In this document: positions 1 through 64,000 of the stretch, piece after piece
How positions within the stretch are numbered: position 1 is the first letter of the stretch
How the letters are laid out: every line of letters starts with the position of its first letter
DNA from: Leptotrichia wadei
GTDB lineage: Bacteria; Fusobacteriota; Fusobacteriia; Fusobacteriales; Leptotrichiaceae
Direction of reading: 5' to 3'
Length of the DNA: 64,000 bases
Assembly: GCF_007990445.1 (NCBI RefSeq)
Contig: NZ_AP019841.1
Coordinates: 2,046,001-2,110,000, forward strand
Program-made: the position numbers and the translations under genes
Notes under the pieces: generated by a model
What the model saw: the letters and a program-made list of their open reading frames with translations, nothing else
Database searches by the model: none
Told to the model about the DNA's origin: nothing

Positions 1-20
1 TGACGCCTAAAAAATATGTA

Positions 21-293
21 ATGCTAATTTTAAAATTAATATGGTATGGATTTCTTATGACATACGGTCTTGGCTTCTTGTTTTTTTATATTCTTTATAA
101 ACTTTTATTCGGTGTAAGTAAAGTTGCTGATACAGTACAAAATACAAGGGATTACTTTTATAAGGAACAGGATGATATTACTCTTAACCAATATGAAACA
201 GGAGATTATGAAACAAAAGAAAAATTAAGAGAAGAAGCGGAGAATATATCACAAAGACGGAAAAATCGACAAAAAAATGGAAAATTTTGGTAA
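21..293 (+). CDS. Small membrane-anchored protein, unknown function
   Basis: A 90-residue ORF of unrecognised family. Residues 1-33 form a hydrophobic segment rich in Leu, Phe and Tyr that should be one membrane span. The rest is a charged, Glu/Lys/Asn-rich tail, probably cytoplasmic, ending in a basic Arg/Lys stretch. No clear ribosome binding site precedes the ATG, so the start is uncertain, and the gene lies at the left edge of the window. It is the first of four genes on the same strand (to 3573) that all look envelope-associated and may be co-transcribed. No function can be assigned. Confidence 0.55.
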   Translation: MLILKLIWYGFLMTYGLGFLFFYILYKLLFGVSKVADTVQNTRDYFYKEQDDITLNQYETGDYETKEKLREEAENISQRRKNRQKNGKFW

Positions 294-340
294 AAAATTT
301 AGATAAAAAAATTTAATAAACAAAAAAGGAAGTGAAAATA

Positions 341-799
341 ATGAAAAAATTATTATTAGTCGGATTATTATTAGGAAGTTTTGCATTCGGACAAACAATT
401 GTAACAAAAAAAGGAAGCTATTGCACAGGAATTACATCTATTGGTGGAGACCACGGTTCTGGAGCGGGAGAATTTTTTAGATTTTATAAAGTTTGTAATA
501 TTAACGGAAAAGAATACAATGATGTAGCTCTTGGATACACTTGGGGAAGAAGTGATAATGTAGCGCCATATAAATTTTTCAATAAAAAGTTAAAAGCTAA
601 TCATAAAACATACTTTAATGCAGGTACAAAATTAAATTTTGAAAAAAACTATACTGTAGAAATGCGTGGAACAGGTTACTCAAAATCATCTGAGCTTGGC
701 TTTGAAAATGTCGGATTTTTTGAGAAAACTGTAAAAAACTATTTTGGTTTTGAAGCGGCAGACTACAAAAAATTGCCATTTACTGATGAAATTAAATAA
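341..799 (+). CDS. Secreted protein, unknown function
   Basis: About 152 residues. The ATG at 341 is preferred over an in-frame GTG at 332 because AGGAAG at 327-332 lies 8 nt before the ATG. The N-terminus (MKKLLLVGLLLGSFAFG) is a clear signal peptide, with likely cleavage near FAFG-Q. The mature part is Gly/Phe/Tyr-rich with two Cys residues, suiting a periplasmic or surface protein. I do not recognise the family. It follows the small membrane protein and precedes a YARHG-type lipoprotein on the same strand, so a shared envelope role is possible but is only inferred from position. Confidence 0.7.
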   Translation: MKKLLLVGLLLGSFAFGQTIVTKKGSYCTGITSIGGDHGSGAGEFFRFYKVCNINGKEYNDVALGYTWGRSDNVAPYKFFNKKLKANHKTYFNAGTKLNFEKNYTVEMRGTGYSKSSELGFENVGFFEKTVKNYFGFEAADYKKLPFTDEIK

Positions 800-895
800 T
801 TTTGATAGAATTTTGAAAAGAAAATTTGGGATTGTCAAATAAAAATTATAAATATGAGCAGTCCACAAACTGCTAAAGAAAGGAAATATTTAAAT

Positions 896-2056
896 ATGAA
901 AAAACTATCAATAGTAATTCTTATTTTGGCATTTATAGCATCTTGTTCAAACCAAAATAAGGATAATAATGCAAAAGATACTAGATATCAATCAGCTACT
1001 TATACAAAGCCGCAAAATCCACAAGGAGCTACGGTTGCATTAAATTCAACTGATTTTAGGGTTGACAACGATTTTATCTATTATAAAGGAGCAATTTTTA
1101 CAGGAAAAATTACATTTGATCTTCCACAAAAAAGCGGATATTTCTTTGTAAGTAATGGAAAATTGCAAGGGGAAACTGAAATAAATTATAAATTGACTGG
1201 AACGAAGAAAGTGCAAGTTTATGAGGAAGGAAAACTTATGCAGCTTACTCAAACTGAAAATAATGTAACAACTGTCGTAGATTATTCTGATGATCCTGCT
1301 TCTATCGATAACCGAAAAATTGTAAAGGTTGCTACAAAATATGATAAAGACTCGTATTCAATGGATTTTGTAACTTTGGATGGAGAAATTAAAAAAGATG
1401 GAAAAACTTTGAAGGATTTGGAAGTAAAAGAAGAAGATTATCAAAAATATGTAAGCGGAGTAGTTGGAGAAAATGGCGGAGTTTATAAAATTTACTATAG
1501 CTTTGACAACTCAACTGGAGAAGTTTCTGAAACACGATATAAACTTGATTCTAAAAAACAAAAAAGCGAAATATTGTCTGGAGTTAGAAAATTAAGTGAA
1601 ATTAATATGGTGCTTGAAAATGGAATGACTTTATTTAGAAGAATAATGTCAGCTACTGGAGAAAGTGCCACTCCTGCTGCTACAACTCCAGTTCCAGGAC
1701 AATCAGGACAGCCTGCCGCTCCTGCTCCAAATGCAACAAATTCAGCAAATACAACTAATCCAGCCAATCCACCAGCACAGTCTGGTCAGGATGAGGATTT
1801 GGCGACATTGGACAGAGTTTATGATGAAGTTATGCATAAAAATAATGAAAATATTTTAAAAACTTTTTCAAAACAAAAATTGGGATACATAAGAAATACA
1901 TTATTTGCTAAAAAAGGATACATATTTACAAAAAATCTTGAATATGCTAACTATTTTTCTAAAAAAAGCTGGTATCAAGGAAGATACAACACAGATAACC
2001 TTTTAAACAAAGAAGAACAAAAATTTGTTGAGATAATACGAAAATATGAAAAATAA
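896..2056 (+). CDS. Lipoprotein with MORN-variant-like repeats and C-terminal YARHG-like domain
   Basis: Start chosen at 896, since AGGAAA at 881-886 is correctly spaced; an in-frame ATG at 854 has no such site. The N-terminus is a lipoprotein signal with lipobox IASC (Cys about residue 17). Residues about 55-130 contain short tyrosine/glycine repeats (YYKGAIFTGKITF, SNGKLQGETEINY) resembling MORN-variant repeats. Residues about 255-300 are a Pro/Ala/Thr/Asn-rich flexible linker. The last ~70 residues match the YARHG pattern: an Ile-Arg-Asn then FAKKG motif, a YF..KSWY block, then LLNKEEQKF. YARHG domains are known from extracellular regions of many bacterial envelope proteins; their ligand is not established. 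The next gene encodes a membrane protein of a type that often accompanies such domains. Confidence 0.75.
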   Translation: MKKLSIVILILAFIASCSNQNKDNNAKDTRYQSATYTKPQNPQGATVALNSTDFRVDNDFIYYKGAIFTGKITFDLPQKSGYFFVSNGKLQGETEINYKLTGTKKVQVYEEGKLMQLTQTENNVTTVVDYSDDPASIDNRKIVKVATKYDKDSYSMDFVTLDGEIKKDGKTLKDLEVKEEDYQKYVSGVVGENGGVYKIYYSFDNSTGEVSETRYKLDSKKQKSEILSGVRKLSEINMVLENGMTLFRRIMSATGESATPAATTPVPGQSGQPAAPAPNATNSANTTNPANPPAQSGQDEDLATLDRVYDEVMHKNNENILKTFSKQKLGYIRNTLFAKKGYIFTKNLEYANYFSKKSWYQGRYNTDNLLNKEEQKFVEIIRKYEK

Positions 2057-2100
2057 TTTATTTTAAAATTATTTTGTTTATGTTAAAAATAGGAGGAAAA

Positions 2101-3573
2101 ATGGATAATAATAATACAGAAAATAAAACAAATAATCAAAATTCAAATGCAAATAATAATTCTGGAAATATTTCACAATCAGGATTCTTAGATAATATTC
2201 TACAAAAAGATAATGAAAATAATAAACTTTTTTTGAAAATATTATTCTGGCTGACTGCAGCCGCTTCAGTTATACTTCTTTATACTGGAATAAAAGGTTT
2301 AAGTTTGTACCTTAGTGCAAAAAAAGCTGCTTCAGAAGCTAGTTCAGGATCTTTAGATAATTTGTTTAGTAGTGGTGCAAATTTACTGGGAAAAGGGATG
2401 GATTTCTTTTCAACAGCTAAAACAATGCAAGGGATTTTAAATTTAATAGTAATTGCTGTAATTGTGGCTGCTGCTTTGATTTATCTAAAGGCAAAAAAAG
2501 AAAATAAAATAGAAAAATTAAAAAATCTAAATTGTTATTTTATTGGTGGATTTATAATATTTGGACTTTTAGAAATGTATGCAGTGCATGGACTTATAAA
2601 AGCATTAACTTCTTTATCAGGTATGTTTGGAGCAGCTACAGGCTCAGCACCAAATTTTGGTTTAATAAAATTTTCTTTAGCATTGACTTTCATAACTTCA
2701 TTAGGTTCGGTAATAACTAATTATTTTGTTATTTTTAGAGGAAAAAATATAGAAATTGAAGATATAAAATCAGAATGGAATAACGGAGCTAAAAAAATAA
2801 ATGCAATAGATCCTGAAAAAAAGAAAAAATATACAGCTATTGGAATAGCTATAGTTGGAATTATTGCATTATACTACATTTGCGCAAATTTCATATTTTT
2901 GCAAAATTTTGACTTTAATAAATATTATACAGTTAGAATCGATGGAGCTTCTGGAAGCGGGAAAATAACAAATTATCAAAATCCTGAATTTCCGCTAGAA
3001 ACTGCAAATAGCAATACAGAAAAACCTAAAAAAGAGGAAGAGTTTGCAAAAGAAGGGGGAATTACATTTAATTTTTCCAAAACTGAAGGAATACAAAATG
3101 GAGATACGATTGATGTTGAAGTTTCTTATAATAAAGATGTAGCAAAAAAATTAAAGATTCGTCCTCAAAACAGTAAATTTAAAATAAAAGTCAATGGACT
3201 TCTTGAATATGCTAAAAATGCTAATCAAGTAAAAGATTTGAAAAATTATATTACAAAACTTGCACAAAGAAAAATTGAATTGCAAAAAGATGAGAATTCT
3301 TCCGATAATCCTAATTTAGCAGGAATTTATTACAAACAGGATGAAAATGGAAATTTATCAGTTAAATATTTCATTCAAAACACATTTGCTGGATTTCTTG
3401 GCAATACTGAATCTTTTGAACCAGTTGAAATTGGGAACATAGTTTTAGATAAAAATAACAATATTACTTCTTATGAAGAAATAAAGTCTAACTCTTTTTC
3501 TTCAGAAAAATATAATAACGCTGGAGAAGTTCAAGCTGCGATGAGTTCACAAGGATATACTTTATTGAATTAG
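2101..3573 (+). CDS. Polytopic membrane protein with large extracytoplasmic C-terminal domain
   Basis: About 490 residues; AGGAGG at 2091-2096 lies 4 nt before the ATG at 2101 and fixes the start. The N-terminal ~30 residues are an Asn-rich, low-complexity cytoplasmic tail. About five hydrophobic segments follow (roughly residues 38-60, 112-132, 145-170, 188-212 and 245-268). A ~220-residue C-terminal region then begins YYTVRIDG and contains FNFSKTEGIQNGDTIDVEV, resembling the outside domain of Firmicute zinc-ribbon/YARHG membrane proteins where a beta-rich module follows a membrane span. Function unknown. It is 44 nt downstream of the YARHG lipoprotein and is followed by a strong terminator, so the pair is probably co-expressed. 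Confidence 0.7.
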   Translation: MDNNNTENKTNNQNSNANNNSGNISQSGFLDNILQKDNENNKLFLKILFWLTAAASVILLYTGIKGLSLYLSAKKAASEASSGSLDNLFSSGANLLGKGMDFFSTAKTMQGILNLIVIAVIVAAALIYLKAKKENKIEKLKNLNCYFIGGFIIFGLLEMYAVHGLIKALTSLSGMFGAATGSAPNFGLIKFSLALTFITSLGSVITNYFVIFRGKNIEIEDIKSEWNNGAKKINAIDPEKKKKYTAIGIAIVGIIALYYICANFIFLQNFDFNKYYTVRIDGASGSGKITNYQNPEFPLETANSNTEKPKKEEEFAKEGGITFNFSKTEGIQNGDTIDVEVSYNKDVAKKLKIRPQNSKFKIKVNGLLEYAKNANQVKDLKNYITKLAQRKIELQKDENSSDNPNLAGIYYKQDENGNLSVKYFIQNTFAGFLGNTESFEPVEIGNIVLDKNNNITSYEEIKSNSFSSEKYNNAGEVQAAMSSQGYTLLN

Positions 3574-3592
3574 TACAGAAAAACATCCTGTT

Positions 3593-3608
3593 AGGAGTCT
3601 TGACTCCT
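3593..3608. repeat. Family A intergenic hairpin (degenerate copy)
   Basis: AGGAGTC-TT-GACTCCT is a perfect 7-bp inverted repeat directly after the stop codon at 3573. The downstream CTTG and surrounding layout match the CAAGGGG-type hairpins found elsewhere in the window. Confidence 0.6.
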
Positions 3609-3631
3609 TGCAATGAAATTAGTAATTATTT

Positions 3632-3653
3632 CGCTACTTAAATAGAAATAGTG
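3632..3653. repeat. Family B intergenic repeat
   Basis: CGCTACTTAAATAGAAATAG matches the CGCTATTTAAATGGGAAATAG consensus seen at 10195, 24279, 40491, 55502 and 59105, and like the better copies it follows an AT-rich TAATTATT run. Confidence 0.5.
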
Positions 3654-3655
3654 TT

Positions 3656-3680
3656 AAACTGGGATTTCTCCCAGTTTTTT
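3656..3680 (+). terminator. Intrinsic terminator of the 21-3573 gene cluster
   Basis: AAACTGGGA at 3656-3664 pairs with TCCCAGTTT at 3669-3677 around a TTTC loop, and a T-run follows. It lies 83 nt after the last plus-strand stop codon and in front of the convergent liv operon. Confidence 0.85.
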
Positions 3681-3783
3681 ATTTTTCAAAATTCATACTT
3701 TCCAAAAAAATTCTTCAAAATAAAAACCATCTCAAAAAGCCCGTAAACTTTTCAAGACAGTTCTTAAAAACAAATATTCTTTT

Positions 3784-4497
3784 TTATCCTCCCAAATAGG
3801 CCTTCTTAATTTCAGGATTTGTAAGCAGTTCCTTCCCTGTTCCTTCCAAAATGATTTTCCCAGTTTCCAGAACATATCCTCTATCTGCGATTGAAAGCGC
3901 CATATTGGCATTTTGTTCTACCAACAATACAGTTACATTTTCCTCCTTGTTGATTTTTTCAATGATGTTGAAGATTTCCTGCACTAATAGTGGCGCTAGC
4001 CCCATTGACGGCTCATCCAGTAATAATAATGAAGGATTTGACATCAAAGCTCTTGCCATTGCCAGCATTTGCTGTTCTCCTCCACTCATTGTTCCTGCCA
4101 ATTGCTTTTTACGTTCAGCAAGTCTTGGGAATAGCGAGAACATGTGTTCCATGTCTTTTTTTATTTGTTCCACATCATTTCTTGTGTATGCTCCCATTTC
4201 CAAGTTTTCCAGCACAGTCAGCTCTGTAAAGATTCTACGGCCTTCTGGAACATGTGCCATTCCACGGCTGACAAGCTTATAGGCATCAGCATTGGTTATA
4301 TTTTCTCCGCTCAAGGAAATTTCTCCTGATTTTATTGGTACAAGCCCTGAAATAGCGTGAAGTGTGGATGTTTTTCCAGCTCCATTTGCACCAATTAGGG
4401 AAACGATTTCACCTTTTTTTATTTGAAATGAAATGTTTTTTATAGCATGAATTCCGCCATAGTAGACATTTAAGTCATTTACATTTAAAATATTCAC
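3784..4497 (-). CDS. livF: Branched-chain amino acid type ABC transporter, ATP-binding protein LivF
   Basis: A 237-residue ATPase of the LivF class, which with LivG powers import of branched-chain amino acids or related substrates through LivHM. Walker A is GANGAGKT at 36-43, the signature is SGGEQ at 138-142 and Walker B is LLLLDEP ending at 163. The phrase RGMAHVPEGRRIF is typical of LivF. The start is a GTG at 4497 preceded by GGAGG 4 nt upstream; the nearby ATG at 4499 is out of frame and leads straight to a stop. It is the last gene of the importer operon, 48 nt after livG. The exact substrate cannot be read from the ATPase. Confidence 0.93.
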   Translation of the reverse strand: MNILNVNDLNVYYGGIHAIKNISFQIKKGEIVSLIGANGAGKTSTLHAISGLVPIKSGEISLSGENITNADAYKLVSRGMAHVPEGRRIFTELTVLENLEMGAYTRNDVEQIKKDMEHMFSLFPRLAERKKQLAGTMSGGEQQMLAMARALMSNPSLLLLDEPSMGLAPLLVQEIFNIIEKINKEENVTVLLVEQNANMALSIADRGYVLETGKIILEGTGKELLTNPEIKKAYLGG

Positions 4498-4545
4498 ATT
4501 TCCTCCTTTTTGCTAATTTTATTAATTTTGCAGCTCAAATTCATT

Positions 4546-5304
4546 TTATTCTCCTAAATAAGCTGTGATAACTTCCTTATTATTCTGAATTTCATCCGGA
4601 AGCCCTGAAGCAATGATTCTTCCAAAGTTTAGCACATATAATCTTTCACAAATTCCCATTACCAGATCCATATCATGTTCAATTAACAAAATTGCAATTT
4701 TAAACTTATTTCTTATAAAGCTAATTGTATTCATTAATTCCTTCGTTTCATTCGGATTCATTCCAGCCGCCGGCTCATCTAGCAGCAGCAATTTAGGATT
4801 TGTAGCCAAAGCTCTTGCTATTTCCAGTTTTCTTTGCTGTCCATAAGACAAGTTTCCAGCAGTAATATTCGCCATTTCAGCCATGTCAAAAATATCCAGC
4901 AAATCAAGCGCCTTATCTGTCACTTCCTTTTCTTCCTTCCAAAATCTAGGAAGTCTAAAAATCGCTTCAAAAGTATTATAATTCATACTATTGTTAAATG
5001 CCAGCTTTACATTGTCTAATACGCTTAGTTCCTTAAACAGCCTAATATTTTGAAATGTTCTGGCAACTCCTAAAGCAACTATTTGTGGAGTAGTTTTCTT
5101 ATTTATACTAATCTGATTTATAGAAATATCCCCGTCTGTAGGTTTATAAACACCTGTAAGCAAGTTAAATATTGTTGTTTTTCCAGCTCCATTCGGTCCA
5201 ATCAGCCCAACTAGCTCGCCTTCTTTTATTTCAACATTTACATCATCAACTGCTCTTAGCCCTCCAAAAGATATTCCCAAATCTGTCGTTTTTAATAATG
5301 ACAT
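4546..5304 (-). CDS. livG: Branched-chain amino acid type ABC transporter, ATP-binding protein LivG
   Basis: A 252-residue ABC ATPase, the LivG partner of LivF. Walker A is GPNGAGKT at 36-43; the signature LSYGQQRKLEIARAL precedes Walker B LLLLDEPAAGMNP, and the final VITAYLGE end is characteristic of LivG. The phrase GVARTFQNIRLF, a LivG hallmark, follows the Q-loop. AGGAG lies 8 nt before the ATG. It follows livM by 53 nt and sits directly upstream of livF, the standard order H-M-G-F. Both ATPases have intact motifs, so the importer should be functional. Confidence 0.94.
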   Translation of the reverse strand: MSLLKTTDLGISFGGLRAVDDVNVEIKEGELVGLIGPNGAGKTTIFNLLTGVYKPTDGDISINQISINKKTTPQIVALGVARTFQNIRLFKELSVLDNVKLAFNNSMNYNTFEAIFRLPRFWKEEKEVTDKALDLLDIFDMAEMANITAGNLSYGQQRKLEIARALATNPKLLLLDEPAAGMNPNETKELMNTISFIRNKFKIAILLIEHDMDLVMGICERLYVLNFGRIIASGLPDEIQNNKEVITAYLGE

Positions 5305-5357
5305 ATTTATATCTCCTATTTTACTTCTTTTTTTTATTTTATTAAAAATACTTAATT

Positions 5358-6479
5358 TTAATTTTCATCACTTTCATTTTTGCTATTTTTATGATCTCTA
5401 ATCCGCTTAATTCTTCTTTTTGTTCCTGCAAATGTAAATTCTTTTGTTCCAAAAATTCCCTTTGGACGGAAAATCATCAATGAAATCAATATAATTGCAT
5501 AAACTAAGTATCTAAATTGTGAAACATCTCTTAATTTTTCATTTAATAATGTCAAAATTACCGCAGCAACAATCGCTCCCGTAATACTTCCAAGTCCTCC
5601 AAGCACAACCATAACAAGAATTTCTATAGAGAATAAAAATCCAAATTTATCAGGTGTCAAAATTCCCACATTATGTGCAAACAGTGACCCTCCAACTCCA
5701 GCAAAAAATGCTGAAAATGCAAATCCATAAAGTTTTACACGATTTAATCCAATTCCAATATTTTCAGCCGCAATTTCATCTTCCCTAATTGACAGAATTT
5801 CTTTCCCCTTTCGAGAAGTCATAGCCATCGCAATTATAACAATTGAAATAACTACAATGAAATATGTATTTGAAAAACTCAAAAGTGGTGGAATATTGTT
5901 AAGTCCAGTCGCTCCACCTAAAAAGTCCAAATTTTGAATAATATATTTTACAATTTCTCCAAATGCAAGCGTGATAATTGCAAGATAATCTCCCCTTAGT
6001 CTAAGTGTACTTCCACCAACTAAAAATCCAAATACAGCTGCAACTAATCCACCAAACAGTGATACTAAAATTAATTGTAAAAATGGCGGTAAATTATAGC
6101 TTGCCAATATTTTAGAAATAAATGCCGCTGAATATCCACCTATTGCGATAAATCCAGCTTGTCCCAAGTTAAGCTGTCCCATAAGTCCGACTGTTATGTT
6201 TAAACTTACTGAAAATAACACGTAAATTAGGATATTTATATAAATTCCCTTTGTATAGCTGAAAGGGTCATTTGGATTAAAAGTAAAACTTAGAACAAAA
6301 TAAAATACAACTATCAAAAGAAATGTAGCAACATAATTTTTCACGTTTAACTTGTTAAAATAATTCAAGTCTTTCCATTTGTAATTTTTTGCTTCTTTAC
6401 TTTTTTTAGGCTGTTCATCTTGTTTTTTTTCTAAACTAGCTATATTTTTTATTTTTTCTTCTTTATTATTTTTTTCCAT
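5358..6479 (-). CDS. livM: Branched-chain amino acid type ABC transporter, permease LivM
   Basis: A 373-residue permease. Residues 1-50 form a charged Lys/Glu-rich cytoplasmic extension before the first membrane span (NYVATFLLIVVFYFVLSF). About nine to ten hydrophobic spans follow. The conserved segment LNITVGLMGQLNLGQAGF and the cytoplasmic coupling region SIREDEIAAENIGIG identify LivM. The C-terminus is basic (KRRIKRIRDHK). GGGAGG is 10 nt before the ATG. It lies between livH (22 nt away) and livG. LivM forms the transmembrane heterodimer with LivH. Confidence 0.93.
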   Translation of the reverse strand: MEKNNKEEKIKNIASLEKKQDEQPKKSKEAKNYKWKDLNYFNKLNVKNYVATFLLIVVFYFVLSFTFNPNDPFSYTKGIYINILIYVLFSVSLNITVGLMGQLNLGQAGFIAIGGYSAAFISKILASYNLPPFLQLILVSLFGGLVAAVFGFLVGGSTLRLRGDYLAIITLAFGEIVKYIIQNLDFLGGATGLNNIPPLLSFSNTYFIVVISIVIIAMAMTSRKGKEILSIREDEIAAENIGIGLNRVKLYGFAFSAFFAGVGGSLFAHNVGILTPDKFGFLFSIEILVMVVLGGLGSITGAIVAAVILTLLNEKLRDVSQFRYLVYAIILISLMIFRPKGIFGTKEFTFAGTKRRIKRIRDHKNSKNESDEN

Positions 6480-6501
6480 TTTCCATTTTCCTCCCTTCCA
6501 A

Positions 6502-7398
6502 TTATACTTTTTCCTTCATATTTTTTCCAAACAATCCATTTGGTCTAAAAATCAATATTAATATAAGCACCCCAAATACAATCGGATTTGCCCAAGTTGT
6601 AAGCGATGATCCTTTTACATATGCTTCAAGCAGTCCTAAAACATATCCTCCAACCATAGCTCCAGGAATACTTCCAATTCCTCCAAATACAGCCGCAATA
6701 AATGCCTTCAGTCCTGGCAGCATTCCCATATATGGCTCAATTTGCGGATAAACAATCGCATATAATGCTCCACCCAATGCACCAAGTCCAGAACCAATAG
6801 CAAATGTTATGGCAATAGTTCTATTTACATTAATCCCCATAAGCTGTGCCGCTCCTGTATCTTGTGAAACCGCTCTTGTAGCTTTTCCCAATTTTGTCTT
6901 TTTAATAAATAAATTTAAAGCTACCATGCATATTATTGTGATTACAATTACAAATATTGTAAGCGTACTAATTTCCAAAAATCCTAGCTTCATTTTATTA
7001 TCATTTGATAAAAATGCCGGTATATATTTTGGATCAATAACTCTCGGATTTGCTCCAAATATTATAAGTGCCAGACTTTCCAGCAAGAAACTCATTCCAA
7101 TCGCTGTAATCAACGCTGAAATCTTAGGCGCATTCCTAATCGGACGATATGCAAAAAAGTCGATTACAACTCCTAAGATCGCACAAAAAATGATTGACAA
7201 AAAAATAGCCAGTATTAATGGCATCCCATTTGACACAGCGATAAGCGTAACATAAGCTCCTACCATAAGTATATCACCGTGTGCAAAATTTATAAGTTTA
7301 ACGATTCCGTAAACCATTGTATATCCCAAAGCAATCAGGGCATAAATACTTCCAGTTTGCAGTCCGTTAATAGTTTGTTCAATAAAACTCTTTAACAT
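6502..7398 (-). CDS. livH: Branched-chain amino acid type ABC transporter, permease LivH
   Basis: About 298 residues. The ATG at 7398 is chosen because AGGAG lies 8 nt upstream; an in-frame GTG at 7422 lacks a binding site. The N-terminus FIEQTINGLQTGSIYALIAL and the GYTMVYGIVKLINFAHGD motif are classic LivH, and RAVSQDTGAAQLMGIN is the cytoplasmic coupling loop. Roughly eight hydrophobic segments are present. It pairs with LivM. A 366-nt gap separates it from the upstream binding-protein gene, unusually long inside such an operon; it contains a family A hairpin that could act on the transcript. Confidence 0.93.
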   Translation of the reverse strand: MLKSFIEQTINGLQTGSIYALIALGYTMVYGIVKLINFAHGDILMVGAYVTLIAVSNGMPLILAIFLSIIFCAILGVVIDFFAYRPIRNAPKISALITAIGMSFLLESLALIIFGANPRVIDPKYIPAFLSNDNKMKLGFLEISTLTIFVIVITIICMVALNLFIKKTKLGKATRAVSQDTGAAQLMGINVNRTIAITFAIGSGLGALGGALYAIVYPQIEPYMGMLPGLKAFIAAVFGGIGSIPGAMVGGYVLGLLEAYVKGSSLTTWANPIVFGVLILILIFRPNGLFGKNMKEKV

Positions 7399-7764
7399 AT
7401 TTAAAACTCCTATACTTTCCACTTATACAGTTTATTTTTATTTTATATTTTAATACTTAGGCAACCTAAAAACTATATTCAATTTTACTCAAATTTCCAT
7501 ATAATCTTAAAGCTGCTTACGTATATTCATTTTATTAAATTCTAAATTATTAAATAAAAAATCTTGATAAAAAAAGTTCTCGATTGCTAGAAGAAAGAAA
7601 AAATCCCCAACAACCGAACTTTATAATAATTATTACTTTCCATATTTAGATGTATTCGACAATCTGAATTTTTTTATTTCAACAAGGGGTTTTTAACCCC
7701 TTGCTTCAAAATATCTGTTTTGTTAAATTTTAAATTTCTCTAATTTATGAATAATTCTATTATT
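7399..7764. other. Intergenic gap inside the liv operon
   Basis: No ORF with coding character is seen in these 366 bases. The region is AT-rich, contains the family A hairpin at 7683-7703 just after the binding-protein stop, and otherwise shows no promoter I would defend. Confidence 0.5.
7683..7703. repeat. Family A intergenic hairpin
   Basis: CAAGGGGTT and AACCCCTTG pair perfectly over 9 bp. It lies about 60 nt after the first binding-protein stop codon and is one of the best copies of the dispersed family. Confidence 0.8.
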
Positions 7765-8883
7765 TTAGAATTTTTCTTTTAATGTAAGTTTTCCATCTTT
7801 TACTTCAATAAATGTAACTTTCTTTTCAGGGTTTCTTTCTGAATCATATTTTAATGAACCTGTAACAAGATTTGTTCCAGTAAAGTTCTTAATTGCATCT
7901 TTAATTTCATCTTTTGAAGAAAGATCTTTTACATTTTTCAATGCAGTTTCTAAAATTGTTCCAGTATCGTATCCTAAAGCCGCAAAAATAATTGGATCAG
8001 CTTTATATTCCTTTTTATATTCAGCAATGAATTTTTGAACATGTTGGTCAGGATCATCTGGTGCAAATTGACTTGCAAAAATTGCTCCATTAGCAACTTT
8101 TCCAAAGTTAGTTTGGATTCCATCCCATCCATCTCCACCCATAAATTGAGCGTTTATTCCAAGTTCTTTTGATTGTGTCAAAATTAATCCAATTGTATTA
8201 TAATAATCAGGTACAAAAATTACTTCAGGATTATATCCTTTTACTTTTGTAAGCAATGCTCTAAAGTCTTTGTCATCAGCAGTATATTGTTCTTCTTTAA
8301 CTTGGATTCCTTCTTTTTTAGCTTGTTCCTTAAATGCATTTGCAAGTCCAACAGAATAATCACTACCTGTATTAGTCAATACTGTAATATTTTTATAACC
8401 TTTTGCTTTTGCATATTTTGCAACGATAACACCTTGATAAGGATCTGTAAATGTTGTTCTAAATATAAAATCTTTATCTTTTGTAATATCAAATGCAGTT
8501 CCAGTTGCTGTAATCATAGGAATTTTTGCTTGTTGTGCAAGCGGTGCAATTGCAAGAGATGGTCCAGATGTAACTTCTCCCATAAAAATATCAATTTTAT
8601 CTTGTGAAACCATTTTTTTAAATGCATTGATTGCTTCCTGTGCATCTCCCTTACTATCTGCCACAACAAGTTCGATTTTTTTACCGTTAATTCCACCAGC
8701 GGCATTTATTTCCTTTACTCTTAACTTAAATCCATTAATTGTACTTGTTCCATATTGCGCTACATTTCCAGTCAAAGCTCCAATAACACCAACTTTTATA
8801 ACATTTTTATCTTTTGCAGTTTTAGCTCCGCAGCTAAGTACAAACAATGCCAATAATGAAATTAAACATAATATCTTTTTCAT
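7765..8883 (-). CDS. ABC transporter substrate-binding lipoprotein (LivJ/LivK type), copy 1
   Basis: A 372-residue type I periplasmic binding protein. The signal has lipobox VLSC (Cys18), so the protein should be a lipid-anchored receptor for the LivHMGF importer. The mature start KVGVIGALTGNVAQYG and the block FVPDYYNTIGLILTQSKELG are typical of the branched-chain amino acid receptor family. Clustered GSDYSVG and DGWDG segments lie near where ligand contacts occur in homologues. It is closely similar over its full length to the adjacent upstream gene, so the two are a tandem duplication. Different ligand preferences are possible but cannot be decided from the sequence. Confidence 0.92.
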   Translation of the reverse strand: MKKILCLISLLALFVLSCGAKTAKDKNVIKVGVIGALTGNVAQYGTSTINGFKLRVKEINAAGGINGKKIELVVADSKGDAQEAINAFKKMVSQDKIDIFMGEVTSGPSLAIAPLAQQAKIPMITATGTAFDITKDKDFIFRTTFTDPYQGVIVAKYAKAKGYKNITVLTNTGSDYSVGLANAFKEQAKKEGIQVKEEQYTADDKDFRALLTKVKGYNPEVIFVPDYYNTIGLILTQSKELGINAQFMGGDGWDGIQTNFGKVANGAIFASQFAPDDPDQHVQKFIAEYKKEYKADPIIFAALGYDTGTILETALKNVKDLSSKDEIKDAIKNFTGTNLVTGSLKYDSERNPEKKVTFIEVKDGKLTLKEKF

Positions 8884-8978
8884 AATTGTTCTCCTTTATA
8901 AAATTTATTTTTATATTTAAAAATAATTTACTTAAAATTTTTGTTTCCAGTTTCTTATTTCCTTAAATTCTTTTACTT

Positions 8979-10091
8979 TTAGAATTTTTCCTTTAATGTA
9001 AGTTTTCCACCTTTTACTTGGATAAATGTAACCGCCTTTTCAGGATTTCTATCAGCGTCAAATTTTAATTTACCAGTTACCAGGTCAATACCGCTTACAT
9101 TATTCATAGCTTCCCTTATAGATGTTCCTGATAAATCCTTTGTAGATTTTAAAGCAGTTTCTACAATTTCTACAGTATCATAACCAAGTGCCGCAAACAT
9201 TATTGGCTCTTTGTTATATTTAGCCTTGTAAGCCTTCATAAATTTCTGAACATTTTCAGCCTTGTCATCTGGTGCAAATTGACTTGCAAAAATTGCTCCT
9301 TCTGCAACCTTTCCAAAGTTAGTCTGGATTCCATCCCATCCATCTCCACCAAGATACTGTGCATTAATTCCCAAATCTTTAGCTTGTGAGATAATAAGCC
9401 CAATTGTATTGTAATAATCAGGTATAAAAATAGCTTGTGGATTTTGTCCTTTTACTTTTGTCAAAATTGCTTTAAAGTCTTTATCATCATTTGTATATTT
9501 TTCTTCAGTAATAGTTATTCCATCTTTTGCAGCTTGTGCCTTAAATGCATTTGCAATTCCTACAGAATAGTCATTTGAAGAGTTTGTCAATATTGCAATT
9601 GATTTTATACCTTTAGATTTTGCATATTTCGCAGTGGCAGTCCCTTGATAAGGATCTGTAAATGTTGTTCTAAATACAAAATCTTTTCCCTTTGTAACAT
9701 CAAGGCTTGTAGCTGTTGCTGAAATTAAAGGTACTTTTGCCTGTTGCGCAAGTCCTGAAATAGCTTGTGAAGTAGCCGATACAACTTCTCCAATCACAAC
9801 ATTAACTTTATCTTGTGAAACCATCTTTTTAAAGGCATTTACTGCTTCCTGAACATCTCCCTTACTATCTGCAGTTATAAGTTCAATTTTTTTACCATTG
9901 ATTCCACCTGCATTATTAATAGCATCAACCTTCAGTTCCACACCTTCTTTTACCGCTACTCCATATTGTGCATAATTCCCAGTAAGCGGTGCAATAACTC
10001 CAATTTTTATGACATTGCCATCATTAGCCTTTTTACCGCATCCAACAATAAACACCGTGGCTAATAGCATCATTAAAAATACTTTTTTCAT
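8979..10091 (-). CDS. ABC transporter substrate-binding lipoprotein (LivJ/LivK type), copy 2
   Basis: A 370-residue paralogue of the 7765-8883 product, with long identical stretches (for example ASQFAPDD and GINAQ..GGDGWDGIQTN). The lipobox is IVGC (Cys18). It is the first gene of the importer operon, 95 nt upstream of the second receptor gene, and should have the promoter at 10249-10277 with a leader of roughly 150 nt. Receptor genes in first position commonly give high receptor levels relative to permease. Compared with copy 1 it differs mainly in the surface-exposed N-terminal half (for example VVSATSQAISG versus VTSGPSLAIAP), which could change ligand choice. Confidence 0.92.
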   Translation of the reverse strand: MKKVFLMMLLATVFIVGCGKKANDGNVIKIGVIAPLTGNYAQYGVAVKEGVELKVDAINNAGGINGKKIELITADSKGDVQEAVNAFKKMVSQDKVNVVIGEVVSATSQAISGLAQQAKVPLISATATSLDVTKGKDFVFRTTFTDPYQGTATAKYAKSKGIKSIAILTNSSNDYSVGIANAFKAQAAKDGITITEEKYTNDDKDFKAILTKVKGQNPQAIFIPDYYNTIGLIISQAKDLGINAQYLGGDGWDGIQTNFGKVAEGAIFASQFAPDDKAENVQKFMKAYKAKYNKEPIMFAALGYDTVEIVETALKSTKDLSGTSIREAMNNVSGIDLVTGKLKFDADRNPEKAVTFIQVKGGKLTLKEKF

Positions 10092-10194
10092 ATTGTCATC
10101 TTCCTTTCTATTTTAATGCTAAACTCCATCTAAATATATTTTATTTGTTTTCTAGAAAAAATTTTAATTCTTTAAAAGAAATTTATAACAAACC

Positions 10195-10216
10195 CGCTAT
10201 CCAAATGGAAAATAGC
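10195..10216. repeat. Family B intergenic repeat
   Basis: CGCTATCCAAATGGAAAATAGC lies in the putative leader of the liv operon. GCTAT pairs with ATAGC and CC with GG, so the transcript could form a small hairpin. Confidence 0.5.
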
Positions 10217-10248
10217 AAAAATTATTTATACACTTATTCATGTTTATT

Positions 10249-10277
10249 ATTATATCACAAAAAAATAAAGAATTGAA
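10249..10277 (-). promoter_or_regulatory. Probable sigma-70 promoter of the liv operon
   Basis: On the minus strand the -10 is TATAAT (10249-10254) preceded by TGA (extended -10), and a weak -35 TTCAAT lies at 10272-10277 with a 17-bp spacer. It drives leftward into the first binding-protein gene. Confidence 0.65.
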
Positions 10278-10299
10278 ATTATTTTTAAAAATTTATACA

Positions 10300-10326
10300 A
10301 AAAAAGCTACTACATTTCGTAGTAGC
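10300..10326 (-). terminator. Intrinsic terminator of the 10368-10964 gene
   Basis: GCTACTAC at 10306-10313 pairs with GTAGTAGC at 10319-10326 around a 5-nt loop. On the minus strand the stem is followed by seven T residues. It lies 42 nt after the stop codon. Confidence 0.85.
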
Positions 10327-10367
10327 AAAAAATTATTTTTTATTATTATTAAAATACTAAGCTCTTA

Positions 10368-10964
10368 TTAATTTCCTAAGTTGAAATTATAACCTACACC
10401 AAGAGATACTCTTCTGTAATTAGCATCATATTTAGAATTAACTCTTACAGGTCCTTCGTATTTGTATTCACCTTGGTTTTCTTTATACATAAGTTCTACG
10501 TTTACGTTGTTGAAGTTGATTCCTCCACCTACTCCGTAGTATAATCCATTTTTAGCTTTGAATTTTCCTAAAACACCATAGTCATGGTTTCCACTGTTGA
10601 ATGAATATCCTAAATCACCTTTAACATAAGGTTTTACAACTGTTTGTGTGTCAAAAGTATATTTAGCTGTTGCATACACTGGAACAGAGTTATAGTTTTT
10701 TTCATTTTGTCCTTTTACTTTATCTTTTAAGTCTTTGTGGAATTGGAAAGCTGTACCTCCTCCAACTTCTAATCCAGGAACTACTTCGTTTCTGTATTCA
10801 ACTCCAATTTCTCCTGAACTGTTTTTAGTTTTTTGAGTTCTCCAATCTTTTTCATAATGGTATTTTCCACCAAAATCTATTCCACCTTTAACTTCTACTT
10901 TTCCTGCATCTGCAAATGAAGCTGCTCCTAAAACTAGAAATAAACCAATTAATGTTTTTTTCAT
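10368..10964 (-). CDS. Small outer-membrane beta-barrel protein
   Basis: A 198-residue exported protein. The signal peptide MKKTLIGLFLVLGAASFADA ends in an ADA-type cleavage site. The mature protein alternates polar and hydrophobic/aromatic residues in strands such as GLYYGVGGGINFNNVNVELMY and ends RRVSLGVGYNFNLGN, the pattern of an 8-stranded OmpW/OmpX-like barrel; the penultimate strand positions are well placed though the last residue is Asn rather than Phe. No family name is certain. It is monocistronic, with the promoter at 11112-11140, a ~140-nt leader and the terminator at 10300-10326, which suggests strong, independently controlled expression. Confidence 0.8.
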   Translation of the reverse strand: MKKTLIGLFLVLGAASFADAGKVEVKGGIDFGGKYHYEKDWRTQKTKNSSGEIGVEYRNEVVPGLEVGGGTAFQFHKDLKDKVKGQNEKNYNSVPVYATAKYTFDTQTVVKPYVKGDLGYSFNSGNHDYGVLGKFKAKNGLYYGVGGGINFNNVNVELMYKENQGEYKYEGPVRVNSKYDANYRRVSLGVGYNFNLGN

Positions 10965-11111
10965 AATTAATCACCTTTCTTTTCTAAAAAATTTTTTCCT
11001 AAAAATCTCCTCTAAATTGCTCCTACTTATAAAAAATAGGAATTTCCTGTGAATGTAAATTATTTTATACATTTCAGCAGATCTCACAGATAATTATTAA
11101 CCTGTGATAAC

Positions 11112-11140
11112 ATTATACTATATTTTTATCATTTCATCAA
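11112..11140 (-). promoter_or_regulatory. Sigma-70 promoter of the beta-barrel gene
   Basis: On the minus strand TTGATG (11135-11140), a 17-bp spacer and TATAAT (11112-11117). The start codon is about 140 nt downstream at 10964. Confidence 0.75.
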
Positions 11141-11322
11141 TCTTTTTTTATTTTACTTTCTATTTATAAAAGACAAAAAACTTTTTAAGTTTATGACGAA
11201 ACTTTTTTAAAACTACAGTATGCATCATTTTATAAATCTTCTAACCTTAAATGATAACTTATTATACATTACAGTTCTTATAAACAAGTTTATATATATT
11301 TATTTTTATCTTTGAAAAATAA

Positions 11323-11365
11323 AAAAACAACCTAACTTTTAAATAGTAAAAGAAAGATTGCTTTT
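11323..11365 (-). terminator. Possible terminator of the 11369-12013 lipoprotein gene
   Basis: An imperfect stem (CTTTT/AAAAG extended by CAA/TTG with internal loops) directly follows the stop codon and is followed on the minus strand by seven T residues. Confidence 0.45.
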
Positions 11366-11368
11366 TAA

Positions 11369-12013
11369 TTATTTGTTTTGATTTCTAAGTTCTTCAGGCT
11401 TTTGTGATACTCCTGTTGAAGGTCCTGTTTCTGGTAATTCTACTGCTGTTTCATTTTCAGTTTTTCCAAGATTTCCCAGATTTAATAATGTTGTGTTAAG
11501 TTTACCAAGCAATACATCAATATTTTCAGCTGTAACAACTACTTTTTCCCCTTGCGGAGTCTTCTTAACTACAAATTTAGTTGTATTTTTTGTTTTTGGC
11601 TTATCTTTTGCTTCAAGTTCCTGTTTAAATCTTTCTTCAACTGAAAGCGGTTTAGAATCTTTGTTTGTAAAAACTTCTTGTGACATTTTTTGAAAAACTT
11701 GTAAAAATACCTTTTGTACATCTAAATTTGTTACTTCTACAGTTACGATAGTAGTATCATTATCCTGTTTTTCTGTTCCGATTATTTTATATTCAAGATT
11801 TTTCAATAATGTTTTAAAAAGCAATTCTTGGGTCTTATTAGTATAAGTTATTTCCAAATTTCCTTCAAAACCATCATCAATAGCATATTTGGCCGCCTCT
11901 TTTGGCTTACCAGCCTTTATGTTATTAATAAATTTTGAAACTGTGTCATTAGGCCCTGATCCGCAACTAACTAAACATAAAAGCATAAGCATCCCTAACA
12001 GTAATTTTTTCAT
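11369..12013 (-). CDS. Lipoprotein, NTF2-like/DUF4878-type fold suspected
   Basis: A 214-residue lipoprotein: signal MKKLLLGMLMLLCLVSC with lipobox LVSC (Cys17). Residues about 22-115 start with a segment of the kind NDTVSKFINNIKAGKPKEAA, followed by alternating strands, which resembles small periplasmic domains of the DUF4878/NTF2-like group (a helix followed by a curved sheet). The C-terminal ~40 residues are a Pro/Thr/Glu-rich flexible tail. No function is known for this type. GGGAG precedes the ATG at good distance. It stands alone between the beta-barrel gene and lpxD. Confidence 0.7.
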   Translation of the reverse strand: MKKLLLGMLMLLCLVSCGSGPNDTVSKFINNIKAGKPKEAAKYAIDDGFEGNLEITYTNKTQELLFKTLLKNLEYKIIGTEKQDNDTTIVTVEVTNLDVQKVFLQVFQKMSQEVFTNKDSKPLSVEERFKQELEAKDKPKTKNTTKFVVKKTPQGEKVVVTAENIDVLLGKLNTTLLNLGNLGKTENETAVELPETGPSTGVSQKPEELRNQNK

Positions 12014-12143
12014 CTATAACTCCCTTCTCTCTCTATTTATAATATTACTTTGTTCTTTATTATTTATTCTACATCATTTGAATTAATAAGTCAAGGGAGT
12101 TTTGAAATTTTAGTGAATAGTGACAGAAATTCATTATTATTTT

Positions 12144-13154
12144 TTATTTTTCCTGATTTTCCAATTTTTTTTCTAATTTTTTAACTCTTTTTACAAGTTC
12201 AGGCACTTTTCCCATCGACATTTTCACTCTCAAATCATCCATGTGGTCTCTCAAAGGAAATCCTGACATTTGTTTTCCATCAGGAACATCATTTGTAACA
12301 CCTGATTTTGCAGCAATTACTACATTATTTCCAATTTTCAAGTGTCCAGCCACTCCAACTTGTCCTGCAAGAGTCGTATTATCTCCAACTTCCACACTTC
12401 CAGAAATTCCCACTTGTGCAATAATAAAGCAATTAGAACCTATCACATCATTATGAGCGATATGAACCAAATTATCAATTTTCGTACCTTTTTTTATAAT
12501 TGTATCTCCAATCGCTCCTCTATCAACACAAGTATTCGCTCCAATTTCCACTTCATCTTCCAAGATAACATGTCCAATTTGCTCGATTTTCACATTATCG
12601 CCTTTCACTTTTATGTATCCAAATCCATCAGACCCAATAACTGCACCTGGCTGAAAAATACATTTTTTCCCAATCTTAGAAAATTCTCTAATTGTAACAT
12701 TCGAATAAATAATTGTCCCATCTCCAATTTCTGTACCTTCAAAAATCGAAACATTTGGATAAATTACAACATTTTTCCCAATTTTTACATTATGTCCAAT
12801 GTATGTATTAATTTTTGAGACACTCGCTGTTTCATCAATTATTGCTGAATCTTCTATCGGTTTTTCAAAAGGTTTTACTTTCGGTTTAAAAAAGTTAAGC
12901 AAAATTGGCATCAACTCTCTCGGATTTTTTTCAACTACAATATACGTTCTATCTTTCGGTAAATTTTCCAACGGTGGAACAATTATTGCACCGGCAGTAC
13001 ACTTATCAATACTTTTCAACATTTTTTCATCCGCTGCAAAAGTCAACTCATCTTCTGTCGCATAAAAAAATGGAGCTAATCTTTTAAAAATCAAATTTTC
13101 ATTTCCAACTATTTTTCCACTAATTAATTCCGCAACTTCTTTTATATTATACAT
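12144..13154 (-). CDS. lpxD: UDP-3-O-acylglucosamine N-acyltransferase LpxD
   Basis: A 336-residue enzyme, the usual LpxD length. It adds the N-linked hydroxyacyl chain to UDP-3-O-acylglucosamine in lipid A synthesis in the cytoplasm. Residues 1-95 form the N-terminal uridine-binding domain. The middle is a left-handed beta-helix of hexapeptide repeats, with many [IV]-G-x-[ND] units such as IGHNVKIGKNVVIYPNV and VEIGANTCVDRGA. The catalytic His region is NLVHIAHNDVIGSNC. The C-terminal ~35 residues are a Lys-rich helix (VKRVKKLEKKLENQEK). It follows bamA on the same strand, as in many diderms, and its presence implies that this organism makes lipid A. Confidence 0.95.
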   Translation of the reverse strand: MYNIKEVAELISGKIVGNENLIFKRLAPFFYATEDELTFAADEKMLKSIDKCTAGAIIVPPLENLPKDRTYIVVEKNPRELMPILLNFFKPKVKPFEKPIEDSAIIDETASVSKINTYIGHNVKIGKNVVIYPNVSIFEGTEIGDGTIIYSNVTIREFSKIGKKCIFQPGAVIGSDGFGYIKVKGDNVKIEQIGHVILEDEVEIGANTCVDRGAIGDTIIKKGTKIDNLVHIAHNDVIGSNCFIIAQVGISGSVEVGDNTTLAGQVGVAGHLKIGNNVVIAAKSGVTNDVPDGKQMSGFPLRDHMDDLRVKMSMGKVPELVKRVKKLEKKLENQEK

Positions 13155-13262
13155 TTTGAATACCTCCTATATAGCCATTTACAAAAATTTATAAAATTTT
13201 TATAAAATTATAGGGATGAAATCAATCATCCCACATAATTATTTTTAAATTTTTTTCTCACA

Positions 13263-13280
13263 CAAGGGTAAGACTCCTTG
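13263..13280. repeat. Family A intergenic hairpin (degenerate copy)
   Basis: CAAGGG...CTCCTTG between bamA and lpxD, followed by CTTCAGGATA, the same 3-prime context as the copy at 7683. The flanking segment to about 13345 also resembles the region around 24040-24130. Confidence 0.6.
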
Positions 13281-13356
13281 CTTCAGGATATTTTATTTAT
13301 TAAACCCGAAGTTTGCATAGTTATCGAACAGGTCTATTTTTACTTGTCTGAAAAAA

Positions 13357-15690
13357 TTAGAATGATTGCCCGAAACTAAAGTAGAATTTACCCTTATCTT
13401 TTTTCTCACCTTTTTTCTCAGGATCCATAGGCCAACCATAATCAAATCTTAACGGTCCAATTGGCGTATTCAATCTTACCCCAACTCCATAACCTTTTTT
13501 AAGATCTTTAAAGTCATGTGCCGCCTTTCTGTTTGGCTTATAGATTTTTTTACCAGTAATCGGATCTCTTGACTCATTCTGCCAAGCGTTACCAATATCA
13601 AAGAATGCCACTAACTGTAATGTATCATTAATTTTAGTTCTATTTTCAATAGTTGCATGGAATTTGTCATATCCATCAAATGCTCCATAATCATATCCAC
13701 GAACTGATTCTGCTCCACCAATACTAAATCTTAAAGCTTCTGGAGTTCCACTTCCTGTTGATCCCCAAGCTACTCTATATGCCATTACGTTTTTATCACC
13801 AAAGAATGTTTTATGGTAAGCTCTTAAATCTGCTTCAAACTGGTCATAACTTCTAGGATCTCTTAGAAGTTCTCCTCTTTCGTAAGAAAGTGTAGTATAG
13901 ATTCCTTTTGTAGGACTATATTGATTATTTCTTGTATCATAAATTAATGATGGTCCTATTGCAAATAAGTTATACTTATCATTTACTTTTTTATTTGAGA
14001 ACAATTCTTCATAATGGTCATATCTTGCTGCCATTCTTACATAAAGGTCACTGTTAAGCCCTTTACCAATTGTCCAACGAGTTCCAATCTTCTTAACTTT
14101 TTCCACTTCATCTGGATCAGCATTATCATCAACTGACACATTCCAGTAGGCTGTTCCTCCCAATTGAACACGTTCAGTTCCTCTTAACCAAGGATCAAAC
14201 CAGCTAATATCAAATGTTTTATCTCCTTTATTTGATGCTGATAAAGTAATTGCGGCATCTTGTCCTCTTCCCAAGAAGTTTGAATCTGATAATTTAAGTT
14301 CTCCTACTAAACCAACTGAAGTTCCGTAAGAAATACTTCCATTGATTGTTGTAGTTGGACGTTCTTCCACAAGCAATTTTACAACTCTTGCATTTGGATC
14401 ATCTTCTTTTCCTTCAAGAACTGGCTCTATTGAAGTGAACATTCCTGTTCTATAAAGTTCTTCCACTGTTTCCTTTATATTTTTAGTTTGGAAAATTTGT
14501 CCAGGTTTTATTTTTTGAACTCTTTCAAATATATAAGGTTTTGTTCTTAAAACAGACCGTCTTTCAGATTGTCTTTCATTGTCTTTTCTAGTAGAAGCTT
14601 TTTCAAATTCTACAGAATCTACAACTCCTTCCGATAATCCTATTTTTATATTCCCTTCATTTGAAACATTTATTGATTCAATCCTTGCGACAGTATATCC
14701 ATTTTTGTTATATAATTTTAATATTCCATTTTCATCAGGATTTAACAAGTTACCGTTTAAGATTTCGCCTCTTTTTATACCTAAGGCTTTTTCCAGCTCT
14801 GCATCCTTGTAAAGTGTATTTCCTTCAAAAGTTATGTTTTGAACAACTGGATTTTCCTTTACTTCATAAACTATTGAAATAGTATTATCAGCTTTTCTGT
14901 CAGTTTTTGGTTCAACTGATGAGAAATACCCGGTGTCAAATATTTTTTGCCCTCCATCAACTGCCTTTTGCGGTATGAAAATATCTCCCGGCTTAATTGG
15001 CAAACTCTTTAAATATTTTTCCTTATCTTTACTACGAGCTTGCAACCCTTCAATATCAACACTTGATATAGTAAAGTCTGTTTCCTTTTTCATTTCTTCC
15101 TGTATTTGTTTTCTTTGCATAAGCGCTGCGGCATTTTCAACTTCTGAAACTTCAACCGTAATATTTACAGTATTTCCTCGAATTTTCGGATAAACATTCG
15201 CATCTGCCACATATCCTGTTCTCTTTAATTCAAGATAAATATCACTAAGATCTTTATTTGTATATTTATCTCCTGATTTTACAGTTATTTTTGATAACAG
15301 GTAGTCTGGAGATAATTCCTTTAAGTTTGAAAATTCAATTGAACCAACTTTTAAATCATCTCTTGTTTCTCTATCAGCTTCAAATACATTATTTGTTTTA
15401 CCTTTTCCTTTTGCTGCTTGACGTGCTGCATTTTTTCTGTTTCTTTTAACTCTTTTGCTTCCAGGTTCATTACCTATTTCCACTTCTTCAGCAGAATATC
15501 TGCTCTTAATATCTGAAAGCCCTTCGTCGTCCAGTTCCTGCTTAGTAGATATTCTACCTGCATTATCCGCCAGCATCATTCCAGCTACTGTGCTTTTTTC
15601 TTCAGCTTGCGATAAGTTATTTACAGACACAAACAACGTTACCACAATAATCAAAGCATAAATTTTATTTTTTACCTTTCGTTTTGACAT
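13357..15690 (-). CDS. bamA: Outer membrane assembly factor BamA (Omp85)
   Basis: A 777-residue Omp85 protein that inserts beta-barrel proteins into the outer membrane. A hydrophobic signal lies at residues 10-29. Residues 30-105 are an unusual charged extension with a basic patch at 79-98. POTRA-type modules occupy about 108-430 (five are expected; strands such as FEGNTLYKDAELEKALGIKRGEI are visible). The C-terminal half is the 16-stranded barrel with the VRGY-type motif (SVRGYDYGAFDGY, corresponding to VRGF/Y in loop 6), and it ends FYFSFGQSF with the terminal Phe used for barrel recognition. AGGAGG precedes the ATG and overlaps the end of tamB (8-nt gap), so the two are co-transcribed. Confidence 0.95.
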   Translation of the reverse strand: MSKRKVKNKIYALIIVVTLFVSVNNLSQAEEKSTVAGMMLADNAGRISTKQELDDEGLSDIKSRYSAEEVEIGNEPGSKRVKRNRKNAARQAAKGKGKTNNVFEADRETRDDLKVGSIEFSNLKELSPDYLLSKITVKSGDKYTNKDLSDIYLELKRTGYVADANVYPKIRGNTVNITVEVSEVENAAALMQRKQIQEEMKKETDFTISSVDIEGLQARSKDKEKYLKSLPIKPGDIFIPQKAVDGGQKIFDTGYFSSVEPKTDRKADNTISIVYEVKENPVVQNITFEGNTLYKDAELEKALGIKRGEILNGNLLNPDENGILKLYNKNGYTVARIESINVSNEGNIKIGLSEGVVDSVEFEKASTRKDNERQSERRSVLRTKPYIFERVQKIKPGQIFQTKNIKETVEELYRTGMFTSIEPVLEGKEDDPNARVVKLLVEERPTTTINGSISYGTSVGLVGELKLSDSNFLGRGQDAAITLSASNKGDKTFDISWFDPWLRGTERVQLGGTAYWNVSVDDNADPDEVEKVKKIGTRWTIGKGLNSDLYVRMAARYDHYEELFSNKKVNDKYNLFAIGPSLIYDTRNNQYSPTKGIYTTLSYERGELLRDPRSYDQFEADLRAYHKTFFGDKNVMAYRVAWGSTGSGTPEALRFSIGGAESVRGYDYGAFDGYDKFHATIENRTKINDTLQLVAFFDIGNAWQNESRDPITGKKIYKPNRKAAHDFKDLKKGYGVGVRLNTPIGPLRFDYGWPMDPEKKGEKKDKGKFYFSFGQSF

Positions 15691-15698
15691 TTTTCCTC

Positions 15699-18600
15699 CT
15701 ATTTTTTTAGTGTATCTAATTTTTTCTTCTTGAATATCTTTTTCAGAATATCTCCGAATGTATCAGCTTTTGTTGAAAAATCAACTCCAAAGTAATAGTT
15801 TATCCTTGAACCGTTACCCATGCTTGCGCTAGAACTGGATCTTTTAAAACTTTCTCCTCCAGCTCTCAAGTCTAGTCCATTTGAAACACTGTAACTTAGC
15901 CATGCATTATATCCAATTGGATTTTTTTCATCACTTTTAGAAGTCTGATATGGAAATTTAAATGCGGCATTCCAAAATAGCTTATCCTTGTATAAATTAT
16001 CCTGTAATGTAAGCGTAGTTGCGGCACTATATTCTCCTGTCTTATTAGAACGGTCAACATTTGTAGAAACAGCAAACTTGGACATTCCCAATGCATCCTT
16101 GATCTTTCCAGTCACTGATGAAAGAAAAAGCTCGTTTAATGCAGTATTAACCAAAGATCCTGCCACTACCAGCCCATCTACTGAATTATCTCCATTTTCA
16201 CCAGGTTTTCCACTATTTCCAACTAAAGTATTAAGTGCAAGCATTGATATTATTTCCTCTCTTGTTTTTCCAGAAGAAGATGAAAATCTTATTTCAGGAT
16301 TGCTTACATTTCCACTTACATTTATCTCTATTCTGTCGCCATCTACTTTTGTACTGGCATCAAAAACTACAAATGGATCTGATACAGAAGCTGTAACACC
16401 GTTAATTGACGGTACAAATCTTATTTCTGCCCCATCAATCTTAAAATCATTTCCATTTACTGAAAATGACCCTTTTGTAATTCCATACTCTCCATCTATC
16501 CCAATTTGACCATCATCATAAGTAATTTCAGATGAACCTTTTACTGTACCCTTTATATTTTTTACAAGACTTACATTTGGAATATTAATTTTTACATTAT
16601 TTCCAGCTTGTACACCTATATTAATCGTATACTGCTTCATTATTTTGTCAATTACCTCTTCTACAATTCCTTCTACAATTGACTTGTCTTGCTCCTTCTT
16701 AGCCTTTTGCGATTCCGTTGTATTAGCTTTTGATGAATTAAAATCTGGAATTTCACGTATTTGAGCATTATTTACCACAAGATCTCCAAATAATCTATTT
16801 TCTGTAAATATTGCATTTCCGCTAAGTGCAAAATCTATTCCAGTTCCATAATGAAGTCCAACATTATTAAGATCCGCATTTAATTCAAATTTTCCAAGTT
16901 CTAATCGTTTAGTTTTCATAAAATCTGCAGGAATTGTCGGAACATCCAGATCTCCAGTCACTTTAAAAGTTCCTCCGTTATATCCTCCATCCAAACGGTT
17001 TACTATAAGTTTACTATTTTTCAGATCGATATTGGCATTTACATTATCTACAAGCGTCAACTGGTCTTTTGTCTTATAATTAAAATTATTAAGCAGAATA
17101 TGACCTGTTGTAGCCTCATTAGAGAAAATCGCATCTACATTCGCAATTCCTCCTGCCTGCGCTATATTTTTATCAATTCCCAGAAAATCCAGGTTAAAAT
17201 CCTTGGCAAGCATAGAAACATTATATTTTACTGGTGTAAATTGAACATATCCATTTAAAAGAAGTGGATTATTTTCATATTCCAGATAAAACTGCCCAAT
17301 ATTCAAAGACTTCTCATTAGCCTGCAAATCAATATCCACATTTTTCACTGGAAATCCGCTAAGTTTAATCGAATCCGCCTTTATTTTAACTCCAGATATA
17401 AATTTATCAAAACTTCCACGATACATAAATCCAAAGTCTATATCTCCACTGTATCCCTTGTCCTTCAGATCCTGTATTGAATCAAGCGAAAATTTCTGTT
17501 TTTCCAGCTGATAATCTATATTTACATTTGCCAAGTCAAATTTAGTCTGCGTTTCAAACAAAGTTTCCTGATTATCTCCAATAAATCTTAATTTTTGCAA
17601 ATCAAATGTCCCATATTTAAACAGTTTGTCAATATTTCCGTTAGAATATTTAATATCTGCAACAATATGCGGTATCTTGTAAGTCTTAAAGCTCATATTT
17701 CCAAAAGCTATTTGTCCTTCAAGATTAAAATTATTTAGATCTCCTTTAAGATTAAGATTTGATTTTGTTCCGAAAGTTAAATCCTTCATTTCTAAAAGTT
17801 TTGGAATATCCGGCTCATTTAAAGCAAGTCCAATATCTGAAATTCCTGTAGCCAAATTATAAGTTCCGCTTAATCTATTATCACGCAAAGTTACATCATC
17901 AAATCTCATAATTCCATCTTTTATGCTGATATGTGCATTTGTATCCCCTACATAAGTTGATTTTATTGTTGTAGGTGCAGATGGTATTGTTATATTTCCA
18001 GAAAGTTTATTCACTGTTCCTTTTAAGTTTGCATCCAAATTCTTAACTTTTAAATTGACTTTATATGGAGAAGTGTCATAAAGCATATAATCCTTTAACC
18101 CTGCATTTATATTCATATTGCCGGTTTTAAGATTGTAATTACCGCTTGCATTCAGATTCTCATTTTTAATGCTTAAAATATTCACAACATTGTCCTTTAA
18201 TTCAAGATTAGCCGTTACATCCTTTAAACGTTGATAATTAAGCCATAATTCATCCATTTTTGCATTGGCTGTCAAATCCAGCTTTGATAAATTATTAATT
18301 TTACCATTGGCATGTAATTTCTCGTATTCCACTACGTATTCTCCATAAGGACTATAAAGTTCATAATTTCCAGAAAGTTTATCTGCCGTTCCTGTCAAAT
18401 TGGCATTTAATGTTCCAATTTTTACATTCATTTTAGATGGCAAATTATTATCAGTAAACATGTAATTTTTTAATCTTGCATTTATATCCATTTTACCAGA
18501 TTTAATGTCATATCTACCACTTGCATTCAAATTTTCACTTCTTATACTTGCAATATTAACAACATTATCTTTTATTTCAAGATTTCCTGTTACATTTCTC

Positions 18601-20663
18601 AAACGCTGATTTTCAAATTGTAATTCACTTGCTTTTGCATTAACTGTCATATCCAAATTTGCCAAGTCATTAATTTTACCGTTAGCATGCAAATTTTTAT
18701 ACTTTCCCATATATTCGCCATAAGGGCTATGGATTTCATAAGTTCCAGAAAACTTATTATTTACACCATGAACCCTGGCTTCTGCAGTTGCAGGCAATTT
18801 TGCCTTGTCAAGCCCGTTAAAGTTATATCCATTAGCCCTTAATAACTTTGCAATATCAACTTCTTTTGGCAGATTAAGGGAGTATGAATGTTTCATATCG
18901 GAAGTTGTTGTCCCGTTTATATTCAATACTCCTCCGCCATTCATTCCTGCTGTCCCGCTTATTCTGTAATTTCCATTACGAATTCTTACCTTGACCTTTA
19001 TAGCTTTTATAAAAGGAACTGACAGATCCTTTACTCTTGCCTTAATTATTCCAGAACGAAGTACATTTTTACTGTTAAACTTCGCAACTAAATTGTCAAC
19101 ATCAGGACTAATTTTATAAGATTTTCCACCATAATTTACATTGAAGTATCCTCTGCTTCTTGTATTAACTACAACTGTCTGAGTTTTTGGATTTACTGTA
19201 TAATTTCCTCTCAGGACATTAGATCTTACTGTACCTGTTATAATATTTTTGGGAGAAATTTTTGCACTTCCTGTGATCTTTTTGATGTCAAAATCAGACC
19301 CAAGATTATTTAATACATAATCTCCTGACCCAGTTTTCTTTTTCAGGTCATACACAAATTTTCCAATTTTAACATCCTCATTTACTTTGAACCCTGAAAA
19401 CTCTTGATTAAATATAAATGATGTATCACTTAAAGTCAGCTTTTCATTTGTAATTTTCATATTAGTCTTTACATTTTGAAAATCAGAGTTTGAAATTCTT
19501 ATATTATCTGAAGAAAACTTACCGTCAAGCGTTCCCTTTTTACTCTTTGTATCGATATTTAATTCAAGATTTCCTGAAACTGCACCTTCAGCTTCAATTT
19601 TTGCATCTTTAATTATTTTGTAACGTGCAACTTGATCAAATGGAAGTTTATCTGCAACTAATTTCAAATTCATTTTTTGAGTCTGTATGAAATATGCCAT
19701 TGTCAAAGTTACTGGACTTTCACTCAATTTAGTATTTGCATTAACTGTAATTTTGTCCTTTTTCATATCAACTACAGCATTAACGCCTTCAATATCACCG
19801 TCAAAATCAACATAAGACAACTTTCCATTTTTAATTTTCAGGCTTCCTAGAGCATGTATTTTCTTTTCAATTTTATTCTGCTCCATTTTCAATGCACCTG
19901 TAAGTATTCCGCCTTTTGCCTTTATCATATCAACCTGTGCATATTGTCCCAGCTCCTCAGTTATTCTGACATTCTCAAAACCAAAATTAAGACGTGCATC
20001 CTTCCTTCTTATATCACTATTTTTTATTTTATCAAACATTGAGTAAATCGATTGCTTAGACTTTATCAATTGCTTCAATTCAACCTTTAGAATTTCAGTC
20101 GTTCCATCTTTATTCTTATTTCCAGAACCTTTCGCAAAAAGTGAAAAACCACGTGATTTTGCTACTTCTAGCCTTCCACTTACTTTTTTCAATGTTTTTC
20201 TTATTTTCTTGCTATAAGTTGTATCTGTAAAATTTAAAATTGAGTTATGAATATGCATTTTCCCAATTCTGCTTGTCGTGTCAAATGTCTTAGGTTTCTT
20301 TGGATCTTTTTTTATTACGTGAAAAATATTAAAATCTTCATTTTTTCTACGTTCCAAATTTACAGTTCCATTATACACATCAATTCTATTAAGCCTAGTC
20401 GGCATAAGAAGACTAATTCCAGCCGTAGTCTTTTTAGCATCAATAACTACATTTCCTGCAAGATCTTTAACTTTTAAGTTGTCAATCTGAATTTTATTAA
20501 ATCCAATCAACTTGACATTCCTAAATTCCACATTCAGTCCGCTGCTCTTCAAAATCGAAGTCAGCACGCCCCTAAAGTTTTTAGTTGAAATATAAAACTT
20601 TAGTGCAAATAAAGACATTAGAAGAAAAATAAATACAATCAAAGATCTCTTTATGTATTTCAT
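15699..20663 (-). CDS. tamB: Translocation and assembly module protein TamB (AsmA-like/DUF490)
   Basis: A 1654-residue protein. An N-terminal membrane anchor (residues 7-27) is followed by a very long series of beta-strands with repeated D/N-G-x patterns typical of AsmA-like bridge proteins, and a C-terminal TamB/DUF490 region from about residue 1300, including VRFVPSINGV-like, SNPEIRFSSSSGKTREEI and ISMLALNTLVG motifs. Such proteins span the periplasm and are implicated in barrel assembly and phospholipid transport. Residues ~636-760 and ~761-885 are a tandem duplication. GGAGG lies ~12 nt before the ATG, a long spacing. It is first in the tamB-bamA-lpxD order; no tamA is seen, so BamA may be its outer-membrane partner (inference). 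Confidence 0.92.
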   Translation of the reverse strand: MKYIKRSLIVFIFLLMSLFALKFYISTKNFRGVLTSILKSSGLNVEFRNVKLIGFNKIQIDNLKVKDLAGNVVIDAKKTTAGISLLMPTRLNRIDVYNGTVNLERRKNEDFNIFHVIKKDPKKPKTFDTTSRIGKMHIHNSILNFTDTTYSKKIRKTLKKVSGRLEVAKSRGFSLFAKGSGNKNKDGTTEILKVELKQLIKSKQSIYSMFDKIKNSDIRRKDARLNFGFENVRITEELGQYAQVDMIKAKGGILTGALKMEQNKIEKKIHALGSLKIKNGKLSYVDFDGDIEGVNAVVDMKKDKITVNANTKLSESPVTLTMAYFIQTQKMNLKLVADKLPFDQVARYKIIKDAKIEAEGAVSGNLELNIDTKSKKGTLDGKFSSDNIRISNSDFQNVKTNMKITNEKLTLSDTSFIFNQEFSGFKVNEDVKIGKFVYDLKKKTGSGDYVLNNLGSDFDIKKITGSAKISPKNIITGTVRSNVLRGNYTVNPKTQTVVVNTRSRGYFNVNYGGKSYKISPDVDNLVAKFNSKNVLRSGIIKARVKDLSVPFIKAIKVKVRIRNGNYRISGTAGMNGGGVLNINGTTTSDMKHSYSLNLPKEVDIAKLLRANGYNFNGLDKAKLPATAEARVHGVNNKFSGTYEIHSPYGEYMGKYKNLHANGKINDLANLDMTVNAKASELQFENQRLRNVTGNLEIKDNVVNIASIRSENLNASGRYDIKSGKMDINARLKNYMFTDNNLPSKMNVKIGTLNANLTGTADKLSGNYELYSPYGEYVVEYEKLHANGKINNLSKLDLTANAKMDELWLNYQRLKDVTANLELKDNVVNILSIKNENLNASGNYNLKTGNMNINAGLKDYMLYDTSPYKVNLKVKNLDANLKGTVNKLSGNITIPSAPTTIKSTYVGDTNAHISIKDGIMRFDDVTLRDNRLSGTYNLATGISDIGLALNEPDIPKLLEMKDLTFGTKSNLNLKGDLNNFNLEGQIAFGNMSFKTYKIPHIVADIKYSNGNIDKLFKYGTFDLQKLRFIGDNQETLFETQTKFDLANVNIDYQLEKQKFSLDSIQDLKDKGYSGDIDFGFMYRGSFDKFISGVKIKADSIKLSGFPVKNVDIDLQANEKSLNIGQFYLEYENNPLLLNGYVQFTPVKYNVSMLAKDFNLDFLGIDKNIAQAGGIANVDAIFSNEATTGHILLNNFNYKTKDQLTLVDNVNANIDLKNSKLIVNRLDGGYNGGTFKVTGDLDVPTIPADFMKTKRLELGKFELNADLNNVGLHYGTGIDFALSGNAIFTENRLFGDLVVNNAQIREIPDFNSSKANTTESQKAKKEQDKSIVEGIVEEVIDKIMKQYTINIGVQAGNNVKINIPNVSLVKNIKGTVKGSSEITYDDGQIGIDGEYGITKGSFSVNGNDFKIDGAEIRFVPSINGVTASVSDPFVVFDASTKVDGDRIEINVSGNVSNPEIRFSSSSGKTREEIISMLALNTLVGNSGKPGENGDNSVDGLVVAGSLVNTALNELFLSSVTGKIKDALGMSKFAVSTNVDRSNKTGEYSAATTLTLQDNLYKDKLFWNAAFKFPYQTSKSDEKNPIGYNAWLSYSVSNGLDLRAGGESFKRSSSSASMGNGSRINYYFGVDFSTKADTFGDILKKIFKKKKLDTLKK

Positions 20664-20796
20664 CTCACGTTTTTTACCTCCTCTTCTCTTTATTTTTTGA
20701 AAAGGATAATTATTTTCATTGTCCTAATTTCCATTTACGTTTTCTTTATTTTTTTCTTATGTTCAAATTTTATGTTCAAAGGAAAACATCTTTTTT

Positions 20797-20805
20797 ATTT
20801 TAGCA
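20797..20805 (-). promoter_or_regulatory. Possible extended -10 promoter of tamB
   Basis: On the minus strand TGCTAAAAT gives an extended -10 (TGC then TAAAAT) about 135 nt upstream of the tamB start codon. No good -35 is seen. A second TATAAT lies nearer to the insertion sequence, with its -35 region falling inside the IS end. Confidence 0.4.
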
Positions 20806-20862
20806 TAAATTTGCATAAAAATCTATTATTATATACGATTTTGACAGAGTAAAAAATATAGG

Positions 20863-20906
20863 GGCAGCCAAAATAACATAATAAAAATTTTGGGCTGTCT
20901 TTTTTA
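20863..20906 (+). terminator. Hairpin inside the left end of the insertion sequence
   Basis: CAGCC-AAAAT pairs with ATTTT-GGCTG with one mismatch, and a T-rich run follows on the plus strand. It would stop transcription entering the element from the left (antisense to the transposase), and overlaps the transposase stop region. Confidence 0.5.
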
Positions 20907-22247
20907 AATCATTCTGCTTTGTGATATTTCCTTCAGAACTTCCCTTATCAGACTTTCTCCTCCTCTTAAATATGGAATATTTGTCCCTTTTCCTGCTTCG
21001 CTAATAATATCTGGCAAACAACTTGTTTCTATTACTTTTTCCATTGAGCCCACTCTTGTCCCATTAAAATACAGTTTGTGAGCCTTGTCCCTGTCCTTGC
21101 CGTAGTTTGCAAAGAAAGTGTGGTATATTGCTCTTCTCTTTATCTTTTTTCTTGAAAAGGCTTTTGGTCTGCTTGAAAGGAATCTTGAGCATTCATGGGA
21201 TACAAGAGGTTCTGTCCTTGACCCTATGTAATCTTTTTCTGTATAGATTCTTCTTATCTTTTCATACTGGTTAAGCAGCATCTTCATTTGATCTTTTCTT
21301 CTCTGGCTTATATTTTCTTTTTCCTTAAAAGTTTCATAAAAGTTTTCAAGTTCTGTAAAATTATCTTTCTCAAGCCATTTGTAAAGGTTTTTTGATATTT
21401 CCTTATCCCTTTTGGAAATCTCGCCTATGGCTTTTACCAGATGAAACTTGTCATAAATATGTACCGGCTTGTAAATTCTAAGCTCTCCTACGAAGCTGTC
21501 TATCCATTTTCCGCCATCAGAGTTCACAATCAGTTTTTTCTTATCCATACTGTATCTTTTTTCAAGATAGTTAAGCACATACTCCGACACTTCCTCAAGC
21601 GATACAGATGTAGGGAACATTACTGTATGCTTGTCAATGAGCTTGTTCCTGTCCTTGCAGACTTTCTCAATTCCACGATGTATAGCAACCATCCTCATAT
21701 ATGTATTTCTGCTTCTTCTGCATTTCATATGGTCTTCATCAATTTCCATATACACTGGCGAATCATCATCCTTTTCAAACCTTCCAATATCAAGTTTTGG
21801 CATTTCAAAAGAATTGACAAGATTATACACGGTAGCTTTTGAAACAGCATAAGTCTTTGCAACAAATGAAGCTGCAGTATGCTGATATTCAAAAAGTATG
21901 GTAAAAATCAGCTCCTCAGAAAGCCGTCTGTACCGTTTAAGTCCAATTTTTTCATCAATGTAGTAGTAAACGCCTGTTTTCTTATCTACATATTTTCGAC
22001 GTTCAAAAGTTACATATCCAAAAGCAGTAGTGACAGTTCTTTTGACAAACCCTTTACTTTTAAATCTATTCTTTCTTTCATTGGAATAAAAAAAGTTGTC
22101 ATCAACTTTTTTAACATAAACTCTAAACAGTATTTCAAAAGCCTTTATGATAAATAGTTTAAATTGTTGCTCAAACGAAAGTTTGAAGGAAAAAATATTT
22201 TTAAAAAAAGTCTTTACAATTGAATAAAAATCTGATATTCTAATCAT
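20904..22247 (-). CDS. ISLre2 family (UPF0236-type) transposase
   Basis: About 447 residues from the ATG at 22247, which has GGTGG 8 nt upstream; an in-frame GTG at 22259 is less likely. The sequence matches the ISLre2/UPF0236 family by its features: an N-terminal region with a zinc-free Arg/Lys-rich RTVTTAFGYVTFERRKYVDK segment, a helix-turn-helix-like block (AASFVAKTYAVSKATVYNLV), acidic catalytic candidates in PVYMEIDEDH and IVNSDGGKWID, and a C-terminal REPLVSHECSRFLSSR-like region. No frameshift or stop interrupts it, so the element may be active. Confidence 0.88.
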   Translation of the reverse strand: MIRISDFYSIVKTFFKNIFSFKLSFEQQFKLFIIKAFEILFRVYVKKVDDNFFYSNERKNRFKSKGFVKRTVTTAFGYVTFERRKYVDKKTGVYYYIDEKIGLKRYRRLSEELIFTILFEYQHTAASFVAKTYAVSKATVYNLVNSFEMPKLDIGRFEKDDDSPVYMEIDEDHMKCRRSRNTYMRMVAIHRGIEKVCKDRNKLIDKHTVMFPTSVSLEEVSEYVLNYLEKRYSMDKKKLIVNSDGGKWIDSFVGELRIYKPVHIYDKFHLVKAIGEISKRDKEISKNLYKWLEKDNFTELENFYETFKEKENISQRRKDQMKMLLNQYEKIRRIYTEKDYIGSRTEPLVSHECSRFLSSRPKAFSRKKIKRRAIYHTFFANYGKDRDKAHKLYFNGTRVGSMEKVIETSCLPDIISEAGKGTNIPYLRGGESLIREVLKEISQSRMI

Positions 22248-22260
22248 AGAGGAAACCACC

Positions 22261-22672
22261 TTTCAATAGGATTGAGGGATTATATTGTAACTGGTTTCCT
22301 CTTTTTTGTTAATTAAAAATTTGATTAAATTTATTTGCCCCTATATTTTTTACTCTGTCATACGATTTTTTCACTTAGAAAAAACTAAACTTGCCAATAT
22401 AGCCTATTTTTCTAACTCAATTATAAAAAAAAATAAATATTAAATATATTTGCTATTTTAAGAAAAAACTTTTATTTCCAAAATAAATCTATTGACTTTT
22501 TATATAACACATGTTATATTATCTATACTTAAAATTTTAAAAGTAAAAATTATAAAAACAAAATAATAACATTTATAGATTATTTATAAAAAAATGAGAA
22601 AAAATTGAAATTTAGAAATGTATATTATTTAAATTTTATAAATAACTATAAAATAAAGATAAGGAGAAAATT
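22261..22672. other. Intergenic region: IS end, promoter and long leader
   Basis: After the IS end at 22360 there is AT-rich sequence, then the promoter at 22492-22520 and a ~145-nt leader of unknown structure before the FadL-type gene. No small gene is supported. Confidence 0.5.
22492..22520 (+). promoter_or_regulatory. Sigma-70 promoter with embedded palindrome, upstream of the FadL-type gene
   Basis: TTGACT (22492-22497), 17-bp spacer, TATATT (22515-22520). An inverted repeat ATATAAC-ACAT-GTTATAT (22502-22519) fills the spacer and overlaps the -10, the position expected for a repressor operator. Confidence 0.7.
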
Positions 22673-23965
22673 ATGAAATTAAAAATAGCCATTTTATCAG
22701 TTTTAACTGCAATTTTTGCAAATGCAGCAAGTATTGACTATTTGTCAAATAATTCAGCCTCATACTTTCAAAACCCATCTCAAACAGGAAAAATTTCTGT
22801 AGAAGGCGCCTTTTATAATCCAGCAGGAACCGCTTTTTTAGATGATGGAACTTACATTAATGCAAATTTACAAAATTCAATGATTGATGAATCAATGACA
22901 TTAAATGGAAAAAAATTAAAATCACATAGATATGCAGGAGCACCTTCATTTAACCTTTTATACAAAAAGAATAATTACTCACTTTTTGGGAATCTAAGCG
23001 TTATCGCAGGTGGAGCTACTCTTCGTTATAACGATGGAGTTGCTGGAATTGAACTGGCTGGAGAAACTTTTAACAATATTACAGGAGGAAGGCTTGGAGC
23101 AAAAGTTACAAAAAACCGTTTTACAGGACAAAACCGTTACTATCAGCTAATGCTTGGAAGTGCCTATAAATTCAATGATACCTTCTCAATGTCAGGTGGT
23201 CTTAAATACGTTTATGCCCACAGAAAATTAGATGGAGAAGCTCAATATGATTATAATCCGCTTGTGGGAGCAGCTATTGGTCTTAATAAAAATTATTTAT
23301 CAATGAATTCAAAACGTAATGCCGAAGGAATTGGAGGAATTATTGGATTTGACTATAAACCTACTGATACTTTGAATTTTGCAGTAAAATATGAAACACC
23401 TGTAAAATTAAAATTTAAGTCAAAAGCTCAGGAAAATAATAAAATGCTGCTTGCAGGACGACCTTTGGGAATTTCATTCTTTTATCCGGAATATGCAGAT
23501 GGAGTTAATTTAAGACGTGATTTGCCAGGAGTTTTGGCATTAGGAGTTTCAAAAGATGTAAACAAATGGACTTTTTCTGGCGGATACACACATTACTTCA
23601 ACAAAGCTGCAAAAATAGACAGATTTAAATATAATGACGGATATGAAGTAAATTTTGGAGCAGATTACAGAATTAATGACAAATTTACTTGGCATGCTGG
23701 ATTCAACTATGCAGATACTGGAGCCAAAAAAGAATCATTCTCTGACGTGGAATATGCAATAAATTCACAAATTTATGCAACTGGACTTACCTACAAGCCA
23801 ACAGAATCTTCAGAATGGAAATTTGGACTAGCACACGTAAATTTCAATTCTGCCAACGGAAAACGTGAAAAAACTTCACTTCCAGGAATTACTATTGATA
23901 AATCAAAAGTAAAATATGATAAAAATGTAAATGTATTCACAGTTGGATATACACATAAATTTTAG
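22673..23965 (+). CDS. FadL/OmpP1/TodX-type outer membrane transport protein
   Basis: A 430-residue outer-membrane protein. The signal peptide MKLKIAILSVLTAIFANA is followed by SIDYLSNNSASYFQNPSQTG, which fits the N-terminal hatch of FadL-type channels where an Asn-Pro-Ala motif (YNPAGTAFL here) is typical. The rest alternates barrel strands, with FDYKPTDTLNFAVKYETPVKLKF matching the conserved FadL strand. It ends VFTVGYTHKF, with a terminal Phe. Such channels take up fatty acids or other hydrophobic compounds; the substrate here is unknown. AAGGAG precedes the ATG. It is transcribed away from the IS, with its own promoter. Confidence 0.88.
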   Translation: MKLKIAILSVLTAIFANAASIDYLSNNSASYFQNPSQTGKISVEGAFYNPAGTAFLDDGTYINANLQNSMIDESMTLNGKKLKSHRYAGAPSFNLLYKKNNYSLFGNLSVIAGGATLRYNDGVAGIELAGETFNNITGGRLGAKVTKNRFTGQNRYYQLMLGSAYKFNDTFSMSGGLKYVYAHRKLDGEAQYDYNPLVGAAIGLNKNYLSMNSKRNAEGIGGIIGFDYKPTDTLNFAVKYETPVKLKFKSKAQENNKMLLAGRPLGISFFYPEYADGVNLRRDLPGVLALGVSKDVNKWTFSGGYTHYFNKAAKIDRFKYNDGYEVNFGADYRINDKFTWHAGFNYADTGAKKESFSDVEYAINSQIYATGLTYKPTESSEWKFGLAHVNFNSANGKREKTSLPGITIDKSKVKYDKNVNVFTVGYTHKF

Positions 23966-24082
23966 AATTTAAACTTCTCTAATTTTTATGATAATAATCG
24001 CAAAAATCATAATCTATTATAAAATAAAAATTAGTCATTAGACTTGTTCAATTTAGAATTTAACAAAATAAATATTCTAAAG

Positions 24083-24102
24083 CAAGGGATCTTGACCTTT
24101 TG
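24083..24102. repeat. Family A intergenic hairpin (degenerate copy)
   Basis: CAAGGGATCTTGACCTTTTG, preceded by AATATTCTAAAG. The surrounding ~100 bp, bordered by GACTTGTTCAAT and ATTGAACAGATC, resemble the flanks of the copy at 13263. Confidence 0.55.
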
Positions 24103-24195
24103 TTAAGTAAAAAAAATTAAGTTATTGAACAGATCTTTTTGGCTATTTTTTATTTTTACTTTAAATTATTTTCACAAATTCAGATAAATTATAAA

Positions 24196-24298
24196 CTACT
24201 AAATCTCATTTAAAAAACAAAAATTATATTTTAGATTGCTTGCTATTTTTAACTTTTGCCAAAAATTCATAATTAATTCGCTATTTAAATGTGAATAA
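24196..24298. repeat. Family B MITE-like unit (two-ended copy)
   Basis: The left end CTACTAAATCTCATTTAAA and right end TTTAAATGTGAATA form imperfect terminal inverted repeats. The interior (AACAAAAATTATATTTTA and AAAAATTCATAATTAATTCG) matches the copy at 59018-59128. Confidence 0.65.
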
Positions 24299-24429
24299 AA
24301 AAGAAAAAGTAAAAAAATAAATAGAAAAAACTTCTAATTTATGTTACACTTTAAAAGTAAAAAATTTTAACAATATCTAGCAAGAAGTCTCCCTCTTCTA
24401 CAAGAGGGAGATGAATTGCTGAACATAAC

Positions 24430-24458
24430 TTGAAATAATAATTATTATATGGTATAAT
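24430..24458 (+). promoter_or_regulatory. Near-consensus promoter inside the IS605-type remnant
   Basis: TTGAAA (24430-24435), 17-bp spacer, TATAAT (24453-24458). The predicted start near 24465 is just before the omegaRNA-like segment and ~120 nt upstream of the M24 peptidase start codon. Confidence 0.75.
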
Positions 24459-24469
24459 ACTCGTACATC

Positions 24470-24566
24470 AGGGCAGGGACTGCCCAAAGAGCTTGGTAAA
24501 TATATTTGGCTAACAGAAGCAGATACTTCCCAAGAAGCTCACACTTCTAAAGTGGGAGTAGTTCAC
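24470..24566 (+). ncRNA. omegaRNA-like segment of the remnant element
   Basis: About 97 nt aligning with the right end of the tnpB element (39094-39192, read on the minus strand) with few differences and ending GGGAGTAGTTCAC. The terminal hairpin keeps pairing through paired changes (CACTT/AAGTG here, TGCTT/AAGCG there). In IS605-type elements this region encodes the guide-RNA scaffold of TnpB; activity here is inferred only. Confidence 0.55.
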
Positions 24567-24584
24567 TAAAAAAGAGGGAGAAAC

Positions 24585-25661
24585 ATGGAAAAAAGAACTG
24601 AAAAATTATCAAGAATTTTAAATGAACTGAATATTGACGGATTATTTATTACAGATTTGTATAATATTCGATATTTTACTGGATTTACAGGGACTACTGG
24701 AGTTGCTCTTGCGACAAAAAATGGAAACTTTTTCTTTTCAGATTTTAGATATAAAGCACAAGCCACTAAGCAAGTTACTGAAATGGGATTTGAATTTGTG
24801 GAAGTTTCTCGTGGTTCGCTTCAGACAGTTGGAGAATATATAAAGAAATTTGGACTGAAAAATGTCGGATTTGAAGATATTAACGTTTCATTCTCGCTTT
24901 ATCAGACAATTAAAGATATTTTCAAAGTGGAATTAGTTCCTGTTGGAAATAAACTTGTGATGGAAAGAATGGTAAAATCTGATGAAGAAATTGCTCTTAT
25001 TAAAAAAGCAGTAGAAATTAGTGATGTGGCATTTTCAGAAGCCTTAAAAATTATAAAGGAAGGTGTTTCTGAAAAGGAAGTTTCTTCATATATGGAATAT
25101 ATTCAAAGAAAATTAGGAGCAGATGACCGTTCATTTACAACAATTTTTGCCAGCGGTTACCGTTCAGCTATGCCCCATGGAGTTGCTTCTGACAAAAAAA
25201 TTCAAAAGGAAGAATTTATTACAATGGATTTTGGAGCATATTATGAAGGATATGTGTCAGATATAACAAGAACTGTTTATTATGGAAATAATATTACAGA
25301 TAGACACAAGGAAATTTACAATACTGTTCTAGAAGCTCAATTACTGGGAATAGAAACAATAAAAGAGGGTGTAATGTCAGATGAAGTTGATAAAGTTGTT
25401 AGAAATTTCTTTAATGAAAAAGGATATGGCAAATATTTTGGACACGGATTAGGACATGGAATTGGTGCTGAAATTCACGAATTGCCTTACTTATCTTCTG
25501 CTTCTCAAATTGAATTAAAGGAAAATATGGTCGTTACTTCTGAACCTGGGCTTTATTTTGACGGATGGGGCGGAGTCAGAATTGAAGATGATGTAGTAGT
25601 TAAAAAAGATGGAAGAGAAGTATTAAATAAGAGCAACAAGGAACTAATTATCCTATCTTAA
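24585..25661 (+). CDS. M24 family metallopeptidase (Xaa-Pro aminopeptidase/dipeptidase type)
   Basis: A 358-residue cytoplasmic peptidase of the size of the shorter PepP/PepQ-like enzymes. It would remove residues next to proline at peptide N-termini. Residues 1-125 form the creatinase N-domain (FITDLYNIRYFTGFTG). The C-domain keeps the dimetal ligands: Asp in MDFGAYYEGYVSDITRTV (two Asp), His in GHGLGHGIG, Glu in TSEPGLYF and Glu in VRIEDDV. GGGAG lies 7 nt before the ATG. The whole upstream region is an IS605-type remnant whose promoter probably drives the gene. Distinguishing aminopeptidase from dipeptidase activity is not possible by eye. Confidence 0.92.
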   Translation: MEKRTEKLSRILNELNIDGLFITDLYNIRYFTGFTGTTGVALATKNGNFFFSDFRYKAQATKQVTEMGFEFVEVSRGSLQTVGEYIKKFGLKNVGFEDINVSFSLYQTIKDIFKVELVPVGNKLVMERMVKSDEEIALIKKAVEISDVAFSEALKIIKEGVSEKEVSSYMEYIQRKLGADDRSFTTIFASGYRSAMPHGVASDKKIQKEEFITMDFGAYYEGYVSDITRTVYYGNNITDRHKEIYNTVLEAQLLGIETIKEGVMSDEVDKVVRNFFNEKGYGKYFGHGLGHGIGAEIHELPYLSSASQIELKENMVVTSEPGLYFDGWGGVRIEDDVVVKKDGREVLNKSNKELIILS

Positions 25662-25700
25662 TTTCTAATATCAAATCTCAAAAATAATATTTTTTTAAAA

Positions 25701-25720
25701 CAAGGGGTCTTAACCCCTTG
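25701..25720. repeat. Family A intergenic hairpin
   Basis: CAAGGGGTCTTAACCCCTTG, a perfect stem between two convergent genes (M24 peptidase and EamA exporter), followed by CTAAATAATATTTG. Confidence 0.8.
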
Positions 25721-25833
25721 CTAAATAATATTTGTAGCTATAATTTAAATTGAAATACTAGAACTAATTAATCTCTTTTCGGATGATTTTTAATTAATTA
25801 ACTAAAATTCAAAATCCATAACAAATCTTTATA

Positions 25834-34674: not shown

Positions 34675-35376
34675 TCATTTATTCAAATTATTTTCCAAAA
34701 TTTCAAACATAGAATCAAAAATATCAAAACCATCACTTTCTAATGTTTCTTCATCTTTATATTCCCATCCTTTTTTCTTTCTTTCCAAAATCATCTTATT
34801 TTTATTAGTCATATACTCAAACTGATTATTATCCAATATCTTTATCATTTCATTTTGATATTCAGACAAAATTATTGCATTTGCTTTCAGTCTTTCTTCA
34901 TTGGACAATTTTTGAATTTTTTCATTATCCAATTTATATCCCAATTCTTTTGAAACTTTATCTTCCAGTTTTTTATTAAATTCTTCAGAGAAGATAATTT
35001 CAAAAATATTTGGAGATTTTTCAGTATAAATTACTTCCACTTTATTTTTTGAAATAAAGTTAATCTTTTCAATTTTATAAATTGTTTTTTCATAAACTTT
35101 ATTATTCATCAAAACATCAGGTACATTCACTTTAAAATTTTTTTCACCTGTTTCCAAATTAGTATTTTCCGAATATTCAATACCCTTATTTTTACTTTCT
35201 ATCCTATCTGAAATTTCCTTATTAAAAACTTCAACAACTTTTTCACTTTGATTTTTCATTTCCTCTTCTGATAATTTTAAACTCTTATTTTTCGTAATTT
35301 TAAAATTTTCTTTTTTTAATTCAAATGAAAAACTTAACGAAAAAACAACCAAAAATAACATCAGTATTTTTTTCAT
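34675..35376 (-). CDS. Exported protein, member of a paralogous pair
   Basis: A 233-residue protein with signal peptide MKKILMLFLVVFSLSFS and a Lys/Glu-rich mature part. Recognisable blocks are EIIFSEEFNKKLEDKVSKEL and a KKGWEYKDEETL end, comparable to the KINGKWNI end of its neighbour at 34052. AGGAG lies 8 nt before the ATG, and the pair is probably one transcript. I do not recognise a family. The context (before tatD and the subtilase-like gene) does not reveal a role. Confidence 0.65.
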   Translation of the reverse strand: MKKILMLFLVVFSLSFSFELKKENFKITKNKSLKLSEEEMKNQSEKVVEVFNKEISDRIESKNKGIEYSENTNLETGEKNFKVNVPDVLMNNKVYEKTIYKIEKINFISKNKVEVIYTEKSPNIFEIIFSEEFNKKLEDKVSKELGYKLDNEKIQKLSNEERLKANAIILSEYQNEMIKILDNNQFEYMTNKNKMILERKKKGWEYKDEETLESDGFDIFDSMFEILENNLNK

Positions 35377-35486
35377 AAAAAATCTCTCCTTTTTACTTTC
35401 TAATTGTCATTTTCAAAAATATAGAAATTCAAATAAATATTAATATCTTTACAATTTGTTTTTTTTTAATTTTATTTACTCTCTAA

Positions 35487-35505
35487 CAAGAAGTCTTGAC
35501 TCTTG
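35487..35505. repeat. Family A intergenic hairpin (degenerate copy)
   Basis: CAAGAAGTCTTGACTCTTG pairs AGTC with GACT and CAAG with CTTG. It is followed by CTAAGATAAAAATTTA, similar to other copies. Confidence 0.5.
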
Positions 35506-35544
35506 CTAAGATAAAAATTTATAATAATCTATTATGCAACATAA

Positions 35545-35596
35545 GATGTGCCTAAAAACTATCAAATAAATTATTCAATATATTTTAGAACACATC
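35545..35596. other. Stem-loop downstream of luxS
   Basis: GATGTG-CTAAAA pairs with TTTTAG-CACATC (small internal loop) around a ~25-nt loop. It lies 15-66 nt after the luxS stop on the minus strand but has no T-run, so it may be a transcript 3-prime stabiliser rather than an intrinsic terminator. Confidence 0.4.
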
Positions 35597-35610
35597 CAAA
35601 TGTTTATATT

Positions 35611-36090
35611 CTACTCAGGATAAACCAAATTCGCTTCCGTCAAATTCTCCAAAGTTTCTTCCAAAAACTTTTTCGATTCAAAATTAGCCATCGCCAAGTT
35701 TTGATCTAAATAGTTTCCACATTCAATTGCAGTTGCTCCTGGGATTTCTCCTTTAAATTCTGCCATAAATTTGTAAAGTTCTTTCATTAAGTCAATGATG
35801 TCCTTTGATTCTAATTTTCCTTTCAAAATTACATAAAATCCTGTTCTGCAACCCATTGGTCCAAAATATACAACTTCATCTTTCCAAGTTGGATGATTTC
35901 TTAAAAATGTTGCTCCTAAATGTTCCATTGTGTGAAGTTCTGCAATATTTATAACTGGTTCTCTGTTTGGCAGCTTCATTCTCACATCAAAAGTTGTGAT
36001 GTAATTTCCATTAATTTCGTCAATTCTTGATACATAAATTCCTCTGTTTAATTTTTTATGATCTACTGTAAAACTTGCTATTCTTTCCAT
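35611..36090 (-). CDS. luxS: S-ribosylhomocysteine lyase LuxS
   Basis: About 159 residues from the ATG at 36090; GGAGG lies 5 nt upstream and inside an alternative in-frame start at 36102. The enzyme cleaves S-ribosylhomocysteine to homocysteine and DPD, the precursor of autoinducer 2. Zinc ligands His53 and His57 (ELHTMEH) and Cys124 (IECGNYLD) are present, as is the catalytic Cys81 (GPMGCRTGFY). The enzyme is therefore intact. It lies downstream of ddl, separated by a family A hairpin. In this window an AI-2E family protein is encoded far away (56110); that family name does not prove an AI-2 role. Confidence 0.97.
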   Translation of the reverse strand: MERIASFTVDHKKLNRGIYVSRIDEINGNYITTFDVRMKLPNREPVINIAELHTMEHLGATFLRNHPTWKDEVVYFGPMGCRTGFYVILKGKLESKDIIDLMKELYKFMAEFKGEIPGATAIECGNYLDQNLAMANFESKKFLEETLENLTEANLVYPE

Positions 36091-36121
36091 ATTTTCCTCC
36101 ATATTTTGATATATTTGATAA

Positions 36122-36141
36122 CAAGGGGTTTTGTCCCCTTG
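36122..36141. repeat. Family A intergenic hairpin
   Basis: CAAGGGG...CCCCTTG with a 6-nt loop, 7 bp perfect, between ddl and luxS. Confidence 0.8.
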
Positions 36142-36163
36142 CTTTATGAATATTTACTTTTGT

Positions 36164-37090
36164 TTATCTTTCCACTTTTAATGAAGATTCAATTAATAAA
36201 TCTAATGTTTCTGAGTAGCTGTATCCTTTTGAAGCTGTACTTTTTGGCAATAAACTTGCAGCTGTCATTCCTGGTGATGTGTTTACTTCCATGAAATATG
36301 GTGTTTCTTCGTTTACTACCATAAAGTCAATTCTTGCGAATCCTTCACATTTTAATCCATAATAACTATCTTGTGCAAATTTGTTAATTTCAGCTTGTAC
36401 TTTTTCTGGGAATTCAAACACATATTCTTTTGCTCCACCTTTTGCATATTTTGATTCGTAGTCAAAGTAATCTCCAGCAAGAGCTTCGATTCTTATTGTT
36501 GGGAAAACTTTTCCACCAATTACTGGCACACTTATTTCCACTCCATGTAATACTTCTTCAATTAAAGCCTCTTTATCCATTCCAAATACAAGTTCTAACC
36601 CTTTTTTCAATTCTTCTTCTGTTTCTACAAAACTTACTCCAATACTTGAACCACCGTTATTTGGTTTTACGATAAGATGATCTCCTAATTCTTTTTTTAC
36701 TGTTTCAAAATCAACTGTTTCTCCTACACGAACACTTTTCCATTTTGCAATTCTAACTCCGTATTCAGACACAATTCTTTTTGAAAATTCCTTATCCATA
36801 CAAACTGCACTTGACATCACTCCAGGCCCACTGTAAGCAATTCCAAAACTTTGTAAAATTGCTTGTATTCTTCCATCTTCTCCAAATACACCATGTAAAG
36901 CAATGTAAGCAAAATCTAGATTCAAGTCTTTTATTTTTTCATAAACTTCCTTTTCAGTATCAATTACAATATCAAAAACTTCATATTTATCTCTATTTAA
37001 ATTTGCTACAATTTCACTTCCTGTTTTTAGCGACACTTCTCTTTCCGTCGAAACTCCCCCACGTATTACACCTACTCTTAATTTTGACAT
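36164..37090 (-). CDS. ddl: D-alanine--D-alanine ligase
   Basis: About 308 residues from the ATG at 37090; AAGGAG lies 9 nt upstream, while the in-frame ATG at 37099 touches it. The enzyme joins two D-Ala for peptidoglycan. N-terminal GGVSTEREVSLKTG and the ATP-grasp parts LIVKPNNGGSSIGVS, EEVLHGVEISVPVIGG and FARIDFMVVNEETPYFMEVNTSPGMT are intact; the end SYSETLDLLIESSL is typical. It is 27 nt downstream of hslO and probably co-transcribed with it, then luxS. Confidence 0.97.
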   Translation of the reverse strand: MSKLRVGVIRGGVSTEREVSLKTGSEIVANLNRDKYEVFDIVIDTEKEVYEKIKDLNLDFAYIALHGVFGEDGRIQAILQSFGIAYSGPGVMSSAVCMDKEFSKRIVSEYGVRIAKWKSVRVGETVDFETVKKELGDHLIVKPNNGGSSIGVSFVETEEELKKGLELVFGMDKEALIEEVLHGVEISVPVIGGKVFPTIRIEALAGDYFDYESKYAKGGAKEYVFEFPEKVQAEINKFAQDSYYGLKCEGFARIDFMVVNEETPYFMEVNTSPGMTAASLLPKSTASKGYSYSETLDLLIESSLKVER

Positions 37091-37117
37091 TCTTTTCATC
37101 TCCTTATTATTTTATAA

Positions 37118-38056
37118 TTAATCCCAATTAAAATCATCTTTTGTAAACTCATATTTTTTTCTGCAAAAATGACATTCAGTCTCAATTTTTCCTTCTTCTT
37201 CCAAAATTTTATTAATTTCATCTTTTCCAAGCGTAATTAATCCTCTGTAAAACTTATCCCTTGTACAGTTACACTTGTATTCCAAATCTGATTTTTCCAA
37301 AATTTCAAAATCTTCCACATAAACTTTTTTATGGGCACCATCAACATCTGTTTCATCTTCAAATACTGAAATATCCTCGTAAAGCAGCTCCACAATCTGT
37401 TCAAGGCTCATTCCACCTTCTAAAAGTTCAGTAATTGTTCTAATTTGCAGCAATTTATTTTCTAATTTGTCAATAAATCCGTCTTCTACTCCTGGCAGCA
37501 GCTGGATTAAATAACCACCAGCCCTTTTTACTTCGCCATTTTCATTCAATTTCACTCCTAGTGCAACAACGGATTTTATTTGTTCAGACAAAAGAAAATA
37601 ATGGGCGACAATATCAGCAATATCCTCTTCATTTATTTGAGTAACGCCAGAAAACGGATCACGTAATCCCAAGTCCTTTATAACCTGCATTGTTCCATTT
37701 CCAATAAATCTTATTTGCCCCGTTTCGTCCTTTATAAAATTACCATTTTCATCCACAATCTGATGAAATTTTTCCTCAGGATTTGCAATATAACCTTTTA
37801 CTTCTCCATTCATATTCCCAGTTGCAAGCATATTTCCATAAGGCCCGTCCCCATTAATTCTAACCGACACCAAATCCTTTTCATTTTTCAGATCTTTCCC
37901 CATCATAGCAGTCGCAGTCAGCAATTTCCCAAAAATCGTAGTTGCTATCGGATCAAGATCGTGTATTTTTTTTGCTTCCCTCACGATTTCTGTCGTATCA
38001 CAAACAAAAAATCTTGCACATTTGCTTGTTCCTCTAATTATTTTTGATTTTTCCAT
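37118..38056 (-). CDS. hslO: Hsp33 redox-regulated chaperone
   Basis: A 312-residue Hsp33. N-terminal ARFFVCDTTEIVREA and the domain phrase MGKDLKNEKDLVSVRINGDGP fit the family. The C-terminal zinc/redox switch is CNC ... CHFC (Cys-X-Cys then Cys-X-X-Cys), intact. Under oxidative stress combined with unfolding, such proteins lose zinc, form disulfides and become holdase chaperones, which suits an anaerobe exposed to oxygen. The start has GAGGG upstream. It lies at the head of hslO-ddl-luxS, divergent from the OmpA-domain gene. Confidence 0.95.
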   Translation of the reverse strand: MEKSKIIRGTSKCARFFVCDTTEIVREAKKIHDLDPIATTIFGKLLTATAMMGKDLKNEKDLVSVRINGDGPYGNMLATGNMNGEVKGYIANPEEKFHQIVDENGNFIKDETGQIRFIGNGTMQVIKDLGLRDPFSGVTQINEEDIADIVAHYFLLSEQIKSVVALGVKLNENGEVKRAGGYLIQLLPGVEDGFIDKLENKLLQIRTITELLEGGMSLEQIVELLYEDISVFEDETDVDGAHKKVYVEDFEILEKSDLEYKCNCTRDKFYRGLITLGKDEINKILEEEGKIETECHFCRKKYEFTKDDFNWD

Positions 38057-38374
38057 ATTTTTTACATCCCTCTTCTATTTTAACACTACGCTATAGTATT
38101 AATTTTTATCAATTTGATTTTAAATAAATTTAATTATGCTTTCAAAATCATATTACTAGAATATCATATTCTATACAAAAAAACAAGGCAATTCAATTTT
38201 TACTTTTTCTTCAGTTTTATCAAAAAAAAATCTATGAAAATTAAAAAGAATATGCTATACTAAATAAAGGAAAGTATAATTCAAATATGTTTATACTTTT
38301 TTATTTAGTTATATAATTGTAAAAATTTAGATTTTAAAAAATATATTATAATAAAAAAGGAAGAGAGGTCTAAT
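38057..38374. other. Divergent intergenic region, hslO and OmpA-domain gene
   Basis: 318 AT-rich bases holding the extended -10 at 38253-38261 for the rightward gene. No other gene or structure is supported. Confidence 0.4.
38253..38261 (+). promoter_or_regulatory. Extended -10 promoter of the OmpA-domain gene
   Basis: TGCTATACT gives TG-N-TATACT about 110 nt upstream of the start codon. The -35 is poor, as is common with extended -10 promoters. Confidence 0.5.
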
Positions 38375-38899
38375 ATGGAAAAAAAATCAAAAATAACTGC
38401 AATGTTATCTGTATTATTAGTTTCTGCTCCAACTACAGCAAAAAAAATTACAACATCAAATCTTCGTGATAATGCGATGAGAACTACTGCAGTTGAAGTT
38501 GACGGAGAAAACAATATAGATGATCTTGAAGTATCAAAAAGCAAAGATGAATCTGATGTTGTCGTACTGGATACAAGTAAATTAAAGTTTGATTTTAATA
38601 GTGCCACAATAAAGGAAGAATACAATCCTATACTGGAAAAATTAACAAATTATATTGAATCTAAAAATTATAAAGTTTCTATAATCGGATATACTGATTC
38701 CAAAGGGACTAAACAATATAACAAAGAATTATCTTTAAGAAGAGCTGAAAGTGTTGAAGAAAAATTAATTGAACTTGGACTTGCTCCTGAAAAAATAATT
38801 GAAACAAAAGGAAATGGTGATCTTAACCCAGTCGCTTCAAATGATACAGAAGAAGGAAGAGCAGCAAATAGACGGATTGAAGTTCAATTTGTAAATTAA
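38375..38899 (+). CDS. OmpA-family peptidoglycan-associated protein
   Basis: A 174-residue protein with a signal-like N-terminus (ITAMLSVLLVSAPTTA) and no lipobox. The last ~105 residues are an OmpA C-terminal domain: FDFNSATIKEEYNPILEKL, VSIIGYTDSKGTKQYNKELS, LSLRRAESVEEKLIELGL and GRAANRRIEVQF. The peptidoglycan-contacting Asp and Arg (TDSKG and ANRRIE) are present, so it should tether the cell wall to the envelope. Residues ~25-70 are an acidic, Ser/Asp-rich linker; there is no beta-barrel. AGAGG precedes the ATG. It is monocistronic with a strong terminator. Confidence 0.92.
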   Translation: MEKKSKITAMLSVLLVSAPTTAKKITTSNLRDNAMRTTAVEVDGENNIDDLEVSKSKDESDVVVLDTSKLKFDFNSATIKEEYNPILEKLTNYIESKNYKVSIIGYTDSKGTKQYNKELSLRRAESVEEKLIELGLAPEKIIETKGNGDLNPVASNDTEEGRAANRRIEVQFVN

Positions 38900-38941
38900 T
38901 AATTTTTTATTCACATAAAAACTTATAATTTTTTTTAAATT

Positions 38942-38983
38942 ACGCCAGAATTTCCATTTATAAAGTGGTGACTGGCGTTTTTT
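38942..38983 (+). terminator. Intrinsic terminator of the OmpA-domain gene
   Basis: ACGCCAG (38942-38948) pairs with CTGGCGT (38972-38978), followed by TTTTT. It lies ~43 nt after the stop codon. Confidence 0.85.
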
Positions 38984-39093
38984 AATATCTCGTGCTTCTC
39001 CTTATTCTAATACTAAACCCAATTTGAATAATGGATATGTTGTAAATCTTTTTAGCAGATTAAACCTGATATTTATTTTCAAATAATAAATAA

Positions 39094-39192
39094 GTGAACT
39101 ACTCCCGCTTTTAGAAGCAGGAGCTTCTTGGGAAGTACCTGCTTTTGCTAGCCAAATATATTTACCAAGCTCTTTGGGTAGTTCCTACCCTG
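39094..39192 (-). ncRNA. Right-end/omegaRNA segment of the tnpB element
   Basis: The sequence downstream of tnpB (minus strand) that in IS605-type elements encodes the guide-RNA scaffold. It ends in a 9-bp hairpin (CTCC-T-GCTT / AAGC-G-GGAG) before GTAGTTCAC; the guide would then be the flanking chromosomal sequence from 39093 leftward. The segment is nearly identical to 24470-24566, showing sequence constraint or recent shared origin. Confidence 0.6.
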
Positions 39193-39206
39193 TCTTCTTT
39201 TATTTT

Positions 39207-40304
39207 TTAATATTTCAACATTGCTTTTCCAATGTTTTTTATATTCAATGCCGCATTGTAATCTCTATCAATTTCAATCCCACAACACTCACATTTATAA
39301 CTTCTTTCTGATAATTTCAGTTCCTCTTTAATATTTCCACATTTACTGCAAATTTTCGATGATGGAAACCACTTATCTATCTTCAAAAATTGTTTCCCTA
39401 AAAACATCAGTTTATACTCAAGCATCCTCAAAAACATTCCCCATCCATTATCTCCTATACTTTTTCCAAAATTTAATGCCTGACTCATCCCTCTCATATT
39501 CAAATTTTCAACAACCACAGCATTATATGTTTCAGACAATTTTTTCGATAATTTATGTAGAAAATCTCTTCGGCAATTTTTGATATACTCATGCAATTTT
39601 GATATTTTCATTTTTTGTTTATACCAATTTTTAGAAAATTTCACTTTTCTTGACAATGATTTTTGTAATTTTTTCAATTTTTCTTCCAACATCCTAAAAT
39701 ATCTTGGATAATCAGCCCTTTGGTTTTCAGAACTAATAAATAATTCAGACATTGAAAAATCAAGTCCAATCACTTTATCACTATTTGGCATTTTTTGAAT
39801 TTCTTTTTCAAATTCCGTCAAAATAGAAACATAGTAATTTCCATTACTGTTTGTCAATGTTACCGACTTTATTCTATAATTCTTTGGTATTTCTCTATGA
39901 TATTTTAATTTTATTCTTTTCAATTTTGGCAAAACTAAATATTTTTTTTCCTCAATTCGTATCGAATTGTTCACACAATTTGTTGTATAACTTTTAACAT
40001 TATTCTTTTTAGATTTGAACCTTGGAAATTTCGCTCTCTTCTGAAAAAAGTTCGTAAACGATCGTCTTACATTTAATTAAGCATTTGAAAGTGCCAGACT
40101 ATCTACTTCTTTTAAAAATTGATTTTCACTTTTCAAACTGGCAGGTGTAACTATTTTATTTTTTCCAGTTTCTTCATAAATTTTATTAGCGATATATAAA
40201 ATCGTATTGTAAACAAAACGAACACATCCAAAAGTCTTGTTTATCAACAATTCTTGATCTTTATTTGGATAAATTCTGTATTTGAATGCCAAATTATATT
40301 TCAT
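39207..40304 (-). pseudogene. tnpB: tnpB (RNA-guided nuclease of IS605-type elements), interrupted by one stop
   Basis: A 366-codon reading frame (start ATG at 40304, MKYNLAFKYRIYPNKDQEL) is broken by a single in-frame TAA at 40077-40079 (codon 76, where relatives have Gln: SNA-stop-LNVRRSF). The rest is intact and in frame to 39207: RuvC residues Asp182 (VIGLDFS), Glu266 (VVVENLNM) and Asp348 (DRDYNAALN), and the zinc ribbon Cys319/322/338/341. All nuclease residues are thus kept. Without readthrough or internal start, full-length TnpB is not made, so it is probably a recent pseudogene. Confidence 0.9.
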
Positions 40305-40490
40305 AAAATTACACCTCCTTTTGATTTTGAATATTATTTTTAATTATTTCTTTAGAGATTTTATCATTATTTATACAAAAATTGTATCATAAGAGTATCC
40401 TTTTTTCAATTTTTTTTACAAAAAAAGCAATTCATCTCCCACTTATAGAAGTCGGAGACTTCTTGCTATCTTTTTGTTAAAACAAATATT

Positions 40491-40515
40491 CGCTTTTTAA
40501 ACGGGGAATAGTATA
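40491..40515. repeat. Family B intergenic repeat
   Basis: CGCTTTTTAAACGGGGAATAG plus TATA, aligned with CGCTATTTAAATGGGAAATAGTATA. It adjoins the left end of the tnpB element. Confidence 0.5.
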
Positions 40516-40537
40516 ACAAGAAATAAAAATAAAAAAA

Positions 40538-40557
40538 CAAGGGATCAAAATCCCTTG
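40538..40557. repeat. Family A intergenic hairpin
   Basis: CAAGGGA-TCAAAA-TCCCTTG, 7 bp perfect, 30 nt after the lptD stop, followed by ATAAATAATATT. Confidence 0.8.
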
Positions 40558-40586
40558 ATAAATAATATTCAAAATAAGTATAATTT

Positions 40587-43500
40587 TTATAATCCTGCTC
40601 CAAATTCAAATCCTTTTCCAGAATAGTTAAATTGAACATTCTTTTCCGGGAATGGAGTTACTCCAAATTTTAGTGAAACTACTGGATAATATCCTAATTT
40701 TTTATTATTCGGTTTATCCCATTTCATTCCTGCTCCAATTTCCCATTCGACATTTTCAAATCTATGTGTCAGTGTTGCCATTCCTAAAGTTAATTTATTA
40801 ACTTTCTTAGCATACCATGAACTTTCATAAATTTCAGGATCAGAAGATTTTGGTGCTCCATTTTGCACATATTGGATCTTTCCTCCAACCCACCATGGCT
40901 TATCTGGATCTCGCGAAAACATATATTTTCCTTCAAATTCATGTTTTCTAAAGTCAAAAGTACTGTTACGAGTCGAATCTCTACGGTATATTCTATCTGG
41001 TCTTTCCATTATAAAAGCATATCTCACAAACATTTTTTCCAAATATCCAGCCTCAACTTTAAAAGTCAAATCATTAATTTTGTCAAATCCCTTCATTCCG
41101 CTAGGATTAGTCGCATCAGAACCATCTATTTGCATATCCATCCCAACTTGGAAATATTTTTTATGACTTCTCAAATTTTGAAGTTTAGCATTAAAATCAT
41201 TTAAGCTGAACTTATTTTGACGATAATTTTCCTCTTCCACATAACTTTTATACGCTTCTTCCTCATCACTGCTCAAAAATAGCCTATTATCACTATTTAC
41301 AACAATATTATCTATATTAGATTTATTGGCATTGTTAATAGAAAATTCCTGTGTATTTGAATTTTTTACCATATTTACATCTTTAATTTGATTTTCAGAT
41401 TTTATAATTTCTGCTTCCCTGTCTTTTTCCTTTTTGTCCAGATCAGCAGCATATCTAGGTTTAGCATTATTTTCATATTTATATAAAAATCCAATTGTAG
41501 TATAATCATTTCCACGTATATATTTGTCATCTGAAGTAATAATTGGAGTATTTTTCAAATCTCTGTATATTTTTTTACCAAATCCAAGATTTACTCTAAA
41601 ATAATGATCCGATTCAAATTTCTTATTTTTCATTTTTGAAGTATCATAAACAAATCCTAATTTGTGATAGTTTGTCTTTAATTTTAATGCCGGATATCCA
41701 AATGTAGCAACATTTCCATAAATATCATTTGCCTTATTCAATGTATTTGTATACTCAAATCCCCATTCATTAAAATTGATTCCAAAACTTCTTTCCTTTA
41801 GAGATTCCTTGTATATCTTCTGATTCCATCCAAGACTGGTATTATATGGAAATAACTGTTTATTTTTATCAGAAAACTTATACAGGAAGTTATCTCCAGC
41901 ATCTGATACATATCCATATTGAATTTCTCTATTAAAATCCCTTTCAGATTTAAAATCTTTAAATTCATACTCATCATTATTTTCAAAATTAAGGCTTACA
42001 AAACGTTTATTTGCAATATCAGCTTTAAAATAGTTTTTAACATATCTATTTTTTAACCAGTGATCCATAAAATGTCTGTCATCTCTCATTGCTAAATTAT
42101 AATTAAACGTTACATTTCCTATATGATAGTTAAAATCATTTCTAAGTCCAATAGCATTTGTTGGAACTTCTACAATGTCATACCCTCCATAAGTTGCACT
42201 ATCAGCAGTTGTCCGTTGAAAACTTACTGTTGCATCATTTGTAACTTTTACATCGTATTTATTATTATTCTTGGAAGTATTGTCAAAAATTGTTGTAAAT
42301 AATCTTGTATCCAATGTAAAAATTTTCATTGATGGACTTTGCTTTATAGTATCTCCGCTTGCATCTCTTGCAACTTTATATCCTGTTTTTGAATTCAGAT
42401 CTTCTACTTTTTTTCCATTTCTAAATTCAGGCACTGGTAAACTGCTATAATCACGGTTTTCAAAAGCTAAGTTATACCCGACAAAAGATTCTCTCAATGG
42501 AATATCAATTCTATCATTACCCATATTAAATCTTTGTGATCTATATTTTTCATAAATGATTTTCTTAGGACGGCGTATTATCTCATTATCTTCATAAACT
42601 TTATAAATACGGCTTTCATCAGTTGTTGATGGATTTAAGAATAATGCATTATAATTTTCATTATCTCTTGTATAATCATATTCATATTCTTTTTTTATTA
42701 TCTCAACTTGCTTTGCCTGTGCTCCAAAATACAGCGTATTTGTTAAATTCTGATAGCCAGTACGAGGCTGATATCCAAAAAAGTCACTTTCCCTGAATGG
42801 ATAATAATTTCCAAATGTCAATCCCCATTCCTTTCTCTTGTCATAAGCAACATTCTGAACCCAATGAATCGTCTTGTCATCACCACGATCTCGCATTCCT
42901 AAAAGTTCTCCATATTCATCCTTATCCGAATTAAGATAATCAAATTTTATTTTTGGCCCCCTAAAGTCAATTCCATAATTTCTTTTTTTTCTATATGAGT
43001 TCAAATCTCCGACATATCCAGGATTAATATCCCGAAAATCCTCATTATCCACTGTTATTTCCACATCTTTATTACCATTTGTATACTTTATGCTCTTATA
43101 CAAATCAACGTCTGTTCTACGTGGATCAAGATCATCATCCTTCATAATCTTGTCATTTATATCAGTCAATGCCTTTAATGCATGCTTATCCTGTGTCCAA
43201 TAATATTTTGCATTAAATTCTCCATTTTGACCAAGCTCCTGATTAATATTCATATCCCAGAAACCAATATGTCTATATTTATCTACAAATGCAGTATAAT
43301 CATCCTTTAATTTTGCACCGTCGACTGCATACATTAAATTAGTTGTAATATTTTGATAATTTAAATTCCAGATTCCATAACCTGCATCGTAAAATTTTCT
43401 ATCTTCCTTGGCTTTTTTCGGAACATTTGTAACTTTATGATTCCATTTAAAATCCCATTCCTGCTTATGATTTCCGATTGGAACAACAACCCTGTTTACA

Positions 43501-44270
43501 AATATATTTCCAGAATTATTTCCCCAGAAGGAATAATCATTTGAAACTTTTAAAGCCAGTTTTTGCTTTGTACTTAATTCAAAATCAACAAATCCTTGTG
43601 CAAGCGGACCTAAATCATAGTCAAACCCCATAATTCCAAAAAGCCCTCTGTCGCTATCCATCCCAATGTAAGGAAATAATGTAGCCCTTTGAGTTGACGG
43701 CTTTAGAGAAGTTACATAATATGGCAGCTTAAACCAAGTTTTTCCTCCAGCAAAAAAGCCAATATTTCTTGCAATAGCCTTTTTATTTGGATAAATTTCC
43801 AGCTCTTCTGCATTTATTTTATAATTAGGTTTTTCATAAGGACTCGTAGTAAACCATCCATTTTTTATAAAAATTGCCTTATTCCCTAAACTTAAAGTTT
43901 CCTCTCCACCATAACGTAATTTTAAGTTAGAATCATAACTTTCTGAATTAAATATTTTTGCCAGCTTTGTATCCATATCAAAAATAAAATTATCAGCCTT
44001 TATAATTTGAGAACCTTGAGAAAATTCAACGTTTCCAGAACCTGAAAGAATATTTTTATTAGCAATTTTTTTTAATTTGTCAGCATTTATCGTATAATCT
44101 TCATATTTTACAGTAACATTACCTTCTGTTTCTATTTCTTCCGTTTCCAGATTTATTTTAGACTTTTCTGTTTCCAAATCTATTACTTCCCCAGCAGCAT
44201 TCAGCTTGCCACAAAGTATGATATAAAACAGCAAAATAAACAATACTTTATATTTCTTCATCCTTTTCAT
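40587..44270 (-). CDS. lptD: LPS-assembly protein LptD (OstA/Imp)
   Basis: A 1227-residue outer-membrane protein that places lipopolysaccharide in the outer leaflet. A signal peptide (residues ~7-26) is followed by an OstA/LptA-like N-terminal jellyroll domain (~residues 30-150: LETEEIETEGNVTVKY, INADKLKKIANKNILSGSG, SQIIKADNFIFDM). The LptD block FKLPYYVTSLKPSTQRATLFPYIG leads into the large barrel, ending SGKGFEFGAGL. It is far longer than the ~780-residue E. coli protein, mainly through long Lys/Asp/Asn-rich insertions between barrel strands. AAAGG precedes the ATG. A TGTGATATAAT promoter lies at 44320-44330. Confidence 0.9.
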   Translation of the reverse strand: MKRMKKYKVLFILLFYIILCGKLNAAGEVIDLETEKSKINLETEEIETEGNVTVKYEDYTINADKLKKIANKNILSGSGNVEFSQGSQIIKADNFIFDMDTKLAKIFNSESYDSNLKLRYGGEETLSLGNKAIFIKNGWFTTSPYEKPNYKINAEELEIYPNKKAIARNIGFFAGGKTWFKLPYYVTSLKPSTQRATLFPYIGMDSDRGLFGIMGFDYDLGPLAQGFVDFELSTKQKLALKVSNDYSFWGNNSGNIFVNRVVVPIGNHKQEWDFKWNHKVTNVPKKAKEDRKFYDAGYGIWNLNYQNITTNLMYAVDGAKLKDDYTAFVDKYRHIGFWDMNINQELGQNGEFNAKYYWTQDKHALKALTDINDKIMKDDDLDPRRTDVDLYKSIKYTNGNKDVEITVDNEDFRDINPGYVGDLNSYRKKRNYGIDFRGPKIKFDYLNSDKDEYGELLGMRDRGDDKTIHWVQNVAYDKRKEWGLTFGNYYPFRESDFFGYQPRTGYQNLTNTLYFGAQAKQVEIIKKEYEYDYTRDNENYNALFLNPSTTDESRIYKVYEDNEIIRRPKKIIYEKYRSQRFNMGNDRIDIPLRESFVGYNLAFENRDYSSLPVPEFRNGKKVEDLNSKTGYKVARDASGDTIKQSPSMKIFTLDTRLFTTIFDNTSKNNNKYDVKVTNDATVSFQRTTADSATYGGYDIVEVPTNAIGLRNDFNYHIGNVTFNYNLAMRDDRHFMDHWLKNRYVKNYFKADIANKRFVSLNFENNDEYEFKDFKSERDFNREIQYGYVSDAGDNFLYKFSDKNKQLFPYNTSLGWNQKIYKESLKERSFGINFNEWGFEYTNTLNKANDIYGNVATFGYPALKLKTNYHKLGFVYDTSKMKNKKFESDHYFRVNLGFGKKIYRDLKNTPIITSDDKYIRGNDYTTIGFLYKYENNAKPRYAADLDKKEKDREAEIIKSENQIKDVNMVKNSNTQEFSINNANKSNIDNIVVNSDNRLFLSSDEEEAYKSYVEEENYRQNKFSLNDFNAKLQNLRSHKKYFQVGMDMQIDGSDATNPSGMKGFDKINDLTFKVEAGYLEKMFVRYAFIMERPDRIYRRDSTRNSTFDFRKHEFEGKYMFSRDPDKPWWVGGKIQYVQNGAPKSSDPEIYESSWYAKKVNKLTLGMATLTHRFENVEWEIGAGMKWDKPNNKKLGYYPVVSLKFGVTPFPEKNVQFNYSGKGFEFGAGL

Positions 44271-44319
44271 TTCTTCAACCTTTTATTTTTTATTATATAA
44301 TACCTTATCAATCACTAAA

Positions 44320-44330
44320 ATTATATCACA
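44320..44330 (-). promoter_or_regulatory. Extended -10 promoter of lptD
   Basis: On the minus strand TGTGATATAAT, the same extended -10 as at liv and eno, 50 nt upstream of the start codon. The -35 is weak. Confidence 0.6.
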
Positions 44331-44508
44331 CCTCTATGTTTTGAACTTTCCCCAATTAAATCACAACTTTTTTAAGCCCCTTTTTATTTTTCTAGACATT
44401 CTCAATTTCCTTACTGTTCCAGTTCAAAATCATCCGTATTTGACATACTTAATTATTGTTTTTATTATATCATAAGTGACCAAATGTTTCAAATTTTTTG
44501 TCTTTGAA

Positions 44509-44531
44509 GACAGAGTAAAAAATGTAGCAAT
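44509..44531. repeat. Orphan ISLre2-type terminal repeat remnant
   Basis: GACAGAGTAAAAAATGTAGCA matches the first ~15-20 bases of the IS end at 20843 (GACAGAGTAAAAAATATAGG). No transposase or second end is visible nearby, so this is probably a leftover from a deleted copy. Confidence 0.6.
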
Positions 44532-44552
44532 ACTAAAAATAGCATTTAAAGA

Positions 44553-44597
44553 AAAAAACTGTTTCAAGCCATCGTTACATAGCCAAAACAGTTTTTT
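44553..44597. terminator. Bidirectional intrinsic terminator
   Basis: AAAAAACTGTTT (44553-44564) pairs perfectly with AAACAGTTTTTT (44586-44597); both strands carry T-runs. It lies ~22 nt after the stop of the 44620-45462 gene on the minus strand. Confidence 0.85.
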
Positions 44598-44619
44598 ATA
44601 AAATTAAATATTTTTTTTA

Positions 44620-45462
44620 TTAATTATTTTCATCATCTTTTTTTTCTTCTGTTAAAGTTTTATTTTCTATTTTTTTATTTTCATCTGCAGCTTTATTCGC
44701 TTTATTTTTATAATTTCCTTTTGCAAAAGAAAACTCATCAGGAATTTCAGTATTATATTCTACATTTAAATAAATTATTGAAACTATTATTACTTGAAAC
44801 AAATTAATAACCGAACTTATAAGCGCTCCTATAATAGTTCCTACAGTTCCAAAAAATCCAAATACAACTCCTAATACAAATCCTGAAACAAGCAAGATAA
44901 TTACAGGTAAAAACATTCTCATTCTATCATTTTTACAAAGGAAAAGATTATATTTAAATGTTTCACCAATACTCCCATTTCTAGACATGTATGCAGGTAT
45001 AAAATACAATATAAATAGCAGCACAACAATAAAGACCACTATAAGAATAATAATTGGAATGATTATGGCTGCTAAAATTCCAATTCCTCCTCCGCCATAC
45101 AATGTCATCCCTATTATTCCACTTATATACGGAAGCATAAGAAGGCCTACCAAAAGTCCTGCCAACAAGCTAATTCCAAGCAATACAAATGATTTTACAG
45201 TTGCATCACCTGTTTCATATCTTTTCCCTTCAATTTTAAAAATAACTTTTCTATAGAAAAACCATATTCTAATCAACATAGCAAATGATACCAAAGTTCC
45301 AATGATATTTCTTAATAGCACTGAAATCAATGATAAAAACATAATAATCATTATATCTTTATTATCATCTCTAATCATTTCATTAAAAAGTTTATACGCT
45401 TCCTCAAAATATTGAGATAAACTTAACTTTTCACTTTTTAATAAATTTCTTAATCTATTCAT
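44620..45462 (-). CDS. Polytopic membrane protein, unknown function
   Basis: A 280-residue protein with about six hydrophobic segments (roughly residues 37-70 as two spans, 92-120, 127-160, 185-210 and 213-236), an N-terminal cytoplasmic helix and a charged C-terminal tail of Lys/Glu/Asn. Glycine-rich turns (LYGGGGIGILAA) lie between spans. No transporter or enzyme motif is recognised; small polytopic proteins of the DUF975/DUF4013 kind have a comparable layout, but this is only a resemblance. GGGAG precedes the ATG. It has its own terminator. Confidence 0.7.
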   Translation of the reverse strand: MNRLRNLLKSEKLSLSQYFEEAYKLFNEMIRDDNKDIMIIMFLSLISVLLRNIIGTLVSFAMLIRIWFFYRKVIFKIEGKRYETGDATVKSFVLLGISLLAGLLVGLLMLPYISGIIGMTLYGGGGIGILAAIIIPIIILIVVFIVVLLFILYFIPAYMSRNGSIGETFKYNLFLCKNDRMRMFLPVIILLVSGFVLGVVFGFFGTVGTIIGALISSVINLFQVIIVSIIYLNVEYNTEIPDEFSFAKGNYKNKANKAADENKKIENKTLTEEKKDDENN

Positions 45463-45597
45463 TCCAGTCTCCCTTTCATTATTTTAATTTATATCAAATA
45501 TTTTAACATTTTTTTCTTAATATATCAATAACTTTTTACTATAGGCTTAAATTTCCCTAATAAATTTTTCATTTAAAAATTAAAAGTCTTAATATTT

Positions 45598-46239
45598 TTA
45601 TTGATTTGATGGTTTTTTCAGTTTTGATTCCCATTCACTGACTTCATCAGGGAAATAATTCAAGAAATTGTCAACTTTTTTTCCTTTAATGTCAACACTC
45701 AATATTTTGTCATTTTCCCTTAAAGTTCTTATTACTCTCAAGTCTTCACGAGATTTTATTCCACCAATAATTGTATACTTTCCATTTAGCTCCTTCATTG
45801 CCTCCATAGTAATAAAAAACTGGCTGCTGTTAGTATCAGGCCCTGAATTTGACATTGCCAATATTCCTTCAACATCAAAATTTAGCCATTTCTTTTTCTC
45901 ATCTGGAATAATGTATCCTGTCGTTCCAGTTCCATTTTCAGCAGGATCTCCCCCCTGAACAAGTCCATTTGGAACAACTCTAAAAAACTTTAATCCATTA
46001 TAGAAATCATTTTTTGCCAAAAATACAAAATTCGCAACATTTTTTGGAGCTGCTTCAGGATATAAAAAAAATGTAATATCCCCTTTTGTAGTTTTCATTA
46101 CAGCTTCCATTTGAAAATCCTTCATTATTTTCTCAAATTTTTTATTTTCTTTCTTTTGATGATTTTTACTTCCTTTGGCTTCAGCAATGCTAACCATCAT
46201 AATCATTAACATGCTAACCAATATCGCTATTTTCTTCAT
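45598..46239 (-). CDS. Exported cyclophilin-type peptidyl-prolyl isomerase
   Basis: A 213-residue protein with a signal peptide (MKKIAILVSMLMIMMVSIAEA) and then a Lys-rich linker. The cyclophilin domain has FRVVPNGLVQGGDP, GYIIPDEKKKW, ILAMSNSGPDTNSSQFFI and LNGKYTIIGGI, with the catalytic Arg in FFRVVP. It would speed proline isomerisation during folding of periplasmic or outer-membrane proteins. The last ~50 residues lie outside the core domain. It is bordered by intergenic hairpin repeats and is likely monocistronic. Confidence 0.93.
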   Translation of the reverse strand: MKKIAILVSMLMIMMVSIAEAKGSKNHQKKENKKFEKIMKDFQMEAVMKTTKGDITFFLYPEAAPKNVANFVFLAKNDFYNGLKFFRVVPNGLVQGGDPAENGTGTTGYIIPDEKKKWLNFDVEGILAMSNSGPDTNSSQFFITMEAMKELNGKYTIIGGIKSREDLRVIRTLRENDKILSVDIKGKKVDNFLNYFPDEVSEWESKLKKPSNQ

Positions 46240-46289
46240 TATTCTCCCTCACTTTTTTATATCATAGACCGATTTTATTTGCTTTATAA

Positions 46290-46308
46290 CAAGGGGAACT
46301 TCCCCTTG
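46290..46308. repeat. Family A intergenic hairpin
   Basis: CAAGGGGA-ACT-TCCCCTTG, 8 bp perfect, ~38 nt before the 46347 gene stop on the minus strand. Confidence 0.8.
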
Positions 46309-46346
46309 CCAAAGTATTTTCAAAATTCATATAATTATCAGAAAAG

Positions 46347-46700
46347 CTAATATGTCCTTTTTATATATTTTATAGTTTCTTCAACTTCAATTTTATTATT
46401 AAAGTCAAATTCCAAAATTCTAAAGTTAATTTCCTCAACATCCAGATTATATTTTAAAAGCTCCTTTTCCTCCATAATATTATCGTAAATGACAAGGACG
46501 GAAAACTGGTTTCCAAATCCGTCAACCAGCTCCAATGTGTTAATTACTCTATTTTTTTTCATATTAAAGGCATTTCTTATTATTTCATTCGCTTCCCTTT
46601 TATTTCTAGACTGTTTGTAAAGCTCAGAAATTATCATAGGCAGTTTTACCGCAAATAAAATTTTCAGCTCTTCCCTTTTTTTAAATTTTATTATTGCCAT
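46347..46700 (-). CDS. Small cytoplasmic protein, unknown function
   Basis: A 117-residue protein without signal or membrane segment. It contains helical KLPMIISELYKQSRNKREA and a strand-rich C-terminal half (SVLVIYDNIMEEKELLKYNL). A small alpha/beta fold is likely, but no family is recognised. AAGGA precedes the ATG. It lies 33 nt downstream of ppaC and is probably co-transcribed, with a possible link to pyrophosphate or nucleotide metabolism only by position. Confidence 0.55.
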   Translation of the reverse strand: MAIIKFKKREELKILFAVKLPMIISELYKQSRNKREANEIIRNAFNMKKNRVINTLELVDGFGNQFSVLVIYDNIMEEKELLKYNLDVEEINFRILEFDFNNKIEVEETIKYIKRTY

Positions 46701-46733
46701 TTTTAAAATCCTTATTTTTTTATTTTTGTAATA

Positions 46734-47654
46734 TTATCCTTGAATTGCTTTTGTCAATGGCGGAATAATTTGTTTCTTTCTTGAAACTACACCCTTCAAA
46801 GTTACTAAATTACTGTCAACTTTTTCTCCAAATGCTTTTTCAATAACATCATTTCCATTTCCAGAAACTAATGCTGTAGAATCATTTGTTAAAATATTTG
46901 TAATTGCAAGCATAAAGAATTTTAGCCCTTCTTTTGCAATAATATTATCAATTTCAGCCAATAATTTTTCTTTTCTTTCTAAAACTTCCGCTTCATTTAC
47001 AGTATTGACTTGTGCTACACCAATTTTTTCACCATCAATTTCAAATATTTTCATGTCCATATTAAGAAGTTCTGCTTCAGATTTATCTCCAAGCGCAGTT
47101 CCAGCCTTTAACATTTCAAGTCCATATTCCTTCAAATCTACTCCAGCAATTTCAGCCAATTCCTTTCCAGCCTTTGCGTCACATTGTGTACAAGTTGGAG
47201 ATTTAAACAATAATGTATCTGAAATAATTGCGCTTAACATAAGTCCAGCAGTTTCTTTACTTGGTGCAAGACCATTTTCCTTAAATAATTTTAAAATAAT
47301 AGTCGCAGTACATCCAACAGGCTCTACTCTTGCATACAATGGCTCATCTACATTGAAATTTGAAATTCTGTGATGATCAATCAATTCCAAAACTTTTGCT
47401 TCTTCAAATCCATCAGCAGTTTGAGTTCTTTCATTATGGTCTACTAAAATAATTTCCTTTCCAGCCACATTTTCCACCAATTCAGGCTTTTCAACTTTAA
47501 AATAGTTCAAGGCATACTTAGTTTCTTCATTAACTTCTCCAAGTCTTACAGCCTTTACATCTTTTCCCAATTTATTTTTTAGTTCCGCATAAGCAATTGC
47601 CGAACAAATTGTATCTGTATCTGGATTTTTGTGTCCAAAAACTAATATTGACAT
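46734..47654 (-). CDS. ppaC: Manganese-dependent inorganic pyrophosphatase PpaC
   Basis: A 306-residue DHH-family enzyme hydrolysing pyrophosphate to phosphate, which drives biosynthesis forward. Metal-binding motifs: FGHKNPDTDTICSA (His and two Asp), LVDHNERTQ (the DHN variant of DHH) and LIDHHRISNF. The C-terminal SRKKQIIPPLTKA substrate motif is intact. There is no CBS-domain insert, so this is the short, constitutively active form. AGGAGG precedes the ATG. Confidence 0.97.
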   Translation of the reverse strand: MSILVFGHKNPDTDTICSAIAYAELKNKLGKDVKAVRLGEVNEETKYALNYFKVEKPELVENVAGKEIILVDHNERTQTADGFEEAKVLELIDHHRISNFNVDEPLYARVEPVGCTATIILKLFKENGLAPSKETAGLMLSAIISDTLLFKSPTCTQCDAKAGKELAEIAGVDLKEYGLEMLKAGTALGDKSEAELLNMDMKIFEIDGEKIGVAQVNTVNEAEVLERKEKLLAEIDNIIAKEGLKFFMLAITNILTNDSTALVSGNGNDVIEKAFGEKVDSNLVTLKGVVSRKKQIIPPLTKAIQG

Positions 47655-47764
47655 ATTTTTTCCTCCTAAATTTTAATCATTTTATATTATTATAACCTAT
47701 TAATCTTATTTTTGAAATAGAAAAAACCATTTTTTGAAAAAAACTTAAAATAAATGTTTTGAAA

Positions 47765-47784
47765 CACGGGATCAAAACTCCTTG
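47765..47784. repeat. Family A intergenic hairpin (degenerate copy)
   Basis: CACGGGATCAAAACTCCTTG resembles the other copies with several mismatches; it is followed by CTAATTTAGTT. Confidence 0.4.
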
Positions 47785-47821
47785 CTAATTTAGTTCATCA
47801 AATACTCTTAATAATTTATTC

Positions 47822-50800
47822 TTAAACTTCCAGCAATTTTACTTCGATTTCATAATCCTCCGAAACTTTTCCCCTTAAAATATTCTTATATTCCTCAATT
47901 TGCTCCTGATATTCTTTTTTCGTTTCAGGCTCAAATCCAGTCTTATAATCATAAATATAGATTTTCCTGTTATTCTCATCAATATTTATTCTGTCAATAA
48001 TACGCTTCTTCCCTTCAGAATCATAAACTTCAAATTCATTATAAACTTTATATTTCTTATCATAAATATTGATATTTTTTTCAATAAATTTATCCATTCT
48101 GACAATCAGTTCTTCCACAATTTTTTTCCCCAGCATATTCCCATATCGGCTCAAAAGTGCAGATTTTGCTATCTTTTTCTCATTTTCCAAATCATTTAAA
48201 ATATGCTCAAAATAGTAGTGCATTGCAAGACCTTTTTTACGCTTAAACTCATTTTCCAACGTATTTGAAGATTTTTCCATTCTTAATTTATCATCGTTAA
48301 AATATGTTTTAAATAAACTATCGCTAATTTTTACATCTGAAGTATCTGTTGTTTCTTCTGGAATTTCCGATTCTATAATTTGACCCGTTTCATATTCATA
48401 TTCATATTCATTTTCATTTTTATTTTCATTTTCATTTTTGTAAACATCAATTATTCTCTTTGCCAAAGGATCTGTATACCCTTTTTCCTTCGTAACCTCG
48501 GCATCAAAAAGTAATATCAAATTTTTCTTAGCACGAGTCAACGCAACATAATCATTATTAATTTCTTCCATTTCTTCTTTTTGAATATTTTTATCTATTA
48601 ATTTACTCAAGTCATTTCCAATCATTTTTTTATCATAACCTGAAAATAATAGCATAAATTTTTTCACATCAACAAATTTTTCATCAAAATCTAAATAGCT
48701 TTTTAAATTGCTCTTGTCAGTATTTCCTTTATTCGATTTACGCTTATAATAAAATACTGTGTCAAATTCCAATCCCTTCGAAGCATGAATTGTCATCAAA
48801 TTTATCGCATTAACATCCCTACTGCTAACCTGTCTCAAATTTTCCTTTTCTTCCTCAATAAACGTAATAAATTCGTACAAATTATTGTATTTTTTCAAAA
48901 TATTAAAAAATATAAAAATATTTTTCAAATCACTGTTTGTCGAATAATATTTTGTTATTTCAAAATTTTCTACAAGTTTTCTCGAAAAATTTTCATTTTC
49001 ATATTTATTATTCAAGTCTTTCGACAACCTTTTCAATTCCCTAACTTTCTCAAGAATTTCCTCAAAAATCAAATTATTTCTCTCTAAAACATTAATTTCT
49101 TTATATTTCAAAAGTTCTTCTTTTACATTTTCATCCTTTTGCATATCAATAAATTCTTTAAAACTAATTGCTTTTGAATCTTTATTATCATTTTTTTTCT
49201 TTTTATTAGCCTTTTTAGAATCTTCTATTTTTTGATATCCATTAATAAATCTCATAATCTCATTTTTATTCTCAAGCAAATATTTCACATGACTATTCAA
49301 TCCACCAATCAAATCACTTCTCATAAATTCCAACAAATATTTGAAATTACCAAATGCAAAAAATTTAATTAACTGATACATTGGAACAATTGGCTTATAC
49401 TCTAAAATTGTCGTTTTACTTTCAAGCGTATATGGAATTTTCGCTTCATTCAGTACTTCTGCAATCTCCTTCAAATGTGTATTTGTACGGCAGATAATCG
49501 CACTTTTTCCTAAATTTTTTACTTGACCATTTTCTATCATTTCAATAATTTTTGTATAAATTTTCGGTGTTTCTTCTTTTGTATTTCGTATAAAATATCC
49601 AAAATATCCTTTCTGATACTCTTCGTCATCTCTATAACCTGAATCAACATAATTCCATTTCGTATCATAACCTTTAAAGATTTTATTAACATTTTCAATA
49701 ATAGCCTTATAACTTCTATACGATTTATCCAAATTCTGAACATTTCCTTCAATCATCGTTTCCAATTTTTCAAATAATTCCTTTTCACCACCACGCCAGT
49801 TATAAATACTCTGTTTCTCATCACCAACGCAAATAATATTTTCCGAAGTATTCATTAGCAATTTCAAAATTTTCCATTGTAAAATACTCGTATCTTGGAA
49901 CTCATCAATCATAATCGTGTCTATTTTCCCACCAATCAACTCAAGAAATTCTTCTGTAACTCTATCATTTTCCACAAATTTTAAATCTTTATTGAAAATA
50001 AATTCGTATGTATACACTAAAATATCATTGTGAGTAAGTCTTTTTGAAGAAATTTTTATTTTTTTAGCAATATCAAATATTTTTTGAGCTATATTTTTTA
50101 ATTTTTTATCTAATGGTAAAACTTTTTCGATGAAAATATATTCTGATAACTTTTCTTTTAGCTCTTCAGATTTTGTTTCCAATTCTTCCCTGTCATCTTT
50201 ATTTTTTTCCCCTTTAGTTTGAGTTCCATTCCAAAGTTTTTTTTCAAAAAACAAATCAATTTCAGGAACGATTAACTCCAATTTCTCTTTTATTTTTTGA
50301 TTTTCATTTTTACTTTCATCCTTCGACAGATTGCTATACTTTTCATAAATATTATAAAATGCTTTTGTCAAAACATCTGTAACATTTTTATTTTTTTTAT
50401 TAGCAACTTCCTCAATCTTTTCAAATATTCCATCCAATTCATCTATAAATTTGTAAGACACCTTCTTAACTTCCGACATTTTAAACCCTTTAGTCAATAC
50501 AAACTTCGGACGCATATCCAATACTTCCTTAATTATTTCCATATACCTTTTAATATTTTTCTTCTCTTTTTTCTCATCAAAAATAAATTTAAAATCTTCA
50601 AAATTATCCTTATTTTCAATAATTTTAATCAAAATTTTTGAATAAAATTCATCAGTTTCCTCATCTAAAGTTTCATAATTATAAATATTAAAATATGGTG
50701 CAATTGCATTTTTAAAGATTTTATTTGTAAATCCGTCAATTGTAGAAATTCTAATATCCTCTTTATTTCTTATCATCTCAAAATAAATATTTTGCAATTC

Positions 50801-51061
50801 CTTTTTATTCAAATCATCAAATTTATAAATTTCTTTTAAGTTTTTCTCTAATTCTGCCCCATTTCCTTCATCGAAAGCAATTTGATGTAAAAAATCATAA
50901 ATTCTTTCTTTAATTTCAGCAGTCGCCTTTTTCGTAAATGTCATTACAACTATATTTTTGTAATTAACACCTCTTATTAAATTAGCTATGAATTCTAGCG
51001 ATAATCTATACGTTTTCCCCGTTCCTGCACTAGCCTTCAAAATTATATTATTCTTCTTCAT
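47822..51061 (-). CDS. addA: AddA-like helicase-nuclease subunit (RecB/UvrD family)
   Basis: A 1079-residue SF1 helicase with a C-terminal nuclease, part of a double-strand-break end-processing complex. Walker A is KASAGTGKTYRLS near the N-terminus, Walker B VMIDEFQDTSILQWKI, then VGDEKQSIYNWRGG, and the helicase end NLMTIHASKGLEFD and YVALTRAKKNLILL. The nuclease is near the C-terminus: RIIDRINID...IYDYKTG (PD-D/E-XK type). A long charged linker at residues ~890 carries (NE/YE)n repeats. The ATG overlaps the addB stop by 14 nt (ATGAAGAAGAATAA), so translation is coupled. Confidence 0.92.
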   Translation of the reverse strand: MKKNNIILKASAGTGKTYRLSLEFIANLIRGVNYKNIVVMTFTKKATAEIKERIYDFLHQIAFDEGNGAELEKNLKEIYKFDDLNKKELQNIYFEMIRNKEDIRISTIDGFTNKIFKNAIAPYFNIYNYETLDEETDEFYSKILIKIIENKDNFEDFKFIFDEKKEKKNIKRYMEIIKEVLDMRPKFVLTKGFKMSEVKKVSYKFIDELDGIFEKIEEVANKKNKNVTDVLTKAFYNIYEKYSNLSKDESKNENQKIKEKLELIVPEIDLFFEKKLWNGTQTKGEKNKDDREELETKSEELKEKLSEYIFIEKVLPLDKKLKNIAQKIFDIAKKIKISSKRLTHNDILVYTYEFIFNKDLKFVENDRVTEEFLELIGGKIDTIMIDEFQDTSILQWKILKLLMNTSENIICVGDEKQSIYNWRGGEKELFEKLETMIEGNVQNLDKSYRSYKAIIENVNKIFKGYDTKWNYVDSGYRDDEEYQKGYFGYFIRNTKEETPKIYTKIIEMIENGQVKNLGKSAIICRTNTHLKEIAEVLNEAKIPYTLESKTTILEYKPIVPMYQLIKFFAFGNFKYLLEFMRSDLIGGLNSHVKYLLENKNEIMRFINGYQKIEDSKKANKKKKNDNKDSKAISFKEFIDMQKDENVKEELLKYKEINVLERNNLIFEEILEKVRELKRLSKDLNNKYENENFSRKLVENFEITKYYSTNSDLKNIFIFFNILKKYNNLYEFITFIEEEKENLRQVSSRDVNAINLMTIHASKGLEFDTVFYYKRKSNKGNTDKSNLKSYLDFDEKFVDVKKFMLLFSGYDKKMIGNDLSKLIDKNIQKEEMEEINNDYVALTRAKKNLILLFDAEVTKEKGYTDPLAKRIIDVYKNENENKNENEYEYEYETGQIIESEIPEETTDTSDVKISDSLFKTYFNDDKLRMEKSSNTLENEFKRKKGLAMHYYFEHILNDLENEKKIAKSALLSRYGNMLGKKIVEELIVRMDKFIEKNINIYDKKYKVYNEFEVYDSEGKKRIIDRINIDENNRKIYIYDYKTGFEPETKKEYQEQIEEYKNILRGKVSEDYEIEVKLLEV
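48390..48438. repeat. Hexanucleotide-like low-complexity repeat in addA
   Basis: On the plus strand repeated TTCATA/TTCATT units encode a Glu/Asn/Tyr run (NENENKNENEYEYEYE) in AddA. Units of six bases keep the frame, so copy number change would alter linker length only. Confidence 0.75.
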
Positions 51062-53921
51062 CGCCTAATTCATCCTCCCCTCTACAAATATTTTTATACT
51101 CTTTGTAAAAATAATTTTTTGGATCTTTATAATTTCCTAAATCATAAAATTGAGAATTTCGATAGTTACTAACCACTTCTTCAACAGCCTTTTTAGTCAA
51201 TATTTTATCCTCACTTCTATTATCTGGCACCAATTTACCTTCCCAAGTGTCAACAACAATCTTCTTAATATTTTCTTTGCCATCATTCTCCAACATTATC
51301 GAATAATAATCCAACTGTTCCATCGCTTTATAAACCTTATCATTTTTATAACTATTGTAACTATCTTTCAATTTTCCAGACTTATAATCAAATAAATAAT
51401 CCTTGTCACTAGTTTTTATATGTAAATCCGTAACCCCATTGATAAACACATTTTCAAACAATTCTTTTTCTGAAGATAATTTTATTCTCTCCTCAAAATG
51501 AATTTCGATATTCTTTTCTGCTTCCAATTTTTCAATCAATTCTTTAAAATATTTCTCTGCCGAATTCAAAATCTCTTCAAACGAAACTTTTCTATAAAAT
51601 TCCAAATATTCCTTAGGAACCTTATAATCAAATGAATTTAGCACTTTTTTCAAAATTTCTGATAATTGATCTCGATCAATTTTAAAAGTTTTATTCTCCA
51701 AAGCAACCTTATTTTCCATTACAACATTTTCATAAAAAGCATGAATTATCGTTCCAAAAATCTTAACATTTATTTCATCCTCGATTTCTTCGACTTCCTG
51801 CTCACCAATCGCTTTTTCCAAATAATATCCATACTCAAAATCTCTCATTTTCTCAAACGAATAATATCCTAAACTCAATTTTTCATTTTTTATTTTCTCA
51901 AAATTTTTCTCCAATTTCGATGGAATAAACTCTCCAATTTCCTTTTTCTCCCATTTCTCTTTTCTATCCTTCAAGAAATATTTTTTTACAAAATAAAGCT
52001 CTTCCGCTTCACTTATTTCACCTTTCGTAACTTCAATTCCATACTTCAACTTCAATTCTTCAATAACACTCGCTGAATCAATATTCTTCTCCAAATCCTT
52101 GACATACGCCAAATACACATTTTTTGCCGCAAGAATATTTTGATAAATTTTAAACAATTCAATCAATTTTTTATCATCACTTGTAGGAAGCCCCATTTTT
52201 GCACGCTGAACTTTTGAGAATAAAAAATTATGAATTTTTACTTTTGGAAATGAATCCTGTAAATTCAAAATAATTACATTTTCCTTCGTATTTTCAGAAA
52301 TATTTTCAAATGAATTTATCGAAAAGCTGTCTTCAGACTCATCTTCAGCACTATCTTCCAAAGTCAATCCAATCGACTTTTTATCCAAATATTTCAAAAA
52401 TAATTTCAACAAATTAGCCGAAACATTCTCATTAAAAAATTTATCCCACAGATTATCAAAACTAAAATCTTCAAGCACAACCATTTCTGACAAAGCCTCA
52501 AAATATTTGTCTTTTACATTCTTGTCCTGTTTCACTTTCTTCTCATTATCCAAATAAATTTTTTCCAAGTAATCGCTATATTCTTTCAACGTAGTATATC
52601 CATAAATTTCTTCCAACTTTTCAACAAATTTAATAATTTTACAAACAGCTGTCATTCTTTGATTGTAAATTTCCTTAAATTTTTCCTTTTGGTTCTCTTT
52701 TTCTAATTTTTCTAAAACTTCTTGATTTATTCGCTCCAATTCCTCTTTTGAAATGTACTTATAATCCTTTGAAACCAAATCTTGAAAAATATAATAACTT
52801 TCCTTCAAGTTAAAAATCTCCAATAAATCATTTGATTTATAGGCGTCATAAAAATCTTTCACTCGAAATAAAAGTAATTTCTCCTTATCTTTCCTATCAA
52901 TTTCCTTCACGTTATCTAGCAAATTGTAAATCAAATTCAAAATTCGATAGATTTTCGTATCCTTCATCGTTATTTCCAAATTTGAAGAAATCTTTTTCTG
53001 TCTCAAAAGCTGATAATCACTTTTTGCCTCTTCAGCATTTTCCTGTGCCTCAAAAATCCGATAATTTTCTTTCAAATTATCATTTTCCTTGCTCACTTTT
53101 CTATTCTCTTTCTCAACTTCCTCCAACTTTCTAACTAGCCCCAACAATTCTCCAAATTTACTACTAAATTCATGAATTTCCACATTTATATTCTTTTTAT
53201 CAAAAATTTCCTTCGCTGGCAATGAAAAATTTTCAGATATTTTCAATTCTTTTTCATTAAAATCATTTTCTGATAATTGCAAGATATTTTCCACAATCAG
53301 ACCTTTTTCCTCAAATTTTTCCACAATTTCCTTTTCAAACGGAGAAAATTTCACTTTATTCACAAAATAAATTTTTTTGTATCTTTTCAAAAAATTATTT
53401 GAAATATTTTCCACATTTCTAAGCATATATGGCAAAATCAGTCCTTTTAACTGACAAGTTTCTTTTACCTTTTCATCCACCATTTTCAGCGTTTCAAACA
53501 ATTCTTCCTGCCATTTTTCCAACTCAACTTTTTCCAAATCAATCTTATATTCTTGTAATTCTGCAAACAAGTTGTAATAATTATAGGCAATGTCGATAAT
53601 ATCGTAATAACTCGACACCTCCAATTTTTTTTTCAACTTCTCGTTCAACGAATTGTAAAATAATACAACTTGCTTTTCCTCTTTTATCACAATTTTGTCT
53701 GTCACAAACAAATTTTCATAAAAATCATAATTATTCATCATCTTAAAATTCTGAAAAATCCCTAATTCCCTCTGCATTTCCTCATCTCGTAAAAATTCCC
53801 TTTTAATCTCAAAAAATGAAGCCGAATTTTCAAACACAAAAAGAACATCTTCATTTTTCCTAAATTCTTCAAATAATATCTCTTTTAAATTAGATCCAAT
53901 TTCTTTATAACTAATTTTCAT
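51048..53921 (-). CDS. addB: AddB-like helicase/nuclease partner subunit
   Basis: A 957-residue partner of AddA. There is no Walker A motif, as the N-terminal helicase-like half of AddB is inactive in this family. The C-terminal nuclease is visible: GTIIHAFYENV, HFEERIKL, NGVTDLHIKTSDKDYLFDYKSG with the Asp-X-Lys of PD-(D/E)XK, and QLDYYSIMLEN. B. subtilis AddB carries a 4Fe-4S cluster held by four Cys near the nuclease; here the only Cys near the end is NICRGED and just three occur in the whole protein, so the cluster appears absent. It overlaps addA. Confidence 0.82.
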   Translation of the reverse strand: MKISYKEIGSNLKEILFEEFRKNEDVLFVFENSASFFEIKREFLRDEEMQRELGIFQNFKMMNNYDFYENLFVTDKIVIKEEKQVVLFYNSLNEKLKKKLEVSSYYDIIDIAYNYYNLFAELQEYKIDLEKVELEKWQEELFETLKMVDEKVKETCQLKGLILPYMLRNVENISNNFLKRYKKIYFVNKVKFSPFEKEIVEKFEEKGLIVENILQLSENDFNEKELKISENFSLPAKEIFDKKNINVEIHEFSSKFGELLGLVRKLEEVEKENRKVSKENDNLKENYRIFEAQENAEEAKSDYQLLRQKKISSNLEITMKDTKIYRILNLIYNLLDNVKEIDRKDKEKLLLFRVKDFYDAYKSNDLLEIFNLKESYYIFQDLVSKDYKYISKEELERINQEVLEKLEKENQKEKFKEIYNQRMTAVCKIIKFVEKLEEIYGYTTLKEYSDYLEKIYLDNEKKVKQDKNVKDKYFEALSEMVVLEDFSFDNLWDKFFNENVSANLLKLFLKYLDKKSIGLTLEDSAEDESEDSFSINSFENISENTKENVIILNLQDSFPKVKIHNFLFSKVQRAKMGLPTSDDKKLIELFKIYQNILAAKNVYLAYVKDLEKNIDSASVIEELKLKYGIEVTKGEISEAEELYFVKKYFLKDRKEKWEKKEIGEFIPSKLEKNFEKIKNEKLSLGYYSFEKMRDFEYGYYLEKAIGEQEVEEIEDEINVKIFGTIIHAFYENVVMENKVALENKTFKIDRDQLSEILKKVLNSFDYKVPKEYLEFYRKVSFEEILNSAEKYFKELIEKLEAEKNIEIHFEERIKLSSEKELFENVFINGVTDLHIKTSDKDYLFDYKSGKLKDSYNSYKNDKVYKAMEQLDYYSIMLENDGKENIKKIVVDTWEGKLVPDNRSEDKILTKKAVEEVVSNYRNSQFYDLGNYKDPKNYFYKEYKNICRGEDELGDEEE

Positions 53922-54041
53922 AATATTCTTCCCTCCCTAATGTTAAAATTTTTCTTTTAAATTTTAATTCTATAATCAAATTAAAATTGTTGTGATTTTT
54001 TTAGAACAAAATTGACTGTTTGAACTTTTTCCAAACCTTTA

Positions 54042-54047
54042 ATTATA
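54042..54047 (-). promoter_or_regulatory. Possible addB -10
   Basis: TATAAT on the minus strand, ~120 nt upstream of addB, with only a T-rich -35 region. Confidence 0.35.
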
Positions 54048-54104
54048 ATCAATTTAAAAATTTTAAAAAAATCCTTATTAAAAAGCGAGTTTCAATTCTA
54101 TTTC

Positions 54105-54125
54105 AAAAAAACGCTTAGACAAGCG
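54105..54125 (-). terminator. Intrinsic terminator of a possible small RNA
   Basis: On the minus strand CGCTT-GTCT-AAGCG (54112-54125) followed by TTTTTTT. It lies ~180 nt upstream of the addB start codon and ~230 nt after the secG stop. Confidence 0.7.
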
Positions 54126-54232
54126 GGGATTGTAAAAGGGATGACAACTGATCACCTTTACATTAAAAAATGAAAAAACAAAAAACTACAGAAAAAATTT
54201 TTATTGACAAAAATTCACTTTATAAATTATCT
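54105..54232 (-). ncRNA. Candidate small RNA, ~130 nt
   Basis: A minus-strand unit bounded by a promoter-like TATAAT (54239-54244, with TTCAGT 17 bp upstream) and the terminator at 54105-54125. Inside, TGTAAAGG pairs with CCTTTTACA (about 54132-54163). Identity with known RNA families is not recognised. Confidence 0.35.
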
Positions 54233-54264
54233 TTTATTATTATAACATTTTTCTGAAAAAAACT

Positions 54265-54299
54265 GAAAAAAATCACAGCCAATATTCTTAACTGTGATT
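54265..54299 (-). terminator. Intrinsic terminator of tpiA-secG
   Basis: AATCACAG (54271-54278) pairs with CTGTGATT (54292-54299). On the minus strand the stem runs into TTTTT, and it lies ~60 nt after the secG stop. Confidence 0.85.
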
Positions 54300-54358
54300 C
54301 TAATATCTTTACAAAAAATCAAAAAAACTTACTTTTTAAAATTTCTATTCAAAATTAT

Positions 54359-54565
54359 TTATCTTACAATTTGGAATAAAATTGCAACGACTAGAAATAA
54401 TGTTGCAACTATTTCTGTAAATTTTTCAATTCCTTCTTTTTCTTCATCCAAGATATTTGCAGAACTTTTTGCTAAACCTTGGCTTCTGTCTGGCTGTAGT
54501 AAAATTACGCTTATCATGATGATTGATAAAATTACTAAAGCTATAATTAATAAATTTTCTAACAC
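54359..54565 (-). CDS. secG: Preprotein translocase subunit SecG
   Basis: A 68-residue protein with two membrane spans (LLIIALVILSIIMISVILL and VATLFLVVAILFQIV) linked by a polar loop with LLQPDRSQGLAKS, matching the conserved SecG loop (LLQxGKGAG-like). SecG assists SecYE in protein export. The start is a GTG at 54565 with AGGAGG 10 nt upstream; it begins MLENLL. It lies 66 nt downstream of tpiA, a common secG neighbour. Confidence 0.93.
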   Translation of the reverse strand: MLENLLIIALVILSIIMISVILLQPDRSQGLAKSSANILDEEKEGIEKFTEIVATLFLVVAILFQIVR

Positions 54566-54631
54566 TTTATTAGTTCCTCCTATAATCTAAAAAACAAGAG
54601 AATAGCTAATTATTTTTTATTTTCAAAACAA

Positions 54632-55399
54632 TTATTTAGCTGCTGCATCTCCAGCTTTTATTATTACAGCGAATTTTTCAGGAATTAAACTTGCTCCTCC
54701 TACTAATCCACCGTCAATGTCTGTTTGTGCAATTAAGTCAGCTGCATTTCCATCGTTCATTGAACCACCGTATTGAACTGTTACATTTTCTGCAACTTCT
54801 TTTCCGTATAAGTCAGTCAATAATCCTCTGATGAATGCATGAACTTCTTGAGCTTGATCTGGAGTGGCAGTTTTACCTGTTCCAATTGCCCATACTGGTT
54901 CATAAGCAAGTACAACATTTGCCATTTGTTCAGCTGTAACGTCTTTTAATCCACCAACAATTTGAGTTTTTACAACGTCGTTAGTTGTTCCAGCTTCTCT
55001 TTGTTCTAATTTTTCTCCAATACATAAAATTGGTTTTAAGTCGTGAGCTAATGCTGATTTTACTTTTTCATTGATAATTTCATCATTTTCATGGTAATAT
55101 TCTCTTCTTTCAGAATGTCCTAAAATTACATATTCCACACCTAAATCTTTTAACATTAATGGTGAAACTTCTCCAGTATATGCTCCACTTTCTTTAGCGT
55201 TCATATTTTCAGCGGCAATTTTAATGTTGCTTCCTGCAGTTTCTCTAGTTGCTGTTTCCAATGCAGTAAAAGGTGCTCCAATTATAATTCCTGCATTTTT
55301 AACATCTGCTACTAAAGGTTTCAATTCATTAAAGAATTTTGCTGCTTCTTTCGCAGTTTTGTTCATTTTCCAGTTTCCAGCTACTATTACTTTTCTCAT
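54632..55399 (-). CDS. tpiA: Triose-phosphate isomerase
   Basis: About 255 residues from the ATG at 55399 (GGAGG 8 nt upstream; an in-frame ATG at 55414 precedes the binding site). The enzyme interconverts dihydroxyacetone phosphate and glyceraldehyde 3-phosphate. Catalytic residues: Asn/Lys in AGNWKMNKT, His in GHSERRE and Glu in AYEPVWAIGTGKTA; the phosphate loop is YGGSMNDGN and LVGGASL. It has a good promoter (55439-55467) and shares a terminator with secG. Confidence 0.98.
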   Translation of the reverse strand: MRKVIVAGNWKMNKTAKEAAKFFNELKPLVADVKNAGIIIGAPFTALETATRETAGSNIKIAAENMNAKESGAYTGEVSPLMLKDLGVEYVILGHSERREYYHENDEIINEKVKSALAHDLKPILCIGEKLEQREAGTTNDVVKTQIVGGLKDVTAEQMANVVLAYEPVWAIGTGKTATPDQAQEVHAFIRGLLTDLYGKEVAENVTVQYGGSMNDGNAADLIAQTDIDGGLVGGASLIPEKFAVIIKAGDAAAK

Positions 55400-55438
55400 A
55401 GTTTTTTCCTCCATTATTTATTTAATACATTTTCTTTT

Positions 55439-55467
55439 ATTTTACCATATATTACCTTTTTTATCAA
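55439..55467 (-). promoter_or_regulatory. Promoter of tpiA-secG
   Basis: On the minus strand TTGATA (55462-55467), 17-bp spacer, TAAAAT (55439-55444) with TGG before the -10 (extended -10). Confidence 0.75.
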
Positions 55468-55501
55468 TGCTGATACATCGAATTTTTTTCTTGAATATTT
55501 T

Positions 55502-55524
55502 ATACTATTTCCCATTTAAATAGC
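55502..55524. repeat. Family B intergenic repeat (reverse orientation)
   Basis: ATACTATTTCCCATTTAAATAGC matches the 59128-side end of the MITE-like copy in reverse complement. It adjoins the tpiA promoter. Confidence 0.6.
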
Positions 55525-55604
55525 AGGCTTACAAGAATCCAAAAACTCTTAATAGCAAATAATATAAAATATAACTTCTATCTTTAAACAGAGTTTAAAT
55601 TAAT

Positions 55605-56090
55605 TTATATAATCCAAAAATCAAAATCTTCACTTATTTGATCATATTTTTTATCTTTTCCAAGAATATCTGCAAATTCCTTAAAATCTTCGCCAGTTTT
55701 TCTCAAGTACTCTTCATTTCCTACAACTTCTTCTATTTTTTCTGAAATTCCATCCCACGATTTGTAAATGTCAGGTATTATTTTCAGACCTTCTTCAGTT
55801 ATTTTCGTAATTGAATTTTTTCCAGACTTTTCCCTTTTCACATATCCTTTGGAAATTAATCTATCCACAAAGCGTGTAACTGTCGATGGAGCTATTGCCA
55901 ATGTTTCAGATATTTGATTTACTGTAAGCCCATTTTCTTCTTCCTTCAATATAATCATCAAAAATCCGTGCGTTGGATAAATATCTATCTTTTCAAATGA
56001 TTCTTCCGCTATTTTATTAACTATTCTAAACATCTTTGAAATTGAAAAATAAATACATTTTTGAATTTCCATTTTTCCTTTATTATCCAT
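55605..56090 (-). CDS. MarR family transcriptional regulator
   Basis: A 161-residue dimeric DNA-binding repressor. The winged helix is visible: VNQISETLAIAPSTVTRFVDRLISKGYVKREKS, residues ~56-90, followed by the wing KNSITKITEEG. N- and C-terminal helices would form the dimer interface. GGGAG precedes the ATG. It lies 19 nt downstream of the AI-2E family gene in the same orientation, so it may respond to a small molecule and control that exporter, as MarR genes often do for adjacent transport genes. No operator was identified. Confidence 0.93.
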   Translation of the reverse strand: MDNKGKMEIQKCIYFSISKMFRIVNKIAEESFEKIDIYPTHGFLMIILKEEENGLTVNQISETLAIAPSTVTRFVDRLISKGYVKREKSGKNSITKITEEGLKIIPDIYKSWDGISEKIEEVVGNEEYLRKTGEDFKEFADILGKDKKYDQISEDFDFWII

Positions 56091-56109
56091 AAATTTTCAC
56101 TCCCTTTTC

Positions 56110-57330
56110 TCATTTTCTGTTTTTATTTAATTTATTATCTACAGTATATTTTTCCCAAAAAAACAGGAAAGCTAATTTAATAATGATATATGCAGGAATT
56201 GCAATAAATGCTCCTCCAATTCCAAATAAAGCTCCTCCAATAAGAACTACCAGAAGCGTCGTAATTGGATGCATTTCTACAGATTTTCCAGTAAGCCACG
56301 GTTTTACAATATTTGCTTCTATTGTTTGTACAATCGTAATTAGCACTACAATAAAAATCACTAATTTAAATGATTTTGTAAAAGCATAAAGTATAGCCGG
56401 AATCAGTCCAATAAACGGACCAATAAACGGAATCACATTCCCAAAACCTATAATTACTGAAAAAAGCATACTGTAATCCATTTTCAAAAAATAAAATATT
56501 ATAAATGATACAACTCCAACTATCATACTGTCAAGTGCTGTTACAAGAATATATTTCCCAATTGTTTCATCCATATTTTTTATAAGAACAATCAAGTCTT
56601 CCCTATCCATATTCTGCAATGCTCTCTTAACCCCATTTTCCATATTATCATAACTGAAAATAAGCATTATTGTAAAAATAGGAGTCATAAACAGCAGGCT
56701 GAATGTGCTGCTTATCAGCGAAAAACTTGAACTTAATACTTTTATGACATTAGATACAATTATATCCTTAGAACTCATCAGAGAACTTTTAAGGTCGATA
56801 TTATTACTTTTAAGAAATCCAAAAAAATTATTTTGAAGCTTTTCCTGATTTTTTAGCAAGAAATCAATAAGACTCGATACCTGCTTTGTAAATATCGGCA
56901 CAATTGTCAAAACAATGTAAAGAAAAATCACAAAAAATATAGTCAGTACAAGTAAAATTGCAAATGTACGATTTAATTTAATTCTTTTTTTCTTCTTGCT
57001 CTGCGAAATATCATTAAACAACTCTATTTTTTTTCTTTTTTCTGAATCGCTTATATTCATCTTTTCCACTTTTTCCAGCTCATTAAGTTTATCATTTTTT
57101 AAAAAAATGTCATTTTTGTTTTTTTCACTTATCATATCAATAAAAGGCATAAGACAGTATACGATTATAAACGATAAAATAAATGGAAAAATTGTACTTG
57201 TAACAAGTTTTATTTGTTTTGCGAAATTATCGTAAACTCTAAAAAATAACAAAAGTGCCAAAAGTGCCAATACCGTTACAATTAAAATATTTCTTAATTT
57301 TAACAGCTTTTCCTCATTGTAAAATTTCAT
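56110..57330 (-). CDS. AI-2E family (UPF0118) membrane protein
   Basis: A 406-residue polytopic protein. Two N-terminal spans (ILIVTVLALLALLLFF and LVTSTIFPFILSFIIVYCL) precede a cytoplasmic Lys/Asp-rich loop, then further spans with IGFGNVIPFIGPFIGLIPA and LLVVLIGGALFGIGGAFIAIPAY, the hallmark of the family. Members include transporters for AI-2, Na+/H+ and other solutes, so AI-2 export is not implied. AGGAA precedes the ATG. The marR-type gene follows it and der lies upstream. Confidence 0.92.
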   Translation of the reverse strand: MKFYNEEKLLKLRNILIVTVLALLALLLFFRVYDNFAKQIKLVTSTIFPFILSFIIVYCLMPFIDMISEKNKNDIFLKNDKLNELEKVEKMNISDSEKRKKIELFNDISQSKKKKRIKLNRTFAILLVLTIFFVIFLYIVLTIVPIFTKQVSSLIDFLLKNQEKLQNNFFGFLKSNNIDLKSSLMSSKDIIVSNVIKVLSSSFSLISSTFSLLFMTPIFTIMLIFSYDNMENGVKRALQNMDREDLIVLIKNMDETIGKYILVTALDSMIVGVVSFIIFYFLKMDYSMLFSVIIGFGNVIPFIGPFIGLIPAILYAFTKSFKLVIFIVVLITIVQTIEANIVKPWLTGKSVEMHPITTLLVVLIGGALFGIGGAFIAIPAYIIIKLAFLFFWEKYTVDNKLNKNRK

Positions 57331-57406
57331 TCACTTTTCCTTTCTATAACACCAGTTTCTAAAATATAGAAAATTTTTATTAAACAGTAATTCTAAATTT
57401 ATAAAT

Positions 57407-58732
57407 CTATCCAAAAGACTTTTCACTCTTCTTATTAAATACAATATCAATCGGACATCCTTCAAATCCAAAATATTCCCTCAATTTATTTTCAATATAT
57501 CTTTGATAAGAAAAATGTATTAATTCTGGATTATTTGCAAAAAATACAAATTTCGGCGGTGCTTGGCTTACTTGTGTTGCATAATTTATTTTTACTGCTC
57601 GACCTTTTCTCGTTGGAACCGGATTTTGCGCTATTATTTCTGACAAAATCTGATTCAAAAGACCAGTAGTTATCTTTTTATGATATTCCTCATTAATAAA
57701 TCTAGCCTGCTCTAAAATATTCAAAGTTCTTTTTCCAGTCAATGCCGAAATTGTAACAATCGGCGCATAATCCAAGAACGCCAGATCAGCCTTCACAAGC
57801 TCAGTAAATTCCTTTACGCTATTATTATCCTTTTCAATTAAATCCCATTTATTTATGGCAATAATAATCGGCTTTCTCTCCTCATAAATCATTCCAGCGA
57901 TTCTCTTATCCTGATCTGTCAAAAGTTCTGTCGCATCCAGCATAAGCACACATACATCCGCCCTTTTTATAGATTTCATTGCACGTAATACACTGTAATA
58001 CTCAATATCATCTTCCACTTTTGACTTTCTACGGATTCCCGCTGTATCAATTAAAGTATAAGTTTCTCCATCATATTTCAAGCTGGAATCAATCGTATCC
58101 CTTGTTGTCCCTGCAATATCACTTACAATAGAACGCTCTTCATTCAAAAGTTTATTTACAAGCGAAGATTTCCCGGCATTCGGTCTTCCCAAAATGGCAA
58201 TACTAAGTCCATCTTCAGTTTGCTTTATCTTTTTATCCTCAAATTTTTCAATTACAGCATCCAGCAAATCTCCCAAGTTTGTCTTATGCTCTCCGGAAAT
58301 TCCAATAACTTCCTCAAATCCTAGTCCATAAAACTCAAAAATATTTTCCTGATCACGCATATAATTATCAATTTTATTTACAGCTACAACAACTTTTTTA
58401 TCCTGCTTTCTAAGTACAGTTGCTACATCTTCATCAAGTCCTGTAATACCAGCCTTCCCATCAACCAAAAATATAATTACATCCGCTTCATCAATTGCAA
58501 CTTGTGCCTGCTGCTTAATTTTCCCCATCATAAAATCCTCAGTTCGTGGCTCAAGCCCACCAGTATCCACCAGTATAAATTCTTTCCCGCTCCATTCCAT
58601 CTCACGATACAGCCTATCTCTAGTAACTCCAGGCTCATCCTTCACAATTGACAGCCTGTCCCCCACTAATTTATTAAATAACGTTGATTTCCCCACATTG
58701 GGCCTACCAACAATTGCTACCGTATGTTTCAT
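57407..58732 (-). CDS. der: GTPase Der (EngA), ribosome assembly
   Basis: About 441 residues from the ATG at 58732; GGAGGG precedes it by 5 nt (an in-frame ATG at 58744 overlaps the site). Two GTPase domains: GRPNVGKS near residue 9, DEPGVTRDRL, DTGGLEPR and NKID; then GRPNAGKS, VSDIAGTTRDTIDS, DTAGIRRKS and NKWDL. A KH-like C-terminal domain (VKINYATQVSQAPPKFVFF) follows. Der is essential for 50S ribosome assembly in bacteria studied. Confidence 0.98.
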   Translation of the reverse strand: MKHTVAIVGRPNVGKSTLFNKLVGDRLSIVKDEPGVTRDRLYREMEWSGKEFILVDTGGLEPRTEDFMMGKIKQQAQVAIDEADVIIFLVDGKAGITGLDEDVATVLRKQDKKVVVAVNKIDNYMRDQENIFEFYGLGFEEVIGISGEHKTNLGDLLDAVIEKFEDKKIKQTEDGLSIAILGRPNAGKSSLVNKLLNEERSIVSDIAGTTRDTIDSSLKYDGETYTLIDTAGIRRKSKVEDDIEYYSVLRAMKSIKRADVCVLMLDATELLTDQDKRIAGMIYEERKPIIIAINKWDLIEKDNNSVKEFTELVKADLAFLDYAPIVTISALTGKRTLNILEQARFINEEYHKKITTGLLNQILSEIIAQNPVPTRKGRAVKINYATQVSQAPPKFVFFANNPELIHFSYQRYIENKLREYFGFEGCPIDIVFNKKSEKSFG

Positions 58733-58744
58733 TTTTCCCTCCAT

Positions 58745-59169
58745 TTTTTATTTTTATAATTTTATAATAAAAAAATATATTATTTAAACAAAAATCGCAT
58801 TAAATCAGTTCAATTTCAAACAAATTCATTTATATTTCAAATTAAATTTGAATATACAATATATTTTATCATATTTTTTACATTTTTATTAGTCTTTTTT
58901 TTATAATATTACAAAAATATATCTATAAAATAAATAGGAATTGCTAAAATTAACTAAAGAAGTGGAAAAGATATTGAAAAAGTCTTTAGAGAAAGAATAA
59001 ATAAAACATTGATTATAATACTAAATCCCATTTAAAAAACAGAAATTATATTTTATATTACTGGCAAAAAGGCTTACCCTCTTATAAAAAATTCATAATT
59101 AATCCGTTATTTAAATGGGAAATAGTATAAAGTATTATTTAATTAAAATCCAAAAATAATTTCTAAAAA
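58745..59169. other. Intergenic region upstream of der
   Basis: 425 bases with no supported gene. A stretch at 58938-59000 encodes 20 open codons ending in a stop and may be a gene tail remnant. The family B MITE-like unit fills 59018-59128. Confidence 0.5.
59018..59128. repeat. Family B MITE-like unit (two-ended copy)
   Basis: ATACTAAATCCCATTTAAA and TTTAAATGGGAAATAGTAT are terminal inverted repeats (17 of 19 bases pair). The inside shares AACAGAAATTATATTTTATA and AAAAATTCATAATTAAT with the copy at 24196-24298. Confidence 0.7.
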
Positions 59170-60096
59170 TTACATATTTTTCAAAACTAATTCTACGATA
59201 TTTTCAGCTCTTAATCCATAATTTGTAAGCATAGTTTCTCCATCTGCACTTTGTCCAAAAATATCTTGTATTCCATGTTTTATCACTTTTGTGGGATGAA
59301 CTTCAGATAAATATTCTGAAACTGCGCTTCCCAATCCTCCAATTACCGAATGTTCTTCACTTGTTACAATAAATTTACATTCTTTCGCAGCTTTTAAAAT
59401 AGTTTCTGTATCTAGCGGCTTTATTGTTGAAACATTGATTACTCTTGCTTTTATTCCTTTTTCTTCCAATAGTTTTTCAGCTTTTAAAGCCTCTGAAACC
59501 ATAAGTCCTGTAGCTAATATTGCTACATCATCACCTTGTGTCAAAGTTACGGCTTTTCCTATTTCAAATGTATAATCTTCATCGAATAATACTGGAATAT
59601 TCAATCTTCCAAGTCTTACATAGACAGGCCCTTCATATTCAGCCGCTGCAAAAATCATTTTTTCTGTTTCAACCGCATCTGCTGGCGATAATACAACCAT
59701 TCCTGGAATTGCACGCATTAAAGCCACATCTTCAACTGATTGGTGCGAACCTCCATCTTCTCCTAACGAAACTCCTGCATGAGTTGGACAGATTTTCACA
59801 TTTAATTGAGTATATGCTACCGAATTTCTAATTTGATCAAAAGCACGTCCTGCTGCAAAATGTGCAAAAGTCGAAGCAAATGCTATTTTACCAGTTGTTG
59901 CAATTCCTGCTGCGGTTGCAATCATGTCAGCTTCTGCAATTCCAATGTTTATATGTCTTTCTGGAAATTCCTTTTGAAAATATGCAGTCATTGTCGATTT
60001 TGACAAATCAGCTTCCAGAACCACTACATCTTTATTTATTTTCCCTAATTTAACCAATGTTTCCCCGTAAGCTACTCTAGTTGATTTTTTTTCCAT
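59170..60096 (-). CDS. Transketolase, C-terminal (pyrimidine/catalytic partner) subunit
   Basis: About 308 residues from the ATG at 60096, preferred because AGGAG lies 9 nt before it. It carries the second half of transketolase: VAYGETLVKLGK, EADLSKSTMTAYFQKEFPERHINIGIAEADM with the catalytic Glu in the IGIAE block, and the C-terminal TTEEHSVIGGLGSAVSEYL-like portion. Together with the N-terminal subunit it makes the TPP enzyme of the non-oxidative pentose phosphate pathway. The two genes are in the expected order (N-half upstream) but with a 168-nt gap. Confidence 0.94.
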   Translation of the reverse strand: MEKKSTRVAYGETLVKLGKINKDVVVLEADLSKSTMTAYFQKEFPERHINIGIAEADMIATAAGIATTGKIAFASTFAHFAAGRAFDQIRNSVAYTQLNVKICPTHAGVSLGEDGGSHQSVEDVALMRAIPGMVVLSPADAVETEKMIFAAAEYEGPVYVRLGRLNIPVLFDEDYTFEIGKAVTLTQGDDVAILATGLMVSEALKAEKLLEEKGIKARVINVSTIKPLDTETILKAAKECKFIVTSEEHSVIGGLGSAVSEYLSEVHPTKVIKHGIQDIFGQSADGETMLTNYGLRAENIVELVLKNM

Positions 60097-60264
60097 TCTC
60101 ATATTCTCCTATTTTTTTTATTTTGGTCATTTTTAAAGTTTATAAAATCCAATTAATGCAATACTTTAAATTTTTATATTCGCATATTGAATCAAAAAAA
60201 TTATAACTTTAAATATTCATATTCTTTATTGCAAACCTTAAATTTTTCCTTCAGCACCAGTCTT

Positions 60265-61083
60265 TCAGCTTAATTCTTCCATCGCTTTTTTATATTCTTC
60301 CTCATTTGGAGCAGCTCCGTGAAATCCTGCATTATTTTCCATAAATGAAACGCCTTTACCTTTTACAGTATTTGCAACGATAACTGTCGGCTGACCTTTA
60401 ACTGTTCTCGCTGTATCAAGGGCATTTATGATTTCTTCATAATTATGTCCGTCAATTTCAATTACATTCCAGTTAAATGCCTTAAATTTTTCTCCGACTG
60501 GAGCAACATCCATTACATCCGAAACTTTTCCATCAATTTGCAAATTATTATAATCAACTATCGCAACTAAATTATCAAGTTTATAATGCGCAGCCGTCAT
60601 TACAGCTTCCCAAACTTGTCCTTCCTGCAATTCTCCATCTCCCAAAATCGCATAAACTCTATAGTCATTTTTATAAATTTTTGCACTCAAAGCCATTCCA
60701 TTTGCAGCAGAAAGCCCTTGCCCAAGTGAACCAGTTGACATTTCAACTCCAGCCAATTTTTTCATATCAGGATGTCCTTGAAGCGGAGAATGCCATTTTC
60801 TCAATGTTGGAATAAGATCTCTTCCTTCTTTTCCTAAAAATCCCTTTTCAATTAAAGCCGCATAAAGTGCAGGAGCTGCATGCCCTTTACTAAGCACAAG
60901 CCTGTCACGGTTTTCCATTTCTGGATTTTCTGGGTCAACATTCATTTCCTTCCAGTAAAGCACAGCCAAAATATCGGCAATGGAAAGCGAACCACCTGGA
61001 TGCCCTGACTTTGCCCCATAAATCATTTCAATAATGTCTTTTCTCAATGTTTTTGACTTTTTTTGCAAATCTTCAATTTTCAT
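60265..61083 (-). CDS. Transketolase, N-terminal (TPP-binding) subunit
   Basis: About 272 residues from the ATG at 61083; GGAGG lies 5 nt upstream, and an in-frame ATG at 61101 is less likely. TPP-binding features: SGHPGGSLSIADILAVLY, LVLSKGHAAPALYAAL, STGSLGQGLSAANGMAL and the GDGELQEGQVWEA ... NLQIDG diphosphate/metal motif. It ends GAAPNEEEYKKAMEEL. Split transketolases of this kind are common in anaerobes. The partner gene lies downstream. Confidence 0.94.
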   Translation of the reverse strand: MKIEDLQKKSKTLRKDIIEMIYGAKSGHPGGSLSIADILAVLYWKEMNVDPENPEMENRDRLVLSKGHAAPALYAALIEKGFLGKEGRDLIPTLRKWHSPLQGHPDMKKLAGVEMSTGSLGQGLSAANGMALSAKIYKNDYRVYAILGDGELQEGQVWEAVMTAAHYKLDNLVAIVDYNNLQIDGKVSDVMDVAPVGEKFKAFNWNVIEIDGHNYEEIINALDTARTVKGQPTVIVANTVKGKGVSFMENNAGFHGAAPNEEEYKKAMEELS

Positions 61084-61201
61084 AAAAACCTCCGTTATCA
61101 TATTTATATTGATTATTAATTTTTTGATTTTATTATTAAAACAACCATAAACTCGATTTTTAAAAGAACTTCTACTATCGTAATTTTCAATATTTCTTAT
61201 T

Positions 61202-62530
61202 CTAATCTTCCTTTTTCAAATTATAAAAAAACAAAGAAACACCAAACAATGACAATGCCACAACAAGCGTTACCTTAACTCCCAGTTCAGTTGCACCCTT
61301 TACACCATTTTGAACATTTTGATTTCCAGCAACTAGCAAAGTTGACTGAACAACCTGCTGAACTAGAAATGCCAATTTTAAAAACATTCCCTGTATTCCA
61401 AACATAAATCCTTCCAGACTAATTTTTTTAATTTCAGACAATTTTGCCGAAATTTCACTAAGCATTGCCTGCGGAAAAATAAATGCCGCACCACTTAATC
61501 CTGCTCCACAAATTACAAAAAACACATAAGCAAAAATCGAATTATTTTTATTAATAAACAGCAGCCCAAAAGTTCCAGCTATTAAAAGCAGCATATCCAC
61601 AATCAATATTTTCTTATATGAATATTTTTTCCCAAACTTATTCGTAATCGGAAAAAACAGCCCAGCCATCCCAAACAGCACAACTGATATTACAGTCAAA
61701 TACTTAATGTCCTTTTGCATTACAGTGCTCAAATAATATGTTAAATCCCCACGAAGTATGTTAAATCCGCAAAAGAAAAAGAAATATCCTAAAAAGTACA
61801 AAATAATTTCCTTATCCTTCAAATGTGAAATTGATTTCATAAATCCTAGCGATTCAGTCTTAGGACGATTTTGTGTAAGCTGTTTTTCCTTTAGAAAAAA
61901 TACGCATGCATAAATTCCCAAAACTGATAATATTGTAATCAAAATTACTGTTTTACGTATTCCAACTTCCGTATTCAGCACTCCATTTACCATACCTAAT
62001 TTTGAAATCAAAATACCTGGCAATACCATCGCAATTCCAGTAAATATAAGCCTGAAAGTCGATTGCATTGTGGAAAGATTAAGCCTCTCCTCCTTATTTG
62101 AAGCCAAGTCAGGAATTAAAGCGTTATACGGGGCTGCAACTAGAGTATAAGCTGTAAAATACAGCCCTCCAACGATTGACAAATAAATAAGTGTCGCCAG
62201 CTGTGAACTTTTAACTGGATAAAAATACATAATCGTAAGAATCCCAAGCGGCAATCCTCCAATTAGCATAAATATTGACCTTTTTCCAAAACGAGATTTG
62301 GAATTATCTGATAAAAATCCTACTACAGGATCTGAGATTGCATCAATAATCCTCGAAAAAATAAAGGCCAAAACCAAATATTGCGGCTTTAACAACGGAA
62401 CTAGGTTTTTTTCCGTTTCAGGCGGTAAATAATAATACGACAGCCATTGATTATAGATCTGGTCAATCATAAAATATGAAACACCAAGCCCGTAAATTAT
62501 ATAACTTTTCTTCGTTAATCTTGAATTCAT
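61202..62530 (-). CDS. GPH (glycoside-pentoside-hexuronide) family symporter, MFS
   Basis: A 442-residue transporter with about 12 hydrophobic segments. The cation-binding region DAISDPVVGFLSDNSKSRFGKR matches the MelB/GPH motif (Asp-Pro-x-x-G-x-x-x-D then RxGxRRP), and YFTAYTLVAAPYNALIPDLA is the family helix IV-V block. The sugar substrate cannot be stated. AAGG precedes the ATG weakly. It follows the transketolase genes on the same strand, so a role in pentose or glycoside uptake would suit, but it is only inference. Confidence 0.88.
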   Translation of the reverse strand: MNSRLTKKSYIIYGLGVSYFMIDQIYNQWLSYYYLPPETEKNLVPLLKPQYLVLAFIFSRIIDAISDPVVGFLSDNSKSRFGKRSIFMLIGGLPLGILTIMYFYPVKSSQLATLIYLSIVGGLYFTAYTLVAAPYNALIPDLASNKEERLNLSTMQSTFRLIFTGIAMVLPGILISKLGMVNGVLNTEVGIRKTVILITILSVLGIYACVFFLKEKQLTQNRPKTESLGFMKSISHLKDKEIILYFLGYFFFFCGFNILRGDLTYYLSTVMQKDIKYLTVISVVLFGMAGLFFPITNKFGKKYSYKKILIVDMLLLIAGTFGLLFINKNNSIFAYVFFVICGAGLSGAAFIFPQAMLSEISAKLSEIKKISLEGFMFGIQGMFLKLAFLVQQVVQSTLLVAGNQNVQNGVKGATELGVKVTLVVALSLFGVSLFFYNLKKED

Positions 62531-62562
62531 TAATTTTTTTACCTTTCTACTTTTAATTTATA

Positions 62563-63522
62563 TTAATTTACCAAAAATTCCTTTACTGCCTTGGCATATT
62601 CATCCTTACAATCAGGATCAGCATAAATTCTAGTATGTGAACCCTTTTCAAAAACTTTTAATCTAATATGTTCATTTTGCGCCAATTCATTATATTCTTC
62701 CATAAGCATTCCGTAAGTTGTCGCTTTGTCATTTTTAGACTGAATAATTAAAGTCGGTATTCTTTTTAGCAAATACGACAGCTTCAATTTATCAAGATGG
62801 CTTCCAACTCTAAAATTAAAGATTCTCACAATAACACTTACAATAAATTTTGGAACACGACGTTTTTTGGCATCTTCCTTGATTCTCTTTCTTATATTTG
62901 AAATTGAACTGTCCAATATTAATTTCTCAATAACTATCCCTTTTTTTCTGAGTACCTTTACATACATTTTAGAAGCAATGGCAGATCCCATTCCCCCTTG
63001 TGAAAACCCATACAACGTAAAATTATTCTTTCCAAATCTTTCTTTTAACATTTCCATAGTATGAAAAATATCCTGCCCAAAACAATATCCCATCTTAGTT
63101 CTAGCCACATCAGACTTTCCAGAATTTCTCAAATCTGGAATAAAAAAATTATACTCCTTATCAAGCCCAATATCCTTAAACATCCCCAAATACTGCAATG
63201 CCGCCAGTCTATTCACACCACGCCCATGAGAAATAATCATAGTCTTCGTAGCATCCTTATTTTCAATAAGCCATCCATAAAGCTGAATTTTCCCCGATTT
63301 ATACTCAATTTCCTTAAAATTGTACCCGTAATCATAAGGATTTGCCTTATTATTCTCAATATTATACTTCTGTCTTAACTTTTTACTATTATACACCTCT
63401 TCAAATGTAATTCTCGGATACTTCTCAATTTGATTAATAAAATACCTTATTGACAAATACGCAATCACAAAGAAAAATATCATAAACAGCACATTAACTG
63501 CTATTAACAACTCCGTTCCCAT
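62563..63522 (-). CDS. Membrane-anchored alpha/beta hydrolase
   Basis: A 319-residue protein. An N-terminal membrane segment (LLIAVNVLFMIFFFVIAYLSI) anchors a serine hydrolase domain. The nucleophile elbow is GFSQGGMGSA; an HGRG oxyanion-type motif is ISHGRGVNR; the acid is likely Asp in IQSKNDKATTYG and the base His in EKGSHTRIY. Related proteins of the YqkD/BAAT type are known as hydrolases of unknown substrate. GGGAG precedes the ATG. It is just upstream of the GPH symporter. Confidence 0.88.
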   Translation of the reverse strand: MGTELLIAVNVLFMIFFFVIAYLSIRYFINQIEKYPRITFEEVYNSKKLRQKYNIENNKANPYDYGYNFKEIEYKSGKIQLYGWLIENKDATKTMIISHGRGVNRLAALQYLGMFKDIGLDKEYNFFIPDLRNSGKSDVARTKMGYCFGQDIFHTMEMLKERFGKNNFTLYGFSQGGMGSAIASKMYVKVLRKKGIVIEKLILDSSISNIRKRIKEDAKKRRVPKFIVSVIVRIFNFRVGSHLDKLKLSYLLKRIPTLIIQSKNDKATTYGMLMEEYNELAQNEHIRLKVFEKGSHTRIYADPDCKDEYAKAVKEFLVN

Positions 63523-63616
63523 AATTCACTCCCATTCTACTTTAATTTTTAGATATTTATAAAAGTTTATAAAATCTCATCAAACAATATTTTTTCACTT
63601 TTTTATTAATTTTTAA

Positions 63617-63636
63617 CAGGGAATCTTAACCCCTTA
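63617..63636. repeat. Family A intergenic hairpin (degenerate copy)
   Basis: CAGGGAATCTTAACCCCTTA, a weak copy with the usual 3-prime ATAAATATT context. Confidence 0.45.
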
Positions 63637-63697
63637 CTGTTATAAATATTACTGTTGCTTAATTTTTAAAGATTTTACTTTTACAATTGACTATATT

Positions 63698-64000
63698 TTA
63701 ATTATTTAAATAAACAATTGGATTTAATTTTTCTTTTTTCTCCAAAAATAATTCTTTTAACAGAAATCCATTTTTTTCAATTTTTATTTTTTCAAAAAAA
63801 TTTTCTTGAATTTTAAAATTTTTTATATTTTCTTTTTTTTCTATATTTTCTGAATTTCCCATATTTCCATTATTTTCAAAAAACTTTCCAAATTTTTCTA
63901 TATCTTTCCAATTTACAAAAATATTTTTTTTCTCAAAACCATTTTTTCCCTCAATATCTTCAAAATTATTATTTTCTCGAATTTCCCTCAAATATTCCTG
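63698..64000 (-). CDS. Partial ORF at the right edge, Asn/Lys/Glu-rich, unknown
   Basis: The reading frame is open to the window edge on the minus strand (at least 100 codons), so the start lies outside; the only near start is a TTG at 63991. The product is low-complexity with repeated Phe/Glu/Asn/Lys blocks (NNFEDIEG, KNIFVNWKDIEKF, FLLKELFLEKKEK). No family is recognised. Composition alone leaves real coding status uncertain, but there is no stop in over 300 bases of AT-rich DNA, which favours a gene. Confidence 0.45.
   Translation of the reverse strand, partial: QEYLREIRENNNFEDIEGKNGFEKKNIFVNWKDIEKFGKFFENNGNMGNSENIEKKENIKNFKIQENFFEKIKIEKNGFLLKELFLEKKEKLNPIVYLNN

Follow-up and report, generated by a model that had tools for sequence, protein, structure and literature searches.

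A gene-less IS200/IS605-family element with a putative promoter and an omegaRNA-like right end upstream of a peptidase gene in Leptotrichia wadei

The peptidase locus and its inserted element

The stretch of Leptotrichia wadei DNA under study (hereafter the window, 64,000 nucleotides, positions 2,046,001 to 2,110,000 of contig NZ_AP019841.1) carries a gene for a Creatinase_N/Peptidase_M24 protein, preceded by a short segment which an earlier note had related to a tnpB element located 15 kb away. The features of the locus, together with that tnpB element, are the following:

24322..24350 (+): promoter-like block native to the peptidase gene (TAGAAA-17-TACACT, the -10 being extended by TGt at 24342-24344), conserved in 10 species
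24366..24370 (+): TTTAA, insertion target and presumed TAM, present to the left of all 25 aligned copies and within the uninterrupted site of nine relatives
24371..24566 (+): complete non-autonomous IS200/IS605 element (PATE/MITE) of 196 bp, with boundaries set by the empty sites in relatives
24388..24411 (+): LE hairpin, 10 bp with a 4-nt loop, TCTCCCTCTT-CTAC-AAGAGGGAGA, aligned in all copies
24430..24458 (+): putative promoter, TTGAAA-17 nt-TATAAT, 11/12 consensus matches, predicted start at ~24465
24469..24566 (+): omegaRNA-like scaffold and right end, with 86-95% identity to those of tnpB and tnpA-tnpB elements
24471..24485 (+): scaffold 5' hairpin GGGCAG...CTGCCC, with compensatory changes within mini-elements
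24538..24558 (+): right-end (tip) hairpin CTCACAC...GTGGGAG
24567..24586 (+): presumed guide region, directly after the right end, corresponding to the peptidase RBS and start codon region
24585..25661 (+): Creatinase_N/Peptidase_M24 gene, 358 aa, with an ortholog in 13/13 genomes of the genus
39094..40476 (-): tnpB-only element used for comparison in the earlier note, with the same LE, TTGAAA-17-TACAAT and RE, its tnpB being broken

The 196-bp mini-element is short, contains no transposase gene and has subterminal palindromes at both ends. Its two hexamers, TTGAAA at 24430-24435 and TATAAT at 24453-24458, constitute the best promoter-like match of the region in a consensus scan, and the ATG of the peptidase (24585) is found exactly 18 nt after its right end. 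The LE hairpin, the promoter motif and the right-end segment all lie where the earlier note had placed them, and its description of a tnpB-less segment of IS605 type, with a promoter, an omegaRNA-like right end and a guide region coinciding with the peptidase start region, is upheld. The right end had also been called nearly identical to that of the tnpB element 15 kb away: the homology stands, with a within-window match of E = 1e-31, but the wording is too strong, as the identity amounts to 89/100 and other copies provide a better fit. The scaffold segment has about 38 further copies genome-wide, with 99% identity to that of the mini-element at C1:571759 and 95% to the best tnpB elements. Rfam families gave no match in the window. 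Exact-pattern scans, for the promoter and LE in a collection of genome contigs and for the scaffold in one of viral contigs, gave no match either, a result of no weight as closely related records may be missing from these collections.

Comparison of the regions upstream of the peptidase orthologs across 13 genomes of the genus evidenced the exact empty site, TTTTAA|TAAAAAAGAGG, in nine close relatives among the 12 other genomes. In these relatives the region reads ...AATTTTAA|TAAAAAAGAGG...ATG with minor variation, and here the 196 bp are found exactly at the bar. The insertion is precise, 3' of TTTAA, and devoid of a target duplication. The three more distant genomes are likewise without the element, which is absent at the peptidase gene in 12/12 other genomes; the insertion is therefore young and not fixed, which was the question that the earlier note had raised for an alignment across Leptotrichia. 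These empty sites also move the start of the element from 24380, as first proposed, to 24371. At a second insertion site, on the downstream side of a tuf-like gene, relatives likewise lack an interruption, at an alignment quality short of base resolution. Altogether, we are nearly certain that the segment at the peptidase gene is a recently inserted non-autonomous element of the IS200/IS605 family.

Two further observations concern the immediate surroundings of the insertion. A ~110-bp intergenic repeat occurs at 24188-24296, just upstream, and again at 59012-59121 of the window, the two being 79% identical. Also, the 5' arm of the LE hairpin, TCTCCCTCTT (24388-24397), matches over its whole length the complement of AAGAGGGAGA, which lies at the peptidase RBS (24573-24582); relatives carry GAGGGAAAAAC there, one substitution lengthening the match to the LE arm. 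This complementarity is probably due to chance; pairing of LE with the RBS was considered and is not favoured by folding.

The mini-element family and its full-length relatives

What had been termed a remnant is instead intact and belongs to a family of mobile elements present in many copies. This genome has 8 full-length mini-elements (seven retrieved by genome search plus L010), and at least 26 are found in five species, the further copies being in G010, G006, G008 and G012. The 25 copies that were aligned fall into three subfamilies (SF1, SF2 and SF3). Every one of them has TTTAA on its left, the LE hairpin and the scaffold, with differing flanks, and the right end is GTTCAC with one exception (TTCAT). 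TTGAAA-17-TATAAT, or variants of it, is positioned 8-10 nt before the ~98-nt scaffold in nearly all copies; SF3 has weaker promoters, the -10 being lost in one copy, and the scaffold 5' hairpin is broken in some copies (G000f, G006e). Copies of SF1 are 95-97% identical between species, a value far above that of the peptidases of the same species (73-74%), and recent horizontal transfer is therefore indicated. The copy at G000:C1:1709873 (L003) has a second right-end tip (CGCTTCTGTAAGCGGGAGTAGTTCAC) directly after its own, an arrangement that would fit the insertion of one element into another or a deletion between the two.

The full-length relatives in this genome comprise a single autonomous element of 1.75 kb (C1:371121 region), encoding a TnpA of 132 aa and a TnpB of 365 aa, and about 25 tnpB-only elements of 1.38 kb. 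Both kinds start with the LE hairpin of the mini-elements, followed by TTGAAA-17-TATAAT/TACAAT, and both have the same right end, which there lies 5-15 nt after the tnpB stop; the mini-elements are multi-copy and have an autonomous partner with common ends. In 17 of the tnpB-only copies the encoded TnpB is 363-366 aa long, and alignment to the ISDra2 TnpB indicates that the D, E, D positions are kept in all 18 full-length proteins examined (these 17 and that of the autonomous element). The match to the ISDra2 TnpB (8bf8) is full-length (E 7.5e-61) with D-E-D aligned, the Y1 TnpA match has E 1e-43, and the Pfam domains found are OrfB_IS605, Cas12f1-like_TNB and Y1_Tnp. As for the scaffold, it folds and is homologous to the RE downstream of intact tnpB, and a ~88% identical sequence lies directly 3' of tnpB sequence in Fusobacterium phage phiKSUM and in an F. 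animalis plasmid.

The distribution of the IS605-type copies along the chromosome (G000:C1) suggests that insertion is strand-biased relative to replication. In 33/38 cases the copies are on the + strand within the first ~1.15 Mb and on the - strand in the rest (strand versus replichore, Fisher P 9e-6 with a breakpoint picked after the data had been seen), as expected of single-strand IS605 transposition. This bias accounts for copies being so often co-oriented with genes overall, and the copy at the peptidase locus is one of the five exceptions to it.

Smaller derivatives, consisting only of ends, are also present: they measure ~52 bp, have a single fused LE/RE hairpin and number 18 in the genus, five of them in this genome (including L164-L167), all differing in sequence. 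They look like in-place core deletions through recombination between the two similar hairpins, a process described for Haloquadratum in the account given in PMC3119063. Homogeneous families are formed only by those derivatives that have two hairpins, the promoter and the scaffold, and no two-hairpin derivative lacking the scaffold was encountered in this genome.

At 27842-27914 (-), just 3' of an enolase-like gene (27958-29268), lies an isolated sequence that resembles the omegaRNA scaffold but has neither LE nor right-end tip. Its position is common to two sister species (G012, 81%; G007, 79%), the central stem displays a compensatory change (GAGCCTGG/CCAGG versus GAGCTTGG/CCAAG) and the 5' hairpin has become weaker; the sequence may be either an ancient fossil or an RNA that has been kept. 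The 436-aa gene beside this 27.8-kb match was considered as a TnpB candidate and discarded, its alignment having no TnpB similarity and its sequence apparently being that of an enolase.

Promoter, scaffold and guide: readings of the element

Between subfamilies, the parts of the mini-element are kept to differing degrees. The identity of the -35 and -10 hexamers is 1.0 and 0.985 between SF1 and SF2, and 0.83 and 0.59 between SF1 and SF3, the lower -10 value arising from variants such as TACACT. The spacer identity falls to 0.73, 0.35 and 0.23 (27-77% of the positions differ) and that of the scaffold stays at 0.86-0.90. In a shuffle test, a promoter match of this quality 7-11 nt before the scaffold has P = 0.0015 for SF1 and 0.00075 for SF2, and values of 0.8-10% for three SF3 copies (P = 0.10 in G010h). 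The predicted transcription start falls on the first bases of the scaffold. Within the mini-elements alone, the scaffold 5' hairpin presents compensatory changes in a number reached by 0/500 shuffles, a limited covariation: relatedness inflates the test, common ancestry accounts for many of the cells, and a single helix passes. It is unlikely that this hairpin, 80-95 nt from the tip, is needed by TnpA; the scaffold may nonetheless be mere carry-over, since the mini-element derives from tnpB elements.

The sequence after the right end is informative in respect to a possible target. The presumed TAM plus guide of the peptidase-locus copy is TTTAA+TAAAAAAGAGGGAGAAAC, and when TTTAA plus the 22 nt that follow the element was searched in the 13 genomes, allowing up to 3 mismatches, the only sites retrieved apart from the own locus were the empty ones at the peptidase orthologs of six relatives, with 1-3 mismatches and 1 in the nearest relative. 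The guide is directly 3' of the scaffold and its target at the empty sites is flanked by the TAM, as deduced from the insertion site. At the own locus TTCAC replaces TTTAA, the two mismatches both falling within the motif, and the presumed TAM is absent. Such a layout would be anticipated of an RNA directing cleavage to empty alleles while sparing its own copy.

We favour, as the likely reading, that the mini-element is an omegaRNA gene of a selfish kind, which has its own promoter, is mobilized in trans by TnpA and can direct the TnpB of the cell to alleles that lack the insertion; that a working guide RNA arises from it also seems probable. The resident TnpA of the autonomous copy would excise the mini-element and insert it at TTTAA in trans, which is suggested by the differing sites in related species. 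The promoter of the element would then produce a scaffold RNA extending into the new right flank, which would serve as the guide, and this RNA would load TnpB made by other copies. The loaded TnpB would cut chromosomes or incoming DNA bearing the empty site, repair from a sister copy restoring the element at the cut site. The net effect would be a mobile guide-RNA gene, a parasite of the autonomous IS. At the peptidase locus the RNA would also read into the peptidase mRNA, acting at most as a second promoter, and incidentally so. The excision and insertion half draws on knowledge of the family and on comparative evidence, and the cutting half on TnpB biology (PMC11870625; PMC10278001). In a broader formulation, for which we see the arguments as evenly balanced, the mini-elements would be a family of mobile guide-RNA genes with promoters of their own, hyper-minimal IS605 derivatives in which selection would have preserved nothing beyond the transposition ends, the promoter and the omegaRNA; they would thereby home and persist by reprogramming the TnpB of other elements, with nuclease-bearing and guide-bearing transposons dividing the labour.

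A plain passive PATE/MITE, namely an internal deletion moved by TnpA in trans whose promoter and scaffold, transcribed or not, are functionless leftovers from the parental element, is a less probable explanation, albeit one to be taken seriously. Non-autonomous IS605 derivatives are common, according to the accounts in PMC3119063 and PMC7290912, the end-only 52-bp derivatives found here indicate that core deletions are frequent, and all copies are young, with little time to decay. However, across three subfamilies with dissimilar spacers the hexamers and their 17-nt spacing, the start position and the scaffold over its entire 98 nt are kept. Moreover, the 18 end-only copies are all different, as if not amplified, even if with their single hairpin they may be immobile.

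A distinct scenario, the domesticated leader that the earlier note had put first, is that the element is kept for driving or regulating the peptidase, for instance through a folded leader or LE-RBS pairing. In its favour, the promoter points at the gene, the right end is at 18 nt from the ATG and the RBS is intact. The earlier note had seen in the conservation of the segment, and in the promoter-to-start distance, a reason to hold a decayed fossil less likely; that conservation reflects recent spread and not domestication. We consider domestication very improbable, as the element is missing at this gene in the other genomes and the native promoter-like block is intact upstream of the insertion (TGtTACACT, 24342-24350). 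The block and its flanking ~40 bp are conserved in 10 species, with an unchanged distance to the gene, the species differing farther upstream, and although with 8/12 consensus matches it is below the scanner threshold, from this conservation it is probably the native peptidase promoter. The promoter of the element is therefore at most an extra one, and the element therefore lies within the native 5' UTR. In addition, the predicted unpaired probability of the RBS is 0.83-0.87 with or without the element, and mini-elements do not differ from tnpB elements in having a co-oriented downstream gene (17/25 versus 24/30), so that there is no upstream excess.

Finally, a guide RNA serving in trans a nuclease-dead TnpB (TldR-like) that represses another gene, as the earlier note had also envisaged, can be set aside as most improbable: such systems do exist (PMC13418256), but D, E and D are kept in 18/18 full-length TnpB examined, no second TTTAA+guide target occurs in the genome within 3 mismatches, and the guide depends on where the element has inserted and so varies among copies.

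Relation to known systems

Gene-less IS605 elements (PATEs) are already known. Meers et al. (2023, Nature) reportedly touch on PATEs in IS605 systems. The role generally ascribed to TnpB is that of keeping its own transposon at a site. The PATEs of Haloquadratum walsbyi (PMC3119063) and the PATE-like element of Halanaerobium (PMC7290912), as characterized in the parts of those reports used here, resemble the mini-elements in being short and gene-less with subterminal palindromes, and also in the lack of target duplication, in a targeting sequence left outside the element and in their homogeneous multi-copy families. The Halanaerobium element is described as retaining the RE in full and the final 58 nt of tnpB (PMC7290912). 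Unlike the PATEs as there described, the elements reported here have a promoter 8-10 nt before a retained scaffold, in three subfamilies, and a promoter or guide-RNA role for PATEs does not figure in those parts of PMC3119063 and PMC7290912. More generally, within a partial coverage of the literature which leaves priority uncertain, no description was found of a MITE- or PATE-encoded omegaRNA acting in trans, or of a promoter-driven omegaRNA in such elements.

Should the proposed reading be true, guide-only elements would show that other elements can share, or steal, the service of TnpB in trans. They would also help to explain the amplification of gene-less IS605 derivatives, and would stand midway between the guide RNAs of transposons and independent guide genes (CRISPR-Cas12, TldR). 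The family also constitutes a natural test, as one promoter-scaffold unit is found at many sites with different guides in genomes with intact TnpB.

In respect to IS605 elements of the ISDra2 type (TnpB plus omegaRNA/reRNA), the LE and RE hairpins, the RE-encoded scaffold, the guide in the flank and a homologous TnpB are common to both systems, and the TAM, which in that type equals the target sequence at LE, is presumed to do so here, the target being TTTAA. Unlike that type, the mini-element is without tnpA and tnpB and has its own putative promoter for the scaffold, TnpB being able, according to the account in PMC10278001, to process its own mRNA into omegaRNA. The TnpB gene drive of IS605 in plasmids, in which the guide is recorded at the insertion site and IS-free copies of the site are cut (PMC11870625), was shown for a TnpB-encoding IS, whereas in the present case one element would supply the nuclease and another the guide. 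The guide RNAs of TldR share with the present case a TnpB-type guide RNA near host genes; unlike in TldR systems, no dead TnpB is involved here and the guide addresses the empty site of the element itself.
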